Origin: Halopseudomonas pachastrellae | GTDB lineage: Bacteria; Pseudomonadota; Gammaproteobacteria; Pseudomonadales; Pseudomonadaceae | NCBI RefSeq assembly: GCF_900114765.1 | Contig: NZ_FOUD01000004.1 | Span: forward strand, 124,001-188,000 | Direction of reading: 5' to 3' | DNA length: 64,000 nt | In this document: positions 1 to 64,000 of the stretch, one piece after another | How positions within the stretch are numbered: position 1 is the first letter of the stretch | Layout of the letters: each line of letters opens with the position of its first letter | The notes under the pieces: model-generated | The model's database searches: none | Told to the model about the DNA's origin: nothing | The model's input: only the letters and a program-made list of their open reading frames with translations | Made by a program: the position numbers and the translations under genes

Positions 1-387
1 TGGCAGCACGTGCTGGAGCCGCTATGCGGCTATCTGTTGCTTGCCCAGCGGCTGCTGAGCAAGCCTGACGAGAACATTGAAGCGTGGAATTTCGGGCCTG
101 ACGCGGCCGGTGTGGTCAGTGTCGGTGAGCTGGTCGAGCGGCTCGCCCGGCTTTGGCGAACAGGGCCAGTGAGTTGGCGGGTTGCCGAGCAGACGCAACC
201 CCATGAAGCCTCCCTCTTGGCGCTGGACTCCTCCCGTGCCGGCCAACTGCTGGGCTGGCGCAACCGCTGGGATGTGGAAGCCGCATTGCAGCGCACGCTT
301 GAGTGGCATTGGGGATGGCAAGAGGGTGCTGATCTGGTTGAGTTGTGCAGGCAGCAGATACGGAGCTATGAAAGGGCGCTGCCATGA
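1..387 (+). CDS. rfbG: CDP-glucose 4,6-dehydratase, C-terminal part (5' end outside window)
   Basis: The first 128 codons in the window are open from base 1 and lack a start, so the gene begins upstream. The tail (WQHVLEPL, WNFGP, then LGW and a closing helix) is characteristic of the C-terminus of CDP-glucose 4,6-dehydratase, an extended SDR that turns CDP-glucose into CDP-4-keto-6-deoxyglucose. The SDR catalytic residues lie outside the window. Its stop overlaps the start of rfbH (ATGA), and rfbG-rfbH is the standard pair of the CDP-3,6-dideoxyhexose pathway. That partner makes the identification fairly safe despite the truncation. Confidence 0.82.
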   Translation, partial: WQHVLEPLCGYLLLAQRLLSKPDENIEAWNFGPDAAGVVSVGELVERLARLWRTGPVSWRVAEQTQPHEASLLALDSSRAGQLLGWRNRWDVEAALQRTLEWHWGWQEGADLVELCRQQIRSYERALP

Positions 388-1706
388 GTGATGCGAGAAA
401 GCAGGCGCTACGAGAGGAAATAGCCCAGAAGGTGAGGGAGTATGCTGATCTGAGCTTTGCCGCGCCCGAGTTTGTTCTGGGGCAGACGACGGTGCCGCCG
501 TCAGGCAAGGTGATCGGCGCGCCCGAGCTGGAGATGATGACCGACGCGGTGCTGGACGGCTGGCTGACCACCGGGCGCTTTAACGCCGCATTTGAAAAAC
601 GGTTGGCCCATTATCTGGGCCGGCGCTGTGTGCTGACTACCAACTCCGGCTCATCAGCCAATCTGCTGGCCTTTTGCGCCTTGACCTCTCCTCGACTGGG
701 CGAGCGCGCCATATTGCCGGGCGATGAGGTGATCGCGGTTGCCGCCGGCTTTCCTACCACGGTCAACCCGATTATTCAGTGCGGTGCGGTGCCGGTGTTT
801 GTGGATATTGACCTGGCCACCTGCAATATCGACTCGTCGCAAATCGAGGCGGCGATCAGCCCCAAGACCAAGGCCATCATGCTGGCTCATACACTTGGCA
901 ACCCGTTTGATCTGGCAACCGTACGCGCCTTGTGTGACAAGTACGGCCTGTGGCTGGTAGAGGATTGTTGCGACGCCCTGGGCGCGCATTACGACGGTAA
1001 GATGGTCGGCTCCTTTGGCGATATTGGCACCTTGAGCTTTTACCCTGCGCACCACATCACCATGGGTGAGGGCGGCGCTGTATTCACCAACAAGCCGCTG
1101 CTGAAACGGATCATGGAGTCCTTCCGGGACTGGGGGCGCGACTGTTACTGCCCACCGGGCGAGGATAATACCTGCGGCAAGCGCTTCGACTGGCAACTGG
1201 GTGCTCTGCCGGCCGGGTATGACCATAAGTACACCTATGCCCACCTTGGCTACAACCTCAAGATCACCGATATGCAGGCTGCCTGCGCCTTGGCGCAAAT
1301 GGACCGAGTCGACGAGTTTATTGCTGCCCGGCGTCGCAACTTTGCCTGGTTGCACAAGCGTCTTTCCGGCTTGTCGGACTACTTGATTCTTCCTGAAGCA
1401 ACGCCTGGCAGCGATCCTTCCTGGTTTGGCTTTGTGCTGACCCTGCGTGATGGCGAACGGCATCGCCGGGTTGATCTGCTACCGTTTCTCGACAGCCAGG
1501 GCGTGGGCACGCGCTTGCTGTTTGCCGGCAACCTGTTGCGTCAGCCCTATATGCAGGGCAGAACTTATCGCTCTGTCGGTGATTTGCCGGTGACTGAGAA
1601 AGTCATGCGCGACACCTTCTGGGTAGGTATATGGCCGGGGTTGGGGGGGCCGCACCTGGAGCATATCGCCCGCAGTCTTGAGACGTTTTTTGCGAGGATT
1701 GTGTGA
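384..1706 (+). CDS. rfbH: CDP-4-keto-6-deoxyglucose 3-dehydrase (E1, RfbH)
   Basis: A 440-residue protein of the DegT/DnrJ aminotransferase fold that removes the 3-hydroxyl of CDP-4-keto-6-deoxyglucose using PMP and an iron-sulfur cluster. Two family hallmarks are visible. The PLP lysine is replaced by histidine in SFYPAHHITMGEGG (about H223). Cys196, 254, 256 and 264 reproduce the C-X57-C-X1-C-X7-C ligand pattern of E1 for its [2Fe-2S] cluster. The start overlaps the rfbG stop (ATGA). The flavin reductase partner (E3, RfbI/AscD) is not in the window and may lie upstream. Both diagnostic features are intact, so I am confident. Confidence 0.95.
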   Translation: MSDARKQALREEIAQKVREYADLSFAAPEFVLGQTTVPPSGKVIGAPELEMMTDAVLDGWLTTGRFNAAFEKRLAHYLGRRCVLTTNSGSSANLLAFCALTSPRLGERAILPGDEVIAVAAGFPTTVNPIIQCGAVPVFVDIDLATCNIDSSQIEAAISPKTKAIMLAHTLGNPFDLATVRALCDKYGLWLVEDCCDALGAHYDGKMVGSFGDIGTLSFYPAHHITMGEGGAVFTNKPLLKRIMESFRDWGRDCYCPPGEDNTCGKRFDWQLGALPAGYDHKYTYAHLGYNLKITDMQAACALAQMDRVDEFIAARRRNFAWLHKRLSGLSDYLILPEATPGSDPSWFGFVLTLRDGERHRRVDLLPFLDSQGVGTRLLFAGNLLRQPYMQGRTYRSVGDLPVTEKVMRDTFWVGIWPGLGGPHLEHIARSLETFFARIV

Positions 1707-2401
1707 TGCGCGCCTATATCCTGTGCGGAGGGTTGGGGACGCGTCTGCGTGAGGTGACCAAGGGCAGACAGAAGGCCATGGTTGACGTTAACGGCGAGCC
1801 GTTTTTGCTGCTGCTATTGAGGCAGCTCAAGGCCGCCGGTATAGAGCATGCGGTGCTCTGCGCCGGGTACCGTGCTGATCAGCTGGAGACAATGCTCGCA
1901 GACCTGTCGCAAGGCGCTGAGTTACCGCTGGACCTGGTCATCGAGCCGCATCCGCTTGGGACCGGCGGGGCGCTACTCAACGCCCTGCAGCAGCATCCTG
2001 TAGATGCGCCCTATCTGGTGCTCAATGCCGATACCTATCTCACTCATGATGCCTTCCGCTTGCGCAGCGATGGTGTCGACAGTGTGATAGTGGGGGTGGA
2101 AGCGGTCGATCGTGCGCGCTTCGGCAGTCTGCGGGTAGCGGATGATGGGCATGTGCTCGAGTTGTTGGAAAAAGGCGAGACTGGCCCAGGATTGGTTAAC
2201 GCCGGAGTGTATTGTTTCACCCCTGCCGCAATGGCTGGGGAGCAACCGCGTCCCTGTTCGATGGAGCTGGACCTTTTACCGGCACTGATAGCGCGTGGCG
2301 AGCTGCGAGCCGCTCCCTACGCTGGCTCTTTTGTCGATATTGGAACCCCGGAGGCACTTGCCGCCTTCAAAGCCTCCTCGGATAGGAGTGCGCAGCAATG
2401 A
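1706..2401 (+). CDS. Sugar-phosphate nucleotidyltransferase (HddC-like)
   Basis: A 231-residue nucleotidyltransferase with the N-terminal nucleotide-binding motif LCGGLGTRLREVT, the lysine-containing KAMVDVNGEPF segment, a GTGGAL substrate loop and the metal-binding LNADTY. It resembles D-glycero-D-manno-heptose 1-phosphate guanylyltransferases (HddC) and related short sugar-1-P nucleotidyltransferases. ATG at 1706 overlaps the rfbH stop by one base. A GTG one codon earlier is possible. The next gene encodes an HddA-like kinase, so the two probably phosphorylate and activate one sugar. The nucleotide and sugar cannot be read from sequence. Confidence 0.8.
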   Translation: MRAYILCGGLGTRLREVTKGRQKAMVDVNGEPFLLLLLRQLKAAGIEHAVLCAGYRADQLETMLADLSQGAELPLDLVIEPHPLGTGGALLNALQQHPVDAPYLVLNADTYLTHDAFRLRSDGVDSVIVGVEAVDRARFGSLRVADDGHVLELLEKGETGPGLVNAGVYCFTPAAMAGEQPRPCSMELDLLPALIARGELRAAPYAGSFVDIGTPEALAAFKASSDRSAQQ

Positions 2402-3762
2402 GCCGGTTACTGGATATGCTCACGGTCCGGGTGGATGAGACGATTCTTGACGCGGTGAAGTGCATCGAGTCGGGAGACCTGCAGATTGCCTTTGTCGTTG
2501 AGGCGCAAGAGCGTCTGGTGGGGGTCGTGACCAACGGTGATGTGCGGCGTTATTTGCTGCAGGGCGGCGACACCAAGCTGCCGGTCACCGCGTGCATGAA
2601 TCGCAACTTCCGCGCGGTTGGACTGGGCGCCACGCGTGAGCAGTTGTTGAAAACCTTTGATTTGGGCTACAACGCGCTGCCAGGGTTGGACGCCAACGGG
2701 CGTCTTTGCGAGATTTATACCCGACAAATGACGGCTAGCCCGGAAGTGCCGGTGCTGGCGCGTGCTCGTGCGCCGGTGCGAATGAGTTTTTGTGGCGGCG
2801 GCGCGGATCTGACCTACTTCTTTGTTGATCATCCTGCTGCCGTGCTCAGTTGCACGGTAGGGCTCTACGCGCACGCGACACTGGTACCGCGCGATGACGC
2901 CAGTGTGCATATCTACTCCGAGGATATTGCGCACGAGGAGCATTACCCGAGTTTGTCGCAGCTGCTGACAAGTGAGCACAAGAGCCTGCTGGCAACTATT
3001 GTCTCGGTCATTCGGCCTGCCTATGGTTTTGATCTCTATTTGCGGTCTGATTTTTCCGTGGGGTCTGGTCTGGGCGGCTCCTCGGCGGCAACCACGGCGA
3101 TCATCGCAGCCTTCAATGAGCTGCGACAGGATCGTTGGAATACCTATGAAATAGCCGAGTTGGCCTTTCAGGCAGAGCGGCTGTGCTTTGGCATTGCCGG
3201 CGGCTGGCAGGATCAGTACGCGTCTGCGTTCGGCGGCTTCAATCTGATCGAGTTCGAGAACCAGCGTAACCTGGTGCACCCCATACGCCTTGAAGAGGCG
3301 GCCCGGTTCGAGCTGGAGGCCTGCCTGGTGCTTTGCGACACGGGCGCGCTGCATGACTCGGGACAATTGCACGAAATGCAGCGCCAGGAAATGGAGGCGG
3401 AGCTTTCGCAGACCGATCTACTGCGCGAAAGCGTGACGCTGTGTCGGCGAATGCACCGTCACCTCATTCGCTGCGAGCTGTTTGATTTTGGCCTATGCCT
3501 GCATGAAGCCTGGATGCTTAAAAAGCAGTTTTCCTCCGCCGTTAGCGACGACAAACTGGATGATATTTACGCCAAGGCGAGGGGTGCAGGCGCACTCGGT
3601 GGCAAGTTGCTGGGGGCCGGCGCCGGCGGCTTTTTCCTGTTCTATGTACAGCCCCAACATCGTCAGGCAGTTGTTCGTGCCATGCATGAGATAGGCTGCT
3701 CGACAACCAATTTTCGATTTGAATCCAGTGGCGTGACCTCATGGCGGACAAAAATACAATGA
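2398..3762 (+). CDS. CBS-domain / GHMP sugar kinase fusion (HddA-like)
   Basis: A 454-residue fusion. Residues 1 to about 115 form a CBS pair (TILDAVKCIESGDLQIAFVV, GVVTNGDVRRYLL, then a second repeat ending in a linker). Residues from about 120 onward are a GHMP kinase with the N-terminal RAPVRMSFCGGGAD strand, the ATP loop SVGSGLGGSSA and a C-terminal GAGAGGFFLF motif, closest in style to D-glycero-D-manno-heptose 7-phosphate kinase HddA or fucose-type kinases. CBS pairs usually bind adenosine ligands, so nucleotide control of the kinase is plausible but inferred. CBS pairs in glycan clusters are more often attached to the nucleotidyltransferase. Here that enzyme is the separate upstream gene, which overlaps this one by ATGA. 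No gmhA or gmhB is present. Confidence 0.82.
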   Translation: MSRLLDMLTVRVDETILDAVKCIESGDLQIAFVVEAQERLVGVVTNGDVRRYLLQGGDTKLPVTACMNRNFRAVGLGATREQLLKTFDLGYNALPGLDANGRLCEIYTRQMTASPEVPVLARARAPVRMSFCGGGADLTYFFVDHPAAVLSCTVGLYAHATLVPRDDASVHIYSEDIAHEEHYPSLSQLLTSEHKSLLATIVSVIRPAYGFDLYLRSDFSVGSGLGGSSAATTAIIAAFNELRQDRWNTYEIAELAFQAERLCFGIAGGWQDQYASAFGGFNLIEFENQRNLVHPIRLEEAARFELEACLVLCDTGALHDSGQLHEMQRQEMEAELSQTDLLRESVTLCRRMHRHLIRCELFDFGLCLHEAWMLKKQFSSAVSDDKLDDIYAKARGAGALGGKLLGAGAGGFFLFYVQPQHRQAVVRAMHEIGCSTTNFRFESSGVTSWRTKIQ

Positions 3763-5654
3763 CTGGCGCAAGCATGGATATCGGTGGGTTTTCCGTCGGC
3801 AGTGATCGGATATTCGTTATTGCCGAGGTGGGCAATAATCACAATGGCTCGCTCGATCTCGCCAAGCAGCTGGTCAATGCTGCCATCGCGGTGGGTGCCG
3901 ACTGCGTCAAGTTTCAGCTGCGCAACCGCGCCGCACTCTACCGCAGCAAGGCTGATGGCTCACGTGCCGAAGACCTGGGTGTGGAGTACATTCAGGACCT
4001 GCTGGACAAGGTCGAGCTGACACTGGCAGAGCACAGGGAGTTGCGCGACTACTGTTCGAGCCAAGATATTCTTTATCTCTGCACGCCTTGGGATGAGGCC
4101 AGTGTTGATGCGCTGGCCGACTTCGACCTGCCTGCGGTCAAACTGGCTTCGGCAGATTTGTGCAATCCCTACCTGATTGCCAAGGCAGCGACCTTGGGCA
4201 AGCCGATGATTCTCTCCACGGGTATGTCATACGAGCATGAGGTGGTGGCTGCGATTGAGCAATTGCGAGCCTTGCAGGTGCCTTTTGCCTTGCTGCATTG
4301 CAATAGTGCCTATCCGGCGCCTGAGACGGATATTCAGCTCAGTTACATTGCTCGCTTGCGTGAACTGCACGGTTTGGTTGGCTATTCGGGGCATGAGCGA
4401 GGCATTGCCATTTCATTTGCCGCGGTCGCATTGGGTGCCAAGTTGCTTGAGCGACACATCACGCTGGATCGGAATATGGAAGGGCCGGACCACCTGGCAA
4501 GCCTTGAGCCAACCGAGTTCAAGCAATTGGTAGACGGCGTTCGACAACTGGAAAAGGCGCTACCCTGCGCAGGTATGCAACGTCAGGTTAGTCAGGGAGA
4601 GCTGCTTAACCGCGAGAATCTCGGCAAGAGCGTGATAGCCGCCACCAAGATCAACGCAGGGGAAGTGTTCACGCAGGATAAGCTGCGGATTGCCAGCCCC
4701 GGTCAGGGAGTGCCTCCCTATCGTCTAGCAGACCTGCTGGGGCGTTCTGCTTGCCGTGATATTGAACAGGGCGACTTCCTGTTCGAGAGTGATATTGCCG
4801 GTGCAGGGCAGGAACAGTTGGTGTTTGACTTGCCGATACGCTGGGGCGTTCCAGTACGTTACCACGATTTTTTGCAGTATCGCGCGCGTGTCTCACCCGA
4901 TTTGTTTGAGTTTCACCTCTCGTATCGCGACTTGTCGGTCGACCCTGAACCCTATCTCGAAACGGTTACCTGCAATCGGTTGGTCGTGCATGCGCCTGAA
5001 CTATTCGAGAATAGTGAGCTGCTTGATCTGGTTGCCGAGGATGAAGCCTATCGGCAGCGCTCCATCGTCAACCTGCAGCGGGTGGTGGATGCGACTCAGC
5101 GTATTGCCGCTTTTTTCCCGCAGGCAGATGCGCAGCTGATTGTGGCCAACGTGGGTGGCTTTTCCGCTGACGCGCCGCTGCCCGTGGAGCAGCGCGAGGC
5201 GCTTTACGCGCGCTTTCGCGACTCGCGCGCGCAGATTGACTTTGGCTCCACCGAGCTAATTCCGCAGAACATGGCGCCGTTCCCCTGGCACTTTGGTGGC
5301 CAACGCCACCAGAACATCTTCATGATGCCGGACGAGCTGGCGCAAAAGGCGCAGGAATTGGAGTTGCGCCTTTGTCTGGATCTCTCCCATTTACAGATGA
5401 CTTGTTTTCACTTTGGTTTGGATTTTCAGCAGGCATTGCGGCGCTTGTTACCCCTGTCCGCTCATCTGCATGTGGCCGATGCCAAAGGCTCCAACGGCGA
5501 AGGCGTACTGATGGGCACAGGCGATGTGGACTGGCCGGCCACCTGGGCGCAGGTCGGGGCCAGCGATGTCAGCTTCATCCCAGAAGTCTGGCAAGGCCAC
5601 AAGGATCATGGTGCTGGGTTTTGGTCAGCGTTGGCCTACTTGCAATCTTTATGA
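3759..5654 (+). CDS. NeuB-type nonulosonate synthase fused to a sugar isomerase-like TIM barrel
   Basis: A large fusion of about 630 residues. The N-terminal half is a sialic-acid-synthase-type barrel, condensing PEP with an aldose, with IAEVGNNHNGS, KLASADLCNPYLI, LSTGMS, GYSGHERG and LERHITLDRNMEGPDH, followed by an SAF/antifreeze-like domain (GKSVIAATKINAGEVF). From about residue 355 a second TIM barrel follows with LDLSHLQM, LHVADAKG and GTGDVDW, typical of xylose-isomerase-like sugar-phosphate isomerase/epimerases. ATG at 3759 overlaps the upstream stop as ATGA. In-frame ATGs at 3741 and 3774 are alternatives. No NeuA-type CMP transferase is seen in the window. The exact product (sialic, legionaminic, pseudaminic or other acid) cannot be assigned. 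Confidence 0.82.
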   Translation: MTGASMDIGGFSVGSDRIFVIAEVGNNHNGSLDLAKQLVNAAIAVGADCVKFQLRNRAALYRSKADGSRAEDLGVEYIQDLLDKVELTLAEHRELRDYCSSQDILYLCTPWDEASVDALADFDLPAVKLASADLCNPYLIAKAATLGKPMILSTGMSYEHEVVAAIEQLRALQVPFALLHCNSAYPAPETDIQLSYIARLRELHGLVGYSGHERGIAISFAAVALGAKLLERHITLDRNMEGPDHLASLEPTEFKQLVDGVRQLEKALPCAGMQRQVSQGELLNRENLGKSVIAATKINAGEVFTQDKLRIASPGQGVPPYRLADLLGRSACRDIEQGDFLFESDIAGAGQEQLVFDLPIRWGVPVRYHDFLQYRARVSPDLFEFHLSYRDLSVDPEPYLETVTCNRLVVHAPELFENSELLDLVAEDEAYRQRSIVNLQRVVDATQRIAAFFPQADAQLIVANVGGFSADAPLPVEQREALYARFRDSRAQIDFGSTELIPQNMAPFPWHFGGQRHQNIFMMPDELAQKAQELELRLCLDLSHLQMTCFHFGLDFQQALRRLLPLSAHLHVADAKGSNGEGVLMGTGDVDWPATWAQVGASDVSFIPEVWQGHKDHGAGFWSALAYLQSL

Positions 5655-5665
5655 GGAATTCAGTT

Positions 5666-6844
5666 ATGTTGGACACCCCCTTGAGCCAGCGTCTGGAAAG
5701 CTTGTTGTCTGAGCCGTTGGAAGTGGTACGCCGCCGCCAGCAGCATAGTCTAGAGCAGTTGATTGGCGGGCTGGATTCTCCTTTCGTTCTTTTTGGCGCC
5801 AGCCATCTGGGTCGCAAGGCTCTGGTGGCCCTCAAACAGATGGGATTTGTGCCGCGTGCGTTTATCGACAACAACCCTGCGGTGTGGGGCACAGAGATTG
5901 ACGCCGTGCCGGTAATGAGCCCGACGCAGCTCGCCGAGCAAGACAAGGACAATCTGCCTAGTGTGATCTGCACTATCTGGAGCGGACATATCAGCGATCG
6001 TATGTCAGACCGTCTTGTACCGCTGCGACAGAGGGGGTTCAAGCGGATCGCGCTATTTGGTCATCTTGCTTGGCGATATCCCGATACCTTTTTGCCCCAC
6101 TACTCGCTGGACTTGCCAGAGAAGGTCATCCTGCAGGCTGAGCAGGTAAGAAGGGCTTTTTCTTTGCTATGTGACGAGCAGTCCAGGCAGATGTTCGTGG
6201 ATCATGTCGAGTGGCGCTTGTCGCTTGATCACGATTTGCTGCCGATTGCCTCCGCCCGGCAAATTTATTTCGATGATCATTTCAGCACCCGTATTGTCGA
6301 CGAGGTGATATACGACGTTGGCGCATTTGACGGCGACACCGTCAAGGACTACTTGTCAACGGGGCGTGGGTACCGCGAGATTCACTGCTTTGAACCTGAA
6401 GCCAGTAACTATTCCAAGCTGACCGCCCGCCTGGCGCAGCTCTCTCTGTCGAATGTACATGCCCATTCTACTGCGGTGGGCGATTGCGCAGGCGAATCCC
6501 GTATTGAAGCTGAGCAGGGCGCATCTTCACGGGTTGGACACGGTGACCAAGTGGTGCGTATGACCACGCTCGATCAGATGAGCACCACCGGACTGCCTCC
6601 TACGTTTATCAAAATCGATATCGAAGGTTTTGAGCCGCAATGTCTGGCTGGTGGCCGTCGGGTGATTTCTGAGTGCCACCCGGTGATCGCGGTATGTGTG
6701 TATCACGAGCAAGATCATCTGTGGAGCATCCCGCTGCAATTGCACGAATACTATCCGCACTACCACTTCAGTCTCTGCCCGCACTTGGCGGAGGGCTGGG
6801 ACCTAGTGCTGTATGCCGTGCCGAAAGACCGCCTTCCAACTTGA
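5666..6844 (+). CDS. FkbM-family methyltransferase with N-terminal Rossmann-like domain
   Basis: A 392-residue two-domain protein. Residues about 35-140 look like a small nucleotide/CoA-binding Rossmann unit (FVLFGASHLGRKAL, RAFIDNNP, VICTIWSGH). Residues about 205-390 form an FkbM S-adenosylmethionine methyltransferase (VIYDVGAFDGDT, IHCFEPEASNY, FIKIDIEGFE). FkbM enzymes O-methylate sugars in glycans and natural products. The start is the ATG at 5666 with a GAGGA ribosome site 8 bases upstream. The open frame continues much further 5', but only inside the neeighbouring coding region. A second FkbM protein ends this island. The substrate is unknown. Confidence 0.82.
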   Translation: MLDTPLSQRLESLLSEPLEVVRRRQQHSLEQLIGGLDSPFVLFGASHLGRKALVALKQMGFVPRAFIDNNPAVWGTEIDAVPVMSPTQLAEQDKDNLPSVICTIWSGHISDRMSDRLVPLRQRGFKRIALFGHLAWRYPDTFLPHYSLDLPEKVILQAEQVRRAFSLLCDEQSRQMFVDHVEWRLSLDHDLLPIASARQIYFDDHFSTRIVDEVIYDVGAFDGDTVKDYLSTGRGYREIHCFEPEASNYSKLTARLAQLSLSNVHAHSTAVGDCAGESRIEAEQGASSRVGHGDQVVRMTTLDQMSTTGLPPTFIKIDIEGFEPQCLAGGRRVISECHPVIAVCVYHEQDHLWSIPLQLHEYYPHYHFSLCPHLAEGWDLVLYAVPKDRLPT

Positions 6845-6864
6845 CCTGTGCTGTGAGTAACCCC

Positions 6865-8652
6865 ATGCGTGTTGCCGACTATATATTTGAGTTCATTGCC
6901 AAGCAGGGCGTGGAGCATATTTTCTTTCTACCTGGCGGTGGCGCGATGCACTTGAATAATGCGCTTTATCGTCAGACTCGGCTGACGCCTGTCAGTATGT
7001 TGCACGAGCAAGGTGCGGCGATAGCGGCGGAGGGCTATGCGCGCACCTCGGGCGGTATCGGCGTGTGTCTCGTGACCTCCGGCCCCGGAGCAACCAATGC
7101 CCTCACGGGGCTGGCAGGAGCCTGGTTCGAATCGACCCCGACACTCTTTGTTTCAGGCCAGGTAAAGCGTGCGGATCTGAAGGGCGACAGCGGCCTGCGC
7201 CAACTGGGTACTCAGGAGCTGGATATCGTCAGTGTGGCTGGGCCCTTGAGCAAGTATTCAGTATGCCTGCTGGATCCCTTGCGCGTGCGTTATGAACTGG
7301 AGAAAGCCCTGCATCTGATGCTCAGCGGACGTAAGGGCCCGGCATGGATTGACGTGCCTCTGGATGTGCAGGCAACCGAGATAGATCCACAGCAGCTGGA
7401 AGGCTTCATCCCGGATGAGACTGAGCTGCTGCTGCCGGATGAAGCGGCACTGGCACGGCTGATCGATCGGTTGCGGTCCGCGCAGCGTCCGGTACTGCTG
7501 GTCGGCAATGGCGTGCACGCAGCCGGGGCAGAGGCTGAGCTGCGGCAACTTATTGAGAGCTTGCGCATCCCGACCCTGACGACCTGGATTGGCGGTGATC
7601 TGTTGGAGCATGATCACCCGCTTTACGCGGGTCGCTGTGGCACGGTCGCGCCGCGTGGCCCTAACTTCTCGGTACAAAATGCCGACATGGTGCTGGCCAT
7701 TGGCTGCCGGATGGATTTTTCCATTACTGGCTTCAACCGCAAGCACTTTGCCCGTGGCGCCGAGATCGTCGTGGTTGATGTGGATCCCGCCGAGATAGCC
7801 AAACTGGGTGATATGCCAGACGAACGCTTTGTTTGCGACGCAAAGGTCTTTATCCAGCAGTTGCAGCGGGTCAGTGCGGGAGCCTCCCTGAAGTGCGATG
7901 CATGGCGTTCGCGCTGCGCCGAATGGAAGGCATCCTACCCTGTTGTGCTGGATGAGTATCGACAGCCGAGTGACTATGTTAATACCTACGTATTTACCGA
8001 AGTGCTTTCCGAGTTACTCGTTGAGGGCGACCAGATTATCCCCGGCAGTTCAGGTGCAGCGCTGGACACCTTCTGGCTGGCGCTGCGCCTTAAGCGCGGC
8101 CAGCGAGCGGTTGCCACCGGTGGACTTGGCTCCATGGGCTACGGGTTGCCTGCCTCCATCGGCGGGTGCCTGGGTAGCGGCAGCCGCCGTACGGTTTCCA
8201 TCGATGGCGATGGCGGCTTTGTGATGAATATTCAGGAGTTGGAAGTGGTTCGGCGCCTGCAGCTGCCAATCAAATATTTTGTGCTCAATAACAACGGTTA
8301 TGCGTCAATTCGCGCATCCCAGGGCGGCTATTTCAAGCAGACAATTGGCTGTGACCCAACCTCTGGCCTGACGTTGCCGGACATTTCGGCTTTGGCCGCG
8401 GCCTTTGGTCTACCCGTCTTGCGGGTCGATGGCACTGGCGACCTGCGCGCTACTATTGGGCAGGCGCTGGTGCATGAGGGGCCTGTGGTGTGTGAAGTGA
8501 TGGTCGAGCCGGATCAAGCAATTGGCCCGCGCATAACCTCGCGCATCGGACAGAACGGCGCCATGGTTTCCAGCCCGCTGGAAGACCTCTTTCCCTTCCT
8601 GGAGCGTGATGAACTGCGCGCCAATATGCTTATCCCGTTGGTGGAGGACTGA
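6865..8652 (+). CDS. ThDP-dependent acetolactate-synthase-like enzyme of glycan island (possible YerE type)
   Basis: A 595-residue three-domain thiamine-diphosphate enzyme. The activating glutamate is in LHEQGAAIAAEGYAR, the ThDP/Mg motif starts at GDGGFVMN and ends with LNNNGYASIR, and VTSGPGATN completes the pyrimidine domain. It resembles the catalytic subunit of acetolactate synthase but has no small-subunit gene and sits among sugar genes. In Yersinia, YerE is such an enzyme and transfers a two-carbon unit from pyruvate to C4 of CDP-4-keto-3,6-dideoxyglucose, the product of RfbG/RfbH and E3. The presence of rfbG-rfbH here suggests the same chemistry, but this is inference. The start chosen is ATG 6865, where homology to the family begins. 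Confidence 0.8.
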   Translation: MRVADYIFEFIAKQGVEHIFFLPGGGAMHLNNALYRQTRLTPVSMLHEQGAAIAAEGYARTSGGIGVCLVTSGPGATNALTGLAGAWFESTPTLFVSGQVKRADLKGDSGLRQLGTQELDIVSVAGPLSKYSVCLLDPLRVRYELEKALHLMLSGRKGPAWIDVPLDVQATEIDPQQLEGFIPDETELLLPDEAALARLIDRLRSAQRPVLLVGNGVHAAGAEAELRQLIESLRIPTLTTWIGGDLLEHDHPLYAGRCGTVAPRGPNFSVQNADMVLAIGCRMDFSITGFNRKHFARGAEIVVVDVDPAEIAKLGDMPDERFVCDAKVFIQQLQRVSAGASLKCDAWRSRCAEWKASYPVVLDEYRQPSDYVNTYVFTEVLSELLVEGDQIIPGSSGAALDTFWLALRLKRGQRAVATGGLGSMGYGLPASIGGCLGSGSRRTVSIDGDGGFVMNIQELEVVRRLQLPIKYFVLNNNGYASIRASQGGYFKQTIGCDPTSGLTLPDISALAAAFGLPVLRVDGTGDLRATIGQALVHEGPVVCEVMVEPDQAIGPRITSRIGQNGAMVSSPLEDLFPFLERDELRANMLIPLVED

Positions 8653-8653
8653 G

Positions 8654-9541
8654 ATGGCTGACTTTCTGAGTGCCTATGCCGAGGGCGGCCTGTATACCAT
8701 GCAGGGGAGGCTCAGCGCGCCCGAAGCGGGGCGCTTCCAGTCCTTTCCTCGCCGTCATTGGCGCCTGGAAATAGAGCGTGCGGCGCAGATTGGTCTGCGC
8801 GGGATCGAATGGATTTACGATCTCTACGGTGAGGGCGCAAATCCGATAGAAACTGAAGAAGGGCGCCAGGAATTACTCTGCTTGCTTAAAGAGCACGAGA
8901 TTGCGGTGGTATCGGTTTGTGCCGACTATTTCATGGACCGCCCACTGTTACGCACCAGCGCTGGGGAGCGTGCTGCTTTGCTTGAGCGCTTGGAATGGCT
9001 GCTTGCGGTGTGTGGAGAGCTTGGAGTAGGGCGTGTGGTTTTGCCCTTCGTCGATGCCTCGAGTATTCGCAGTGACGCGGAGCGAGCGGAGGTGATTAAA
9101 GCATTGCGTCAGGTATTGCCCAGCGCCGAACGGCATGCGGTAGAACTGCACCTTGAAACCGACCTTGCCCCTGATACTTTTCAACGACTGCTTTCGGCGC
9201 TTGAGCATCCTCTGGTCCGCGTCAACTATGACGCGGGCAACAGCGCTTCGCTGGGGTATTTGCCTGCAGATGAGTTTGCGGCCTATGGCTCGCGCGTGGG
9301 CAGTGTGCATATCAAGGACCGTCAGCACGGTGGTAGCACCGTTGAGCTGGGCCAGGGTGACACCGATTTTCGTAGCCTGCGCGAGCAATTGATCAAGTAT
9401 GACTACCGCGGTGACTTCGTGCTGCAGGTCGCGCGCGGTGAGCCAGGGGACGAGCCGCGCTGGCTTGCGGAAATGGCCAGCCTGGCAGCGCAATGGCTGC
9501 GCGGCTTTGCCCTGAACGACGACAAGAGAGCGCTATCGTGA
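8654..9541 (+). CDS. Sugar phosphate isomerase/epimerase family protein (TIM barrel)
   Basis: A 295-residue xylose-isomerase-like TIM barrel. Recognisable segments are the glutamate-bearing RGIEWIYDLYG, VVLPFVDASS, ELHLETDL (metal-ligand glutamate), VNYDAGNS and VHIKDRQHGG, the usual alternating Glu/Asp/His ligands of this fold. It probably isomerises or epimerises a keto or phospho sugar for the island. ATG 8654 has GGAGG 6 bases upstream and lies 1 base after the ThDP gene stop. It resembles the C-terminal barrel of the NeuB fusion upstream only at fold level. The substrate is unknown. Confidence 0.75.
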   Translation: MADFLSAYAEGGLYTMQGRLSAPEAGRFQSFPRRHWRLEIERAAQIGLRGIEWIYDLYGEGANPIETEEGRQELLCLLKEHEIAVVSVCADYFMDRPLLRTSAGERAALLERLEWLLAVCGELGVGRVVLPFVDASSIRSDAERAEVIKALRQVLPSAERHAVELHLETDLAPDTFQRLLSALEHPLVRVNYDAGNSASLGYLPADEFAAYGSRVGSVHIKDRQHGGSTVELGQGDTDFRSLREQLIKYDYRGDFVLQVARGEPGDEPRWLAEMASLAAQWLRGFALNDDKRALS

Positions 9542-10599
9542 AGGTTCTGTTCTGTGGGCTGGGTGGTATCGGGCAGCGCCATCTGCGTAACCTGCGCTTG
9601 TTGCTGGGTGACACGCTGGAGGTGCACGCCTATCGGGTACGAAGGCAGCGTATCAAGCTGCTGGATAACCTCACAGTCGATGAGGGAGCGGATCTGGAAA
9701 AGGATTACGCCATTCAGGTACATCACGAGCTGGCAGATGCTCTCGCGCAGCAGCCTGAGGCGGTTTTTATCTGCAACCCTAACGCGCTGCATGTACCTGT
9801 GGCACTGGAATGCGCGCGGGCCGGCGTTCCGATATTCATGGAAAAGCCGTTAGCAAGCGATTCGAACGGTCTGGATGAACTGCTGGCCGAGGTTCAGAAG
9901 CGCGAGCTGCTGTTCCATGTCGGTTATAACTTCCGCTTTCATCCTGGCTTACAACGGCTCAAGGCCTTGCTTGATGACGGCTTTTTTGGACGGCTCGTGA
10001 GCGTACGCTCAGAGATTGGCGAGTATCTGCCCAATTGGCACCGCTACGAAGATTACCGGCAGATGTACGCTGCGCGCGCTGATCAGGGTGGCGGGGTGAT
10101 CCTATCTCAGATCCATGAAATGGATCTGATTTATTGGTATTTCGGCTTGCCCCACAGCCTGTCGACCCATGGCGGGCATTTGAGCGGCCTGGAGATTGAT
10201 GTTGAGGACAGTGCCTCTTCGTTGATGCGGTTTGACGGTGAGCGTGGCTGTTTCCCTCTCCTGCTGCATCAGGATTTTGTGCAGCGTCCTCCGTCGCGCA
10301 AGTTCAGGATAGTTGGTGATGCCGGCTGTGCAGAAATGGATCTGATTGCCAATCGCTTGTATGTCTATGACCAGGCGGGGGAGCTGTGCGAGCAGAATGA
10401 CTTTGCCGACTTCAAACGCAATGACATGTTCCTGGCACAGGCTCGGCACTTCCTTGAGTGTTTGGCTAACGGGAGCAAGCCGGTAGTCGATCTGGTCGAT
10501 GGCATGCAAAGTTTGCGTATGGCCTTGGCAGCGCGGCGCTCTCTGCGTGAGGGATGTGAGGTGCAGTTGAGTGAGGTGAGCATTCATGGCCAGCGTTGA
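9538..10599 (+). CDS. Gfo/Idh/MocA-family NAD(P)-dependent oxidoreductase
   Basis: A 353-residue oxidoreductase. The N-terminal Rossmann domain opens with VLFCGLGGIGQRHLRNL. FICNPNALHV and the diagnostic EKPLASDSNGLDELL follow, then NFRFHPGLQRLK at the domain boundary and a C-terminal alpha/beta substrate domain. Such enzymes oxidise or reduce sugar hydroxyl/keto groups. The chosen start is GTG 9538, overlapping the upstream stop as GTGA, because conserved sequence begins immediately there. The gene overlaps the next one by 14 bases. A role in oxidising or reducing an island-specific sugar is inferred from context. Confidence 0.85.
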   Translation: MKVLFCGLGGIGQRHLRNLRLLLGDTLEVHAYRVRRQRIKLLDNLTVDEGADLEKDYAIQVHHELADALAQQPEAVFICNPNALHVPVALECARAGVPIFMEKPLASDSNGLDELLAEVQKRELLFHVGYNFRFHPGLQRLKALLDDGFFGRLVSVRSEIGEYLPNWHRYEDYRQMYAARADQGGGVILSQIHEMDLIYWYFGLPHSLSTHGGHLSGLEIDVEDSASSLMRFDGERGCFPLLLHQDFVQRPPSRKFRIVGDAGCAEMDLIANRLYVYDQAGELCEQNDFADFKRNDMFLAQARHFLECLANGSKPVVDLVDGMQSLRMALAARRSLREGCEVQLSEVSIHGQR

Positions 10600-11416
10600 A
10601 ACGCTATTTCGCCTGGATGGCCGGGTCGCGGTGGTTACCGGCGGCGCAGGATTGCTGGGTTATCAGCACGCAGCCACCATCGCTGCGCTAGGTGGCTTAC
10701 CGGTACTGCTTGATATCAATGCCCAAACACTTGCCGATAACGCCACCAGACTGGAGGCGGAAACAGGGTGCAAGGCGCTGACGCTGGTTGCAGATATCAC
10801 TGATATCGACGCGCTGCGCGCAGCTTGGGAGCAGTTGCAGGCGCACCACGAGCGCGTAGACATCCTGATCAACAATGCGGCGCGTAATCCGAAGGTGGAG
10901 AACGCCGGTGGGCAGGACTTTTCCCGTTTAGAGCACTTCCCCTGGGAGCAGTGGCGTCTGGATCTGGACGTGGGTCTGGGCGGTGCCTTCAATTGTGCAA
11001 AGGTCTTCGGTCAGCAAATGGCGCAGCAGGGAGGCGGGGTAATCATCAATATTGCCTCTGACCTGGGCGTCATAGCGCCCGACCAACGCCTGTACCGTAA
11101 AGAAGGTGTTGAGCCGGATAATCAGCCTGTGAAACCGGTTACCTACTCGGTGGTCAAGCATGGGCTGATTGGCTTGACCAAGTATCTGGCGACCTACTGG
11201 TGCGAGCAGGGCGTGCGCTGTAATGCGCTGTCACCGGGCGGTGTGTATGCGGGGCAAAGCGACGTATTTGTTAGCAAGCTGGCGCAGCTTATCCCGCTTG
11301 GCCGAATGGCTGACGAGGATGAGTACCGTGGCGCGATTGCCTTTCTGTGCTCTGACGCTTCGTCCTATATGAATGGGGCGAACCTTGTGATAGACGGAGG
11401 GCGCAGTACATGGTGA
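10586..11416 (+). CDS. Short-chain dehydrogenase/reductase
   Basis: A 276-residue classical SDR with cofactor motif VTGGAGLLGYQHA (glycine-rich, slightly unusual in lacking the GIG end), NNAA, the catalytic serine in NIASDLGV, and YSVVKHG for the Tyr-Lys pair. The C-terminus ends in NLVIDGG. It is embedded in the coupled sugar operon, overlapping the genes before and after, so it probably reduces a ketosugar. The glycan-island relatives of this subgroup often sit beside Gfo/Idh/MocA and NeuB-type genes. The exact reaction is not assigned. Confidence 0.85.
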   Translation: MASVETLFRLDGRVAVVTGGAGLLGYQHAATIAALGGLPVLLDINAQTLADNATRLEAETGCKALTLVADITDIDALRAAWEQLQAHHERVDILINNAARNPKVENAGGQDFSRLEHFPWEQWRLDLDVGLGGAFNCAKVFGQQMAQQGGGVIINIASDLGVIAPDQRLYRKEGVEPDNQPVKPVTYSVVKHGLIGLTKYLATYWCEQGVRCNALSPGGVYAGQSDVFVSKLAQLIPLGRMADEDEYRGAIAFLCSDASSYMNGANLVIDGGRSTW

Positions 11417-12288
11417 CCCGAGAGCCCATTGCCTCCGCCTGCATCTGTTGCGCAAGCACTAATCTAAATCGATCACCCGCAGTGCTAATGCCTTTCGTCG
11501 CCTACCGTGCGTTTGGTCATCAACCGGTTGAAATTACCGTCGATTGGGGGCTGCGTGATCTTCGTCAGGGTATGGCTTACAGCCTCTGTAACTCGCTGCA
11601 ATGTCAGGATTGCGGTGTACTCTTTCTTGACTATCGATTTACCGATCAGCAGATGGCCGCGCTCTATCAGAACTACCGTGACGCGACCTATAACGCTCAA
11701 CGAATACACTTTGAACCTGGTTACGCTAACGTTGCAGCGCATTATCAGCAGCGTGCAGATTACATTGCGGAAGTGGAGGCCTGGCTCGAACGGTATTTGC
11801 CACCTGAACCCCGCGTGCTTGATTGGGGCGGTGATACTGGTATCAATAGCCCGTTTCTGGGTCGTGCGGCGCCACTGCATGTCTATGATATTTCAGGCGT
11901 TGATGTGCTGCCTGGGGCCACTCGCATTGGCGCTGAACACCTGAAGCGACAGCATTATGACCTGGTGGTATGCAGTGAGGTGCTAGAGCACGTGCCATTC
12001 CCCTTGGAGTTCTTGCAGCAGCTGAGCCCCGTACTGGACTCGGATACTCTGCTGTATCTTGAGGTCCCTCACGAAGCACTGATCAGAGAACACCCCGACA
12101 ATCGCCAACTTGCCCCGCTGAAGCGGCATTGGCATGAGCACATCAACTTTTACACTGAGGACGCTGTGCGCTGCATGCTCAAGCGCCTAGGGCTTGAGGT
12201 GGTGGAATGCCTGCATCTGCCAGTGGATATCGGTTGGACGAAAAGTGAGGTTCTTGGTGTGCTGGCAAAGCTGTCTCGACGAGAGTGA
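11410..12288 (+). CDS. SAM-dependent methyltransferase with Cys-rich N-terminus
   Basis: A 292-residue class I methyltransferase. The SAM site is degenerate but readable in RVLDWGGDTGIN, followed by YDLVVCSEVLEHVPFP and YLEVPHE. The N-terminal ~70 residues carry two Cys pairs (CICC near residue 11 and CQDCG near residue 60), like the zinc-ribbon part of sugar C- and O-methyltransferases. It overlaps the preceding SDR gene by 7 bases. It is likely to methylate a nucleotide sugar or glycan made by this island, but the acceptor is unknown. Confidence 0.8.
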   Translation: MVTREPIASACICCASTNLNRSPAVLMPFVAYRAFGHQPVEITVDWGLRDLRQGMAYSLCNSLQCQDCGVLFLDYRFTDQQMAALYQNYRDATYNAQRIHFEPGYANVAAHYQQRADYIAEVEAWLERYLPPEPRVLDWGGDTGINSPFLGRAAPLHVYDISGVDVLPGATRIGAEHLKRQHYDLVVCSEVLEHVPFPLEFLQQLSPVLDSDTLLYLEVPHEALIREHPDNRQLAPLKRHWHEHINFYTEDAVRCMLKRLGLEVVECLHLPVDIGWTKSEVLGVLAKLSRRE

Positions 12289-12295
12289 GCTGATC

Positions 12296-13351
12296 ATGAG
12301 CACATGCACTCCGCAACGCCACCCGGTTATCGAGGAAGACCTGCATGCTATCTTTCAGCTGGGATTGGACTGGTCTCGTTTCGCCGGAAAGCACATTCTT
12401 GTTACTGGAGCGACCGGATTTCTTGGGGCCTACCTGGTGGAGTACCTGGCCTGGCTGAATGAGGGCAAGCTTGACTCCCCGGTCATTATCCACGCGATGG
12501 CGCGGACAGATTTGAAAGTTCAGCAGCGTTTTCCGCATTTGCTTGAGCAGCCCTGGTTTACACCCATTGTTCAGGACGTTTGTGCCCCTGTGTGCTTGGG
12601 CAGGCTCGATTTTGTCATCCACGCGGCCAGTCCGGGTAGCCCCAAATACTACCTGCAGGACCCCGTCGGTACCGCCAACGCGAATGTTCTGGGCACCTCC
12701 AATTTGCTCGAGTTGGCACGTCGGCATGGTGCTCGGTTGCTGTTCATGAGCAGCGGTGCCGTATACGGCAATGGTGATGGTTCGGCGGCTATTACCGAAA
12801 CTGATTTTGGCACCCTTGACCCCCTTGATCCGGTCGCCTGTTACGGCGAGAGCAAGCGTATGGGCGAGTCCTTGTGCGCCTGCTACCAACGACAATATGG
12901 GGTGCATGCCGTAATTGCGCGCATCTCACACACCTACGGCCCCGGGGTGGATCTGGATGATGGGCGGGCGCTGGCCGACTTCCTCGCTGATGCTTTGGCT
13001 GGCAGGGACATCGTATTACTGAGCGACGGAAGCAGCAGCAGGCCATTTTGTTATGTAGCTGATATGACGGCAGCTTTTTTGCTGCTTCTGCTCGAAGGCA
13101 AGGGTGGCTCGGCTTATAACGTGGGTATTGATGAGGAAATGACTATTCTGGAAGTGGCGCAGTTGATTGCGCGATTGTCTCCCTATCAGGGGTTGCAAGT
13201 CCGATGCAGTGGTAGTTCAGCGAAGAAAGCCGAGTTCCGTCCCAGCGGGCACTTCGATCTAGGCAAAATGGCCAAATTGGGTTGGCGGCCTTCTACTCGG
13301 CCCGAGATCGGTTTTGCGAGAATGTTGCGATATTTCACTAGTGTCTTATGA
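12296..13351 (+). CDS. NAD-dependent sugar epimerase/dehydratase
   Basis: A 351-residue extended SDR with VTGATGFLGAYL for NAD binding, IHAASPGSPKYY, the catalytic serine near FMSSGAVYG, and YGESKRMGE for Tyr-Lys. This is the pattern of nucleotide-sugar dehydratases, decarboxylases and epimerases such as UDP-glucuronate decarboxylase. The start is ATG 12296, 7 bases after the methyltransferase stop. The longer frame upstream lies inside that gene. The ending has the usual substrate-binding loops but no feature that fixes the sugar. Confidence 0.83.
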   Translation: MSTCTPQRHPVIEEDLHAIFQLGLDWSRFAGKHILVTGATGFLGAYLVEYLAWLNEGKLDSPVIIHAMARTDLKVQQRFPHLLEQPWFTPIVQDVCAPVCLGRLDFVIHAASPGSPKYYLQDPVGTANANVLGTSNLLELARRHGARLLFMSSGAVYGNGDGSAAITETDFGTLDPLDPVACYGESKRMGESLCACYQRQYGVHAVIARISHTYGPGVDLDDGRALADFLADALAGRDIVLLSDGSSSRPFCYVADMTAAFLLLLLEGKGGSAYNVGIDEEMTILEVAQLIARLSPYQGLQVRCSGSSAKKAEFRPSGHFDLGKMAKLGWRPSTRPEIGFARMLRYFTSVL

Positions 13352-13362
13352 GAGAGCGCTCG

Positions 13363-14334
13363 ATGTCTGAAAATAAGCAGAACGCACTACTGGCGGCTAA
13401 GCAGAAGCTTGGCTCTGGCTTGATGTCGACACTGGATTACATAAGCGAAATCAACGACTACCATAAGCGCCTTTTTGATTACCCTGACTTTCTCTATGGC
13501 ACCGACGTTGAAAGTATTTCCATTACCCCGAATGGGGTGATTATAAGATCGCTCGAACACGGTATTGCAATGTACATGGATGCTGTTGACCTGCATGCAA
13601 CACCCTACGCCTTGCTCGGTTTAGGTGGTTATGAAGCGAATGAAACGGCCTTTCTTAAATCGGTTTTCAACGATGGTGATCTGTTCCTCGACATTGGTGC
13701 CAACCTCGGCTGGTATTCTCTTGTACTCGGAAAGCATTCGCCCGGCGGAAGTATATATGCGTTTGAGCCCGTTCCCGGCACGGTGTCCAGGCTTGAGAAA
13801 AACATTTCACTGAACCAGCTGAATAATGTGCAAGCGCTATGCCTGGGGCTGTTCAACAAGGAAGATGAGTTGGCGTTTCTGGTGGCTGATGATGTTTCTG
13901 GAGCCACTTCCTTGAAGATGACGGGGCAGGAGCGTGGCGCCATGCCGATACGCGAGGTGCTCTGCACAACCAGTACGCTGGATAATGTGTGCAAGCAGCG
14001 AGGGCTGGTTCCCACCGTCATGAAGATCGATGTTGAGGGCGCGGAATTGATGGTAATCGAGGGCGCGCTGGATACCTTGAAGCAACGGCCGATCATCCTG
14101 ATGGAGCTGCTTAGGAAGTGGTCCCTTGTGTTTGGTTACCACCCGAATGATGTGTTTGCGTTGCTGGCATCCTTTGGTTACCGGGCATGGGTATTTTCCT
14201 CTGAACATACCGGTCTACTGGAGCCGTGTCATGCGGTGACAGACGATACGGTACAAACCAATTTCGTTTTCATGCACCCCGACAGGCACAGCGAGGTTAT
14301 CGCGCGGTGGCAATCAGGTGACGATGGTCGATGA
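13363..14334 (+). CDS. FkbM-family methyltransferase
   Basis: A 323-residue FkbM methyltransferase with LFLDIGANLGWYSL for SAM binding, IYAFEPVPGTVSRLEKN, and VMKIDVEGAELMVI. The preceding ~95 residues are a family-specific N-terminal region without a clear motif. ATG 13363 has a GAGAG ribosome site 6 bases upstream. ATG 13348, overlapping the upstream stop, is possible but lacks one. It is the last small gene before the giant glycosyltransferase and presumably decorates the flagellar or surface glycan. It has visibly lower GC than the flagellar genes to its right, consistent with an acquired island. Confidence 0.85.
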   Translation: MSENKQNALLAAKQKLGSGLMSTLDYISEINDYHKRLFDYPDFLYGTDVESISITPNGVIIRSLEHGIAMYMDAVDLHATPYALLGLGGYEANETAFLKSVFNDGDLFLDIGANLGWYSLVLGKHSPGGSIYAFEPVPGTVSRLEKNISLNQLNNVQALCLGLFNKEDELAFLVADDVSGATSLKMTGQERGAMPIREVLCTTSTLDNVCKQRGLVPTVMKIDVEGAELMVIEGALDTLKQRPIILMELLRKWSLVFGYHPNDVFALLASFGYRAWVFSSEHTGLLEPCHAVTDDTVQTNFVFMHPDRHSEVIARWQSGDDGR

Positions 14335-14460
14335 TACGTCTATTGGGTTGCGCGCTTGCGCGGCGCGTTGAAAGTCCGGCCTCTGACTTTAGCTGCATAT
14401 TCCAATCGCGAACTATATTGCTGACGCTTTACTAGGTGGGGGTTGGCACTGGAGAACAAT

Positions 14461-17400
14461 ATGAATGACTGGGCCTTGATTGCAGGTGGCCGTTGCCAGG
14501 GAGCCCCTTGGCGCATAGGTATTGCAGGTGCCGCATTGGAGGATCTGAATCAGTCTTTTCTGCTTGCTGATGACGACTGGCGCCAGATACAGGGACTCCT
14601 TAACTGGCTCCCATTGAAAAGCTATGGCGATGCGAACGGTTTGATTTTTGATCGTATTGTCAGCGCTGACTCAGCAGACCAGTATCAGGCTGTATTGTTG
14701 GTAGCTTGGCGTCGCGATAGGCAGGTCACGCTGGCCCTGTCAGGTCATGAACAGCTATATCTCTTTCTGCCAGAGGCAATGGAGTATCCGACCGAAAAGT
14801 TTGCGCGCGTGTTCCTGCCTCCGGGTCAGCGAGGTGAAGCCACTGCACAGGTTCAATTGACACAGCCAACTGACCTGCCGCACTCCGGCTTAAAGGCACG
14901 CGCCTTCGTGAAGGGCCAGCCGCGGATTTACGACGGCGGATCGGGCGTCGAGTTGAATAAAGCCCACTTTGCGCTCTGCGATACACCGCAAGACCAACCT
15001 GGCCAACTTTCTGCGCAATGGCTGAAAGCGCTCGCAGCGGGCGCCTTACCAGTTCACTTGTCCTCATGGCCTGTCCCCGAGTGGTTCCCGCAGGACGCTT
15101 TTTTTGATGCGGGTCAGTTCGCTGACAGGCAGGCTTTGGATCGTTTTCTGAAAGCACTTTCACCAGACGTGTATCAAGCCATGTGCGCGTCGCTGAGCGA
15201 CTTTCTTAACGGGCCGGACAGTTATCCGTATTCCATAGATTGCTGGATAAATATTTTTACGTCCGTTATTGCTGAGCATGCAATTGAAATACGTGGCCTT
15301 ACGCCAAAGCTGAGTGTCGTTATTCCGGCCTACAACTACGGTCGATTCTTGAGGCAGGCCGTGCAATCGGTTTTGAACCAGGGCCTGGACGCTGTCGAGA
15401 TTTTGGTTCTGGACAATGCCTCTACTGATGACACGCGTCAGGTCGTAGCGGCCTTTGCCGGTGATTCGAGGGTCCGTTACATCCGCAATCGCTGGAACAT
15501 AGGGCCAGGTTTCAATGTTCAGAGTGGGATTCGCGTTGCCACAGGCGAGTTTCTATCCTTGCTCATGGCCGACGACTTCCTGAATCCCGGGCATTTGCAG
15601 CGACTCATCGGTCTGCTGGACGCCAACCCGCAGAGCGCATTGGGCTACACCCCCATACGTTGGGTGAATGAGTCGGGGGCTGAGGTGCAGGTGCAGAGGC
15701 ATCCGGGTTATCGGCATGGCGATTACGTGGGAGGGCGCAACGAAGTTGCCGATCTGCTGGTTTACGACAATTACATTACTCCCTCTGCTGCTGTCATTCG
15801 TCGCTCTGCGTATCTCGCCGCATGTAATTGGGAGCGAACTCTCAAAGGAGCAGGTGATTGGGAGATGGTGATTCAGCTTGCTGAGCGCTATCCGGACTTC
15901 GTCTTCGTCAATGAGCCAGGAGTCAGTTACCGGTTGCATGGCTCGCAGTACTCCAGAGGATTTTATGCTTCCACAGCGCCGCTGGAAGACCATGTGCTCC
16001 TGCTTGAGAGTGTATTGCAGCGTGGCGGTGCTGGACGCTTGCAAGGTCGAGAGTTGGAAGTCGCTGCACACGTGCAGCGTCGTTTGTCGCAGTTTCCGAA
16101 CGAATTTGATACCCAACTTGGCAGGCGAGCGAGGGCATTGTGTGAGCAGTTGAAAGCACTGGTGTCTGAGAAAAAGCCGCTCTTTTCGATCCTGCTTACG
16201 ACTTATAACCGGCCAGCGCTGCTGTTGGATGCTCTGCGCAGCTTAGCCGCGCAGAGGCTGCAAGATTTTGAAGTCATTCTGGTCAACGATAATGGTGAAC
16301 CGGTTGAGGCGCTGCTCGATGGTTTTGAGTTCGCATTGACTTATCTACGCCAAGGCGTCAACGGCGGTCCGGCTGCCGCTCGCAATGCAGCGCTTCGACT
16401 GGCTCGGGGGCGGTATATTGCCTACCTAGATGACGATGACCTTTTTCTGCCCGAGCACTTGCAGACGTTGGCCAGTGCTCTGGAGTACCAGCCTAATGTG
16501 GTGGTTTACTCCAACGCCTCTTTTGTGACCGAGAAGCTGGAACAAGGCGAGCGTACCGATCTCGCTCGCGAGCAGCGCTATGTCCACGACCGCTACTCGA
16601 AAGAGCAACTGTTTGTTGATAACTACATTCCGGTCAACACTTTTGCCTGCGCAAGAGAGCTGGTGCTGGCGGCGGGTGATTTTGACGAAACCCTAACGGG
16701 CCTGGAGGACTGGGAGTTTTTGCTGCGTTTGGCCGCTCAGGCTGACTTTGTGCATCTGCCAGATACCACTGTTGAAGTCAGAATGCGGGCGCCTGATGAG
16801 ATCGACGAACGTCGCTCAGAGCGTGCAGCAAAGGATTACGCTGGGTTGTACCAGGAGATCTACCGCCGTCACTCGGACTTGGGCAGTGAGCGCGTGCGCA
16901 AGGCTCGTGCGGCCAAGTTACGCAGCCTGGGCGTGGTGGCCAAGGGTGATCCAACACCGGTGCGTACCTGGCTGTCGGCACGCAAGCTGACAGCGCCGCA
17001 GCAGCGCCTGGCCAAGGACTACGTGACGGCGCATCGCGAGGATAGTGCGCGCCTGACGGTGATACTGCTGGATCTGGACGGCGATGCAGCCTTGCGGCAG
17101 CAGTCGCTGGACTCGCTTGCCGTGCAGGTCGACGCGGGCAATATCGCCATGCAGGTGATGAGTGTCGATGCTGCGCCTGCGTCGTCGGCTGTGGCCTGGA
17201 CCCAGTGCTCCGGGCAAGGCTGGCCGGCTCAGCTCAATGCACAGCTCGCCCAGCTCGACTGCGACTGGGTGATGCTGTTGCGGGCAGGGGACGAGCTGGT
17301 TGCCAGCGGCCTGCAGATGCTGTCGCTGGAGCTGCTGGCGAATCCTGATTGCCGCGCCATTTTTGCCGATGCGCTGTTCCGTCAGGACGGCAGCGACTAC

Positions 17401-19578
17401 GGCGCTGCGCTGCGCCCTGACTTTAACCTCGACTATCTGCTCAGCTTCCCGCGTGGGTTATCGGCCAATTGGCTATTCCGGCGTGAAGCCTTGTTGTCGT
17501 TGGGCGGCTTTGCCGAGGATGCAGGCGAGATCATCGAACTGGATGCCATTTTGCGTCTGATCAACCAGCAAGGCGGCGTTGGCTTGGGGCACGTGGCTGA
17601 GCCGCTGGTGCTCAGCGATGCGCCGGTGCTCAATGACTCGGCTGCCGAACGTGCCGCGGTGTTGCGTCATGTGCAGGTGCGTGGCTACGAGCATGCGCAG
17701 GTTCAGGCGGTCCGGCCCGGCCAGTATCGGGTTGATTACGGCCATGTTGAGCAGCCGCTGGTCTCGGTGGTGGTTATCGTGCAGGACCAGATGGCCGCCG
17801 CCCAGCGTTGCGTCATGAGTCTGCTGGAGCATACGCGTTACCCGCACTACGAGATTCTGCTGATCGACAACGCCAGTGAACAGGCCACTACCCGCGAGTG
17901 GCTGCAGTCGGTTGAAGGCATGGGCAGTGAGCGTCTGAAGGTGCTGCGCACGCCCGAGCGCCTGATTTACAGCGATTTGTGCAACCAGGCGGCGCTAAAT
18001 ACCCAGGGTGAGTACCTGCTGCTGTTGCGCGCCGAGGTGGCGGTGCTGGATGGCGGCTGGCTGGATGCGCTGATGAACCACGCGCTGCGCCCCGAGGTGG
18101 GGGCGGTAGGGCCGAGGCTGGTGGATTCCGACGGCAAGATTACCCATGCGGGCCTGGTCCTGGGCTTACGCGGTCCGGCATCAAGCCCCTTTGTTGGTGA
18201 GGCGGCTGATGCGCCCGGTTACATGCAGCGCTTGCAGGTAGACCATAACCCCAGCGCCCTCGGCGATGCCTGTCTGCTGGTACGCAAGTCTGTCTACGTT
18301 GACCTTGGTGGGTTGGACGCGGGTGCTCTGGATGGCCAGGCGGCGGTGATAGATTTTTGCCTGCGCCTGGCCGATGGCGGTCACCTACTGGTCTGGACGC
18401 CGTCAGCCACGCTACTGCATGCCAGTGAACCCAGTGGCATGACCGTAGAGGTGGAAGATGCGCTCTATCAGCGTTGGCTACCGCGCTTGGCGCGTGATGC
18501 GGCCTACAATGCCAACTTCTCGCTGGTTCGCAAGGGCGGCTTTCAGCTGACCGATCCGCAGATTTCCTGGCGTCCGCTGGATATCTGGCGCCCGCAGCCA
18601 GTGGTGCTGGCGCATCCGGCTGATGTATTCGGCTGCGGGCACTATCGCGTCATCCAGCCATTTAACGCACTCAGTGAGGCAGGGCTGGTGGACGGGGCGC
18701 TCTCCCAGGGGCTGATGCACGCGGTTGATCTGGAGCGTTATTCGCCGGACGTGGTCATTCTGCAGCGTCAGATTGGCGACGAGCGGCTGGAAGCCATGCG
18801 CCGTATGAAGGCGTTTTCATCTGCCTTCAAGGTCTACGAGCTGGATGACTACCTGCCCAACCTGCCGATGAAGAGCGCCCATCGCAGCAATATGCCGAAG
18901 GACATTGTACGCTCGCTCAAGCGCGGTCTGTCGCTGGTGGATCGGTTTGTGGTCTCCACCGAGCCGCTGGCCGACGCGCTCAGCGGCTACCACCCGGATA
19001 TCCGGGTGGTGCACAACCGGCTTGATCCGCGCTGGTGGGGGCAGTTGCCTGCCTCCACGCGCGGGCAGTCACGCAAGCCCAGGGTTGGCTGGGCCGGTGG
19101 CTCCAGTCACACCGGGGATCTGGAGCTGATTCTGGATGTGGTCAAGGAGCTGGCTGCAGAGGTGGAGTGGGTGTTTTTTGGCATGTGCCCCGACAGTCTG
19201 CGCCCTTATGTCCACGAGTTTCATCCGGGTGTCGCGATCAATCTGTATCCGCGCAAGCTGGCCGAGCTGAATCTGGACCTGGCGTTGGCGCCGGTCGAAG
19301 AAAACCTTTTCAACGAGTGCAAGAGTAATCTGCGCCTGCTGGAGTACGGAGCCTGCGGTTACCCGGTTGTCTGCTCTGACGTGCGCTGCTACGCCGGCGA
19401 GCTGCCGGTGACGCGCGTGAAGAATCGCTACCGGGACTGGGTGGACGCCATTCGCATGCATTTATCTGATGCCGACGCCTCGGCCGCGCAGGGCAAGGCG
19501 TTGCAGCACGCGGTGCGTGATCACTGGATGCTGGACGAGCAGGGGCTGGTTGCTTGGCAGCAGGGGTGGTTGCCCTGA
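14461..19578 (+). CDS. Giant multidomain glycosyltransferase (flagellin glycosylation)
   Basis: A 1705-residue protein. After an N-terminal region of ~280 residues of no clear family there are four GT2-like units: near 281 (LSVVIPAYNYGRFL, acidic MADD), near 573 (FSILLTTYNRPALL, LDDDD), near 864 (degenerate, LTVILLDLDG) and near 1099 (VSVVVIVQD, no clear DxD). A C-terminal GT-B-like domain from about 1381 contains HPADVFGCGHYRV and WAGGSSHTGD. Very large glycosyltransferases directly upstream of fliC are the flagellin glycosyltransferases (Fgt) of pseudomonads, so this is the likely role. The start is ATG 14461 after GGAGA. An in-frame TTG at 14443 is less likely. GC rises sharply inside the gene around 16.9 kb. 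Confidence 0.88.
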   Translation: MNDWALIAGGRCQGAPWRIGIAGAALEDLNQSFLLADDDWRQIQGLLNWLPLKSYGDANGLIFDRIVSADSADQYQAVLLVAWRRDRQVTLALSGHEQLYLFLPEAMEYPTEKFARVFLPPGQRGEATAQVQLTQPTDLPHSGLKARAFVKGQPRIYDGGSGVELNKAHFALCDTPQDQPGQLSAQWLKALAAGALPVHLSSWPVPEWFPQDAFFDAGQFADRQALDRFLKALSPDVYQAMCASLSDFLNGPDSYPYSIDCWINIFTSVIAEHAIEIRGLTPKLSVVIPAYNYGRFLRQAVQSVLNQGLDAVEILVLDNASTDDTRQVVAAFAGDSRVRYIRNRWNIGPGFNVQSGIRVATGEFLSLLMADDFLNPGHLQRLIGLLDANPQSALGYTPIRWVNESGAEVQVQRHPGYRHGDYVGGRNEVADLLVYDNYITPSAAVIRRSAYLAACNWERTLKGAGDWEMVIQLAERYPDFVFVNEPGVSYRLHGSQYSRGFYASTAPLEDHVLLLESVLQRGGAGRLQGRELEVAAHVQRRLSQFPNEFDTQLGRRARALCEQLKALVSEKKPLFSILLTTYNRPALLLDALRSLAAQRLQDFEVILVNDNGEPVEALLDGFEFALTYLRQGVNGGPAAARNAALRLARGRYIAYLDDDDLFLPEHLQTLASALEYQPNVVVYSNASFVTEKLEQGERTDLAREQRYVHDRYSKEQLFVDNYIPVNTFACARELVLAAGDFDETLTGLEDWEFLLRLAAQADFVHLPDTTVEVRMRAPDEIDERRSERAAKDYAGLYQEIYRRHSDLGSERVRKARAAKLRSLGVVAKGDPTPVRTWLSARKLTAPQQRLAKDYVTAHREDSARLTVILLDLDGDAALRQQSLDSLAVQVDAGNIAMQVMSVDAAPASSAVAWTQCSGQGWPAQLNAQLAQLDCDWVMLLRAGDELVASGLQMLSLELLANPDCRAIFADALFRQDGSDYGAALRPDFNLDYLLSFPRGLSANWLFRREALLSLGGFAEDAGEIIELDAILRLINQQGGVGLGHVAEPLVLSDAPVLNDSAAERAAVLRHVQVRGYEHAQVQAVRPGQYRVDYGHVEQPLVSVVVIVQDQMAAAQRCVMSLLEHTRYPHYEILLIDNASEQATTREWLQSVEGMGSERLKVLRTPERLIYSDLCNQAALNTQGEYLLLLRAEVAVLDGGWLDALMNHALRPEVGAVGPRLVDSDGKITHAGLVLGLRGPASSPFVGEAADAPGYMQRLQVDHNPSALGDACLLVRKSVYVDLGGLDAGALDGQAAVIDFCLRLADGGHLLVWTPSATLLHASEPSGMTVEVEDALYQRWLPRLARDAAYNANFSLVRKGGFQLTDPQISWRPLDIWRPQPVVLAHPADVFGCGHYRVIQPFNALSEAGLVDGALSQGLMHAVDLERYSPDVVILQRQIGDERLEAMRRMKAFSSAFKVYELDDYLPNLPMKSAHRSNMPKDIVRSLKRGLSLVDRFVVSTEPLADALSGYHPDIRVVHNRLDPRWWGQLPASTRGQSRKPRVGWAGGSSHTGDLELILDVVKELAAEVEWVFFGMCPDSLRPYVHEFHPGVAINLYPRKLAELNLDLALAPVEENLFNECKSNLRLLEYGACGYPVVCSDVRCYAGELPVTRVKNRYRDWVDAIRMHLSDADASAAQGKALQHAVRDHWMLDEQGLVAWQQGWLP

Positions 19579-19710
19579 ACCGCTCACGGGCGACGAACGG
19601 TCACTAAAGGATTGTTGCCTGAGGTCGATAACTGAATCATGGCTGGCGGGGATGCCAGCGCTGCCATAGCTGACCGGACGAGTTCACCAGAGAAAAAATG
19701 AATTTCCTCC

Positions 19711-19737
19711 TAAAGCTTTCGGACAAGGTGTCGATAC
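19711..19737 (+). promoter_or_regulatory. Sigma28 (FliA) promoter of fliC
   Basis: TAAAGCTT, an 11-base spacer and GTCGATAC closely match the FliA consensus TAAAGTTT-N11-GCCGATAA. It lies about 95 bases before the fliC start in the gap after the glycosyltransferase gene, as expected for a class IV flagellar gene. Confidence 0.85.
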
Positions 19738-19832
19738 AGTAATCGAATGCGAACTCAATGGGTGCCTGGGCAGGTCCGGCCCACGAGTCGCAAGCTCAGG
19801 CAAACATTTTCAGGTCCTTTGGAGGCAATACC

Positions 19833-21029
19833 ATGGCCCTTACAGTCAACACAAACACAGCTTCTCTGAACGCCCAGCGCAACCTGAACGGTTCGTCCAA
19901 TTCGCTGGCTACCTCCCTGGAGCGTCTGTCTTCAGGTTCACGCATCAACAGTGCCAAGGATGACGCGGCTGGTCTGCAAATCGCCAACCGTCTAACCAGT
20001 CAGGTTAACGGTCTGGGCGTTGCCACCAAGAACGCCAACAACGGTATCTCCATCGCGCAGACCGCTGAAGGCGCTCTGCAGGAGTCCACTAACATCCTGC
20101 AGCGCATGCGTGACCTGGCTCTGCAAGCCGCCAACGGCTCTAACAGCGAGAGTGAGCGTGACGCGCTTAACTCCGAAGTCACCCAGCTCAAAACCGAGCT
20201 TAATCGGATCGCTAATACCACAGCCTTCGGCGGCAAGAAGCTGCTCGACGGCACCTTTGGTACTGAGTCGTTCCAGGTTGGTAGTGCAGCAAACGAAAAT
20301 ATCAGTCTGAGTCTGAAAGAGATGAGCACATCTGCTCTCGAAGGCACTGTATACGCACAGGAAGATATTGCGGGTGCAACTGCCGGTGCAGCGACGTCGG
20401 GCACCATTACCGTATCTGGTAGCGTTGTCAATGCTGACGGTGGACGTGTCTCTTTCAACGTTGAGGTAGAGGTAGAGGCAGGCACTTCTCAGGACGAGCT
20501 GACTGCGTTGACAATCTCTGCGATTAACGACGCCAATATTGGGGTTGGAGCATACGCAGACGGGGCATCAATTGATCTGGTATCGGCCCTTGGGCAAGGG
20601 TCGGGCAGCGCGACTGACGCCGGCTATATCACTGAACTGTCGGTTGCTACCACTGGTGGCGCCTCGGGGATGGCTGGCTTCACTGCGAACCTGTCTCAGG
20701 TGGCGAGCACTGACACCGAAGTTGCTGATATTGATATCCGCAGTGTACGTGGTGCTCAGGAGGGGATCATCATCATCGACCAGGCAATCGCCTCGATCGA
20801 TGCTCAGCGTGCTGACCTGGGTGCGGTTCAGAACCGCTTCGAGTCCACTATCTCGAACTTGCAGAACATCAGTGAGAACGCCTCCGCTGCTCGCGGTCGG
20901 ATCCAAGACACTGACTACGCGGCTGAAACTGCGAACCTGACCAAGAACCAGATCCTGCAACAGGCAGGTACTGCGATCCTGGCCCAGGCCAACCAGCTGC
21001 CCCAGGCCGTGCTCAGCCTCTTGGGCTAA
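19833..21029 (+). CDS. fliC: Flagellin
   Basis: A 398-residue flagellin. The conserved D0/D1 N-terminus ([16 protein letters not shown], and an flg22-like [20 protein letters not shown]) and the C-terminus ([19 protein letters not shown] ... LSLLG) are intact. The central variable region (about residues 175-300) is short and rich in Ala, Gly, Ser and Thr, leaving room for O-glycosylation by the upstream enzymes. ATG 19833 follows GGAGG by 7 bases. Secreted by the flagellar export apparatus with no signal peptide. A hairpin follows the stop. Confidence 0.97.
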
Positions 21030-21050
21030 GACCGGAACAGGGGTAACATG

Positions 21051-21080
21051 CGGGGGAAGGGCTAGCCTTTCCCCCGCTTT
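21051..21080 (+). terminator. Hairpin downstream of fliC
   Basis: CGGGGGAA pairs with TTCCCCCG around a short GC-rich loop, followed by CTTTG. The T-tract is short, so it may act as a partial terminator or 3' stabiliser that lets fliC mRNA exceed flaG mRNA. Confidence 0.55.
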
Positions 21081-21101
21081 GTCCGTTGCGAGGTAAGCAC
21101 C

Positions 21102-21503
21102 ATGGAAATGGGTGTAATCAAACCGTTTGAAGTAACACGTTCCGTAGCAGGTTCGGGAGCGTTGGAGGCGGGCGCCGGTAGCATGGCCGGCAAGCAGACG
21201 GAAGCTGCGCAGGATAGTACATCGGCCCAGGCTGTCACTCCCCAGACTCGCGAGGCGGTGCAAGAGCCGGCCCAGGTCGATCGGGAGCAACTCCAAGCTG
21301 CTGTATCGGATATTCAGGATTTTGTTCAGTCGGTACGCCGTGACATCAACTTTGCGTTGGATGAAGACAGCGGCCGGATGATTATCAATGTAACCGAGGC
21401 GAGCAGTGGTGATGTGATTCGCCAGATTCCCTCGGAAGAAGCGCTGCGACTGGCCGAGAATCTGACGGAAATCCGCAGTGTATTGTTTGAGGCAGAGGCC
21501 TGA
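21102..21503 (+). CDS. flaG: FlaG family protein
   Basis: A 133-residue protein with a low-complexity Ala/Gln-rich N-terminal half and the conserved FlaG C-terminus (FSVDEDSG-like core NFALDEDSGRMIINV, then VIRQIPSEEALRLAENL). FlaG proteins influence filament length and sit between fliC and fliD in pseudomonads, as here. The ribosome site GAGGTAAGCA directly before the ATG is nearly identical to the one before fliD. Confidence 0.93.
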   Translation: MEMGVIKPFEVTRSVAGSGALEAGAGSMAGKQTEAAQDSTSAQAVTPQTREAVQEPAQVDREQLQAAVSDIQDFVQSVRRDINFALDEDSGRMIINVTEASSGDVIRQIPSEEALRLAENLTEIRSVLFEAEA

Positions 21504-21522
21504 TCTCTGTTGCCGGTTTGGC

Positions 21523-21538
21523 TGGCACGCTACTTGCC
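21523..21538 (+). promoter_or_regulatory. Sigma54 promoter of fliD operon
   Basis: TGGCAC-gctac-TTGCC is a perfect RpoN -24/-12 element (GG and GC 12 bases apart). It lies 65 bases before the fliD start and just after the flaG stop, which fits RpoN/FleQ control of fliD known in Pseudomonas. Confidence 0.88.
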
Positions 21539-21602
21539 TGAGTAGACCGGAAACCTTCTTTCGGCAGGCGAGCCGTCAATAAACGGTCGCGAGGTAAGCA
21601 TC

Positions 21603-23057
21603 ATGGCTATTACAGGTATTGGCTCCGGGCTGGATATCAGCTCCATTGTGTCGGCGTTGGTCGAGGCTGATGGCGCGCCCAAAAGTGCCCAGCTGACACG
21701 CCTGGAGCGCGCAACAACCGAGAAGTTTACTGCTCTCGGCAGTTTCCGCAGCGCGCTGTCCACCTTTCAGGGCGTACTTGAGAAGCTCAATAGCGCCGAT
21801 CTTTACGAGAAGCGCAGCGCGACCTCTGGTGACAGCAAAACCTTCAGCGTCACTGCTGACAGCACCGCGTCGGTGGGAAGCTACGATGTGCAGGTGTTCA
21901 ACCTGGCGCAAAGCAGCAAGGTAGCCCTGCGTGGGCAGGCCAATGCAACTGATGCCGTTGGTACTGGCACCATGACCATTACCGCTGGCGACACGTCCGT
22001 CGACATTGATATAACCGACGCCAATAGCAGCCTTGCCGGTATCCGCGATGCGATCAACGCCAAAAGCGCTGACAGTGGTATGTCCGCCACGGTGGTCAGT
22101 GACCCCAATGGTGGTGGCGGTTCGCGTCTGGTTTTGAGCTCCAGCAAGGCCGGCACTGATAATGACATCAGTGTGGCTGTTACCACCGATGGGGCCGATA
22201 CGGGTGACCTGGCGAGCCTGGCCTACACCCCGCCGGCAACCACCGACTTTGAACCGACTGCGGTGGATCCGCTTGATCCGCTTGCGCCCCGGGTCATCTC
22301 CTACGCTCGCGATGCCAATCTTTCCATTGATGGGCTGTCGATCAGTAGCGCTAGCAACACCATTGATGATGCAATTGACGGCGTTACTCTGACGCTCAAG
22401 GCGGCGCAGACCCAAGAAGATATCGATGCCGGTACGAGTATTAATTTGAGTGTCGGCTTGGACAAAGCGGGCGTGCGTACTTCTTTGCAGTCGTTTGTCG
22501 ATGGTTACAACGCGATGATGAAAAGCATCAACGCGCTCACGTCCGTTACCAGCGTTGGCGGGGACGACGGCGAGCCGCTGGCTGCTGCTCTTGTGGGGGA
22601 CTCCTCAGTACGCTCGGTGGTCTCTGCCTTGCGCACGGAAATGACCAGTGTCGCGCGTGGCGATGTGCGTATCCTGGCTGACCTGGGCATTACCACTCAG
22701 CGTGACGGCACATTGGCAATCGACAGCGATAAGCTGGATGATGCGCTGGACAATAACTTTGACGCTTTGAGCGGTTTTCTTTCTGGTGATGACGGCCTGA
22801 TGGGGCGTCTTGACGCCAAGCTAGATCCTTACACCAAAAATGGTGGGATTATCGAAGGGCGTACGAATTCGTTGCAGAATACCCTGTCCGGTATTGATGA
22901 GCAGCGTGAGCGCCTCGAGTTGCGTTTGAACAGTATGGAGTCACGCCTGCTGGCGCAATTCAACGCCATGGACTCGCTGGTCGCAAACCTGTCGAGTACC
23001 AGTTCTTATCTAACTGGCCAACTGGCCAATCTGCCCGGCGTCGTGAGGGAAACCTGA
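21603..23057 (+). CDS. fliD: Flagellar filament cap protein FliD
   Basis: A 484-residue HAP2. The N-terminus ([25 protein letters not shown], shown in part) and the C-terminal coiled coil ([28 protein letters not shown] region) are conserved and end in the cap-protein motif [12 protein letters not shown]. It caps the growing filament and folds incoming flagellin, and in Pseudomonas it also mediates mucin adhesion. The central domain is variable. It is driven by its own sigma54 promoter and followed 4 bases later by fliS. Confidence 0.96.
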
Positions 23058-23061
23058 TCCT

Positions 23062-23430
23062 ATGGCCAATCCGATTGATACCTACAAAAAGGTCAACATT
23101 TCCCAGGAAGTGTCCCAGTACCGTGCGGTCCAGCTGTTGCTGGACGGAGCCATTGAGCGCGTTAAGCTGGCGCGTCACGCCCAGGAGACCGGTAACCCCG
23201 AGCGCCGAGGTGTTGCTGTCAGCAGCACCCTGAGCATCATCGGTGCGCTGCAGGCGTCACTGGACAAGGATATGGGTGGTGAGATCGCCGAGAACTTGGA
23301 TGCTCTCTATGATTACATGACCCGCAAGCTGGCTGGTGTTGCGCTGGACAACACGCCGCGCTCCCTTGAAGAGGTGCAGCACCTGCTGGGTGAAATCAAG
23401 CAAGCCTGGGATGCCATCGAACCGTCGTGA
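23062..23430 (+). CDS. fliS: FliS-family flagellar chaperone, copy 1
   Basis: A 122-residue all-helical FliS-like protein ([21 protein letters not shown], then [18 protein letters not shown] and [12 protein letters not shown]). It lacks the usual ADPHxLIxMLxxGA motif, reading [13 protein letters not shown] instead, so it is the more divergent of the two paralogues. FliS binds the C-terminus of unexported flagellin to prevent premature polymerisation. It is cotranscribed with fliD and ends at a strong terminator. Confidence 0.88.
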
Positions 23431-23448
23431 TCGGGGCAGGTACCGAGA

Positions 23449-23473
23449 AAACCGGCGTGTTGCCGGTTTTTTT
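23449..23473 (+). terminator. Rho-independent terminator after fliD-fliS
   Basis: AAACCGGC, loop GTGTT, GCCGGTTT and then four more Ts make a textbook terminator. It separates the fliD-fliS unit from the second fliS copy. Confidence 0.92.
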
Positions 23474-23483
23474 ATGTCAGGCC

Positions 23484-23510
23484 TTCAGGTTTATGGTGTG
23501 GTGCCGATAA
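23484..23510 (+). promoter_or_regulatory. Sigma28 promoter of second fliS - fliT
   Basis: The -10 element GCCGATAA matches the FliA consensus exactly, with TTCAGGTT (5 of 8) exactly 11 bases upstream as -35. It lies just after the terminator and about 37 bases before the second fliS start. Confidence 0.8.
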
Positions 23511-23546
23511 ACCAAGCATGTACCACTTGCATGCAGGGCTTGTCCG

Positions 23547-23930
23547 ATGAACGCTTACGCCGCGATGAAGCAATACCAGACCGTTAACGTCAATGCCCAG
23601 GTCAGTGAGGCCGACCCTCATCGCCTGATCCAGATGTTGATGGAAGGCGCCTTGCAGCGTATCGCTCAGGCACGCGGTGCCTTACAGCACGGTAACGTCC
23701 CGCTCAAAGGTGAGCAGATTGGCAAGGCGACGGCCATTATCGGTGGCCTGCGTGACGCCCTGAATGTGAACGAAGGCGGAGAGCTGGCGGCCAACCTCGA
23801 TCGGCTATATGCTTTCATGCAGCAACGCCTGAGTCAGGCGAACCTGAAGAATGATGCAGCTATGCTCGACGAAGTCAGCGAGCTGCTGCGAGAAATCAAG
23901 GCCGGTTGGGACGGCATCCGCCAAGCGTGA
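23547..23930 (+). CDS. fliS: FliS flagellar export chaperone, copy 2
   Basis: A 127-residue protein with the canonical FliS signature (YQTVNVNAQVSEADPHRLI, then QMLMEGALQRIAQARGAL) and C-terminal helices LYAFMQQRLSQANL and LLREIKAGWDGI. It is closer to the family consensus than the copy 117 bases upstream. Pseudomonas carries a similar tandem. This copy has its own sigma28 promoter, so it would be made late, together with flagellin. fliT follows after 10 bases. Confidence 0.92.
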   Translation: MNAYAAMKQYQTVNVNAQVSEADPHRLIQMLMEGALQRIAQARGALQHGNVPLKGEQIGKATAIIGGLRDALNVNEGGELAANLDRLYAFMQQRLSQANLKNDAAMLDEVSELLREIKAGWDGIRQA

Positions 23931-23940
23931 GGAGTCAGAC

Positions 23941-24237
23941 ATGGCCAATGCCGTAGAGCAGTTGCAACATACCCACAGTTCCCTGATCGATGCCGTCAAG
24001 GCTGGAGATTGGCAGCAAGTTGGCGAGCTGGACCGGCTGTGTCGGGACCAGGTGCGCCAGGCGATGGAAGACCCCCAGCGCGATGATCAGCAGGTTGCTG
24101 TCGTGCTGGAAGACCTGAGCGAGACCTACCGCGAAGTGGTTGCCCTGTGTCAGGCAGTCCAAGGCAAACTGGCCGAAGAGCTGCAGGACTTGCAGCGCGG
24201 GCGCCAAGGCGCCAAGGTCTATCAGATGTTCCGCTGA
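23941..24237 (+). CDS. fliT: FliT-like flagellar chaperone
   Basis: A 98-residue, highly helical, acidic protein (QLQHTHSSLIDAVKAGDWQQ, shown in part, ending in GRQGAKVYQMFR). The size, composition and position after fliS fit FliT-type chaperones that bind FliD and other export clients. No catalytic motif. It probably shares the sigma28 promoter of the upstream fliS. Assignment rests mainly on position and the typical ending, so the confidence is lower. Confidence 0.75.
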   Translation: MANAVEQLQHTHSSLIDAVKAGDWQQVGELDRLCRDQVRQAMEDPQRDDQQVAVVLEDLSETYREVVALCQAVQGKLAEELQDLQRGRQGAKVYQMFR

Positions 24238-24285
24238 GGCGGACAGGCGTGAGTCGCGTTCGCCGGAAAATGGCGCGCCAACTAT

Positions 24286-24314
24286 TTGACTCGCCTGCCA
24301 TTTCTGACTACATT
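24286..24314 (+). promoter_or_regulatory. Sigma70-type promoter of fleQ
   Basis: TTGACT, a 17-base spacer and TACATT lie in the 161-base gap before fleQ. A vegetative promoter is expected here because fleQ is the class I master gene in Pseudomonas. Confidence 0.72.
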
Positions 24315-24398
24315 TAGCCTCATGATAAAAGAGTATGGCGCAGCGCCATTACCGTGCTGCGATCATCCTTGCCTGCCAACAGGAAAGCCTCCCCGTCT

Positions 24399-25868
24399 AT
24401 GCTGCCGAACAGCCATATTTTATTGATTGATGACGCTGCCCAAGGGCGTCATGATCTGGGCGTTATTCTGTCCTTTCTGGGCGAAGACGCCATTATTGCC
24501 GACAGCGAAGGCTGGCAGGAGGCTGTCAATGCGGCGGTCGATACGCCAAGCCACATCCGCTGTGTCATTCTCGGTTATTGCGCTCATGCCCAAGGCCTGC
24601 CCGCGCTGCTCGGCCAACTGGACAAGTGGGATGAAAACCTGCCGGTGATTCTGCTTGATCCGGAGCAGTCGCTGCTGTGGCCAGATCACCTCAAGCAACG
24701 CCTGCTGGCTGTGTTTGAGCCGCCTCTGAGCTACAACCATCTGTTGGATGCCTTGCACCGCGCTCAGGTCTACCGTGAGGTGTTCGAGGAAAACAGTAGC
24801 CGCCAGCGCCAGCGTGAGCCCAACCTGTTCCGCAGCCTTGTGGGTACCAGCAGACCGATTCAGGCTGTGCGCCAGATGATGCAGCAGGTGGCCGATACCG
24901 AGGCTACGGTGCTGATTCTGGGTGAGTCCGGCACGGGCAAGGAAGTGGTTGCCCGTAACCTGCATTACCATTCCCGCCGCAAGGATGCCCCCTTCGTGCC
25001 GGTCAACTGCGGCGCGATTCCGGCGGAGCTGCTGGAAAGTGAGCTGTTTGGTCATGAGAAGGGTGCGTTCACCGGGGCCATCACCAGCCGCGCCGGTCGC
25101 TTTGAGCTAGCCCAAGGCGGTACGCTGTTTCTGGATGAGATCGGCGATATGCCGCTGCCCATGCAGGTCAAGCTGCTGCGGGTGTTGCAGGAGCGTACCT
25201 TCGAACGTGTGGGCAGCAACAAGGTCCAGACTGCGGATGTGCGTGTTATCGCAGCGACCCACAAAAACCTGGAGCAGATGATCCAGGAGGGCGGCTTCCG
25301 CGAGGACCTCTACTATCGCCTCAATGTCTTCCCCATCGATATGCCGGCGATGCGCGAGCGTATAGAGGATCTGCCGCTGCTGCTCAATGAGCTGATCACG
25401 CGGATGGAAAACGAGAAGCGTGGCTCTATCCGCTTCAGCACCTCTGCCATCCTGTCGCTCTGTCAGCATGACTGGCCGGGCAATGTGCGCGAGCTGGCCA
25501 ACCTGGTTGAGCGCATGGCGATCATGCATCCGCACGGCGTTATTGGTGTGGGCGAGCTGCCGCGCAAGTTCCGCTACGTCGAGGATGACCAGGACGACCT
25601 GCGTCAGCTGCGCGAGACCGAAGACGAGCGCGGCGAGGCCTTCAGTGGTCTGGTCGGGCTGGATAGCCCTGCTTTCCTGCCGCCGGAAGGGCTGGATCTG
25701 AAAGAGTACCTTGGTGGCCTGGAACAAACCCTTATTCAGCAGGCGCTGGATGAGTGTAATGGTGTGGTGGCTCGCGCTGCCGAGCGCCTGCGTATCCGCC
25801 GGACCACCCTGGTCGAGAAGATGCGCAAGTACGGCCTCAACCGCGGTGCCGACGCGTCAGAAGTCTGA
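24399..25868 (+). CDS. fleQ: Flagellar master regulator FleQ (sigma54 enhancer-binding protein)
   Basis: A 489-residue activator with three parts. The atypical N-terminal REC-like FleQ domain (about 1-130) begins [13 protein letters not shown]. The central AAA+ domain has Walker A GESGTGKE, the sigma54-contact loop GAFTGA and [11 protein letters not shown]. The C-terminal Fis-type helix-turn-helix ends [14 protein letters not shown]. In Pseudomonas it drives class II flagellar genes with RpoN and responds to c-di-GMP and FleN. The start is ATG 24399, 85 bases after the -10. The perfect sigma54 sites downstream are its likely targets. Confidence 0.96.
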
Positions 25869-25876
25869 CATGCTCT

Positions 25877-25920
25877 AATCCTTTCATTTCCAACTCTTTG
25901 AAAATGAAAGGATTTTTTTT
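25877..25920 (+). terminator. Rho-independent terminator after fleQ
   Basis: A 13-base perfect stem (AATCCTTTCATTT with AAATGAAAGGATT), a 12-base loop and eight Ts. The T-tract ends 1 base before the fleS sigma54 promoter, insulating fleSR from fleQ. Confidence 0.93.
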
Positions 25921-25921
25921 G

Positions 25922-25937
25922 TGGCACGATGATTGCT
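25922..25937 (+). promoter_or_regulatory. Sigma54 promoter of fleSR
   Basis: TGGCAC-gatga-TTGCT is a perfect RpoN element, 42 bases before fleS. FleQ-dependent fleSR transcription is established in Pseudomonas aeruginosa. Confidence 0.92.
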
Positions 25938-25978
25938 GAGTGTCCTCTGAACGTTATCCGTAACTCAGGGGATGCCAC

Positions 25979-27211
25979 ATGGCTGCCAAGGCTCATCTCA
26001 ATCCGCACACCGCTCAGCAGGACGGCGCACCAGCGCCAGGTCTGGCCGAGGTGGACTCGGCTGCGCTGCAGGATGCTTACCAGCGCTTTCAGGGGATGTC
26101 CGAACAGCTCAGCGCCTCGCATGCCCTGCTTGAGCAGCAGGTGGTTCAGCTGCGGCGACAGCTGGCTGATGCCCAGGCCCAGCGCACCCGCGAATTGGCG
26201 GAAAAGGCGCGCCTGGCCGGGCGCCTGCAGAATGTGCTTAATCTGCTGCCTGGCGGTGTGATCATCCTCGATGGCCGTGGCGTGGTACGTGAGGCCAACC
26301 CGGCGGCGCGCGCTCTGCTCGGCGAACCGCTGGAAGGGCAGCTGTGGCGGGATTTGATCCAGCAGCGCTTTGCCCCCAGAGAAGACGACTATCACGAAGT
26401 ATCCCTGCGCACCGGTCGCCGGGTCTCGCTGGCAACCCGCTCGCTGGAAGGTGAGCCAGGCCAGTTGATCCTGATTAACGACCTGACCGAGACCCGTCAG
26501 CTGCAAAGCGAGCTGGCGCGTAACGAGCGGCTGTCAGCGCTGGGGCGCATGGTCGCCTCGCTGGCCCATCAGATTCGTACTCCGCTGGCCTCGGCACTCT
26601 TGTACGCAGAACACCTGACTGACGAGACACTGCCCACCGCCCATCGCACTCGTTTTTCAGAACGTCTGCAGGGACGCCTGCACAGTATCGAACACCAGAT
26701 CCGCGACATGCTGCAGTTTGCCAAGGGTGATCTGCCGATTGACGATACCTTGCCGGTATCCATCTTCCTGGAATGGTTGCAGTTGCAGGCCGACAGCGTG
26801 ATTGAAAGTCGTGGCGGGTCCTGTCGCTGGGTCAACCTGATGCCTGCCGATGCAATGCTGCGTTGCAACCGTGACACCCTGGTCGGCGCAGTGATGAACC
26901 TGATCGAGAATGCCCTGCAGGCCGGTATGCCCGCACCGCGCCTGAAGGTTGTGGCTCGCCAGCTGGAAGGTCAGCTGAGCCTGACGGTGGTGGATGCAGG
27001 GCAGGGCATGAGCGCCGAACAGCTGGCGCGTATTGGTGAGCCTTTCCATACCAGCAAGCCGCAGGGCACCGGGCTTGGGGTCGCGGTGGTCAAATCGGTG
27101 GTCAAGGCCCATGGCGGCGCTTTCTATCTGCGCAGCAAGGCGGGCTGGGGGACTTGCGCCGAGGTTCTGCTGCCGCTGCGTCCGCTGGTCAAAGGCGAGG
27201 AGGTGGCGTGA
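25979..27211 (+). CDS. fleS: Sensor histidine kinase FleS
   Basis: A 410-residue soluble kinase without membrane segments. It has an N-terminal coiled coil (about 30-85), a PAS domain (about 85-175, LNLLPGGVIILDGRG), the H box SLAHQIRTPLASAL, and a catalytic domain with the N box NLIENALQA and G boxes VVDAGQGMS and GTGLGVAVVKS. It phosphorylates FleR to start class III flagellar genes. The lack of a transmembrane sensor implies cytoplasmic sensing. It overlaps fleR by one base. Confidence 0.95.
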   Translation: MAAKAHLNPHTAQQDGAPAPGLAEVDSAALQDAYQRFQGMSEQLSASHALLEQQVVQLRRQLADAQAQRTRELAEKARLAGRLQNVLNLLPGGVIILDGRGVVREANPAARALLGEPLEGQLWRDLIQQRFAPREDDYHEVSLRTGRRVSLATRSLEGEPGQLILINDLTETRQLQSELARNERLSALGRMVASLAHQIRTPLASALLYAEHLTDETLPTAHRTRFSERLQGRLHSIEHQIRDMLQFAKGDLPIDDTLPVSIFLEWLQLQADSVIESRGGSCRWVNLMPADAMLRCNRDTLVGAVMNLIENALQAGMPAPRLKVVARQLEGQLSLTVVDAGQGMSAEQLARIGEPFHTSKPQGTGLGVAVVKSVVKAHGGAFYLRSKAGWGTCAEVLLPLRPLVKGEEVA

Positions 27212-28617
27212 TGAAGGGTTCCAGCAGCCGTATTTTGTTGGTCGAAGACGATGACGCGCTGCGTGAGGCGCTGGCCGATACTCTGATGCTGGGTGGTTAT
27301 GACTACTTGGAGGCGGCAAGCGCTGAAGCGGCGTTGAAGCTGCTGGAGCAAGAAAGCGTCAGCATGGTGGTCAGCGACGTCAATATGCCCGGCATGGATG
27401 GCCATGCCCTGCTGCGTACACTGCGCAGCCAGTATCCGCAACTGCCGGTGCTGCTGATGACTGCCTACGGAACCGTGCAGCAGGCGGTGACAGCCATGCG
27501 TGACGGGGCGGCCGACTATCTGGTCAAGCCCTTCGCGCCCAAGGCATTGCTGGAGTTGATTGGCCAGCACGCGCTAGGGAAGCTGGCACCTGCTGCGGAC
27601 GGCCCGGTTGCGGTTGAGCCGGCCAGCATTCAGTTGCTTGAGCTGGCTGCTCGCGTAGCCGCCAGCGATTCGACGGTGCTCATCTCGGGTGAGTCTGGTA
27701 CCGGCAAGGAGGTGCTGGCGCGCTACATTCATCAGCAGTCTCCCCGCGCCGGGCAGCCGTTTATTGCCATCAACTGTGCAGCCATTCCGGACAACATGCT
27801 GGAGGCGACGCTGTTTGGTCATGAGAAGGGCGCCTTTACCGGTGCAGTGGCGGCCCAGTCAGGCAAGTTTGAACAGGCCAATGGCGGCACTTTGCTGCTG
27901 GACGAGATTTCCGAAATGCCGCTGGCCCTGCAAGCCAAGCTGTTGCGCGTGCTGCAGGAGCGAGAAGTCGAGCGAGTGGGCGGGCGCAAGCTGATCCAGC
28001 TGGATATTCGCGTGATTGCCACCACCAACCGCGACCTGCCTGGCGAGGTAGCGGCGGGGCGCTTCCGCGAGGATCTGTATTACCGTCTGGGTGTCTTCCC
28101 TCTGCAATGGCAGGCGCTGCGCGAGCGGCCTGCAGATATTCTGCCTTTGGCTGAGCGTCTGCTGGCCAAGCATTGTCGCAAGATGAACCTGGGGACTGTC
28201 AGATTGTCGACGCAAGCCGCTCAGGCGCTGCAGGCGCACCCCTGGCCTGGCAACGTACGCGAGCTGGACAACGCCGTACAGCGGGCGCTGGTGTTGCAGC
28301 AAGGCGGCGTAATCAATGTGGGTGACCTGTATCTTGACGGTGTGATCAGTGGCAGCGGTCTGCGCAGCCCGGCCGCTCCTGCGCCGGCAGCGGTTGAGTC
28401 TGTCGCGAGCGAGCCTGCGTCTGCATCCTCCGAGCTCGGCGTTGGCGTGCGTCAGCGAGAGTTTCAGCTGATAGTTGAAGTGCTGCGCGCCGAGCGCGGT
28501 CGCCGCAAGGAGGCTGCCGAGCGCCTGGGTATCAGCCCGCGCACCTTGCGTTACAAGTTGGCGCAGATGCGTGATGCGGGCCTCGATGTCGAGGGCAGTC
28601 TGTTCGCCGGCATCTAG
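27211..28617 (+). CDS. fleR: Sigma54-dependent response regulator FleR
   Basis: A 468-residue NtrC-type regulator. The receiver domain (about 1-120) has the acidic pair EDDD, phospho-acceptor Asp in VSDVNMPGMDG, Thr in MTAYG and Lys in LVKPFAP. The AAA+ domain has GESGTGKE and GAFTGA. A Fis-type helix-turn-helix near the end reads RKEAAERLGISPRTLRYKL. With FleS it activates hook-basal-body class III genes. ATG 27211 follows GAGGAGG by 8 bases. Confidence 0.96.
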   Translation: MKGSSSRILLVEDDDALREALADTLMLGGYDYLEAASAEAALKLLEQESVSMVVSDVNMPGMDGHALLRTLRSQYPQLPVLLMTAYGTVQQAVTAMRDGAADYLVKPFAPKALLELIGQHALGKLAPAADGPVAVEPASIQLLELAARVAASDSTVLISGESGTGKEVLARYIHQQSPRAGQPFIAINCAAIPDNMLEATLFGHEKGAFTGAVAAQSGKFEQANGGTLLLDEISEMPLALQAKLLRVLQEREVERVGGRKLIQLDIRVIATTNRDLPGEVAAGRFREDLYYRLGVFPLQWQALRERPADILPLAERLLAKHCRKMNLGTVRLSTQAAQALQAHPWPGNVRELDNAVQRALVLQQGGVINVGDLYLDGVISGSGLRSPAAPAPAAVESVASEPASASSELGVGVRQREFQLIVEVLRAERGRRKEAAERLGISPRTLRYKLAQMRDAGLDVEGSLFAGI

Positions 28618-28632
28618 CAAATCATGCCTCCT

Positions 28633-28669
28633 GCCAGCCGGCGCAACCCTGCGCCGGCTGGCTTGTTTT
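28633..28669 (+). terminator. Rho-independent terminator after fleR
   Basis: A 12-base perfect GC-rich stem (GCCAGCCGGCGC / GCGCCGGCTGGC) with a 6-base loop, followed by TTGTTTT. Confidence 0.93.
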
Positions 28670-28720
28670 GATCTCCCCCGCTGCCTTGTCTGTGCGGCGT
28701 CTGGGTGCCAATTTCACTGT

Positions 28721-28736
28721 TGGCACCATATTTGCT
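28721..28736 (+). promoter_or_regulatory. Sigma54 promoter of fliE operon
   Basis: TGGCAC-catat-TTGCT is a perfect RpoN element located 56 bases before fliE. It would drive fliEFGHIJ. Confidence 0.92.
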
Positions 28737-28791
28737 GAATACCCTGTAACACGATGCTAGCCGTCAATATTCGGACGGGTTGGAGGCAACA

Positions 28792-29124
28792 ATGACTCAG
28801 GGTGTGGAATTCAATCGACTGATGCTGCAAATGCGCACCATGCAAATGGAGGCCATGGGCAAGCCGCAGCCTGTGCCGGCTGCCGAGCCCAGCGTCAATG
28901 GCCCGGGCTTTGACGATTTGCTCAAACAGGCCGTTGACCGCGTCAATGAACTGCAGCAGACCACCTCTGACCTGCGTACCGGCTATGAGCGTGGGGTTGA
29001 GGGTATCGACCTGACCGAGGTGATGATTGCCTCGCAAAAATCCTCAGTAGCCTTTCAGGCCATGACGCAGGTGCGCAACAGGATGGTTGCCGCCTACGAA
29101 GACATCATGAAAATGGCTATCTAG
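28792..29124 (+). CDS. fliE: Flagellar hook-basal body protein FliE
   Basis: A 110-residue protein that joins the MS ring to the rod. The conserved C-terminal half is complete ([21 protein letters not shown] region, [20 protein letters not shown], and [15 protein letters not shown]). ATG 28792 follows TGGAGG by 5 bases. First gene of the fliEFGHIJ operon. Confidence 0.95.
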
Positions 29125-29148
29125 GCCTGATCTGTCGAGGAATTGACC

Positions 29149-30873
29149 ATGGATACCGCCAGCAATACACCGGCGACCCGCAACCAGCCAGAGGGCGAGC
29201 GTAAGCCGCTGATGGGGCTGACCTTTCTGGATAATCTGGCGCAACTGCCAATGTTGCGTCAGTTTGGCTTGCTGGTCGGTCTGGCCGCCAGCGTAGCGAT
29301 TGGCTTTGCGGTGGTGCTGTGGTCGCAGGAGCCGGACTACCGGCCGCTGTATAACAGCCTGGATGGCTACGATGCCGGTCAGGTGGTCGAACTGCTGCAG
29401 CAGAGCCGCATTGACTACAAGGTGGAGCCCAACAGTGGCGCCCTGCTGGTACGCAGCGCCGATCTGGCGGATGCGCGCATGCGTCTGGCCAGCGCAGGTA
29501 TTGCGCCGACCGACGGCAATCTGGGTTTTGAGATTCTTGACCGCGAGCAGGGCCTTGGCACCAGCCAGTTCATGGAAACGGCGCGTTATCGCCGGGGCCT
29601 GGAAGGTGAAATGGCGCGGACTATTTCCAGCCTCTACAACGTCAAGAGCGCGCGGGTGCATATCGCCATTCCGCGCTCTACCGTTTTTGTTCGCGATGAC
29701 CGTAAGCCAAGCGCGTCCGTGCTGCTGGAAATGTACGCCGGCCGCCGCCTTGAGCCTGCGCAGGTCATGGCCATCGTCAATCTGGTTGCCACCAGTGTGC
29801 CCGAGCTTAGTAAGGATGAGGTCACCGTTGTCGACCAGAACGGCAACCTGCTGTCCGATCAGAATGAGCTGAACGAGCTGACTGTCGCCGGGCGCCAGTT
29901 TGATTACACCCGCCGACTGGAAGACACCTACACCCGTCGCGTACACAATATTCTGCAGCCGCTGCTGGGGGCTGGCCGCTACAAGGCTGAAGTGTCCGCT
30001 GATGTGGACTTCAGTACTGTTGAGTCGACCGCCGAGATGTTCAGCCCCGATGCGGCGCTGCGCAGCGAACAGGTAGTGACTGAGGCGCGCTCGGCCAACA
30101 GTGGCCCGCAAGGTGTCCCGGGTGCGCTGTCCAACCAGCCGCCGGGTGCAACCCAGGTGCCGGAGCAGGTGATTGATCCGGCAACGGGTGAGCCGGTGGT
30201 TGCCGTGCCGCCTCAGGACAAGCGCGAGCAGGCGATTCGCAACTACGAGCTGGACCGTCAGATCAGCCATACCCGTCAGCAGCAAGGCCGCCTGAAACGT
30301 CTGTCGGTGGCGGTGGTGGTGGACGATCCGGCTGAGGTCAATGCCGAGACCGGTGAGGTGACCCGCACACCGCTGAGCGAGGCTGAAGTGCTGCGTCTGA
30401 CCCGTCTGGTGCAGGATGCCGTTGGCTATGATGCCGCCCGCGGCGACAGCGTCAGCGTGATCAACAGCGCCTTTGTGGCAGAATCCGATGTTGAGCCGCT
30501 GCCGGAAATCCCGTTCTGGGAGCAGCCCTGGTTCTGGGACGTCGCCAAGCAAATTCTGGGTATTCTCTTTGTTCTGGTGCTGGTGTTTGCAGTTTTGCGC
30601 CCAGCGTTGAAAAATCTGACTGTGGCCGGCAAGAGTGGCAGTGACGGATATCCGTCAGCCCTGCCGGGTAGTGCCGGTGGTGGCATGGGCGGGCTCGACG
30701 ACGAGCTGCGCGACGATCAGGTTAGCCTGTCCGGCCCCGCGTCCAGCCCGGTACTGCTGCCACCGCCTGGTGCCGGCTACGAACAGCAGTTGAACGCCAT
30801 TAAAGGCCTGCTGGCTGAAGACCCGGGTCGTGTGGCCCAAGTAGTGAAGGAATGGATCAATGCCGATGAGTGA
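29149..30873 (+). CDS. fliF: Flagellar MS-ring protein FliF
   Basis: A 574-residue inner-membrane ring protein. It has a transmembrane segment at about residues 40-60 (QFGLLVGLAASVAIGFAVVL), the periplasmic ring-building motifs (YRPLYNSL, GTSQFMETARYRRGLEGE and VHIAIP regions) and a second transmembrane segment near residue 465 (QILGILFVLVLVFAVL). The C-terminal cytoplasmic tail binds FliG and overlaps its gene by 14 bases. ATG 29149 follows CGAGG by 8 bases. An in-frame TTG two codons earlier is less likely. Confidence 0.96.
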   Translation: MDTASNTPATRNQPEGERKPLMGLTFLDNLAQLPMLRQFGLLVGLAASVAIGFAVVLWSQEPDYRPLYNSLDGYDAGQVVELLQQSRIDYKVEPNSGALLVRSADLADARMRLASAGIAPTDGNLGFEILDREQGLGTSQFMETARYRRGLEGEMARTISSLYNVKSARVHIAIPRSTVFVRDDRKPSASVLLEMYAGRRLEPAQVMAIVNLVATSVPELSKDEVTVVDQNGNLLSDQNELNELTVAGRQFDYTRRLEDTYTRRVHNILQPLLGAGRYKAEVSADVDFSTVESTAEMFSPDAALRSEQVVTEARSANSGPQGVPGALSNQPPGATQVPEQVIDPATGEPVVAVPPQDKREQAIRNYELDRQISHTRQQQGRLKRLSVAVVVDDPAEVNAETGEVTRTPLSEAEVLRLTRLVQDAVGYDAARGDSVSVINSAFVAESDVEPLPEIPFWEQPWFWDVAKQILGILFVLVLVFAVLRPALKNLTVAGKSGSDGYPSALPGSAGGGMGGLDDELRDDQVSLSGPASSPVLLPPPGAGYEQQLNAIKGLLAEDPGRVAQVVKEWINADE

Positions 30874-31888
30874 AGAAGCGGGTAAGCGCCCGGCCAAGAT
30901 GTCCAAGCTGGACAAGGCAGCCATCTTTCTGCTCAGCCTTGGCGAGTCCGACGCTGCAGCCATTCTCAAGCACATGGGCCCCAAGGAAGTTCAGCGGGTG
31001 GGCAGCGCCATGGCGGGTCTGCGCACCGTGCATCGCGAGCAGGTGCAAGAGGTCATGGGCGATTTCATCGAGGTGGTCAGCGATCAGACCAGTCTGGGTG
31101 TTGGCGCGGACGGTTATATCCGCAGCATGCTGACGCAGGCTCTCGGCGAGGACAAGGCCAACAGTCTGGTTGACCGCATCCTGCTCGGCGGCAGCACTTC
31201 TGGCCTTGATAGCCTTAAGTGGATGGAGCCGCGCGCTGTGGCAGATGTCATTCGCTTCGAGCACCCGCAGATTCAGGCCATCGTCGTAGCCTATCTGGAT
31301 CCGGACATGGCCGCTGAAGTGGTCGGATACTTCGATCACAAGGTGCGCCTGGACATTTTGCTGCGCGTTGCAGCGCTGAATACCGTGCAACCCTCGGCGC
31401 TGAAAGAGCTTAACGAGATTCTGGAGAAGCAGTTCGCCGGTAACTCCAACACCTCGCGCGCTGCCATGGGCGGGGTCAAGCGTACCGCCGACATCATGAA
31501 CTTCCTGGAGTCGAGCACCGAGTCGCAACTGATCGAGGCTATCCGCGAGATGGACGAAGACCTCTCCTCGCGTATCGAAGACCTGATGTTTGTCTTCGAC
31601 AACCTGGCCGAAGTCGACGACCGCGGTATTCAGGCGCTGCTGCGCGAAGTGTCGTCCGAGGTGCTCATCGTGGCCCTCAAGGGCGCGGACGATGCCATCA
31701 AGGAGAAGATTTTCCGCAACATGTCCAAGCGTGCATCCGAGCTGCTGCAGGACGACCTTGAGGCCAAGGGGCCGGTACGTATCAGCGAGGTCGAAGCGGC
31801 GCAGAAGGAAATTCTCACCATTGCCCGCCGTATGGCCGACGCTGGCGAGATTGTGCTTGGTGGCAAGGGCGGCGAGGAAATGATCTGA
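30860..31888 (+). CDS. fliG: Flagellar motor switch protein FliG
   Basis: A 342-residue rotor protein with N-, middle and C-terminal domains in order (KAAIFLLSLGE, the EHPQ motif as FEHPQIQAIVVAYL, and C-terminal MFVFDNLAEVDDRGIQALLRE). The C-terminal charged helix that contacts the stator is intact. ATG 30860 (AAGGA 8 bases upstream) is preferred over ATG 30866. It works here with the PomAB-type stator encoded at the end of the cluster. Confidence 0.96.
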   Translation: MPMSEEAGKRPAKMSKLDKAAIFLLSLGESDAAAILKHMGPKEVQRVGSAMAGLRTVHREQVQEVMGDFIEVVSDQTSLGVGADGYIRSMLTQALGEDKANSLVDRILLGGSTSGLDSLKWMEPRAVADVIRFEHPQIQAIVVAYLDPDMAAEVVGYFDHKVRLDILLRVAALNTVQPSALKELNEILEKQFAGNSNTSRAAMGGVKRTADIMNFLESSTESQLIEAIREMDEDLSSRIEDLMFVFDNLAEVDDRGIQALLREVSSEVLIVALKGADDAIKEKIFRNMSKRASELLQDDLEAKGPVRISEVEAAQKEILTIARRMADAGEIVLGGKGGEEMI

Positions 31889-31942
31889 CGCGGTGGCCTG
31901 CAGTGGTATGCTGCCGTGGTTTGCAGAGCGGGGTAGGGTGCG

Positions 31943-32731
31943 ATGGCGCAAGTCAAAAGTGAGAGCGAGCTGCTGCGCAGCAGCGATGTGTCGGCGTTCA
32001 GTCGCTGGGATCTGCCCAGTTTTGATGAGGCGCCGCATCAGGTTGCGCTGGAGCGCGAGCCACCTGAGCCGCAAGAGCCCGAAATAGAAGACGAGCCCGA
32101 GATCGAGGTGGAGGAGGTCAAGCCCTTCACCGTCGAGGAGTTGGAGCAGATTCGTCAGGAAGCCTACAACGAAGGCTTTTCCACCGGTGAAAAAGACGGC
32201 TTTCACGCCGGTCAGTTGAAAGGCCAGCAGGAAGCGCGCAACGCCCTTGAGGCGCGGCTGGTTGAACTTGAACAGCTCATGGGCCAGTTGATGGCGCCAC
32301 TGCAACAGCAGGATGAGTTGATCGAGGACATGCTGCTGGTGCTGCTCGAACAGATGTTGCGCCAGCTGCTGCAGCGCGAGGTGATGATCGACCGCACTCA
32401 GGTGGTGACCGTTCTGCGTGGCGCGCTCAAGGCGCTGCCGGTCGGCGCAGAGAACATCCGCATTTACCTCCATCCAAGCGACTTTGATGCCGTCAAGGCG
32501 CTGCGCGAGCGTCATGAAGAAAGCTGGCGGCTGCTGGAGGACGACAGCCTGATGCCCGGCGGCTGCCGGGTTGAGACCGAACACAGCCAAGTCGATGCCA
32601 CGCTTGAGACCCGTCTGCAGCAATTGCTTGAACAGCTGCAAGAGCGGCACCGCGAGCAGCGCGCGCATCCCCCCGAACCAGACTTGCCGGTTACATCCCC
32701 CGTGCCGGCAGGCGACGACCCAGTCCCATGA
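31943..32731 (+). CDS. fliH: Flagellar assembly protein FliH
   Basis: A 262-residue ATPase regulator. It has an acidic Pro/Glu-rich N-terminus, then the conserved core ([26 protein letters not shown] region with GxxxG-like helix packing), a long coiled coil and the C-terminal domain ([23 protein letters not shown] and HPSD). It forms the stator-like complex with FliI and overlaps fliI by ATGA. Confidence 0.94.
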
Positions 32732-34080
32732 GCCGCCCCGAGCGCATCAGCTTTGCGCGGCGCCTGTCGCGTTATCAATCGGCCTTGCAACTGCCGACCC
32801 AGCCGGTGGTTGAAGGGCGCCTGATCCGCATGGTTGGCCTGACCCTGGAGGCAGAGGGGTGCAAGGCACCGGTGGGCAGTCGTTGCCTGGTAATCAGCGA
32901 AACGGCGCAGGGGCAGAGCCAGATTGAAGCCGAGGTCATGGGCTTTGCCGGCCACAAGGTTTACCTGATGCCGGTGGACCGGCTGGAAGGGCTGCAGCCC
33001 GGCGCTCGCGTGGTGCCCTCAGCGGGTGGCGGTAAACTGCCGATGGGCACGTCCATGCTGGGCCGGGTAGTTGACGGCATTGGCCGCCCTTTGGATGGCA
33101 AGGGTAGTTTTGCCGCCGACGACTGGGTCGACCTCAATGGTCCGACCATCAATCCGCTCAAACGCCACCCGATTGAAGAACCGCTGGATGTGGGTATTCG
33201 CTCGATCAACAGTCTGCTCACCGTGGGGCGCGGCCAGCGCCTGGGCCTGTTCGCGGGCAGTGGTGTGGGTAAGAGTATGCTGCTGGGCATGATGACCCGC
33301 TTTACTGATGCCGACATCACTATCGTTGGTCTGGTCGGCGAGCGGGGCCGTGAGGTCAAGGAGTTTATCGAGCAGATCCTCGGCGAAAAGGGTATGGCCC
33401 GCTCGGTGGTGGTCGCCTCACCGGCCGATGACGCCCCCTTGATGCGTTTGCGCGCGGCGATGTATTGCACGCGGATCGCCGAGTACTTTCGCGATCAGGG
33501 CAAGAACGTATTGCTGCTGATGGATTCGCTGACGCGCTTTGCCCAGGCCCAGCGCGAGATTGCCCTGGCCATTGGTGAGCCGCCGGCAACCAAGGGCTAT
33601 CCGCCGTCGGTGTTTGCCAAGCTGCCGCAACTGGTCGAGCGCGCCGGTAATGCCGAGCAGGGCGGTGGTTCTATTACCGCCTTTTACACCGTGCTGTCCG
33701 AAGGTGACGATCAACAGGACCCTATCGCGGACGCATCGCGCGCAATCCTGGACGGGCACGTGGTGCTGTCTCGGCGCCTTGCCGAAGAGGGGCACTATCC
33801 GGCAATCGACATCGAAGCCTCAATCAGCCGGGCGATGCCACAGATTGTCTCGCCAGAGCAGTTGCAAAAGGCGCAGCTGTTCAAGCAGCTCTACGCCCGC
33901 TATCAGCAAAGCCGCGACTTGATCAGCGTGGGTGCCTACGCTGCTGGCTCCGACCCCCTGACCGACAAGGCGATGGAAAAGATGCCGGCGATGCAGGCCT
34001 TCCTGCGTCAGGGGTTGCAGGTCAGCGTTAATTTGGCCGACAGTCAGAGCGGTCTTGAGCAGACGCTGAGCAATGAGTGA
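32728..34080 (+). CDS. fliI: Flagellum-specific ATPase FliI
   Basis: A 450-residue F1-beta-like ATPase with Walker [12 protein letters not shown], Walker [10 protein letters not shown], the catalytic-glutamate loop [13 protein letters not shown] and the sensor region [18 protein letters not shown]. It energises unfolding and delivery of flagellar export substrates. It overlaps both fliH and fliJ, implying tight coupling. Confidence 0.97.
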
Positions 34081-34528
34081 AAGCCGCATTCGTCGTCTGG
34101 CGCCGGTGGTGGATATGGCGCTGGAGGAGGAGCGCAAGGCCGCGGCGATGCTGGGGCAGTGTCAGCAGCAGCTTGACGATGCCAGCGCGCGCCTGCGCGA
34201 TCTGGAGTATTACAGCAGCGAGTACGCCAAAGGCTGGGCGCAGCGCGGTGCCCAGGGGGTCGGGCGTGACTGGCTGATGAACTATCAGCGCTTCATGGCG
34301 CAGATGGAGGTAGCCATCGAGCAGCAGCGCCAGACGGTGACCTGGCACGGCCAGAGTATCGAGCGCGCCCGTGACAACTGGCGGCAGCGTTACCAGCGGC
34401 TGGAAGCGCTGCGCAAGCTGATCGACAAGTACCGTCAGGAAGCGCAGGCCAGAGCGGACAAGCAGGAACAGAAGCTGCTTGATGAGTTGTCGCAGCGCGC
34501 CCATGCGCAACGCTCAAATAATCCCTGA
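34073..34528 (+). CDS. fliJ: Flagellar export protein FliJ
   Basis: A 151-residue, almost fully coiled-coil protein ([18 protein letters not shown], and [15 protein letters not shown]). It is the central stalk-like partner of FliI. It overlaps fliI by 8 bases. No unusual features. Confidence 0.93.
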
Positions 34529-34593
34529 CAGGCACCGGACCCTGTGCTACAAGACATTGTGTAGGTGATCGCACAAACTGACAGGGAGAACTC

Positions 34594-34899
34594 ATGTCGA
34601 TCCAGGCGTCCATGTCTGCTGACAGCCAGATACTGACCATCAACGTCAAGGGCCGGTTTGATTTTGGCTCGCATCAGGAGTTTCGCAGTGCCTATGAGCG
34701 CAGCGGCCTGACTCCCCGCCAATATGTGGTTGATCTGCACGAAACCGACTACATCGACAGCTCTGCGCTAGGCATGCTGTTGTTGCTGCGCGACCACGCC
34801 GGCGGCGACAGCGCTGATATCCGTATCGTTCATTGCAACCCGGATGTTCGCAAGGTGCTGAGCATTTCCAATTTCGAACAGCTGTTCAGCATCGAGTAA
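34594..34899 (+). CDS. STAS-domain anti-sigma factor antagonist (HsbA-like)
   Basis: A 101-residue SpoIIAA-type STAS domain with phosphorylatable serine in YIDSSALGMLLLL. In Pseudomonas aeruginosa, HsbA binds FlgM when unphosphorylated and a diguanylate cyclase (HsbD) when phosphorylated, switching swimming and biofilm. The partner phosphatase/kinase gene follows 3 bases later and an Hpt gene after that, giving the same three-part module, here inserted between fliJ and fliK. The equivalence to HsbA is inferred from domain order. Confidence 0.87.
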   Translation: MSIQASMSADSQILTINVKGRFDFGSHQEFRSAYERSGLTPRQYVVDLHETDYIDSSALGMLLLLRDHAGGDSADIRIVHCNPDVRKVLSISNFEQLFSIE

Positions 34900-34902
34900 G
34901 GG

Positions 34903-36615
34903 ATGCTGGGCGAGGGTGTACTTCCCCGACCGGTCGACCCCGACGCGGCGCCCTTGCTGGTTCTGGTTGCCGATGACAACCCGACCGATCGCTTGATCCT
35001 TGGGCGCCTGGTAGAGCGCCTGGGGCACCGGGTCTGTCTGGCCGAAGACGGCCAGCAGGCGGTTAGCCTGTTCGCCGAACGGCAACCTGACATCGTGTTG
35101 CTGGATGCGCTGATGCCGGTCATGGACGGGTTTGAGGCGGCGCGAGAGATCAAGCAGCGCGCCGGTGAAGATCTGGTACCGGTGATCTTTCTGACCAGCC
35201 TCACCGAAACCGACGCCCTGGTGAAATGCCTTGAGGCCGGCGGTGACGATTTTCTGACCAAGCCTTACAACCCCGTCATTCTGCAAGCCAAGATTCGCGC
35301 CTTCCGGCGCATGCGCGAGATGCATCAGACGTTGCAGAGTCAGCGCGATGTCATCGCCGCTCAGCACGCCAATCTGTTGCGTGATCAGGAGCTGGCCAAG
35401 ATCATCTTTGATCGCGTGGCTCACTCGGGCTCTCTCAGCGACAGCAGTCTGCGTTACCTGCAATCGGCTTACGCCATGTTCAATGGCGATATCCTGCTGG
35501 CGGCCCGCCGTCCGTCTGGCGAGATGCACTTGCTGCTCGGGGACTTTACCGGTCATGGACTACCCGCCGCTATTGGTGCCATGCCACTGGCTGAGGTGTT
35601 CTACGCCATGACCGGCAAGGGCTATGCACTGCGCGATATTCTGCTGGAGCTCAACCGCAAGCTCGCGACTATCTTGCCGGTTGGCATCTTCTGCTGCGCA
35701 GTACTCATTGAGGTCAATCCGACCAAGGGCCTGGTTGAGGTCTGGAATGGCGGTTTGCCGGACGTGATGGTCCTTGGTCGGCAGGGTGAGCTGCTTGATC
35801 GGGTCGTATCAGCCAATCTGCCGCTGGGCGTGGCAAGCCGTGAGCGTTTCAGCCCGGACCCGGTGGTGCTGGTGATGCGCCCGGGCGAACGCCTGCTGTG
35901 CTGGACCGATGGCGTTATCGAAACTCGCAATAGTGCCGGTCAGCTATTTGGAGACGCCGGTGTTCTGCGTGTTATCGACGCTCATAAGGGTGAGCCAGAG
36001 CAGGTTTTCGATGGTTTGCTGAGCGCCTTGGAGCACTTTCATGGCAGCCCGGAAGACGATGTCAGCCTGCTGCAGGTGGTCATGCCCGAGCGTGATCAGT
36101 TGCCCGTACTGCAGCCCCAACCGCTGGCGGCCGCGCTTGATGCCCAGCAGGATTGGCAACTGAGCTATACCTTTCGGGCTCAGGCCATTCGCGGTCAGAA
36201 TCCGTTGCCTTTCATTTTGCAGAAGCTGCTGAGCGTGGCCGGCTTGCGAGCGAGAGCCGGTGCGCTCTTCACAGTGCTCAGCGAGCTGTACAGCAACGCG
36301 CTGGAACATGGCCTGCTGCGCCTGGACTCGGCCTGGAAGCAGGACTCCGACGGCTTCGCGCTCTACTATCAGGAGCGCAGCGCTCGTTTGCAGGCGCTGG
36401 AAGACGGCTGGATCTGCCTGACCATCGATCATCGGCCCGACGGACAGGCGGGGGGTGAACTGGTGCTGACCTGCGAAGACAGTGGTGACGGATTCTCGTC
36501 AGTGTGTTCGGGAGCCGATTATGCCGGCCGTGGCCTGGCTCTGGTGGCTGCATTAGCCGACGAGTTGGCATTCAGCGAACAGGGCAGTCGTGTCAGGGTG
36601 GTCTTCCGCTGGTAG
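34903..36615 (+). CDS. Response regulator with PP2C phosphatase and kinase domains (HsbR-like)
   Basis: A 570-residue three-domain protein. The receiver (about 15-135) has VADDNPTD, phospho-acceptor Asp in VLLDALMPVMDG and Lys in LTKPYNP. The SpoIIE/PP2C-like phosphatase (about 190-395) has LLGDFTGHGLPAAI, and its later metal Asp residues are CWTDGVIE and SPEDDVSLL. The C-terminal GHKL/SpoIIAB-type kinase-like domain (about 440-570) has LSELYSNALEHGLL and LTCEDSGDGF. HsbR of P. aeruginosa has this dual architecture and sets HsbA phosphorylation. The ATG lies 3 bases after the STAS stop. Confidence 0.88.
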   Translation: MLGEGVLPRPVDPDAAPLLVLVADDNPTDRLILGRLVERLGHRVCLAEDGQQAVSLFAERQPDIVLLDALMPVMDGFEAAREIKQRAGEDLVPVIFLTSLTETDALVKCLEAGGDDFLTKPYNPVILQAKIRAFRRMREMHQTLQSQRDVIAAQHANLLRDQELAKIIFDRVAHSGSLSDSSLRYLQSAYAMFNGDILLAARRPSGEMHLLLGDFTGHGLPAAIGAMPLAEVFYAMTGKGYALRDILLELNRKLATILPVGIFCCAVLIEVNPTKGLVEVWNGGLPDVMVLGRQGELLDRVVSANLPLGVASRERFSPDPVVLVMRPGERLLCWTDGVIETRNSAGQLFGDAGVLRVIDAHKGEPEQVFDGLLSALEHFHGSPEDDVSLLQVVMPERDQLPVLQPQPLAAALDAQQDWQLSYTFRAQAIRGQNPLPFILQKLLSVAGLRARAGALFTVLSELYSNALEHGLLRLDSAWKQDSDGFALYYQERSARLQALEDGWICLTIDHRPDGQAGGELVLTCEDSGDGFSSVCSGADYAGRGLALVAALADELAFSEQGSRVRVVFRW

Positions 36616-36642
36616 CTTGGGCATACTCCCGGGGCTTAAGGG

Positions 36643-36704
36643 AGCCCTGATAAATGCCGTACGTCGGCCTAGTTATTCGGTGTTTCCTCAACAGGATCAG
36701 GGCT
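36643..36704. repeat. Inverted repeat between response regulator and Hpt genes
   Basis: AGCCCTGAT and ATCAGGGCT form a perfect 9-base inverted repeat 44 bases apart in the 108-base gap. It could be a hairpin or operator. No T-tract follows. Confidence 0.5.
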
Positions 36705-36723
36705 GAAGGGAGAGTCGCAGGCG

Positions 36724-37059
36724 ATGTCAGAGTCCTTGCAAGATGTAAATCCAGCGGTGCTGCAAGCACTGCAAGAGTTGATGCAGGACGACTACGCGTT
36801 GTTGCTGGACACCTTTCTGGGCGACGCCGACTTGCGTATGCGCCAGCTGCGCGAGGCCCTGAGTGCCGGCGATATGAACGCTTTCCGCCAGGCAGCCCAT
36901 AGCTTCAAGGGCAGCTGCGGCAATATGGGCGCCGCAGCGCTTGAGCAGGCCTGTCTGGAAGCGGAAGCCGCCGGGCTGGCAGAGGACAGGGCCGCAGCTG
37001 CCAAGGCCTTGACGGTAATTGAACAGGCCTTTTCCCGCGCGCAGCCGCTGCTGCGCTAA
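36724..37059 (+). CDS. Hpt-domain phosphotransfer protein (HptB-like)
   Basis: A 111-residue four-helix Hpt protein with phospho-histidine in AAHSFKGSCGNMGA, as in HptB, which passes phosphate from hybrid kinases to the HsbR receiver. It completes an HsbA-HsbR-HptB-like set. A 108-base gap with an inverted repeat precedes it, so it may be expressed partly independently. The fliK sigma54 promoter lies just after its stop. Confidence 0.87.
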   Translation: MSESLQDVNPAVLQALQELMQDDYALLLDTFLGDADLRMRQLREALSAGDMNAFRQAAHSFKGSCGNMGAAALEQACLEAEAAGLAEDRAAAAKALTVIEQAFSRAQPLLR

Positions 37060-37081
37060 GTCTCTTGGCTTTTGGGTAACT

Positions 37082-37097
37082 TGGCCCAAGCCTTGCA
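37082..37097 (+). promoter_or_regulatory. Sigma54 promoter of fliK
   Basis: TGGCCC-aagcc-TTGCA matches the RpoN consensus with one change in the -24 box and correct GG-GC spacing. It lies 48 bases before fliK. Confidence 0.82.
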
Positions 37098-37145
37098 AAA
37101 GATCTCCCGTACCCTTGACCGAGTCCTTAGGGTGGAGATCTTGTC

Positions 37146-38567
37146 ATGCCTATCGGGCAAAACCTGTTGGCCCTATTTAACGCCGATTTTTCTCGTGATG
37201 CCTTGCCGGCTTTAGCCTCCGGTAAGGCGGTAAGCGCCGATCCTGACGCCGTTGCAGCGTTCTCTGCGATTCTGGCCGAGCAAACCCCAGCCGATCTGGA
37301 TGCCTTGATGGCACAGCTCAATGCGGCGGTGGGTGCCGAGACGGCCGCGGCGGACGAGGCGGTCGACCTTGCCGCCAGCGGCAAGGAATTGCCGGCCGAT
37401 ATGGCTTCTTGGCTCAATCAGTTGGCGCAACTGCTGCAGCCTCAGACAACCGATGCTGCGGCGCAGGCCTCGGCAGAAGCCGATGGGTCGACAACTGATC
37501 AGCAGGCTGACGACACGTCGGTGCTGGCTGATCTCAGCGCTCAATGGCAGCGTTGGCTGTCACAGTTGCCCGCTGATGCGCCGGCGGCCGAGACAGCGCA
37601 GCCTGCGGTGGCCGGCGTAATCCCGTCGACAGGCGCGCAGTCCGAAACCCGAGCAGTTGCCTCAGCCAGCACGGTTGTTGATGCTGACGATGCAGCCGGC
37701 TCCCGTGGTGCAGTCGGGTTGTCCGAGCTGGTCTCCCAGCTCCGCGCCGCGCTGCGTGGTGCTGAGGGTGCGCCTGCTGACAGCGCGCAGGGCAGTATGC
37801 CGAGCTCCGCTCAGGCAAGCCGCCCCCAGGGTGGTGAGGCGGCGGCACCCCTGGATGCTGCCCAACGCCAGGCCGCGCTGCAGGACGCTGCCCAGGTTCA
37901 GCAGCGGGTACAGGCCAGCGCGCCACAACCGGTTGATGAGGCAGGTCTTGCGCGATTGGTCGATCAGCTCGAAACGCGGCTGGGCTCGGGTAACGGGCGC
38001 AGTGATGCTGACACCACCGATCTGAGTAAAACCGGTGCGGTGGCGCAGCTGCAGCAGCAGGGCCAGAGCGCCCTGAGTGCTCGGCCGGTAACGGCGCCGC
38101 TGCAGAGCCTGGGCGTGCCGATGGGCCAGCCCGGGTGGAGCGAGGCGGTGGTCAACAAGGTCATGTGGATGTCGAGCCAGAATCTGCAGTCGGTCGAGAT
38201 CCAGCTTGATCCGGCTGAGCTGGGCCCGCTGGAAATCAAGATTCAGACCCGGGGCCAGGAGCACCAGGTGCAGTTCGTCAGTCAGAATGCTGGCGTTCGC
38301 GATGCGCTGGAAGGTCAGATGTTCCGCCTGCGTGAGATGTTCACCCAGCAAGGGGTGGGTCAGTTGGACGTCAACGTGTCGGATGGCTCCTCTGGGCAAC
38401 ATCAGCAGGACGGCGGGCTGTTTGCCCAGGGTGATGGCCGTGGCGGTGAACGCGGCAACGCCGCTACCGGCATGCTGGGGGACGCGTCAGATACCGCCGC
38501 ACCTGCTAGCGAGGTCTCTGCACAGGCGCTGTTGGCCCACTCCCGCCTGGTCGATTACTACGCCTGA
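37146..38567 (+). CDS. fliK: Flagellar hook-length control protein FliK
   Basis: A 473-residue ruler protein. The N-terminal two-thirds are low-complexity Ala/Gln/Ser-rich, as usual for FliK. The compact C-terminal substrate-specificity domain (about 330-430) has the family motif LDPAELGPLEIKIQ followed by QFVSQNAGVRDALE and LREMFTQQGVGQLDVNVSD. It measures hook length and triggers the FlhB switch. It has its own sigma54 promoter and a hairpin downstream. Confidence 0.94.
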   Translation: MPIGQNLLALFNADFSRDALPALASGKAVSADPDAVAAFSAILAEQTPADLDALMAQLNAAVGAETAAADEAVDLAASGKELPADMASWLNQLAQLLQPQTTDAAAQASAEADGSTTDQQADDTSVLADLSAQWQRWLSQLPADAPAAETAQPAVAGVIPSTGAQSETRAVASASTVVDADDAAGSRGAVGLSELVSQLRAALRGAEGAPADSAQGSMPSSAQASRPQGGEAAAPLDAAQRQAALQDAAQVQQRVQASAPQPVDEAGLARLVDQLETRLGSGNGRSDADTTDLSKTGAVAQLQQQGQSALSARPVTAPLQSLGVPMGQPGWSEAVVNKVMWMSSQNLQSVEIQLDPAELGPLEIKIQTRGQEHQVQFVSQNAGVRDALEGQMFRLREMFTQQGVGQLDVNVSDGSSGQHQQDGGLFAQGDGRGGERGNAATGMLGDASDTAAPASEVSAQALLAHSRLVDYYA

Positions 38568-38576
38568 CTCCTGCCT

Positions 38577-38607
38577 GCCGCGCCGTCCGGCGCGGCAAAG
38601 ACATTTT
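38577..38607 (+). terminator. Probable terminator after fliK
   Basis: GCCGCGCC-gtcc-GGCGCGGC is a perfect 8-base stem. A run of five Ts follows after AAAGACA. The gap between stem and T-run makes it weaker than the others in the cluster. Confidence 0.6.
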
Positions 38608-38727
38608 TCGTTCGAGCCAGTATCCTATGCTTGATTAAGGAGGCGTTGCTCCATGCCGCTTACCCGCCAGGGGTCGCGGTCGTGCGCAGCGCACCTACAG
38701 GTGTCCGGTCTGCCGTATTGCGGTTGC

Positions 38728-38743
38728 TGGCACGCTCAATGCA
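38728..38743 (+). promoter_or_regulatory. Sigma54 promoter of fliL operon
   Basis: TGGCAC-gctca-ATGCA keeps the invariant GG and GC 12 bases apart, with one mismatch in the -12 box. It is 50 bases before fliL and would drive fliLMNOPQR-flhB. Confidence 0.8.
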
Positions 38744-38792
38744 TCGGGCATGGTTATCAGTGGCCGCAAAGCCCGAATGACGGAATATTGGC

Positions 38793-39299
38793 ATGGCGAA
38801 ACAATCTGCAAAGTCCGACGACGACGCTCAGGAAAAACCGGCCAAGGGCCGCAAGAAGCTTTTCATTCTGATAGGCATCGGCCTGTTGGCGCTGTTGCTG
38901 TCGGCTGGCGGTGTGGCCTTCTTTCTCCTGAAAGATGATGAAGTGCCGGAAGAAACTGAGCCGGCTGAACCGGTCAAGCAGGTCGCGCTGTACCAACCGC
39001 TGGAGCCGGCTTTTGTCGTCAATTACGCAGCCGGTGGGCGGCAGCGCTACATGCAGGTCAGCGTTGTGCTTTTGGGCCGTGATGCCGAAGGCATGGCCAA
39101 GCTCAATCAGCATCTGCCGCTGATTCGCAACCAGTTGGTGATGCTGTTCGGCAGTGAAGAGTTTGAGGCACTGGCAACGCCCGAGGGCAAAGAGGCGCTG
39201 CGCGAAAAGGCCAGCCTGGCCGTCAAGTCGTTGCTGGAGAAAGAAGTCGGTGACCCGGTCATCGAGTCGGTGCTGTTTACCAACCTGGTTCTGCAATAG
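38793..39299 (+). CDS. fliL: Flagellar basal body-associated protein FliL
   Basis: A 168-residue single-span inner-membrane protein: a Lys-rich cytoplasmic tail, a transmembrane segment at about 25-46 (FILIGIGLLALLLSAGG), an acidic linker and the periplasmic FliL domain (LEPAFVVNY, LPLIRNQLVMLFG). FliL surrounds and supports stators, notably in sodium-motor bacteria, which agrees with the PomAB stator here. First gene of the fliL operon. Confidence 0.95.
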   Translation: MAKQSAKSDDDAQEKPAKGRKKLFILIGIGLLALLLSAGGVAFFLLKDDEVPEETEPAEPVKQVALYQPLEPAFVVNYAAGGRQRYMQVSVVLLGRDAEGMAKLNQHLPLIRNQLVMLFGSEEFEALATPEGKEALREKASLAVKSLLEKEVGDPVIESVLFTNLVLQ

Positions 39300-39308
39300 G
39301 ACATAGTC

Positions 39309-40280
39309 ATGGCCGTACAGGATCTGCTGTCACAGGATGAGATCGACGCCCTGCTTCACGGGGTAGACGACGGTGCTATCGATACTGATATCGAGAGTGA
39401 ACCGGGGTCGATCAAAAGTTATGACCTGACCAGCCAGGATCGCATCGTGCGCGGGCGCATGCCCACGCTGGAAATGATCAACGAACGCTTTGCCCGCTAC
39501 ACCCGTATCAGCATGTTCAATCTGATGCGCCGCTCCGCCGATGTGGCCGTGGGCGGGGTGCAGGTAATGAAGTTTGGCGAGTATGTGCACTCGCTGTACG
39601 TGCCGACCAGCCTTAACCTGGTCAAGATGAAGCCGCTGCGCGGTACCGCGTTGTTCATTCTGGACGCCAAGCTGGTATTCAAGTTGGTCGACAACTTTTT
39701 TGGTGGCGATGGCCGTCACGCCAAGATCGAAGGGCGGGAGTTCACCCCAACCGAGTTGCGTGTCGTACGCATGGTGCTGGACCAGGCCTTTGTTGATCTC
39801 AAGGAAGCCTGGCAGGCGGTGCACGACGTGCAGTTTGAGTACGTCAATTCCGAGGTCAACCCGGCGTTGGCCAATATCGTCAGCCCCAGTGAGGTGGTGG
39901 TGGTGTCCACCTTCCATATCGAGCTGGATGGCGGCGGCGGTGACCTGCATGTGACCTTCCCTTATTCGATGATCGAGCCGCTGCGTGAGGTGCTTGACTC
40001 GGGTGTACAGTCCGACGTGGACGAGCACGACGAGCGCTGGGTACGCGCCTTGCGTGAGGAGATTACCGGCGTCAAGGTGCCGCTGAGCGCCACCGTGGTG
40101 AAAACCCAGCTCAAGCTCAAGGACCTGCTGAGCATGCAGGCCGGGGATGTGATTCCGGTCGAGATGCCGGATCACATGGTGCTTTGCGCCAACGGTGTGC
40201 CGACCTTCAAGAGCAAGCTGGGCGCGGTCAAGGGTAACCTGGCCTTACAGATTCTGGGTCCGGTCGCGCGTCCGCGCTGA
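39309..40280 (+). CDS. fliM: Flagellar motor switch protein FliM
   Basis: A 323-residue C-ring protein. The N-terminal CheY-P-binding peptide is intact (LLSQDEIDALLHGV). The middle CheC-like domain and the C-terminal FliN-like domain (PLSATVVKTQLKLKDLLSMQ) follow. The start is ATG 39309, 9 bases after fliL. Confidence 0.97.
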   Translation: MAVQDLLSQDEIDALLHGVDDGAIDTDIESEPGSIKSYDLTSQDRIVRGRMPTLEMINERFARYTRISMFNLMRRSADVAVGGVQVMKFGEYVHSLYVPTSLNLVKMKPLRGTALFILDAKLVFKLVDNFFGGDGRHAKIEGREFTPTELRVVRMVLDQAFVDLKEAWQAVHDVQFEYVNSEVNPALANIVSPSEVVVVSTFHIELDGGGGDLHVTFPYSMIEPLREVLDSGVQSDVDEHDERWVRALREEITGVKVPLSATVVKTQLKLKDLLSMQAGDVIPVEMPDHMVLCANGVPTFKSKLGAVKGNLALQILGPVARPR

Positions 40281-40314
40281 CCGACCACGCTAAACAACAA
40301 CAGGGGACAGCGAG

Positions 40315-40782
40315 ATGGCTGAGGACAAACAACCCGACGAGATCAGTGCCGAGGAGCAGGCGCTGGCCGATGAGTGGGCGGCGGCACTGGATGAGGCGGG
40401 TGACGCCGGGCAGGACGATATTGATGCCATGCTTGCGCAAAGCAATGCCGAGCCGCGCATGCCGATGGAGGAATTCAACTCCCCGGCCCGTGCCGACGGA
40501 GATGACTTTGATCCGGGCGACAGCCCCAATCTGGACGTCATTCTGGATATCCCGGTTACCATCTCCATGGAAGTCGGCAATACCGACATCACCATCCGCA
40601 ACCTGCTGCAACTCAATCAGGGCTCGGTGGTAGAGCTTGATCGTCTGGCGGGTGAGCCGCTGGATGTGAAGGTCAACGGTACGCTAATTGCCCACGGCGA
40701 AGTGGTGGTCGTCAACGAGAAGTTCGGCATTCGCCTGACCGATGTGATCAGCCCCTCCGAACGAATCAAGAAGCTGCGCTGA
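40315..40782 (+). CDS. fliN: Flagellar motor switch protein FliN
   Basis: A 155-residue protein. A long acidic N-terminal extension (about 70 residues) precedes the SpoA/FliN domain (LDVILDIPVTISMEVG, LLQLNQGSVVELDRLAGEPL, VVVNEKFGIRLTDV). It completes the C-ring with FliM and FliG. Its stop overlaps the fliO start by one base. Confidence 0.97.
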   Translation: MAEDKQPDEISAEEQALADEWAAALDEAGDAGQDDIDAMLAQSNAEPRMPMEEFNSPARADGDDFDPGDSPNLDVILDIPVTISMEVGNTDITIRNLLQLNQGSVVELDRLAGEPLDVKVNGTLIAHGEVVVVNEKFGIRLTDVISPSERIKKLR

Positions 40783-41219
40783 TGCGGGCGCTGCTACTCC
40801 TCCTGGCCGCAGGGTTGCCGCTGCCGCTGCTGGCGCAGACCGGTCAGCCGGCGGCGGCCGCTGCCAGCAACATCGGAAGCACCTCACTTGCCGCTCAGTT
40901 GAGCCAGCTGGCGCTGGGGCTGCTGGTGGTGGTTGGCCTAATCTTCGCGCTGGGTTGGCTGCTGCGCCGGGTTGGACCCATGGCCGGGCAGGGCGGGCAA
41001 CACATCCGCTTGCTCAGCAGTTTGCCGCTGGGGCCGCGTGACCGTTTGCTGCTGGTTGATGTGGGCGGCACACAGATGCTGCTGGGCGCCTCGCCCGGCC
41101 GTATCAACACCCTGCATGTTTTTGAACAGCCGGTAGCCGATTTGAGCCAGGCTGCGGCCGGCAACAGCGATTTCGCCCGCAAGTTGCAGGCAATACTGAA
41201 ACGGGACCAGACTCCATGA
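40782..41219 (+). CDS. fliO: Flagellar biosynthesis protein FliO
   Basis: A 145-residue membrane protein with an N-terminal hydrophobic signal-like segment ([15 protein letters not shown]), one further transmembrane helix ([20 protein letters not shown]) and a cytoplasmic domain ([19 protein letters not shown]). It helps assemble the FliP ring. It is coupled to fliN and fliP by short overlaps. Confidence 0.93.
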
Positions 41220-41968
41220 TGCGCTGGCTTGGGCTTTTACTGGCGCTGCTGGCGCCGTCGGTGTTGGCGCAGACGGCAGCCGATCCGCTGAGCATGCCGG
41301 CGATTACGCTGAGCACCGATGCCGAGGGTCAGCAGACCTATTCGGTCAGCCTGCAGATTCTGCTGCTGATGTCGGCGCTGAGCTTTATCCCTGCCTTTGT
41401 GATGATGATGACCAGCTTTACCCGCATCATCATTGTGTTCGCCATTCTTCGTCAGGCCCTTGGCCTGCAGCAGACGCCGTCGAGCCAGATCCTGATCGGC
41501 CTGGCGCTGTTTCTCACCCTGTTCATCATGGCGCCGGTGTTTGAGCGCGTTAACGAGACCGCGCTGCAGCCGTATCTGAACGAGGAGATGGCGCCGCAGC
41601 AGGCGCTTGAGGCGGCCAGCATCCCCATGCGCGACTTTATGCTGGCACAGACCCGCGAGACCGACTTGGAGCTTTTCGTGCGGCTGGCCAAGCGCACGGA
41701 TCTGGCCAGCCCGGACGATGTGCCCTTCCATATTCTGGTGCCGGCGTTTGTTACCTCCGAGCTGAAAACCGCGTTCCAGATTGGGTTTATGATCTTTATT
41801 CCCTTTCTGGTGATTGATCTGGTGGTCGCCAGTGTATTGATGGCCATGGGTATGATGATGCTGTCACCGTTGATCATCTCGTTGCCCTTCAAGATCATGC
41901 TGTTTGTGCTGGTCGACGGCTGGGCGCTTATTATCGGCACCCTGGCTGCCAGCTTTGCGGTGACATAG
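41216..41968 (+). CDS. fliP: Flagellar export gate protein FliP
   Basis: A 250-residue protein with a cleavable signal sequence ([13 protein letters not shown]) and four transmembrane segments. Signature stretches are [21 protein letters not shown] and [22 protein letters not shown], given here in part. It forms the FliPQR export gate. Two adjacent ATGs (41216 and 41219) are possible starts. The first overlaps the fliO stop as ATGA. Confidence 0.96.
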
Positions 41969-41977
41969 GAGCAGGCC

Positions 41978-42247
41978 ATGACTCCCGAAGTGGCGATCGA
42001 TCTGTTTCGACAAGCGCTGTGGCTGACCTCGGTGGTGGTTGCCATTGTGGTCTTGCCCAGCCTGATCATTGGTTTGATTGTTGCGATGTTTCAGGCGGCA
42101 ACGCAGATCAACGAACAGACCCTCAGCTTCTTGCCGCGTTTGCTGATTACCTTTCTGACTCTGATCTGGCTGGGCCCCTGGCTGGCGACGCAGATGGTTG
42201 AGTTCACCGATACTCTGTATCGGCAGATTCCCGGATTGATCGGCTGA
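41978..42247 (+). CDS. fliQ: Flagellar export gate protein FliQ
   Basis: An 89-residue protein with two transmembrane helices and the family pattern LIIGLIVAMFQAATQINEQT. It intercalates in the export gate with FliP and FliR. One-base overlap with fliR. Confidence 0.96.
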   Translation: MTPEVAIDLFRQALWLTSVVVAIVVLPSLIIGLIVAMFQAATQINEQTLSFLPRLLITFLTLIWLGPWLATQMVEFTDTLYRQIPGLIG

Positions 42248-43023
42248 TGTTCGAGCTTTCCAGCGCCGAGATCAGTCGCTGGGTAGGTAGCTACCTGTGG
42301 GTACTGTTTCGCATTGCCTCCCTGTTGATGACCATGCCGGTGATTGGCACGCAGCTGCTGCCGGTGCGCATTCGTCTCTACCTCGCCCTGGCTATCACCG
42401 CCCTGGTTGCGCCTCAGATCGGTGAGGTGCCGACTATCGATGCATTGTCATTGCGAAGTTGGCTGCTGATCGGTGAGCAAATTCTGATTGGCGCGGCCAT
42501 GGGCTTTTCGCTTCAGTTGCTGTTTCAGGTTCACGTGCTGGCCGGGCAGATTGTCGCTATGCAGATGGGCTTGGGCTTTGCGTCCATGAACGACCCCAGC
42601 ATGGGGATTTCGGTCGCGGTCGTGGCGCAGGTCTTCACCATGCTGGTTACGCTGCTGTTTCTGGCCATGAATGGTCATCTGGTGGTGTTGGAGGTGCTGG
42701 TTGAGAGCTTCACCACCTTACCCATTGGCGAGAGCCTGGGGCGGCTTGATTTTCAGGCGCTGGCGTTGCGGTTCTCCTGGGTAATGGCCGCTGCCATTCT
42801 GATCGGCCTGCCGGCGATTACCGCGCTGCTGATCGTCAATATCTCCTTTGGCGTGATGATGCGGGCTGCGCCGCAGCTGAACATCTTCTCCATCGGCTTT
42901 CCGCTGACCCTGGTGTTTGGTCTGTTCATCCTCTGGGTGCTATTGGGTAATGTGTTGGCGCAGTACCAGGAGCTGGCAGCGGAGGCGTTGATTTACCTGC
43001 GTGCACTGGTGAGGGCGAGCTGA
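42247..43023 (+). CDS. fliR: Flagellar export gate protein FliR
   Basis: A 258-residue polytopic membrane protein (about six hydrophobic segments) with QMGLGFASMNDPS and the C-terminal GVMMRAAPQLNIFSIGFPLT, typical of FliR. It forms the gate core with FliP and FliQ and contacts FlhB. One-base overlap with flhB. Confidence 0.96.
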   Translation: MFELSSAEISRWVGSYLWVLFRIASLLMTMPVIGTQLLPVRIRLYLALAITALVAPQIGEVPTIDALSLRSWLLIGEQILIGAAMGFSLQLLFQVHVLAGQIVAMQMGLGFASMNDPSMGISVAVVAQVFTMLVTLLFLAMNGHLVVLEVLVESFTTLPIGESLGRLDFQALALRFSWVMAAAILIGLPAITALLIVNISFGVMMRAAPQLNIFSIGFPLTLVFGLFILWVLLGNVLAQYQELAAEALIYLRALVRAS

Positions 43024-44153
43024 TGGCCGAGTCCGATAGCGGTCAGGAACGCACGGAGGAGCCCACGGGCAAGCGACTCCAGGAGTCGCGTGACAAAGGG
43101 CAGGTGGCGCGCTCGCGCGAGCTCAATACGCTGGCGGTGGTGATGGTCGCGGCGGTGGGCCTGCTGATCTTGGGGCCGGCGATGGTGCAGAAGCTGATGA
43201 ACATCATGAGCTTCAACTTCAGCATCGAGCGCGAAGCGCTCTACAGCAATGACAGCATGGGCCTGCATCTGTTTGCCTCGGTGGGTGAGGGGTTGCAGGT
43301 GCTGGGGCCGCTGTTCTTCCTGCTGCTGGTGGCCTCTATCGTGGGGCCGGTGCTGCTGGGCGGCTGGCTGTTCAGCATCAAATCCCTGGCGCCCAAATTC
43401 GAGCGTATGAATCCGCTGGCCGGCCTCAAGCGCATGTTCTCGCTTAAAGCTCTGATTGAGCTGCTCAAGGCGTTGGGCAAGTTCCTGGTGGTACTGGGCG
43501 CCGCCTTGCTGGTACTCCACCTGCGCACCGAAGATCTGCTCAGCATGGGGCAGGAGTCTTTGCAGTCGGCCATTGTGCACTGCGCCTGGGTGCTCGCCTC
43601 GTCCTTGATCATTCTGTCCGCATCGCTGATCCTGATCGCTGCCGTCGATGTGCCGTTTCAGCTTTGGGATCACAAGCAGAAGCTGCGCATGACCAAGCAG
43701 GAGGTCAAGGACGAGTTCAAGGATTCCGAGGGTAAGCCCGAGGTGAAAGGGCGCATCCGTCAGTTGCAGCGTGAAATGGCCGAGCGCCGAATGATGGACA
43801 AGGTGCCTCAGGCTGACGTGGTGATCACCAACCCGACGCACTTTGCCGTAGCACTGAAGTACGACCCGCTGGCCACCGGCGCGCCGGTACTTCTGGCCAA
43901 GGGGGCGGACCTGGTAGCGCAGCGCATTCGCGAGGTGGCCAGCGAGAATCAGATTGTGGTGCTGGAGTCAGCCCCGTTGGCGCGGGCCGTGTTCTACAGT
44001 ACCGAGCTGGACCGCGAGATTCCGGCCGGTTTGTACCTGGCGGTAGCGCAGGTGTTGGCCTACGTCTTCCAGCTGCGTCAGTTCCGCGCTGGTCAGGGCA
44101 AGCGTCCGGGGCCGATGCCGGAGCCACCCATCCCGGACGACCTCAAGCGCTGA
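43023..44153 (+). CDS. flhB: Flagellar export switch protein FlhB
   Basis: A 376-residue protein with an N-terminal basic tail (RTEEPTGKRLQESRDKGQVARS), four transmembrane segments and a C-terminal cytoplasmic domain. That domain contains the autocleavage site NPTH at residues 270-273 (VVITNPTHFAVALKYDP), needed for switching from hook to filament substrates. flhA does not follow, unlike the usual Pseudomonas order. Its stop codon directly abuts that of convergent pomB. Confidence 0.97.
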   Translation: MAESDSGQERTEEPTGKRLQESRDKGQVARSRELNTLAVVMVAAVGLLILGPAMVQKLMNIMSFNFSIEREALYSNDSMGLHLFASVGEGLQVLGPLFFLLLVASIVGPVLLGGWLFSIKSLAPKFERMNPLAGLKRMFSLKALIELLKALGKFLVVLGAALLVLHLRTEDLLSMGQESLQSAIVHCAWVLASSLIILSASLILIAAVDVPFQLWDHKQKLRMTKQEVKDEFKDSEGKPEVKGRIRQLQREMAERRMMDKVPQADVVITNPTHFAVALKYDPLATGAPVLLAKGADLVAQRIREVASENQIVVLESAPLARAVFYSTELDREIPAGLYLAVAQVLAYVFQLRQFRAGQGKRPGPMPEPPIPDDLKR

Positions 44154-45068
44154 TCAGGGGCGTGGAGCAGGGTTGTGCTGCAGCTCCAGGTCTTGAATCA
44201 GGTCGCCCAGATCCTCCTCCATCAGCCGTCGCAGCTCCGCCTCGTATTCTTCAATCGAGCCGGAAAGGTCCAGAATAATCTCTACCCGGCGGTTGAGCGC
44301 TCTGTTTTCCGGTGAGTCGTTGTCGGCGCGCGGGCGGGTTTCGGCGTAGCCCTGCACGCGGATGCGCTCCGGCAGGATGCTGTCATCCAGTAGCAGGGCG
44401 TTGGCCACTGACGAGGCGCGCGCAGCCGACAGGTCCCAGTTGGACTGGAAGCGGTTGGTGTGGATCGGGATGTTGTCTGTGTGGCCTTCAATGGTGACCT
44501 CACCCGGCAGCTCGGCAAGCACCTCGGCGATGCGGTCGAGCATGGCGTGAAAGTCTTCGGTCATGTCGGCGGAACCGGACGGGAACGAGCCTTTTTCCTC
44601 AACCCGAATGATAATCCGTTTGCGGTCGTGCTCCAGCTGGATGCGCCCCTCCTGCAGCTCGTTCTCCAGCACATCGCGCAAGGCGTCGACGCTGGTATCG
44701 ACCTGCTGTTCGGTGGTGCTCTGCACCTGTTCCTGCAACTCGGTTTCCATCTCAGCGCGCAGCGTTTCCAGCTGCGGTGCTTCCTGTGTCGTTTGCTGGC
44801 GCACGCTGTCGACCGGCGTGGGTTCGGGTTTGCCGGGGGAGAAGTTGTCAAAGATCGGGCTGGTACCCATCGGAATGTCCAGTACCGGGACGTCACGCTG
44901 TACGCCAAATGCCTTGGACAGCTCGCCGGCGATCTGCTTGAACTTCTGCGCGTCGATTTCAGAGAACGACAGCAGCAGTACGAAAAAGCACATCAGCAGC
45001 GACATCAGGTCGGCGAAGGTCATGACCCACGCCGGGATGCCGGGGCTATCGTCTTCCTGTTCTTCCAT
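44154..45068 (-). CDS. pomB: Sodium-type flagellar stator protein PomB (MotB family)
   Basis: A 304-residue stator B subunit. A single transmembrane segment starts with the ion-binding Asp20 in TFADLMSLLMCFFVLLLSFSE (shown in part); this and FKQIAGELSKAFGVQ, IPMGTSPIF and PGKPEPTPVD follow Vibrio PomB closely. The C-terminal OmpA-like peptidoglycan-binding domain has EGHTDNIPI and NWDLSAARA. A Cys in the membrane segment and the plug-like linker are as in sodium-driven stators. Overlaps the pomA stop by one base. Ion preference is inferred from resemblance. Confidence 0.88.
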   Translation of the reverse strand: MEEQEDDSPGIPAWVMTFADLMSLLMCFFVLLLSFSEIDAQKFKQIAGELSKAFGVQRDVPVLDIPMGTSPIFDNFSPGKPEPTPVDSVRQQTTQEAPQLETLRAEMETELQEQVQSTTEQQVDTSVDALRDVLENELQEGRIQLEHDRKRIIIRVEEKGSFPSGSADMTEDFHAMLDRIAEVLAELPGEVTIEGHTDNIPIHTNRFQSNWDLSAARASSVANALLLDDSILPERIRVQGYAETRPRADNDSPENRALNRRVEIILDLSGSIEEYEAELRRLMEEDLGDLIQDLELQHNPAPRP

Positions 45069-45844
45069 CAGGCGTCCTGCGCCTCGCCGCCGGCAGCCTT
45101 GTCGCGCTTGTTCTCGGGCAGGTAGCTACGCAGCAATTGTTCGATGACGCGTGGGTTGGTGCCTTCCTGAATGGCCAGAATGGCGTCGATCCACAGCGCT
45201 TGCATGCGCGCTTCTTCAGTCATGCGCAGGTTCAGCTTGTCGGCGATAGGCAGGCAAATCATGGTCGCCAGCATGGCGCCGTAGAGCGTGGTCAGTAGGG
45301 CGACCGCCATTGCCGGGCCGATGGACTTTGGGTCTTCCATGTTCGAAAGCATTTGCACCAGGCCGATCAGTGTTCCAATCATGCCCATGGCCGGGCCTAC
45401 GTCGCCCAGCGCCGAGAACACCTTGGCACCCCAGCGGTTGCGGTCCAGCGTCAGCACGCGTTCTTTTTCCAGGATCGCTTTCACGGTTTCCTGCGGATGG
45501 CCATCAATCAGCAGTTGGATGCCGCTGGCTAGAAAGGGTTGGGAGATTTCTTTCTCTTCCAGTGCCAGCAGGCCTTGCTTGCGGGCCAGGGTGGCCAGTT
45601 CGACCAGTTCGCTGATGCTGGCCTCGGTGTCGGGCAGCTTGAAGCGGAAAGCGCGACCGGCAACTTTAATGGCGCCAATAAATTGACTGACATTGAATTT
45701 GGCAAGCACCACGAACAGGCTGCCGCCGATGACGATCAGCAACGAGGGCACGTTGAAGAATACCTGAGCGCCAGTACCCAGTAGGATGGATGCGGCAATG
45801 ATGCCGATGGCGCCGATAAGACCTATCAGGGTTGCGAGATCCAA
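45068..45844 (-). CDS. pomA: Sodium-type flagellar stator protein PomA (MotA family)
   Basis: A 258-residue, four-transmembrane stator A subunit. The start MDLATLIGLIGA, VFFNVPSLLIVIGGSLFVVLAKF, GDVGPAMGMIGTLIGLVQML and the DPKSIGPAMAVALLTTLYGA stretch closely parallel Vibrio PomA. Charged cytoplasmic-loop residues that touch FliG are present. The start is an unusual TTG with AGGAG 7 bases upstream. No ATG upstream fits. It forms the stator with PomB and may coexist with a MotAB or MotCD pair elsewhere. Confidence 0.88.
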   Translation of the reverse strand: MDLATLIGLIGAIGIIAASILLGTGAQVFFNVPSLLIVIGGSLFVVLAKFNVSQFIGAIKVAGRAFRFKLPDTEASISELVELATLARKQGLLALEEKEISQPFLASGIQLLIDGHPQETVKAILEKERVLTLDRNRWGAKVFSALGDVGPAMGMIGTLIGLVQMLSNMEDPKSIGPAMAVALLTTLYGAMLATMICLPIADKLNLRMTEEARMQALWIDAILAIQEGTNPRVIEQLLRSYLPENKRDKAAGGEAQDA

Positions 45845-46098
45845 CAGGGACTCCTGGAACTGAACGACGGGTTGACAGCCAAAGAGGCTTCACGCGGGCT
45901 ATATCGGGTTGCCGATCGGTACTGCCTGCCCACATGCTAGCGCATTGCCGGGTGAATGCACTGGCGGGTCTACCTGAGCTGTTGGCTCGCGGAATTGATC
46001 GGCGCCCCACACTGTCTATTCTATGTGGGCTTGGCGATATTGCAAACGCCCGATTAGTAGCATATTCGCTGCGCTGAGGGCTCGGAAGGAGAGTATTC

Positions 46099-46815
46099 AT
46101 GTCTGCTGTTGCACGTTGTTCCTTGTGGTCGCTGCTGGCGGCGGCGCTGATTGCGCTGGCTCTGGGCTTTGTCGGCGTCAGTTTGAAGACCGGTCTGCTG
46201 GAGTTTCGCGGGGCCGACCGGGTTGTGAGTGTCAAGGGGTTGGCGGAGCGGGAAGTGGCTGCTGATCTGGCCCTTTGGCCTGTGAACTTCAGCGTCAGCG
46301 GCGACAGCCTTGATCGCCTGCAGAGCGATATCGAGACCCAGCAGGGGCTGGTGCGCTCGTTCCTGCTGCTAAAGGGTTTTACCGAGGCTGATATTCAACT
46401 GTCGGTGCCCAAGATTGTCGACCAGCACGCCAACAGTTACGGCGCCAATCTGCCGCCTGAGCGCTACCGTGCCGAGGTCACTGTGCTGGTGCGCACCCAG
46501 GATGTGGATGCGGTGAAGGCCGGCATGCAGAGCGTCGGCGAGCTGGTCAAGTCGGGCGTCGCCCTGACCCAGAGCTATGAGTTTCAGCCCAGCTTTATCT
46601 TTACTCAGCTTGAGTCAATCAAGCCGGAGATGATTGCTGATGCCACTGCCGACGCCAGGGCGGCGGCCGACCAGTTTGCCCGTGACTCTGGCAGCAAGGT
46701 TGGCAGCATTCGTCGTGCAACCCAGGGCTACTTCTCGATCAACGACGTTGACCCATTCACCCCTGAGGTCAAGCGCATCCGGGTGGTCACCAATATCGAC
46801 TACAGCCTGGAGTGA
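46099..46815 (+). CDS. SIMPL-domain (DUF541) periplasmic/membrane-anchored protein
   Basis: A 238-residue protein with an N-terminal hydrophobic anchor (SLLAAALIALALGFVGV) and a SIMPL domain (VVSVKGLAEREVAADLALWPV, given in part, and IRVVTNIDY at the end). SIMPL proteins are periplasmic and of poorly defined function, sometimes linked to outer-membrane or oxidative-stress phenotypes. It starts 254 bases beyond pomA and overlaps the convergent hydrolase gene by 16 bases. No function is assigned. Confidence 0.82.
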   Translation: MSAVARCSLWSLLAAALIALALGFVGVSLKTGLLEFRGADRVVSVKGLAEREVAADLALWPVNFSVSGDSLDRLQSDIETQQGLVRSFLLLKGFTEADIQLSVPKIVDQHANSYGANLPPERYRAEVTVLVRTQDVDAVKAGMQSVGELVKSGVALTQSYEFQPSFIFTQLESIKPEMIADATADARAAADQFARDSGSKVGSIRRATQGYFSINDVDPFTPEVKRIRVVTNIDYSLE

Positions 46816-47585
46816 GCATGACGGCAGACAAAGTCGTCGATCTGGCTGGGCCAGGCCTGCAGCGCGCCGGCACTGTCGATGATCTGCAGCTCGGCCAGCG
46901 GTAGCGCCGCTGCCAGCTGCTCTGCCGTTTCCAGTGGGTGGATGGGGTCGTCGCGCCAGCCCAGTATCAGTGTGGGGATGCGCAGCTGGAGCAGGGTTTC
47001 AGGTGCGGGCAGATCGCACTGGCAGGCGGCGTCGAGTATCGCCATCAGGTTACCCTGCTGCATCGTTGCCAACGCCTGCTGTGAGGCATTGGCATGTGCC
47101 GGGTGCGCGGCCAGCAACCAGTCGGGCAGGGCGGGGTTCTGCGCTGCGAGGCCGACCAGGCTGGCAAGCCCGCGTTGCTCAATGATGCGCTGCATCTGCC
47201 GGTAGCGGCGTATCTGCGCCGGGCGGGTACGCCAGGCTGTTGGCGGCGTCGCCAAGATCAGGCAGCTCACCTTGTCCGGTGCCTGCATCGCTGCCAGCAA
47301 CGCGCTGGCCGAGCCCATGGAGTGTCCACCCAGGGCAATACTGCTTTCTGACTGGGCTCTCGCTATGGCCAGCATGTCTGCCGCCTGGGCTGACCACAGA
47401 TAATGCGCCACGTCCACGCTGCCTGGGGACTGGCCATGCCCACGCGCATCAAAGCGCACCCGGCGTACCTTGCTGCCACATTCTGGGTGGAACCAGCCGG
47501 TGCGACTTTCAAAGTCCATTGAATGCATCAGGCCGTGGGCCCAGGTGAGTGTCGGGCCGGTCCCCGAAATGGTGGTGTTGAGCAT
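46800..47585 (-). CDS. Alpha/beta hydrolase
   Basis: A 261-residue alpha/beta hydrolase with oxyanion-hole motif WAHGLMHSMD, VRFDARGHGQS, nucleophile Ser in GGHSMGSAS, and a terminal-region Asp (GWRDDPIHP). A clear catalytic His near the end is not obvious (the stretch after IIDSAG is short), so the enzyme may be atypical. I chose ATG 47585 because all in-frame starts further upstream (47621, 47654) fall in or beside a decayed copy of a mobile-element end (47596-47657). The substrate is unknown. Confidence 0.72.
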   Translation of the reverse strand: MLNTTISGTGPTLTWAHGLMHSMDFESRTGWFHPECGSKVRRVRFDARGHGQSPGSVDVAHYLWSAQAADMLAIARAQSESSIALGGHSMGSASALLAAMQAPDKVSCLILATPPTAWRTRPAQIRRYRQMQRIIEQRGLASLVGLAAQNPALPDWLLAAHPAHANASQQALATMQQGNLMAILDAACQCDLPAPETLLQLRIPTLILGWRDDPIHPLETAEQLAAALPLAELQIIDSAGALQAWPSQIDDFVCRHAHSRL

Positions 47586-47595
47586 GTCTGTATCG

Positions 47596-47657
47596 CTAGG
47601 GGCTGTCGCTGTTTCGTTCATCCGCTTGCCGGAGGTCATTTTTCGGCCAGGCAAGGC
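47596..47657 (-). repeat. Solo end of the MITE-like element
   Basis: This 62-base stretch matches, on the opposite strand, the right end of the element at 56257-56527 (terminal repeat CTAG...GTTTCGTTCATCCGC, then the inner GGCCGAAAAATG...GCCTTGCC arm). Only one end is present. It looks like a decayed or partial copy inserted at the 5' side of the hydrolase gene. Confidence 0.75.
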
Positions 47658-47746
47658 CGAAACGCCAGATTAACAGACGGGAATGCCGCTGACAGGCTCT
47701 GGGTGGCGGATTAGACTGTCTGCCTTGTTTTGGGGGAGTTTACCGG

Positions 47747-48625
47747 ATGGAGTTGTTACCTTGGGCGCATGCAGTGAGCGCCGGATTTACCCTGCGTGGG
47801 TGGCATACCTGGCCCAGTGGCAAGCCGTTGCTGCATTTTTTACATGGCAATGGTTTTTGTACGCGCACCTATGAGCCGATGCTGGCGCTGCTGACCGAGC
47901 ACTTTGACCTCTGGCTGTGCGACCTGCAGGGGCATGGCCAGAGCGATCATGGCGAGCGCTTTGTTGGCTGGAATCGTAACGCTGAGGCGGCTGCCGAGGC
48001 GTTTCGGGCTGGGCGTGAGCAATTTGGTGAGGTGCCAAGCCTGGCCTGCGGGCACAGCTTTGGCGGCGTGCTCAGTGCCTTGATGATGGCAGCTGACCCG
48101 GCGCTGTTCCAGCGGGCGGTGCTGCTTGATCCGGTGCTCTTTCCGCCCGCACTGATCGCTCTGCGTCGCGGGCTGGGGCTGGTGGGGTTAAATGATCATG
48201 CGGTTGCCAAGCGAGCAGCCGCCCGGCGTGATTACTGGCCGGATCGCACCGCTGCGCATGCCGGCTTGCATAATCGCGGCATGTTTCGTGGTTGGGATGA
48301 AACCGCCTTTGAGGCGCATATCTCCCATGCGCTGCGTGAGCGCCCGGGAGGTGGTGTTGAGCTGTGCTGCCGGCCCAGTCGCGAGGCTGAGGTGTTTCGC
48401 ACCATGCCAAAGGGGCTCTGGTCGTCACTGCGCCGCCTGAAAACCCCAACCCGCATCGTCTACGGTGACCGTACCTATCCGTTTGTCATTCAGTCAGCCC
48501 GCCGACTGGCTGTCAGCAACAGCCAGGTCAGCGCGCATCAGACCGCCGGCGGGCACTGTTTTATGCTGGAGCATCCGGCTGCGGCGGCCGCGCAGGTGGT
48601 CGAATTCCTGAACCCCCGTCGTTGA
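47747..48625 (+). CDS. Alpha/beta hydrolase
   Basis: A 292-residue alpha/beta hydrolase. The oxyanion motif FLHGNGFCTRTY, CDLQGHGQSDHG, nucleophile Ser in CGHSFGGVLS, acid Asp in YGDRTYPF and His in GGHCFMLEHP make a complete catalytic set. ATG 47747 follows GGGGGAG by 8 bases. The 3' end overlaps the convergent antiporter gene by 65 bases. The substrate is unknown. Confidence 0.83.
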   Translation: MELLPWAHAVSAGFTLRGWHTWPSGKPLLHFLHGNGFCTRTYEPMLALLTEHFDLWLCDLQGHGQSDHGERFVGWNRNAEAAAEAFRAGREQFGEVPSLACGHSFGGVLSALMMAADPALFQRAVLLDPVLFPPALIALRRGLGLVGLNDHAVAKRAAARRDYWPDRTAAHAGLHNRGMFRGWDETAFEAHISHALRERPGGGVELCCRPSREAEVFRTMPKGLWSSLRRLKTPTRIVYGDRTYPFVIQSARRLAVSNSQVSAHQTAGGHCFMLEHPAAAAAQVVEFLNPRR

Positions 48626-50180
48626 GTAGGGCACTGCGCTCCTGAATGCTGCGGGCCACGTGTTCGGCGAGGCCGGTGCCGGCCTCGCTCATGGTCAGGT
48701 AAGTGTGGTCGGCGCCGGCCTGAATGATGCGCCGGGCGATGTCCTCGTACATGGCGTGAGAGACGATCAGACCGTCAAAACCGCGGCCACGCAGGTTGTG
48801 CACGGTGATGGTCTTGGCCTCTGCATCGTTCATGGCCAGGATGACCGAGTGAATGTTGGGCATATCCAGGTTCTGCCAGAACACCGGGTCCTCGGCATCG
48901 GCGAACAGGGCGCGGCGGCCAGCCTGCAGGCTGGTTTCCACGGCAACCGGGTCGGAGTCCAGCGCTATCACCCGGTAGCCCTTTTCCGACAGGTTGTCGT
49001 AGGCCGCCCGACCGGTCCGGCCCAGCCCCATGATTAGAATCTGCGCGTCATCCAGGGTGATTGGTTGCTCGTCTGGGTGGCGTATGTCGCGCTCAAAGCG
49101 GGTGAGTAGCGGCGCTATATGTTCATAAATACCGTGAACGATCCGGTTCAGCGGAGCGGATATCACAAAGGAAAAGGCCACGGTCAGCGCCAGTGGTACC
49201 AGCCATTGCGGCAGTACCAGGCTGGCCATGATCAGGCCGAACTCGCTGTAGTTGGTCAGCGTCAGGCTGCTCAGAAACGCGCTGCGTGCGCGCAGCTTGA
49301 AGCCAACGAAGAGCAGGAAGAACAGCGCGCTTTTCAGCGGCAGCAGCAAGGTCATGACCAGCGCGAACATGAGTGCGTGGTGATCGGGCAAGCCGCCCAG
49401 ACCAATCTGCAGGAAAAAGCCGACCAGAAATATCTCTTTCAGGCTCCACAGAGACTGGGACAGCTCGCCAGCGCGCTTGTGGCCGGCCAGCATGGCGCCG
49501 AACGCCAGCGCACCCAGCTCGGAACTCAGCCCCAGCTTTTCAAAGCCGGCGCCGCCGACAACCAGTGCCAGCAGTAGCCCCAGCAACACCATCAGCTCTT
49601 CGTGGCCGCTCAAATCGAGCAGCTTGTAGAGAATGGGTTTGCACAGCGGCAGGATCAGCACCATCAGAGCCCAGCTCGACGGGCTCTTGCCGCTGGCAAT
49701 GCTGATGGCCACCAGGGCGATCAGGTCCTGCATGATGAGTACGCCAATCGCGACCCGGCCGTGGAAGGCACGCAGTTCGCGTTTGCCCTCCAACACCTTG
49801 GCTGCCAGTACGGTGCTGGAGAACGAGAGTGCCATCGCCAGCAGGGAGGCTTCGCCCAGCGGCAGCTCAAGCAGATAGAGGAAGGCGGGCAGAAAGAGTG
49901 CGGTAGACAGGCCAAAGTGCAGCAGGCTGCCACCCACCACTTCGGGCCGCACCAGGTTCTTGACCTTCAGTTTCAGGCCAACGGTGAACAGCAATAGCAG
50001 CACACCCAGGTGCGCAATGTGCGAGAGAATGTAGCTGTCGTCCGGGCCAACGCCAACGCGCTCGCCCAGAAGCGAGAGGGCAAAACCGGCGCCCAGGTAA
50101 CCAATCAGTGGGGGCAGGCCGACCTGCTTGAGCAGCAGGCCCAGGCCAAAGGCAAAGGCAATCCAGACAGCTTCAATCAC
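48561..50180 (-). CDS. Kef/YbaL-type cation:proton antiporter with TrkA-N domain
   Basis: A 539-residue CPA2 transporter. About 11-12 membrane segments in the first 380 residues (LPPLIGYLGAGFALSL, FSSTVLAAKVL, IMQDLIALVAI) are followed by a cytoplasmic RCK/TrkA-N Rossmann domain (ILIMGLGRTGRAAYDNL). The Asp in the IMQD motif is the expected ion-binding residue. It starts with GTG. It probably exchanges K+ or Na+ for protons. Its position beside the ectoine operon suggests an osmotic or ionic role by association only. Confidence 0.83.
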   Translation of the reverse strand: MIEAVWIAFAFGLGLLLKQVGLPPLIGYLGAGFALSLLGERVGVGPDDSYILSHIAHLGVLLLLFTVGLKLKVKNLVRPEVVGGSLLHFGLSTALFLPAFLYLLELPLGEASLLAMALSFSSTVLAAKVLEGKRELRAFHGRVAIGVLIMQDLIALVAISIASGKSPSSWALMVLILPLCKPILYKLLDLSGHEELMVLLGLLLALVVGGAGFEKLGLSSELGALAFGAMLAGHKRAGELSQSLWSLKEIFLVGFFLQIGLGGLPDHHALMFALVMTLLLPLKSALFFLLFVGFKLRARSAFLSSLTLTNYSEFGLIMASLVLPQWLVPLALTVAFSFVISAPLNRIVHGIYEHIAPLLTRFERDIRHPDEQPITLDDAQILIMGLGRTGRAAYDNLSEKGYRVIALDSDPVAVETSLQAGRRALFADAEDPVFWQNLDMPNIHSVILAMNDAEAKTITVHNLRGRGFDGLIVSHAMYEDIARRIIQAGADHTYLTMSEAGTGLAEHVARSIQERSALLNDGGSGIRPPARPPQPDAPA

Positions 50181-50218
50181 AACAGCATTCCGTTATCGGG
50201 TTATTCCTGTTGACCGAC

Positions 50219-50260
50219 TATAACGCACAAACCCGGCCTGAGCCGGGTTTGTGCGTTATA
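50219..50260 (-). terminator. Long perfect hairpin after the ectoine operon
   Basis: A 19-base perfect inverted repeat (TATAACGCACAAACCCGGC and its complement) around a 4-base loop lies 15 bases downstream of the ask stop. The inner AAACCCGGC/GCCGGGTTT part is terminator-like. It probably ends the ect-ask transcript and may work on both strands. Confidence 0.8.
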
Positions 50261-50275
50261 CGATTACCGATGGGA

Positions 50276-51706
50276 TCAGGCGGCGACGATCACATCGCCG
50301 TGATTTTCCGGCTCGATCAGTGCGCGGTGCAGCGCAGCAATCGCGGCGTCGTAGTCTTCTTCCTGAACCACGCACTGCATCTCGACCTGGCGGATCGACT
50401 GGTGCACCGCCTGGATGCTGATACCAGCCTCGGCCAGGGCTGCCACGGTCTTGGCCAAGATGCCTTTGACCTTGAGGTCCGAGCCGATCGCCGAGACGAT
50501 GGCGATGTTATGGACGTTGACCTCGGCCATCGGGTAGCGCTCTTCGATCAGGCGCGAGGCGCGGTTGATCATCTTGCGTGAACCGGAGATGTAGTAGGTG
50601 ATGCTGTTGGCATCCGAGTCCTTGTTCACCACGTACAGCTTGAGCTTGCGCAGCAGCTTGGTGATTTCCAGATCGTACTCCACGTCACCCAGCATCTCCT
50701 GGTCGAAGACTTCGATGCCAAACACGTCCTTGCGGCCGGCGATGATCTCGACGCAGGGCTTCTCGCTGCAGTAGTCCTGGCTGATCAGCGTGCCGCCGTG
50801 GTCCGGCTCAAAGGCATTTTTGATGCGCAGGTGAATACCGGCCCGGCGCAGCGTGCGCGCCGCCTTGGGGTGGATTGCTTCCATACCCAGGTTGGACAGC
50901 TGGTCTGCGACGTCATAGTTGGTGCGGCCAATGGTGACCACCTTGTCGACACCGACCAGGGTCGGGTCGGCGCTGGAGAGGTGATATTCCTTGTGGATGA
51001 TCGCCTCGCTGGCGCCAGTGGCTGCGGCGATCTGGGCGAAGGTAATTTCGCTGTAGCCGCGGTCAAAGGTATTCATCAGGCCTTCGCTGCAGTGGGTGTA
51101 GCCAGTCGCTACTACCAGTTCGCGGCTGATGTCGATGCCGTCGAAGCTGTCACGCACCATGTCCTGGAAGCTCTTGGGCTCGCGCTGGTTCCAGCCGGTC
51201 AGGTCAGCCAGGCGGGCATTGATGCCGCGCTTTTTCAGTGCCAGTACGGTATTGAAGGCGCTGTGCGCTTCACCCAGCGAGGCCAGCATTTCACGCACCT
51301 TCATCAGGTGCTCAGTCAGCTGGAAGTGACCGTAGGAGCACAGCTGCTGCAGGCTGACCATGCAGTCGCGTACGTCGCTGATGCGGCCTTCGATGAAGCG
51401 GTTGGCCGCTTGCAGCTCGTATTCACCGGTGAACAGCTCGGCGTTCTTGTCGAGCATGGCTTGCTGGACGGCGTCCAGCGCCTCGAGCCAGGCGTCCTCG
51501 TTATGGGCGTCGGCAAAGCGCTCGTACACACCGGGCTCGCCGGTTTTCTTGTGTTCGAGCAGCATGTTGGTCATACCGCTGTAGGCAGAGACAACGAAAA
51601 CACGCTGGTACAGCTCGGTACCCTGACGTTGGCCAATGAAAATGTTGTTCAGTACTTCCTCAAAGCGGCTCATTGAGGTGCCGCCGATTTTCTCTACTGT
51701 ATGCAT
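50276..51706 (-). CDS. ask: Specialised aspartate kinase of ectoine operon (Ask_Ect)
   Basis: A 476-residue aspartokinase with the N-terminal kinase motif VEKIGGTSMSRF (KxGGTS type), VVSAYSGMT and two C-terminal ACT domains (VVNKDSDANSITYYIS, IAIVSAIGSDLKVKGILAK). It makes aspartyl phosphate, the entry to aspartate-semialdehyde used by EctB. Dedicated, feedback-insensitive Ask_Ect enzymes cluster with ect genes. Last gene of ectABCD-ask. The start is ATG 51706 because conserved sequence begins there. Confidence 0.93.
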   Translation of the reverse strand: MHTVEKIGGTSMSRFEEVLNNIFIGQRQGTELYQRVFVVSAYSGMTNMLLEHKKTGEPGVYERFADAHNEDAWLEALDAVQQAMLDKNAELFTGEYELQAANRFIEGRISDVRDCMVSLQQLCSYGHFQLTEHLMKVREMLASLGEAHSAFNTVLALKKRGINARLADLTGWNQREPKSFQDMVRDSFDGIDISRELVVATGYTHCSEGLMNTFDRGYSEITFAQIAAATGASEAIIHKEYHLSSADPTLVGVDKVVTIGRTNYDVADQLSNLGMEAIHPKAARTLRRAGIHLRIKNAFEPDHGGTLISQDYCSEKPCVEIIAGRKDVFGIEVFDQEMLGDVEYDLEITKLLRKLKLYVVNKDSDANSITYYISGSRKMINRASRLIEERYPMAEVNVHNIAIVSAIGSDLKVKGILAKTVAALAEAGISIQAVHQSIRQVEMQCVVQEEDYDAAIAALHRALIEPENHGDVIVAA

Positions 51707-51772
51707 AGTCCTGGTTTCTGTCTTTGGTGAATTCGGTCCTGCCACCAGCAGGTCGGGAGCCTCATGCTCCCG

Positions 51773-52687
51773 TTATTGATAACGCTGCGACGCTATGCGC
51801 AGCGGCGTTACCGGGCCGCGTTCGGCCACAAATGCCGGTCTGGGTGTATCTGCCCCGAAAGGCTCGACCGGCAGATTATCCACGTGGTTGTACACGTAGA
51901 ACAGGTTGCTGCGTGGATCCGGCGTAATATTACTGTTGGAGCCGTGCAGCGTGTTGCAGTCAAACAGTACCACCGAGCCGGCCTGGCCGGTTGCGGCGGT
52001 GATGCCGCCTTCGCTGACCATGTCGGCGAGGCTGGCGTCATCCGGTACCCCCAGCTCCTGCTTGCGCAGGGAGCGGCGGTAGTGCTCGTCCGGCGTTTCA
52101 CCCACACAGCTGATGAAGTAGCGGTGTGAACCCGGTACCAGCAGTAGCGGACCGTTGCAGGGTGAGTTGTCGGTGAGCAGGATGGAGCAGCTGATGGTGC
52201 GCATGCGCGGTAGTCCATCCTCGGCGTGCCAGGTTTCAAAGTCGGAGTGCCAGTAGAACTCCTTGCCCTTGAAGCCAGGCTTGAGATTCAGACGCGACTG
52301 ATGCACGTACAGGTCACCATCGAGTAGATGCTGAATCTTGGCGGCGATGCGTTCGTCTGCTGCTACTCTGGCGAACAGCTCGCTGCTCTGGTGAATCGCG
52401 AACAGCGAGCGCAGTGCGCCGCTGTCCGGTTCGCGTATCGCAGCGTCACTGGCAAGAATGCCTTTGTCGCTGCGTAACCGTTCAACCTCTCGGCGGAAAA
52501 CGGCAACTTCCTCCGCGCTGAAAGCGTTGGGCAGCAGCAGGAAACCGTCACGTTCAAACTGGTCTATCTGCTGCGCCGTCAGCGGCGCTTCGCGGTCATG
52601 GCGCCGATAGCTTATCGGGTCAATTCGCTCGTGCCAGCGGGGCTGGTCTTGGCGGCGTGTGGGATACAGGTCAACCGCTGCCGTCAT
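51773..52687 (-). CDS. ectD: Ectoine 5-hydroxylase
   Basis: A 304-residue non-heme iron(II)/2-oxoglutarate dioxygenase. The iron triad is visible as H147 and D149 in FYWHSDFETWH and H248 in NTLHGSNSNI, matching known EctD positions. The EctD signature stretch around 140-165 is intact. It converts ectoine to 5-hydroxyectoine, so the organism should make both solutes. Located 30 bases after ectC. Confidence 0.97.
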   Translation of the reverse strand: MTAAVDLYPTRRQDQPRWHERIDPISYRRHDREAPLTAQQIDQFERDGFLLLPNAFSAEEVAVFRREVERLRSDKGILASDAAIREPDSGALRSLFAIHQSSELFARVAADERIAAKIQHLLDGDLYVHQSRLNLKPGFKGKEFYWHSDFETWHAEDGLPRMRTISCSILLTDNSPCNGPLLLVPGSHRYFISCVGETPDEHYRRSLRKQELGVPDDASLADMVSEGGITAATGQAGSVVLFDCNTLHGSNSNITPDPRSNLFYVYNHVDNLPVEPFGADTPRPAFVAERGPVTPLRIASQRYQ

Positions 52688-52717
52688 TAATCCTCCTTTA
52701 TATGGGTTGTCGGGGCC

Positions 52718-53107
52718 TCAGCTGTTATCGACGGGGTATACCCCGTCTTTGTCGTGTACTTCCTTGCCGCTCAGTGGCGGATTGAATACGCAGGCCATTT
52801 TCATGTCCTCGGTACCGCCACGCAGCATGTGCTCGTCGTGCTTGTCCAGGATGTACAGGGTGCCGGGACGGATTTGATATACCTTGCCGTCCGACAGGGT
52901 TTCGATCTCACCGTTCCCGCTCATGCAATAGACCGACTCCAGGTGGTTCTTGTAGTGGATGTGGGTCTCTTTATTGGCGTAGATGGTGGTGATGTGGAAA
53001 GAAAACCCCATCTGGTCGTCCTTGAGCAGCATCCGGGTGCTTTCCCAGGTCTCGGTGGCGACGCGGCGTTCGGAGTTTTCGCATTCTTCCAGTGTACGTA
53101 CGATCAT
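52718..53107 (-). CDS. ectC: Ectoine synthase
   Basis: A 129-residue cupin starting [33 protein letters not shown] and [13 protein letters not shown] carry the cupin metal/substrate residues of EctC. It cyclises N-gamma-acetyl-diaminobutyrate to ectoine. Length is standard. The frame extends upstream, but GAGGA 8 bases before ATG 53107 and family length fix the start. Confidence 0.97.
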
Positions 53108-53120
53108 GTTGTCTGTTTCC

Positions 53121-54407
53121 TCAAGAAGCTTGATTGGCGACCTGATCACCCAGCACCTTGGCAAAGGCGGCATCGAGGATGGTCAGAGCCTTGTCGATCT
53201 GTTCTTCGGTGATGGTCAGCGGGCACAGGCACTTGACGACCTGGCTATGGTTACCGCTGGTTTCGATCACCAGCCCGTTGGCAAAGGCTTCCTTGCAGAT
53301 GGCGGCGGCGGTATCGCCGTCGGGGCAGTTAATGCCCAGCATCATGCCGCGGCCTTTGACATAGAGAGAGTCGGGGCCGTGCTTGCGGACGATCTTCTGC
53401 ATGCCGTCAGCGATGCGCTTGCCCTTGGCCTGCACGCTCTTGGCGAAGGTATCGTCAGCCCAGAAGTTCTCCAGAGCAGCGGCAGCGGTGACGAACGCGT
53501 GGTTGTTGCCACGGAAGGTACCGTTGTGCTCGCCCGGCTCCCACTGGTCCAGCTCGTTGCGCATGACCACGATGGCGAAGGGCAGACCGAACCCGCTGAG
53601 CGACTTGGACAGGGTGATGATGTCCGGCTTGATACCCATTTCCTCAAAGCTGAAGAAGGTGCCGGTGCGGCCGCAGCCAGCCTGAATGTCATCGACGATC
53701 AGCAGCATTTCATGCTTGCGGCAGAGCTTTTCCAGCTTGCGCATCCAGTCGGCGGAGGCGGTGTTCAGGCCGCCTTCACCCTGGACGACTTCAACGATCA
53801 CGGCGGCGGGCTTGTCGATACCGCTGCTCGGGTCGCTGAGCATCTTGTCCATCATGGCGATGGTGTTGACCTTGTCGCCAAAATAGTTGGCGTAAGGCAT
53901 GCGGCTCACCTCGGACAGCGGTACGCCAGCGGCGCCGCGGTGGTGGCCGTTACCGGTGACCGACAGCGCACCGATGGTGCAGCCGTGGAAACCGTTGGTG
54001 AAGCTGATGACGTTGCTGCGGCCAGTGACCTTGCGGGCCAGTTTAAGGGCTGCTTCGACCGAGTTGGCACCAGTCGGGCCGCTGAACTGGACCTTGTACG
54101 CGCCCAGGCCGCGGGGCTCCAGGATCACGCGGTTGAAGGTCTCCAGGAAGCGCTCTTTGGCGTCGGAGTACATGTCGAGGCCGTGGGTGATGCCGTCATC
54201 TTCCAGGTACTGGATCAGCGCCTTTTTCAGGATCGGGTTGTTGTGCCCGTAGTTCAGGGTGCCGGCACCGGCCAGAAAGTCGATGTAGCTCTTGCCTTCG
54301 CGGGTCACCAGCTCGGCGCCACGGGCCTGCTTGAAGACCACCGGGAACGAGCGGCAGTAGCTGCGAATATCCGATTCGTTTTTCTCGAACTGTTCAAAGG
54401 TGTTCAT
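53121..54407 (-). CDS. ectB: Diaminobutyrate-2-oxoglutarate transaminase
   Basis: A 428-residue class III PLP aminotransferase. Key features are [17 protein letters not shown], the Asp in [15 protein letters not shown] and the PLP lysine in [10 protein letters not shown]. It makes L-2,4-diaminobutyrate from aspartate-semialdehyde. ATG 54407 follows AGGAG. Second gene of the operon, 14 bases after ectA. Confidence 0.97.
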
Positions 54408-54421
54408 GGGATCTCCTGATC

Positions 54422-54943
54422 TCAAGCTTGAGCTGGTTGGGGTGCAGATTGGGTAAAGGGGCCGGCGCGATAGATGACTTCATCATCGTGCTGACCATTG
54501 AAATGTGTCTCGCGGGAGAACAGCACTTCGGTGCTGTACTCGGCGCCAAGCAAACGGAAGGCTTTTTTGAACAGCGCCTCAGATGCCTCGTTGCCGGGGG
54601 AGATGGTCGTCTCCAATCGGCTGACACCATCTGCGCGTACGCGTCCAATCAGTGCCAGCAGCATCTTCAGTGCCAGGCCCTGGCCGCGCATGCGGCTGTC
54701 CACGGCGACCTGCCAGACAAACAAGGTGTCTTGGCGCGCCGGCGGACGATAGCCGGAGATAAAGCCGACCAGATCGCCGTCAGCCGTCTCGGCGGCAATG
54801 GCGGTATCGGCAAAGTCGTAACACTGCAGCAGGTTGCAGTACACCGAGTTGGTGTCCAGCGGTTTGCAGCGTTCGACCAGGTTGTTCAGGGCAAAGCCGT
54901 CCGTGCTTTCGGGTTTTCGTAGTGTTACGGGTGTAAGTGACAA
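54422..54943 (-). CDS. ectA: Diaminobutyrate acetyltransferase
   Basis: A 173-residue GNAT enzyme with CKPLDTNSVYCNLLQCYDF, typical of EctA, and the acetyl-CoA motif RMRGQGLALKML. It acetylates diaminobutyrate. The start is TTG 54943. It has AGGAA upstream, an in-frame stop sits 4 codons before it, and no ATG or GTG lies between that stop and the conserved region. Weak initiation may limit flux. First gene of ectABCD-ask. Confidence 0.95.
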   Translation of the reverse strand: MSLTPVTLRKPESTDGFALNNLVERCKPLDTNSVYCNLLQCYDFADTAIAAETADGDLVGFISGYRPPARQDTLFVWQVAVDSRMRGQGLALKMLLALIGRVRADGVSRLETTISPGNEASEALFKKAFRLLGAEYSTEVLFSRETHFNGQHDDEVIYRAGPFTQSAPQPAQA

Positions 54944-54980
54944 ACCGGGTTCCTAATGCTTATGCGTAAATGCTTTTTTC

Positions 54981-55010
54981 ATAATAAACATATCCAAAAA
55001 ATTATCTCAA
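54981..55010 (-). promoter_or_regulatory. Putative sigma70 promoter of ect operon
   Basis: On the minus strand TTGAGA, an 18-base A/T-rich spacer and TATTAT form a good vegetative-type promoter. The -35 box overlaps one inverted-repeat arm and the -10 box another. The leader to the TTG start would be about 30 bases. Confidence 0.68.
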
Positions 55011-55061
55011 CCCGCATTAAACGCCGTGTTCATGCGGGTTTGCGTGGCTTGAATATGTTTA
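54985..55061. promoter_or_regulatory. Nested inverted repeats around ect promoter
   Basis: The outer pair TAAACATAT (54985) / ATATGTTTA (55053) and the inner pair AACCCGCAT (55009) / ATGCGGGTT (55032) are both perfect 9-base inverted repeats and concentric. They overlap the -10 and -35 boxes, so they are candidate operators or an RNA/DNA structural switch for osmotic control. No adjacent ectR regulator gene is present. Confidence 0.6.
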
Positions 55062-55276
55062 TAGCTGTTAAATAGATTTGTCATCAAACTACTTTCTTGT
55101 GTAATCAATTTGGCGCTATGCCCCGTCTGGTGGGGGCTGCGTGGGAGCGGGCGTGGGTGTCTTGGGGTGCACCGCCAGGGCGCAGCAGTGCCTCACGCTG
55201 GGGCGTGATCAGGAGGGTTTTCAGGAGGGGAGAGCGCCCGCCGGGCGGCGGGCGTCGGGGCGGGCCGGCGTTGCGC

Positions 55277-56047
55277 TTAGAGGGTGAAGCCGCCGTCGAT
55301 CGGGATGATATTGCCGGTCATGTAGGCGCCGCCGGTGCCGGCCAGCATGATGGCTAGCGCGGACATTTCCTCTTCGCGGCCCCAGCGTTTCATCGGGATG
55401 TGCTTGCAGTCCTCAGCCATGGCCTCTGGGTCGCTCTGGATGTGGCTGGTCATCTTGCTCGGGAAGCGGCCGGGGGCGATCACATTGACGTTGATGTGTT
55501 CGCTGACCAGCTCACGGGCCAGGTTGCGCGAGAGCTGGTGTACGGCGGCCTTGCTTGGACCATAGGAGTAGGCCTGCTCGCCGAAGGAGCTGATGCCGGC
55601 GACCGAGCCGATGTTGATAACGCGTGCGGGATTGTCCGCGTTGGCCGACGCGCGCAGCAGCGGCAGCAGTTGCTGGATGCAGCTGAAGACCGAGATGACG
55701 TTCAGCTGCATGACCTTTTCCCAGCCGGAGACCGGAAAGTCTTCCAGCGGAGCACCCCAGCTGGTACCGGCGTTGTTGACCAGGATGTCCAGGCGGTCGG
55801 TGAGCTTGCTGACGTCGTCGGCCAGTTGGCGGGCGCCTGCCTCGCTGGACAGGTCGGCGGCCAGGGCGATGCACTCGCCGTACTGACTCAGCTCCTGGGC
55901 TGTTTGCTGGCCTTCGGCAATTTTGCGGCAGCAAATGATGACGCGGGCGCCGGCTTCCAGGTAGCCCTGGGCGATCATGCGGCCAATGCCGCGGCTGCCG
56001 CCGGTGACCAGCGCGGTGCGGCCGGCCAGGCTGAAGTACTGTTGCAT
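55277..56047 (-). CDS. rhlG: RhlG-type beta-ketoacyl reductase (SDR)
   Basis: A 256-residue SDR with VTGGSRGIGRMIAQG, NNAGTSWGAPLE, the catalytic serine in NIGSVAGIS and YGPSKAAVHQLSRNL, ending TGNIIPIDGGF. From memory it is very like Pseudomonas aeruginosa RhlG across its length, an NADPH-dependent ketoacyl reductase first linked to rhamnolipid and PHA precursors, though its physiological role is debated. ATG 56047 follows AGGAG. No rhamnolipid genes are nearby, so the role here is open. Confidence 0.88.
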   Translation of the reverse strand: MQQYFSLAGRTALVTGGSRGIGRMIAQGYLEAGARVIICCRKIAEGQQTAQELSQYGECIALAADLSSEAGARQLADDVSKLTDRLDILVNNAGTSWGAPLEDFPVSGWEKVMQLNVISVFSCIQQLLPLLRASANADNPARVINIGSVAGISSFGEQAYSYGPSKAAVHQLSRNLARELVSEHINVNVIAPGRFPSKMTSHIQSDPEAMAEDCKHIPMKRWGREEEMSALAIMLAGTGGAYMTGNIIPIDGGFTL

Positions 56048-56085
56048 GGGAGTCTCCTTGTTGTTGGCATGCGTTAACTAGGGAG

Positions 56086-56141
56086 GCGCTGATCAAGTCC
56101 ACACGCCCCGCACAAGGCATGCGGAGTTGATCAGTGCTTCT
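56086..56141. repeat. REP-like hairpin element, copy B
   Basis: GCGCTGATCAAGTCC and GGAGTTGATCAGTGC form an imperfect 15-base inverted repeat (13 of 15 pairs) around a GC-rich core. A related element lies at 58537-58603, sharing GCACTGATYAAYTCCGCATGCC. Confidence 0.6.
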
Positions 56142-56256
56142 CCAGCTACGTTAAACCAGTGCCGGTCTGGCCCCAAGCGCGCCGCAGGCTTATAGAGCAC
56201 GCAAATGCTGAGTCATGGCGGGCGCTGCGGGCAGACGCCTTTTGGCTTATCCTTGG

Positions 56257-56527
56257 CTAGGGCCTGTTGTCGTTTCGTTCGCCCGCCTGTTGCAGCCTGT
56301 AAAGCCGCCAATCAAGAAGCGAGAAGCGTAGCGTGGTCATTCCACGTGAGCGACGAGCGACGCCGAGTGGCGGCTTTACAGGCGCAACCCAGAGGGCCGG
56401 GGCCATTTTTTGGCCATGCTGCGTTGTCGGTCGCTTATGTAGAGCGACTACACTGCGCTCCCTCCGCCTTGCCTGGCCGAAAAATGGCCTCCGGCAGGCG
56501 GATGAACGAAACGGCAACAGGCCCTAG
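56257..56527. mobile_element. MITE-like element with 33-bp terminal inverted repeats
   Basis: 271 bases bounded by 33-base terminal inverted repeats that agree at 30 positions, beginning CTAGGGCCTGTTG on each end. Inside are a perfect 13-base inverted repeat (TGTAAAGCCGCCA at 56298, complement at 56368) and a further inverted GGCC(A/G)..TTTTT..GGCC pair near 56400 and 56475. Short open frames exist but look accidental. There is no transposase, so it would need mobilisation in trans. A solo end occurs at 47596-47657. Confidence 0.78.
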
Positions 56528-56601
56528 AGTCGCCAGTGGAACTGTCGTCACGAATGACGTTCACAATGGCGAGCCCAACAAGTGAGTAGAGTGAGGAAGC
56601 A

Positions 56602-58521
56602 ATGGGATCTGTTCGACGTTCGCGCAAAGAAGACGCATCGGCCTGGACCGTGGCAGACAGCCGCAGTGTCTACGGCATTCGCCATTGGGGCGCGGGCTAT
56701 TTCAACGTCAATGAACAGGGCCATGTCGAGGTCATGCCGCGCGGCCCGGAGGCAGGCAGTATCGACCTGCACGAGCTGCTAGGGCAGCTGCGCGAGAGCG
56801 GACTGGATCTGCCGTTGCTGGTGCGCTTTCCGGATATTCTGCAGGCGCGGGTACGCCAGTTGACCGGCGCCTTTGACCGCAACATCGAGGCGCTGGAGTA
56901 CGGCGCCGGCTATACCGCGCTTTATCCGATCAAGGTCAACCAGCAGGAAGCGGTGGTGGAGAACGTCATCGCCACCGAGAGCGTCTCCATCGGCCTGGAG
57001 GCAGGTTCCAAGCCTGAACTCATGGCGGTGCTGGCGCTGGCGCCCAAGGGCGGCACCATTGTCTGCAACGGCTACAAGGACCGCGAGTTCATCCACCTGG
57101 CACTGATCGGCCAGAAGCTCGGCCACAATGTGTTCATCGTGATCGAGAAGGAGTCCGAGGTCCGGCTGGTGATTGAGGAGGCGGAAAAGCTCGGCGTCAC
57201 GCCGCAGGTAGGGCTGCGGGTACGGCTCTCCTCGCTTGCCTCCAGCAAGTGGGCCGACACCGGCGGTGAGAAGTCCAAATTCGGGCTGTCTGCCGCCCAG
57301 CTGCTGCGCGTGGTTGACACCTTCCGGGCGGCCAATCTGCAGGACGGTGTGCGTCTGCTGCATTTTCACATGGGCTCACAGATCGCCAATCTGGCCGATT
57401 ATCAGCACGGTTTCCGCGAAGCCATTCGCTACTTTGGCGAGCTGCGCGCGCTAGGGCTGCCGGTCGACCATATCGATGTTGGCGGCGGCCTGGGCGTGGA
57501 CTATGACGGCACCCACTCGCGCAATGCCAGCTCGATCAACTACGACGTCAATGAGTACGCGCATACGGTGGTGGGCATGCTACGTGACTTCTGTGATGAG
57601 CAGGGGCTGCCGCACCCCCACATCTTCTCCGAGAGCGGGCGGGCGATGACCGCGCACCACGCGGTGCTGATTGTGCAGGTGACCGACGTTGAGCGTTACA
57701 ACGATGTGATGCCCGAGATCGAGGACCTGGACGAGTTGCCGGCGGTGGTGCGCAATCTGGTGCGACTGCAGGATCAGCACGATATCGAAATGGTCACCGA
57801 AACCTACTGGCGCGCAACGCACTATATGGCTGATGTGGCGGCGCAGTATGCCGAGGGCAAGCTCAGCCTGTCTGAAAAGGCGCTGGCAGAGCAGTGCTAC
57901 TACGCGTTGTGCAATCGCTTGCATGCCCAGCTGAAGGCCCGTCAGCGCTCTCACCGCCAGGTGCTGGATGAGCTGAACGACAAGATGGCTGACAAGTACA
58001 TCTGCAACTTTTCGGTCTTCCAGAGTCTGCCGGATACCTGGGCGATTGATCAGGTGTTGCCGATCGTGCCGCTCGACCGGCTTGAAGAAGAGCCCCTGCG
58101 CCGCGCGGTGCTGCAGGATCTGACCTGCGACTCCGATGGCAAGATCCGCCACTACGTCGATGAGCAGAGCATCGAGAATACGCTGCCGGTGCACGACCTG
58201 CGCGAGGGTGAGGACTACCTGCTGGGGATTTTCCTGGTGGGTGCCTACCAGGAGATTCTGGGTGACATGCACAACCTGTTCGGTGACACCGACTCGGTCA
58301 ACGTGTACCTGCGTGCCGATGGCAAGGTGGTGCATGGTGGCATCGAAACCCACGACACTATCGAAGACATGCTGCGTTACGTGCACTTTGCGCCGGATGA
58401 GCTGGTGACACTGTACCGTGACAAGGTCTCCGGTGCGCGCCTCAGCCCGGCCGAGCGCACGCGCTTTGTCGATGCGCTGCGGCTCGGGCTGACGCGTTCT
58501 TCCTACCTTAACGCCGAGTAA
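56602..58521 (+). CDS. speA: Biosynthetic arginine decarboxylase
   Basis: A 639-residue group IV PLP decarboxylase. The N-terminus reads [16 protein letters not shown]. The PLP lysine is in [19 protein letters not shown] and [15 protein letters not shown] follow, and the C-terminal catalytic Cys region is [13 protein letters not shown]. It makes agmatine for putrescine synthesis. Length is standard. Its ATG is 75 bases beyond the MITE-like element, so the native promoter may be displaced or supplied by the element. The stop codon lies inside a 33-base palindrome. Confidence 0.97.
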
Positions 58522-58536
58522 CTCGGCGTTAAGGTA
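58504..58536 (+). terminator. Palindrome spanning speA stop codon
   Basis: TACCTTAACGCCGAGT and ACTCGGCGTTAAGGTA are perfect 16-base arms around a single A. The arms include the last codons and stop of speA. RNA would form a long stem with a small loop. No T-tract, so terminator activity is uncertain. Confidence 0.5.
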
Positions 58537-58603
58537 GCACTGATTAATTCCGCATGCCCAGCCTGTACGCCCCGTAGGGCGAGTGGAATTGGCCAGTGCT
58601 TCC
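58537..58603. repeat. REP-like hairpin element, copy A
   Basis: GCACTGATTAATTCC and GGAATTGGCCAGTGC form an imperfect 15-base inverted repeat (13 of 15 pairs) around a GC-rich core with CGCCC/GGGCG. It fills the whole gap between speA and the convergent gene and resembles the element at 56086-56141. Confidence 0.62.
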
Positions 58604-59320
58604 TTAGGCCGCCTGTTTCTGCAGACTGATCCAGGTGGCCTCGGCCCAGCCCACCGGCTGGCCATCTGCTGTGTAGATAGCGGTGCCGGCCTGGTGCTTG
58701 CGGCCATCGTGGGCGATGGCCCAGCCGGTTACGACCAACTGCTCGCCGACCTTGATCGGGCGCTCGATGTGCGCGGCAAAGCGGCCTAGCAGGGCAACGC
58801 CGGCCTGATCTTTCACGGCAAAATAGCCGGGACAATCCAGCGCCGCCCAGACAAATTCCGGAGCAACCGTGCCGTCACCGGCGTCCAGCGTGCTGTCTGG
58901 CGTCCAGGGGCAGGCTACGGTGCTGTCACGACCGGTCACCGGGCCGGTGTGCAGCAGCAGGCCGTCGTGCTCGCAGCGGTCGGTACCGCAGACAAAACAG
59001 CCGGGCAGGCCATGCTGCTCGTAGCCGCTGAAGCGGGGGCGGGCGGCTTCGGCGTCGGCCAGGCTGACGGCGGGTGGCAGCGCCAATGCAAGCTGATAGG
59101 GGCGGGCGCTGCCGAGCAGCGTCTCGCCTTGCAGCAGGCGGGCGCCGTCTGCGTCGCGTACGATCACAAGGTCGGTGTCCAGCGGCGGCGGTGCGTGCAG
59201 GGTGACCTGTGCGGGTTCGCCCAGGGCGTTGGTCAGCAGGCCGCAGACGTAGCCGCCGTTGCCGCTGTTCGGCGGACCGCAGAAACGTTTGCGGATAATG
59301 GTCGGTATGGTGTTTTGCAT
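58604..59320 (-). CDS. Predicted double-hotdog / thioesterase-like protein
   Basis: A 238-residue protein I do not firmly recognise. The first half has RKRFCGPPNSGNGGYVCGLL. The middle has a Cys cluster, GCFVCGTDRCEHDG (C108, C111, C116). The second half (about 150-235: EFVWAALDCPGYFAV, GRFAAHIERPIKVGE, DGQPVGWAEATW) has the look of a thioesterase/hotdog domain. It is the last gene of a tight minus-strand operon, 10 bases after the halohydrin-dehalogenase-like gene. ATG 59320 follows AAGGAAG. It could handle an acyl or small hydrophobic substrate, but no reaction can be assigned. Confidence 0.6.
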   Translation of the reverse strand: MQNTIPTIIRKRFCGPPNSGNGGYVCGLLTNALGEPAQVTLHAPPPLDTDLVIVRDADGARLLQGETLLGSARPYQLALALPPAVSLADAEAARPRFSGYEQHGLPGCFVCGTDRCEHDGLLLHTGPVTGRDSTVACPWTPDSTLDAGDGTVAPEFVWAALDCPGYFAVKDQAGVALLGRFAAHIERPIKVGEQLVVTGWAIAHDGRKHQAGTAIYTADGQPVGWAEATWISLQKQAA

Positions 59321-59330
59321 CGTATCTTCC

Positions 59331-60011
59331 TTAATGGCTCCAGCCGCCGCAGACTGGGAACACCTGGCCAACGAAACAGTTGGCCGCGTCCGAGCACAGA
59401 TAGGCGGCGAAGTGGCTGTCTTCTTCTGCCGAGACCAGTCGCCCAAGCGGCACTTCGCGTTGCAGACGCGCCTGAAACGCCGGATTGGCCTGAATCTCGG
59501 GTGGGAAATAGGTGGGGTTATCGACAAAGTTCTGGGCGATGGCGTTGACCTGCACACCCTTGCCTGCAACCTCGGCGCCCACGGCTTGCACCCAGGCCAG
59601 CTGGGCACCGCGCGCGGCGCTATAGCTGGAGGCGCGCTTCATGCCGCGCAGGGCTGAGGCACTGCCCATCAGCACAATCTTGCCATGGCCGCGCGCAGTC
59701 ATGGCCGGCAGCACAGCGCGGGCAAAGCGGGGCAGCGGGTCGACCATGTGGCGAAACAGCAGGCCCCATTCTTCGTCCTCTACCTGATCGGCTGGCGTAT
59801 TCGGCGCGGGCACGCCCAGATTCAGCAGCAATACATCAACGCTGCCTGCTTCGGCGATCAGCTTCTGCGGCGCCTTCGGGTCCAGAAAGTCGCGGTTGTC
59901 GGCGATCAACTCCGCGCCGCAGGCTTGCAGCGTGCGCTGCAGCGCCGGCCCCATGAAATCCGCTGCCTGGGTCAGCAGGATGCGCTTGTTACTCAGATCA
60001 CACAGGCTCAT
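59331..60011 (-). CDS. Predicted halohydrin dehalogenase (SDR fold, S-Y-R triad)
   Basis: A 226-residue SDR-fold protein that has lost the dinucleotide motif and carries the two halohydrin-dehalogenase signatures: T14-x4-F19-x-G21 in TQAADFMG, and S117-x12-Y130-x3-R134 in the segment ending YSAAR. The Arg replaces the SDR lysine. The loop QNFVDNPTYFPPE occupies the position of the halide-binding site, and the end GQVFPVCGG matches known enzymes. Such enzymes convert vicinal halohydrins to epoxides, or open epoxides with cyanide, azide or halide, without cofactor. An epoxide hydrolase gene lies 14 bases upstream, which strengthens the call. Activity is untested. Confidence 0.85.
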   Translation of the reverse strand: MSLCDLSNKRILLTQAADFMGPALQRTLQACGAELIADNRDFLDPKAPQKLIAEAGSVDVLLLNLGVPAPNTPADQVEDEEWGLLFRHMVDPLPRFARAVLPAMTARGHGKIVLMGSASALRGMKRASSYSAARGAQLAWVQAVGAEVAGKGVQVNAIAQNFVDNPTYFPPEIQANPAFQARLQREVPLGRLVSAEEDSHFAAYLCSDAANCFVGQVFPVCGGWSH

Positions 60012-60025
60012 CGTTCCTCTCCCTG

Positions 60026-60994
60026 TCAGGTTGCGGGGAAGTGACGCTCCAGAAACGGCAGCAGCAAGCCGTTTACATCGGCAGGCTTCTCGGCCTGAAT
60101 CCAGTGGCCGCAGTCGGCAATCACATGCTGTTCGACCTGCGGCACCACGCTGGGCATTTTCTTGATGGTATAGGCTTCCAGTGCGCCAACCGGGTCACGG
60201 TCGCCGATCAGGAACAGGGCAGGTTGTTCGATCTGGCGGCCGGCCAAGGGCTCGGTACGCTCCCAGTTGCGCTCAAAGTTGCGATACCAGTTTATCGGGC
60301 CGCAGAAGCCGCTTTGCTCAAAGGTGTTGACGTAGACCTCGAAGGCCTCGTCGGAGCACCAGGCGGGTTGCCGGCCCGGGTCGGTGTAATCCTCGAGCCA
60401 GGCTGAGTCGGCCGGCTTGTCCTGTACCAGAGCGCCGCCTGCCTGGCTGTCCAGGCCGTGCATCATCAGGCGCATGGTGCGCGGGATATCCGCGGCCAGT
60501 TCGGCTTCGGCCGGGCCCTGGGTCTGGAAGTACAGCATGTAGTGGAACTTGTCCTTGTAGGCCTCGCGCATCATGTTGATCGCCGGCTGACGCGGGCGTC
60601 CGCCGAAGGGCACCGACAGGCCGCACACCGCCTTGACGCGGGCTGGCTCCAGTAGTGCCAGGTGCCAGGCAATGGGGGCGCCCCAATCGTGGCCGATCAT
60701 GGCTACCTGCTCATGGCCGAAATGGTTCATCGCGCCCTGAATGTCACCGCAGATGGTGATCAGGTCGTAGGCCTCGACCGCTTCTGGTGCCTCGGTAGCA
60801 CCGTAACCGCGCATTTCCGGGGCAAAAACCCGGTAACCCTGAGCTGCCAGCGCAGTGATCTGATGGCGCCACGAGTACCAGCACTCGGGAAATCCGTGCA
60901 GCAGCCAGACTGGCTTGCCGCTCTCGGGGCCTGCGATATGCACACTGAGCTGAATGCCGTTGACCTTGATCAGTTGTTGTTGTGTCTGCTGCAT
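60026..60994 (-). CDS. Epoxide hydrolase (alpha/beta fold)
   Basis: A 322-residue soluble epoxide hydrolase. It shows HGFP (H33-P36) for the oxyanion hole, nucleophile Asp103 in GHDWGAPIAW, lid tyrosines in MLYFQTQGPAE (Y155) and NWYRNFERNW (Y237), an acid in GDRDPVG and His297 in DCGHWIQ. Using Asp instead of Ser as nucleophile together with both lid Tyr separates it from esterases. It would hydrolyse an epoxide to a diol. First gene of the three-gene operon. ATG 60994 follows GGAGA. Confidence 0.9.
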   Translation of the reverse strand: MQQTQQQLIKVNGIQLSVHIAGPESGKPVWLLHGFPECWYSWRHQITALAAQGYRVFAPEMRGYGATEAPEAVEAYDLITICGDIQGAMNHFGHEQVAMIGHDWGAPIAWHLALLEPARVKAVCGLSVPFGGRPRQPAINMMREAYKDKFHYMLYFQTQGPAEAELAADIPRTMRLMMHGLDSQAGGALVQDKPADSAWLEDYTDPGRQPAWCSDEAFEVYVNTFEQSGFCGPINWYRNFERNWERTEPLAGRQIEQPALFLIGDRDPVGALEAYTIKKMPSVVPQVEQHVIADCGHWIQAEKPADVNGLLLPFLERHFPAT

Positions 60995-61219
60995 ACTGCT
61001 CTCCACTGAGTCCTGAGGCCACACTATGGCAAATCGGCGGTGATATGGCGCGATTGTCGCACGCGCATTCATCAGCCGAAGTGTCGAATATCGGTGCCGT
61101 GCATGACTCGCACATGATCTGCCTGATCGGCGCTGGGCAATACACGTCTGAGTCTCAGGCTGAGCTATGCTCTTTACGTGGGTTTTAATAGCTGTCCTCG
61201 CAGGGAGTTTGGACCGTTA

Positions 61220-64000
61220 ATGAAGCGATTGCGTCCCTGGTTTACCTTGCAGGGCCTGATTGCCTTATCCATTGTCGTGTGTCTGCTGGCAATGCTGCTG
61301 GTGACTGCCCTGCAGGGGTATCGTGGTGCCCGTGCGGTGCTGATTGCTGCCGCTACCGATTCGGCCAGGCAGCTGAGTTCGCTACTTGATGAGCGAACCG
61401 AGCGGTTGCTGTCGCCGGGCCAGAATGCCCTGCACATGCTGGTTCATGATCCTCTGATAACCTCTGATTCGCTGCGTGAGCGTTCTGCGCGGTTGCCGGC
61501 GCTCGCCCAGTTGCTGGGGGATGGCAAGACTGTAAGTGCGGTTTACGCAGGCTACCCGAGCGGCGAGTTTTTCCTCGTGCGGCGTGTACCTGAAGGGGGG
61601 CTAGATGGTTTTCAGCTACCGGAGGGCACCCATTTTCTTGTGCAGTCGGTGGAGCGTGATGCCGAGCAGATGCTCGGGCGCTGGCTGTTCTACGATGCCG
61701 CGTTGCACCAGATAGGTAGTCGACCGGTGCCGGAGTACCAGTACGATCCACGGACTCGTCCCTGGTACCAGCTCGCGCAGACCTCTGAAGGAGTAGTGCT
61801 GACCGAACCCTATCTGTTTTTTACCACCGGACAGGTAGGCCTGACGATGGCGCTGCGCAGCAACTTGACGGGCGCGGTGCTGGGGCTGGACGCAGCGGTC
61901 GATGATCTCGCGGTCGAGGTCAAGGATATGCACCTGACGCCGGGTACCCAGATGGCGATTGTCAGTGGCAGACGGGTTGTTGCTTACCCGGATCTGGATA
62001 AATTGATCGTCCGGGACGAGGGCGCCGAGCCCAGGCTGGCGATGATCAATGAGCTGCAGGTGCCCGTGCTGGCTGAACTGGCTGATCTGAAACTGGATTC
62101 CTCCGAGGTGCAATTGCTCCCTCGGGAAGATGGTGACTGGTATGTCATTAGCCTGCCGCTGACACGCATTGGCAATGATCTTGGTCGGGTGCTGATTGCC
62201 ATGCCCGGAAAGGAGATGCTTGCCGGCGTGGTGGGTATCCTCAAGCATCAGGCCATGTGGGCGCTGGTTCTGATGTTGTTGCTGGTATTGATCGGCTGGG
62301 CTCTGGGGCAGCGTCTTGGCGGCCCCCTCAAGGCGCTGGCTGATCAGGTTGGCCACCTGGCCAACATGGAGTTTTCACAGAAGATCGGCGTTCGCTCCCG
62401 GATTCGCGAGGTTAACGACCTGGGCGTGGTCATCGGGCGCATGGCTGGCGCTATTCATCACTTTCAGCAGATATCGCTGGCGCTGAGTCGAGAGACGCGG
62501 CTGGAGCGCATGTTGGATGTTGTGCTGGAGCACCTGATCGACATGGCCAAAGGCCGTGGTGGCGCGGTGTTTCTGTGTGACGAGGGCAGTGGTGAACTGA
62601 GGCTCGCCAGCGGTATTAATGCCGAGCATTACCCGCAGTCGATGACGTTGGATGAAGAGTTGCGCAGCAAGCCGGCCCGGGTGCTGGCAACGCGGCTTGA
62701 TCGTGACCACCGTTACCTGACGCTGGCATTGCGTGATCGCCAGGAAAATCTTTTGGGGGTCCTGGCGGTGGAGGTTTCGCCGCTTCTGCCAGCCAAGACG
62801 GTGTCCAGCCTGCGGCAGTTTCTGGACAGCCTCTCTGGCACCCTGGCCGTTGCTATCGAAACCCGCCAGCTGTTCGAGGATCAGCAGGTGTTGATGGAGT
62901 CGATCATTCGCCTGCTGGCCACGGCCATTGACGCCAAGTCGCCCTACACCGGCGGGCACTGCGATCGTGTACCGCAGTTGGCCGAGATGCTGCTCAACCG
63001 TGCTCTGGACTCGGAGACCGGCGCACTTGCCCAGTTCTCGATGGATGACGAGCAGCGCTATGCCTTCCGCATTGCGGCCTGGATGCACGACTGCGGCAAG
63101 ATCACCAGCCCTGAATACGTAGTCGACAAGGCCACCAAGCTGGAAACCATCTACAACCGCATTCACGAGGTCCGCACGCGCTTCGAGGTGCTGTGGCGAG
63201 ATGCGGAGATCCGTTATTGGCAAGGCCTTGCCGAAGGGCGAGATGAGGCGGAACTGGCCGCCGAATTGGCCCAGACCCGCCAGCGTTTACAGGCGGAGTT
63301 CGAGGAGGTAGCCAAGGCAAACGTGGGTGGTGAGTTCATGCGCGAGGAGGATGTCGAGCGTTTGCATCAGATTGCTGAACAGACCTGGGTGCGCCACTTT
63401 GATGATCGGCTCGGTCTGTCGCAGGAGGAAATGCAGCAGCTGGACGGCGTGCCGGCGCAAGCGTTGCCGGTGGTCGAGCGCCTGCTTAGTGACAAATCCG
63501 AGCACAAGGTGCCCTGGGGGGATCGTAAACCGCCCGTTGCCAAGGATGACCCGCGCAACATCTGGGGCTTTGATATGGAGGCGCCGCAATACAGCTTTGA
63601 CCGGGGTGAGCTGCATAACCTGTCCATTCAGCGGGGCACGCTGACGGCCGAAGAGCGCTTCAAGATCAACGATCACATCGTGCAGACCCTGATCATGCTT
63701 AGTACCTTGCCGTTCCCACGGGCGCTGCGCGATGTGCCGCAGCTGGCGGCTACGCACCATGAGAAGCTCGATGGCACCGGTTATCCGCGCCGTCTGGGTG
63801 AGGACCAGTTGTCGGTGCCTGATCGGGTGCTGGCCATTGCCGACATATTTGAAGCACTGACCGCGGCGGACCGCCCCTACAAACCGGCGAAAACACTTTC
63901 CGAGGCGGTCAAGATCATGCTGTTCATGGCCAAGGACCGGCACATCGACGGCGAGCTGCTGGCGCTGTTTCTGCGCACCGGTGTGCACGAGCAATATGGT
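61220..64000 (+). CDS. Cache-HAMP-GAF-HD-GYP c-di-GMP phosphodiesterase (3' end outside window)
   Basis: At least 927 codons, open to the last base. Two membrane segments (about 12-32, and LMLLLVLIGWALG near 350) flank a periplasmic Cache-type sensor containing YDPRTRPWYQLA. HAMP, then a GAF domain (about 430-545) follow, then HD-GYP: TGGHCDRVPQLAEML, the HD pair in MHDCGKI and HHEKLDGTGYPRRLG. It predicts hydrolysis of c-di-GMP controlled by an extracellular ligand. About 190 residues, charged and partly coiled, separate HDCGKI from the later HD-GYP helices, longer than in compact members. ATG 61220 has only a weak ribosome site. Confidence 0.9.
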   Translation, partial: MKRLRPWFTLQGLIALSIVVCLLAMLLVTALQGYRGARAVLIAAATDSARQLSSLLDERTERLLSPGQNALHMLVHDPLITSDSLRERSARLPALAQLLGDGKTVSAVYAGYPSGEFFLVRRVPEGGLDGFQLPEGTHFLVQSVERDAEQMLGRWLFYDAALHQIGSRPVPEYQYDPRTRPWYQLAQTSEGVVLTEPYLFFTTGQVGLTMALRSNLTGAVLGLDAAVDDLAVEVKDMHLTPGTQMAIVSGRRVVAYPDLDKLIVRDEGAEPRLAMINELQVPVLAELADLKLDSSEVQLLPREDGDWYVISLPLTRIGNDLGRVLIAMPGKEMLAGVVGILKHQAMWALVLMLLLVLIGWALGQRLGGPLKALADQVGHLANMEFSQKIGVRSRIREVNDLGVVIGRMAGAIHHFQQISLALSRETRLERMLDVVLEHLIDMAKGRGGAVFLCDEGSGELRLASGINAEHYPQSMTLDEELRSKPARVLATRLDRDHRYLTLALRDRQENLLGVLAVEVSPLLPAKTVSSLRQFLDSLSGTLAVAIETRQLFEDQQVLMESIIRLLATAIDAKSPYTGGHCDRVPQLAEMLLNRALDSETGALAQFSMDDEQRYAFRIAAWMHDCGKITSPEYVVDKATKLETIYNRIHEVRTRFEVLWRDAEIRYWQGLAEGRDEAELAAELAQTRQRLQAEFEEVAKANVGGEFMREEDVERLHQIAEQTWVRHFDDRLGLSQEEMQQLDGVPAQALPVVERLLSDKSEHKVPWGDRKPPVAKDDPRNIWGFDMEAPQYSFDRGELHNLSIQRGTLTAEERFKINDHIVQTLIMLSTLPFPRALRDVPQLAATHHEKLDGTGYPRRLGEDQLSVPDRVLAIADIFEALTAADRPYKPAKTLSEAVKIMLFMAKDRHIDGELLALFLRTGVHEQYG

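Follow-up and report, generated by a model that had tools for sequence, protein, structure and literature searches.

Three genes lie side by side on the minus strand at positions 58604–60994 of the window, the whole stretch of 64,000 nucleotides that was analysed, in the transcriptional order epoxide hydrolase (EH), halohydrin dehalogenase (HHDH) and a double-hotdog protein. We recovered the same open reading frames and the same intergenic gaps (14 nt between EH and HHDH, 10 nt between HHDH and hotdog gene) as an earlier sequence-only reading of this DNA. The features on which the following analysis is based are:

60026..60994, minus strand: predicted epoxide hydrolase gene (alpha/beta hydrolase, EphA/sEH type), 322 aa; from Pfam Abhydrolase_1, PDB matches and catalytic residues
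60686..60688, minus strand: codon of the predicted EH nucleophile Asp103 (GHDWG), aligned with EphA and sEH
59331..60011, minus strand: predicted D-type halohydrin dehalogenase gene, 226 aa; from the score with PDB 7b73, tree and fold
59949..59972, minus strand: HHDH motif 1, T-x4-F-x-G, residues 14–21, predicted nucleophile pocket (motif definition from PMC4989007, section 5)
59610..59663, minus strand: HHDH motif 2, S117-x12-Y130-x3-R134, predicted catalytic triad (motif definition from PMC4989007)
58604..59320, minus strand: predicted double-hotdog thioesterase-like protein gene, 238 aa; from the AlphaFold2 model and TesB/ACOT folds in the PDB
59249..59260, minus strand: hotdog protein N21-G22-G23-Y24, where the first central helix (22–33 in the model) starts, invariant in the 40 rows of alignment A2
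58835..58837, minus strand: hotdog protein Asp162, in the second central helix (154–173 in the model), invariant in A2; candidate catalytic acid, by inference

Each of the three ATGs is preceded by a Shine-Dalgarno-like stretch, as judged by eye. Beyond the hotdog gene lies speA (56602–58521, arginine decarboxylase domains), which is convergent, 82 nt separating the ends of the two genes. Among named relatives, the closest come from H. pachastrellae (proteins) and Pseudomonas abyssi (a contig). Comparison of the window with four relatives gave dN/dS values of 0.04–0.10 for all three genes (0.07–0.10 for the hotdog gene), from which we conclude that purifying selection acts on each of them. A search for conservation of the three-gene order, as proposed in the sequence-only reading, found it in 12 of 37 genomes of the genus, the window's own included; because of this recurrence and the low dN/dS values, the locus appears to be more than a chance arrangement. 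No match to a sigma-70-like promoter was found at the locus, which says little, since 0.8 matches are expected in shuffled sequence, and terminator matches did not exceed chance level. Based on the short gaps and the recurrent order, we predict that the three genes are co-transcribed as an operon.

A predicted halohydrin dehalogenase beside a predicted epoxide hydrolase

The first protein is assigned to Abhydrolase_1 by Pfam and aligns over nearly its full length with EphA (PDB 5cw2, 273 bits) and human soluble epoxide hydrolase (225 bits). This alignment locates D103 within GHDWG as well as D267, H297, Y155 and Y237, and an HGFP motif is present at residues 33–36. We take D103 to be the nucleophile, H297 and D267 to form the His-Asp pair, HGFP to be the oxyanion motif, and Y155 and Y237 to be the lid tyrosines. 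The nucleophilic Asp, the His-Asp pair and both lid tyrosines are shared with EphA and soluble epoxide hydrolase (5cw2, 4jnc). The prediction that the first gene encodes a complete EphA/sEH-type epoxide hydrolase is therefore well supported by sequence, and the Asp nucleophile with two lid tyrosines that had been read from the letters alone is in place.

HHDHs are defined by T-x4-[FY]-x-G near the N terminus together with S-x12-Y-x3-R, as stated in a review (PMC4989007). In the middle protein, motif 1 reads TQAADFMG (residues 14–21) and motif 2 is formed by S117, Y130 and R134, while the protein lacks the Gly-rich NAD(P) motif TGxxx[AG]xG; T14, F19, G21, S117, Y130 and R134 are all invariant in a 14-row alignment (A1). 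Of the 102 HHDH-type rows, 101 carry both motifs, motif 1 being missing from the remaining one (L042), whereas none of six ordinary SDRs of the same genome does. By sequence, the protein scores 309.7 bits with 7b73, 284.8 bits with 8xxb and 156.8 bits with HheB (4zd6), compared with 84.7 bits for the top non-HHDH SDR structure. In a quick 108-row tree, from which the SDR L008 was left out, the 102 HHDH-type rows separate from the six own-genome SDRs with an SH-aLRT of 99, the SDR branches being very long, and the window protein groups with HheD2, HheD8 and HheB; the references in this tree are of the HheB and HheD types only, and the A, C and G types are not placed. The AlphaFold2 model (pLDDT 84.1, with residues 119–125 below 50) has HheD2 as its top fold match (7b73, TM 0.90–0.93), 7b73 being named as HheD2 in its structure title and in PMC9629495. 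It also matches 8xxb, described in the structure title as an HheD8 triple mutant with chloride. HheD2 and HheD8 have the same motifs and the same fold as the window protein, with 60–64% identity in structural alignments, and HheD12 of Halopseudomonas pelagia belongs to the same HheD subfamily as the window protein, the latter being known from sequence.

Together, these results give good support, from sequence and model, to the prediction that the middle gene encodes a D-type halohydrin dehalogenase, HheD, which would release halide. Both motifs, the missing cofactor motif, the HheD clade and the HheD2 fold bear out the assignment made in the sequence-only reading, and the check that it had proposed, on placement among FabG-like SDRs, was carried out by sequence and puts the protein outside ordinary SDRs. 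Its interpretation as a whole holds for the two enzymes, in part for the rarity of HHDHs and weakly for the hint at a substrate. As to rarity, HheD was found in 9 of 370 class-level genomes (own genome included), as the claim would have it, but 480 stretches encoding relatives were matched in a sequence collection that spans 84,980 species.

The idea of an EH-HHDH operon is not new, and enzyme and pairing are known in kind. According to the introduction of PMC4989007, only two HHDH genes known by 2016 share an operon with an EH, as in the window, and the EH is taken to use the resulting epoxide; the two genes are not named there, and one of them could be from Halopseudomonas. PMC6922532 already has a table with HHDHs from P. 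pachastrellae, P. aestusnigri, P. pelagia, P. sabulinigri, P. salegens and P. oceani; it suggests a marine role for HHDHs and in its main text contains the term 'epoxide hydrolase' 0 times. PMC9396626 describes a natural-product pathway with a halohydrin-closing step by an unidentified enzyme and regards the known HHDHs as degraders of xenobiotics. Searches of the open-licence literature, as far as its text was available, brought up no mention of the hotdog gene and no operon in which an HHDH gene is combined with one for a hotdog protein or thioesterase. Compared with the operons noted in PMC4989007, the genus adds that the adjacency recurs in 17 genomes, with a double-hotdog gene in third place in 12. 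The novelty, a recurrent EH-HHDH pair with a third, double-hotdog gene, is modest.

Distribution within and beyond Halopseudomonas

Among 37 Halopseudomonas genomes, the window's own included, EH was found in 36, HHDH in 22, the hotdog gene in 24 and speA in all 37. EH is present with or without HHDH. HHDH lies directly downstream of EH on one strand in 17 of the 22 HHDH-bearing genomes (at most 84 nt between matches), and the hotdog gene adjoins HHDH in 12 of them (at most 145 nt between matches); in a thirteenth, G022, one gene lies between HHDH and hotdog. A scan of named genomes, which overlap with the 37-genome sample, gave 11 loci of the genus, in all of which EH precedes HHDH and in seven of which the hotdog gene follows. 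At three loci (L221, L223 and L229), the EH and HHDH open reading frames overlap by 4 nt. The order EH-c9(Vut_1)-c14-speA is present in 10 of the 13 stretches fetched from HHDH-less genomes, and the order EH-HHDH-c9-c14-c19-speA in G030 (L235) reads as an insertion of HHDH after EH.

In the HHDH tree, 18 genomes of the genus form one clade (SH-aLRT 97), consisting of the 17 with adjacent genes and G028, in which the distance is 2.1 kb. A second clade of the genus (G015, G024, G027 and G029; SH-aLRT 100) is found at another locus, these being the 4 of 22 genomes with HHDH away from the EH locus. This suggests two HHDH acquisitions in the genus, although the starred branches of this quick tree alone would allow one. 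HheD probably entered once beside EH, as represented by the 18-genome clade.

Outside the genus, we compared 69 named HheD loci (65–73% identity), with genes called by a custom script; several of these loci end early at contig ends. At these 69 loci, the hotdog gene was not found within five genes of HheD, as far as the contigs reach, and an EH-like gene lies within five genes at one only (L058), where it is a weak match (27.6% identity) on the opposite strand. At L066, a 34% EH match lies about 7.6 kb from HheD. In the class sample, EH matches at E ≤1e-60 occur in two (G388 and G457) of the eight HHDH-bearing genomes besides the window's own (G000), on different contigs. EH near HheD is so scarce outside the genus that it does not seem to be needed there in general. 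A glyoxalase I gene, whose family was tested on one representative, directly precedes HheD at 15 of the 69 loci, mostly in Comamonadaceae, and a GNAT gene does so at 4 SAR92/Porticoccaceae loci; a universal HheD partner was not seen at the outside loci.

A double-hotdog protein in third place

The sequence-only reading had guessed a hotdog-like third protein, and the AlphaFold2 model (pLDDT 92.5) indeed displays two hotdog halves. The model resembles TesB/ACOT folds in the PDB (3cjy, 4r9z, 1c8u and 3b7k), with which it has the fused double hotdog fold in common, whereas identity to these thioesterases is only 7–13% in the alignments. The NGGY and C-F-V-C-G stretches, which are invariant in A2, further distinguish the hotdog protein from TesB/ACOT.

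Pfam and NCBIfam gave no match for the window protein at E 0.001, and its score with Acyl-ACP_TE is 16.3 bits (cut-off 23.7). Among 40 relatives, 4HBT_3 matched in 5 at E ≤10, the lowest E-value being 8.8e-4. Membership of TesB was rejected, a profile of nine TesB sequences from relatives giving an hhalign probability of 3.6%. Judging from the model, the third protein is a thioesterase-like double hotdog with a TesB/ACOT-like fold, to which no family is assigned. A fused SDR-hotdog protein (P0012) from one H. pachastrellae assembly was considered as a Rosetta-stone link and set aside: it looks like a frame-shifted reading, because the linker is similar to sequence that lies out of frame ahead of the hotdog start within a 334-aa open frame.

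A proposed route and the place of the third gene

We lean, if modestly, towards a chromosomal operon for a route from halohydrin via epoxide to diol, with the hotdog protein acting on a linked acyl thioester. We propose the following hypothetical steps, in which (i) HheD, with Ser117-Tyr130-Arg134 and a halide pocket in place of NAD, would release halide from a vicinal halohydrin, with ring closure to an epoxide; (ii) EH, with Asp103 as nucleophile, the lid tyrosines Tyr155 and Tyr237, and His297/Asp267, would open the epoxide to a diol, and by removing the epoxide would draw the reversible first step forward; (iii) the hotdog protein would most likely hydrolyse or bind an acyl thioester tied to the substrate or product of the route. 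The operon may have arisen by accretion, with HheD captured directly downstream of a genus-wide EH near speA, and the double-hotdog gene placed or kept third. Against such a route, the operon has no link to a halogenated substrate, a halogenase or a transporter, only one of the 69 outside HheD loci has an EH-like gene within five genes, and within the genus HHDH lies elsewhere in 4 of 22 genomes and the hotdog gene in 10 of 24. A search for Trp_halogenase (PF04820) gave no family match in the own genome; this probe is blunt, because it also matches in 5 of 14 control genomes.

Whether the third gene belongs to the route is a separate matter. It is quite conceivable, though we hold it to be short of probable, that EH and HHDH truly belong together and that the hotdog gene travels with them as a passenger: it would be a portable thioesterase-like gene with an unrelated task that landed or stayed in the variable DNA separating EH from speA. 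Besides the 10 of 24 genomes in which it lies at other sites, such as G018, G027, G028 and G031, where it is found by a common gene group resembling dnaX and recR (by eye), the hotdog gene adjoins speA in G019, which has no HHDH, and it occurs in 4 of the 15 HHDH-less genomes. On the hotdog tree, the copies from operons fall into two groups, and the operon label needs three changes, one of which arises from scoring G022 as non-operon, and starred branches force two. The missing hotdog gene near HheD at the 69 loci outside the genus points the same way. The class sample of 370 genomes likewise shows zero overlap between the 8 genomes with HHDH and the 6 with the hotdog gene, the window's own not counted, a result that has no power, since an overlap of only 0.13 is expected. 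On the other hand, the gap between HHDH and hotdog gene is only 10 nt in the window, and 20 of the 22 genomes with HHDH carry the hotdog gene, compared with 4 of the 15 without (Fisher p 9e-5, not corrected for phylogeny), also where both genes lie far apart; among genomes at least 90% complete, the figures are 18 of 19 and 4 of 14 (p 1e-4). Linked gain and loss of the two genes found no support, with only 3 independent pairs on a speA+EH tree of 33 genomes, from which four of the 37 (G004, G015, G017 and G025), being without speA or EH loci, were left out. Once phylogeny is counted the association has no power, and the hotdog link is unproven. The earlier suggestion that a conserved third gene could reveal a substrate is weakly favoured by adjacency in 12 of 22 genomes, but the gene lies elsewhere or is missing in the rest and was not found within five genes of HheD at the 69 outside loci.

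A parallel defence against epoxides, in which HheD opens them with an anion (chloride, bromide, nitrite or cyanide) alongside EH, appears unlikely to us. The HHDH reaction is reversible and accepts other anions, and the introduction of PMC4989007 states that other physiological functions of HHDHs cannot be excluded. In favour of such a role, EH is near-universal in the genus while HHDH looks added, and glyoxalase I, which directly precedes HheD at 15 of the 69 outside loci, is another electrophile-detoxifying enzyme. However, EH alone should clear epoxides irreversibly, opening with halide would yield a reactive halohydrin, and nitrite or cyanide pools are not known in the host. That the middle gene is instead an ordinary NAD(P)-dependent SDR beside an EH is hardly tenable: Pfam places the protein in general SDR families above cut-off, the 25 NCBIfam models among the matches listed are all SDR models (each below its own cut-off) and the database name of its relatives is SDR oxidoreductase, but the cofactor motif is absent, the triad has Arg where an SDR has Lys, HheD2 is the top fold match, and the clade with HheD2, HheD8 and HheB stands apart from the six own-genome SDRs (SH-aLRT 99, with very long branches).

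The recurrent EH-HHDH pair with its third gene has a real chance of leading to a natural HHDH substrate. As a long shot, the natural substrates could be halohydrins derived from unsaturated fatty acyl chains or from comparable lipophilic acids, and the operon would serve the clean-up or salvage of halogen-damaged lipids. Hypohalous acids, common at marine surfaces, would add to double bonds and form halohydrins, which HheD would convert to epoxy acids and the sEH-like EH to diols, while the double-hotdog protein would cut the acyl thioester. If true, this would provide the first natural substrate for D-type halohydrin dehalogenases. The genus offers a natural panel for substrate hunting, with genomes that have EH only, EH and HHDH, or EH, HHDH and hotdog gene.

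A different gene neighbourhood was observed in a partial census of 36 family genomes, 22 of which have an HHDH-type match; stretches of 20 of these 22 were inspected (17 + 3), and 14 of the 17 contain a called HHDH gene (none in L315, L316 and L319). In two congeneric genomes, G457 and G495, two acyl-CoA dehydrogenase genes and MaoC are followed by an HheB/HheD-like HHDH (51% identity in G457) and a luciferase-like gene; in G457 an enoyl-CoA hydratase gene heads the series, a position before which the contig of G495 stops. This gene run in two genomes is in line with acyl-CoA substrates.

Variation at the Halopseudomonas locus

The interval between the epoxide hydrolase gene (EH) and speA (58522–60025 in the window) is a variable site across Halopseudomonas, with a gene content that differs by genome and includes the Vut_1 transporter, hotdog genes and, as judged by eye, GGDEF-like and sensor-like genes. 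One Halopseudomonas pachastrellae protein record (P0012) presents a 385-aa SDR-hotdog reading, which looks like the halohydrin dehalogenase (HHDH) and hotdog genes joined by a frame shift in a single assembly. HheD, the HHDH subfamily of the window operon, occurs as a second lineage in genomes G015, G024, G027 and G029 (loci L241, L242, L244 and L247), where it lies at another chromosomal site, apart from EH, and was probably acquired separately.

HheD beyond Halopseudomonas

A glyoxalase I gene lies immediately upstream of HheD, at a spacing of 8–55 nt, in 15 loci (L041, L044, L046 and 12 more), mostly from Comamonadaceae such as Limnohabitans. Two contigs that carry HheD (L058 and L061) are assigned to Rickettsia typhi and Akkermansia muciniphila; both proteins group among proteobacterial HheDs, the neighbourhood in L061 is of the Comamonadaceae type, and the two bin labels are probably wrong.

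HHDH genes in acyl-CoA gene runs

At two further loci (L269:2860-9109 and L312), an HheB/HheD-like HHDH gene and a MaoC-like gene overlap by 4 nt within a run that also holds two acyl-CoA dehydrogenase genes and, in L269 only of the two, an enoyl-CoA hydratase gene; the contig of L312 stops short of the corresponding position.
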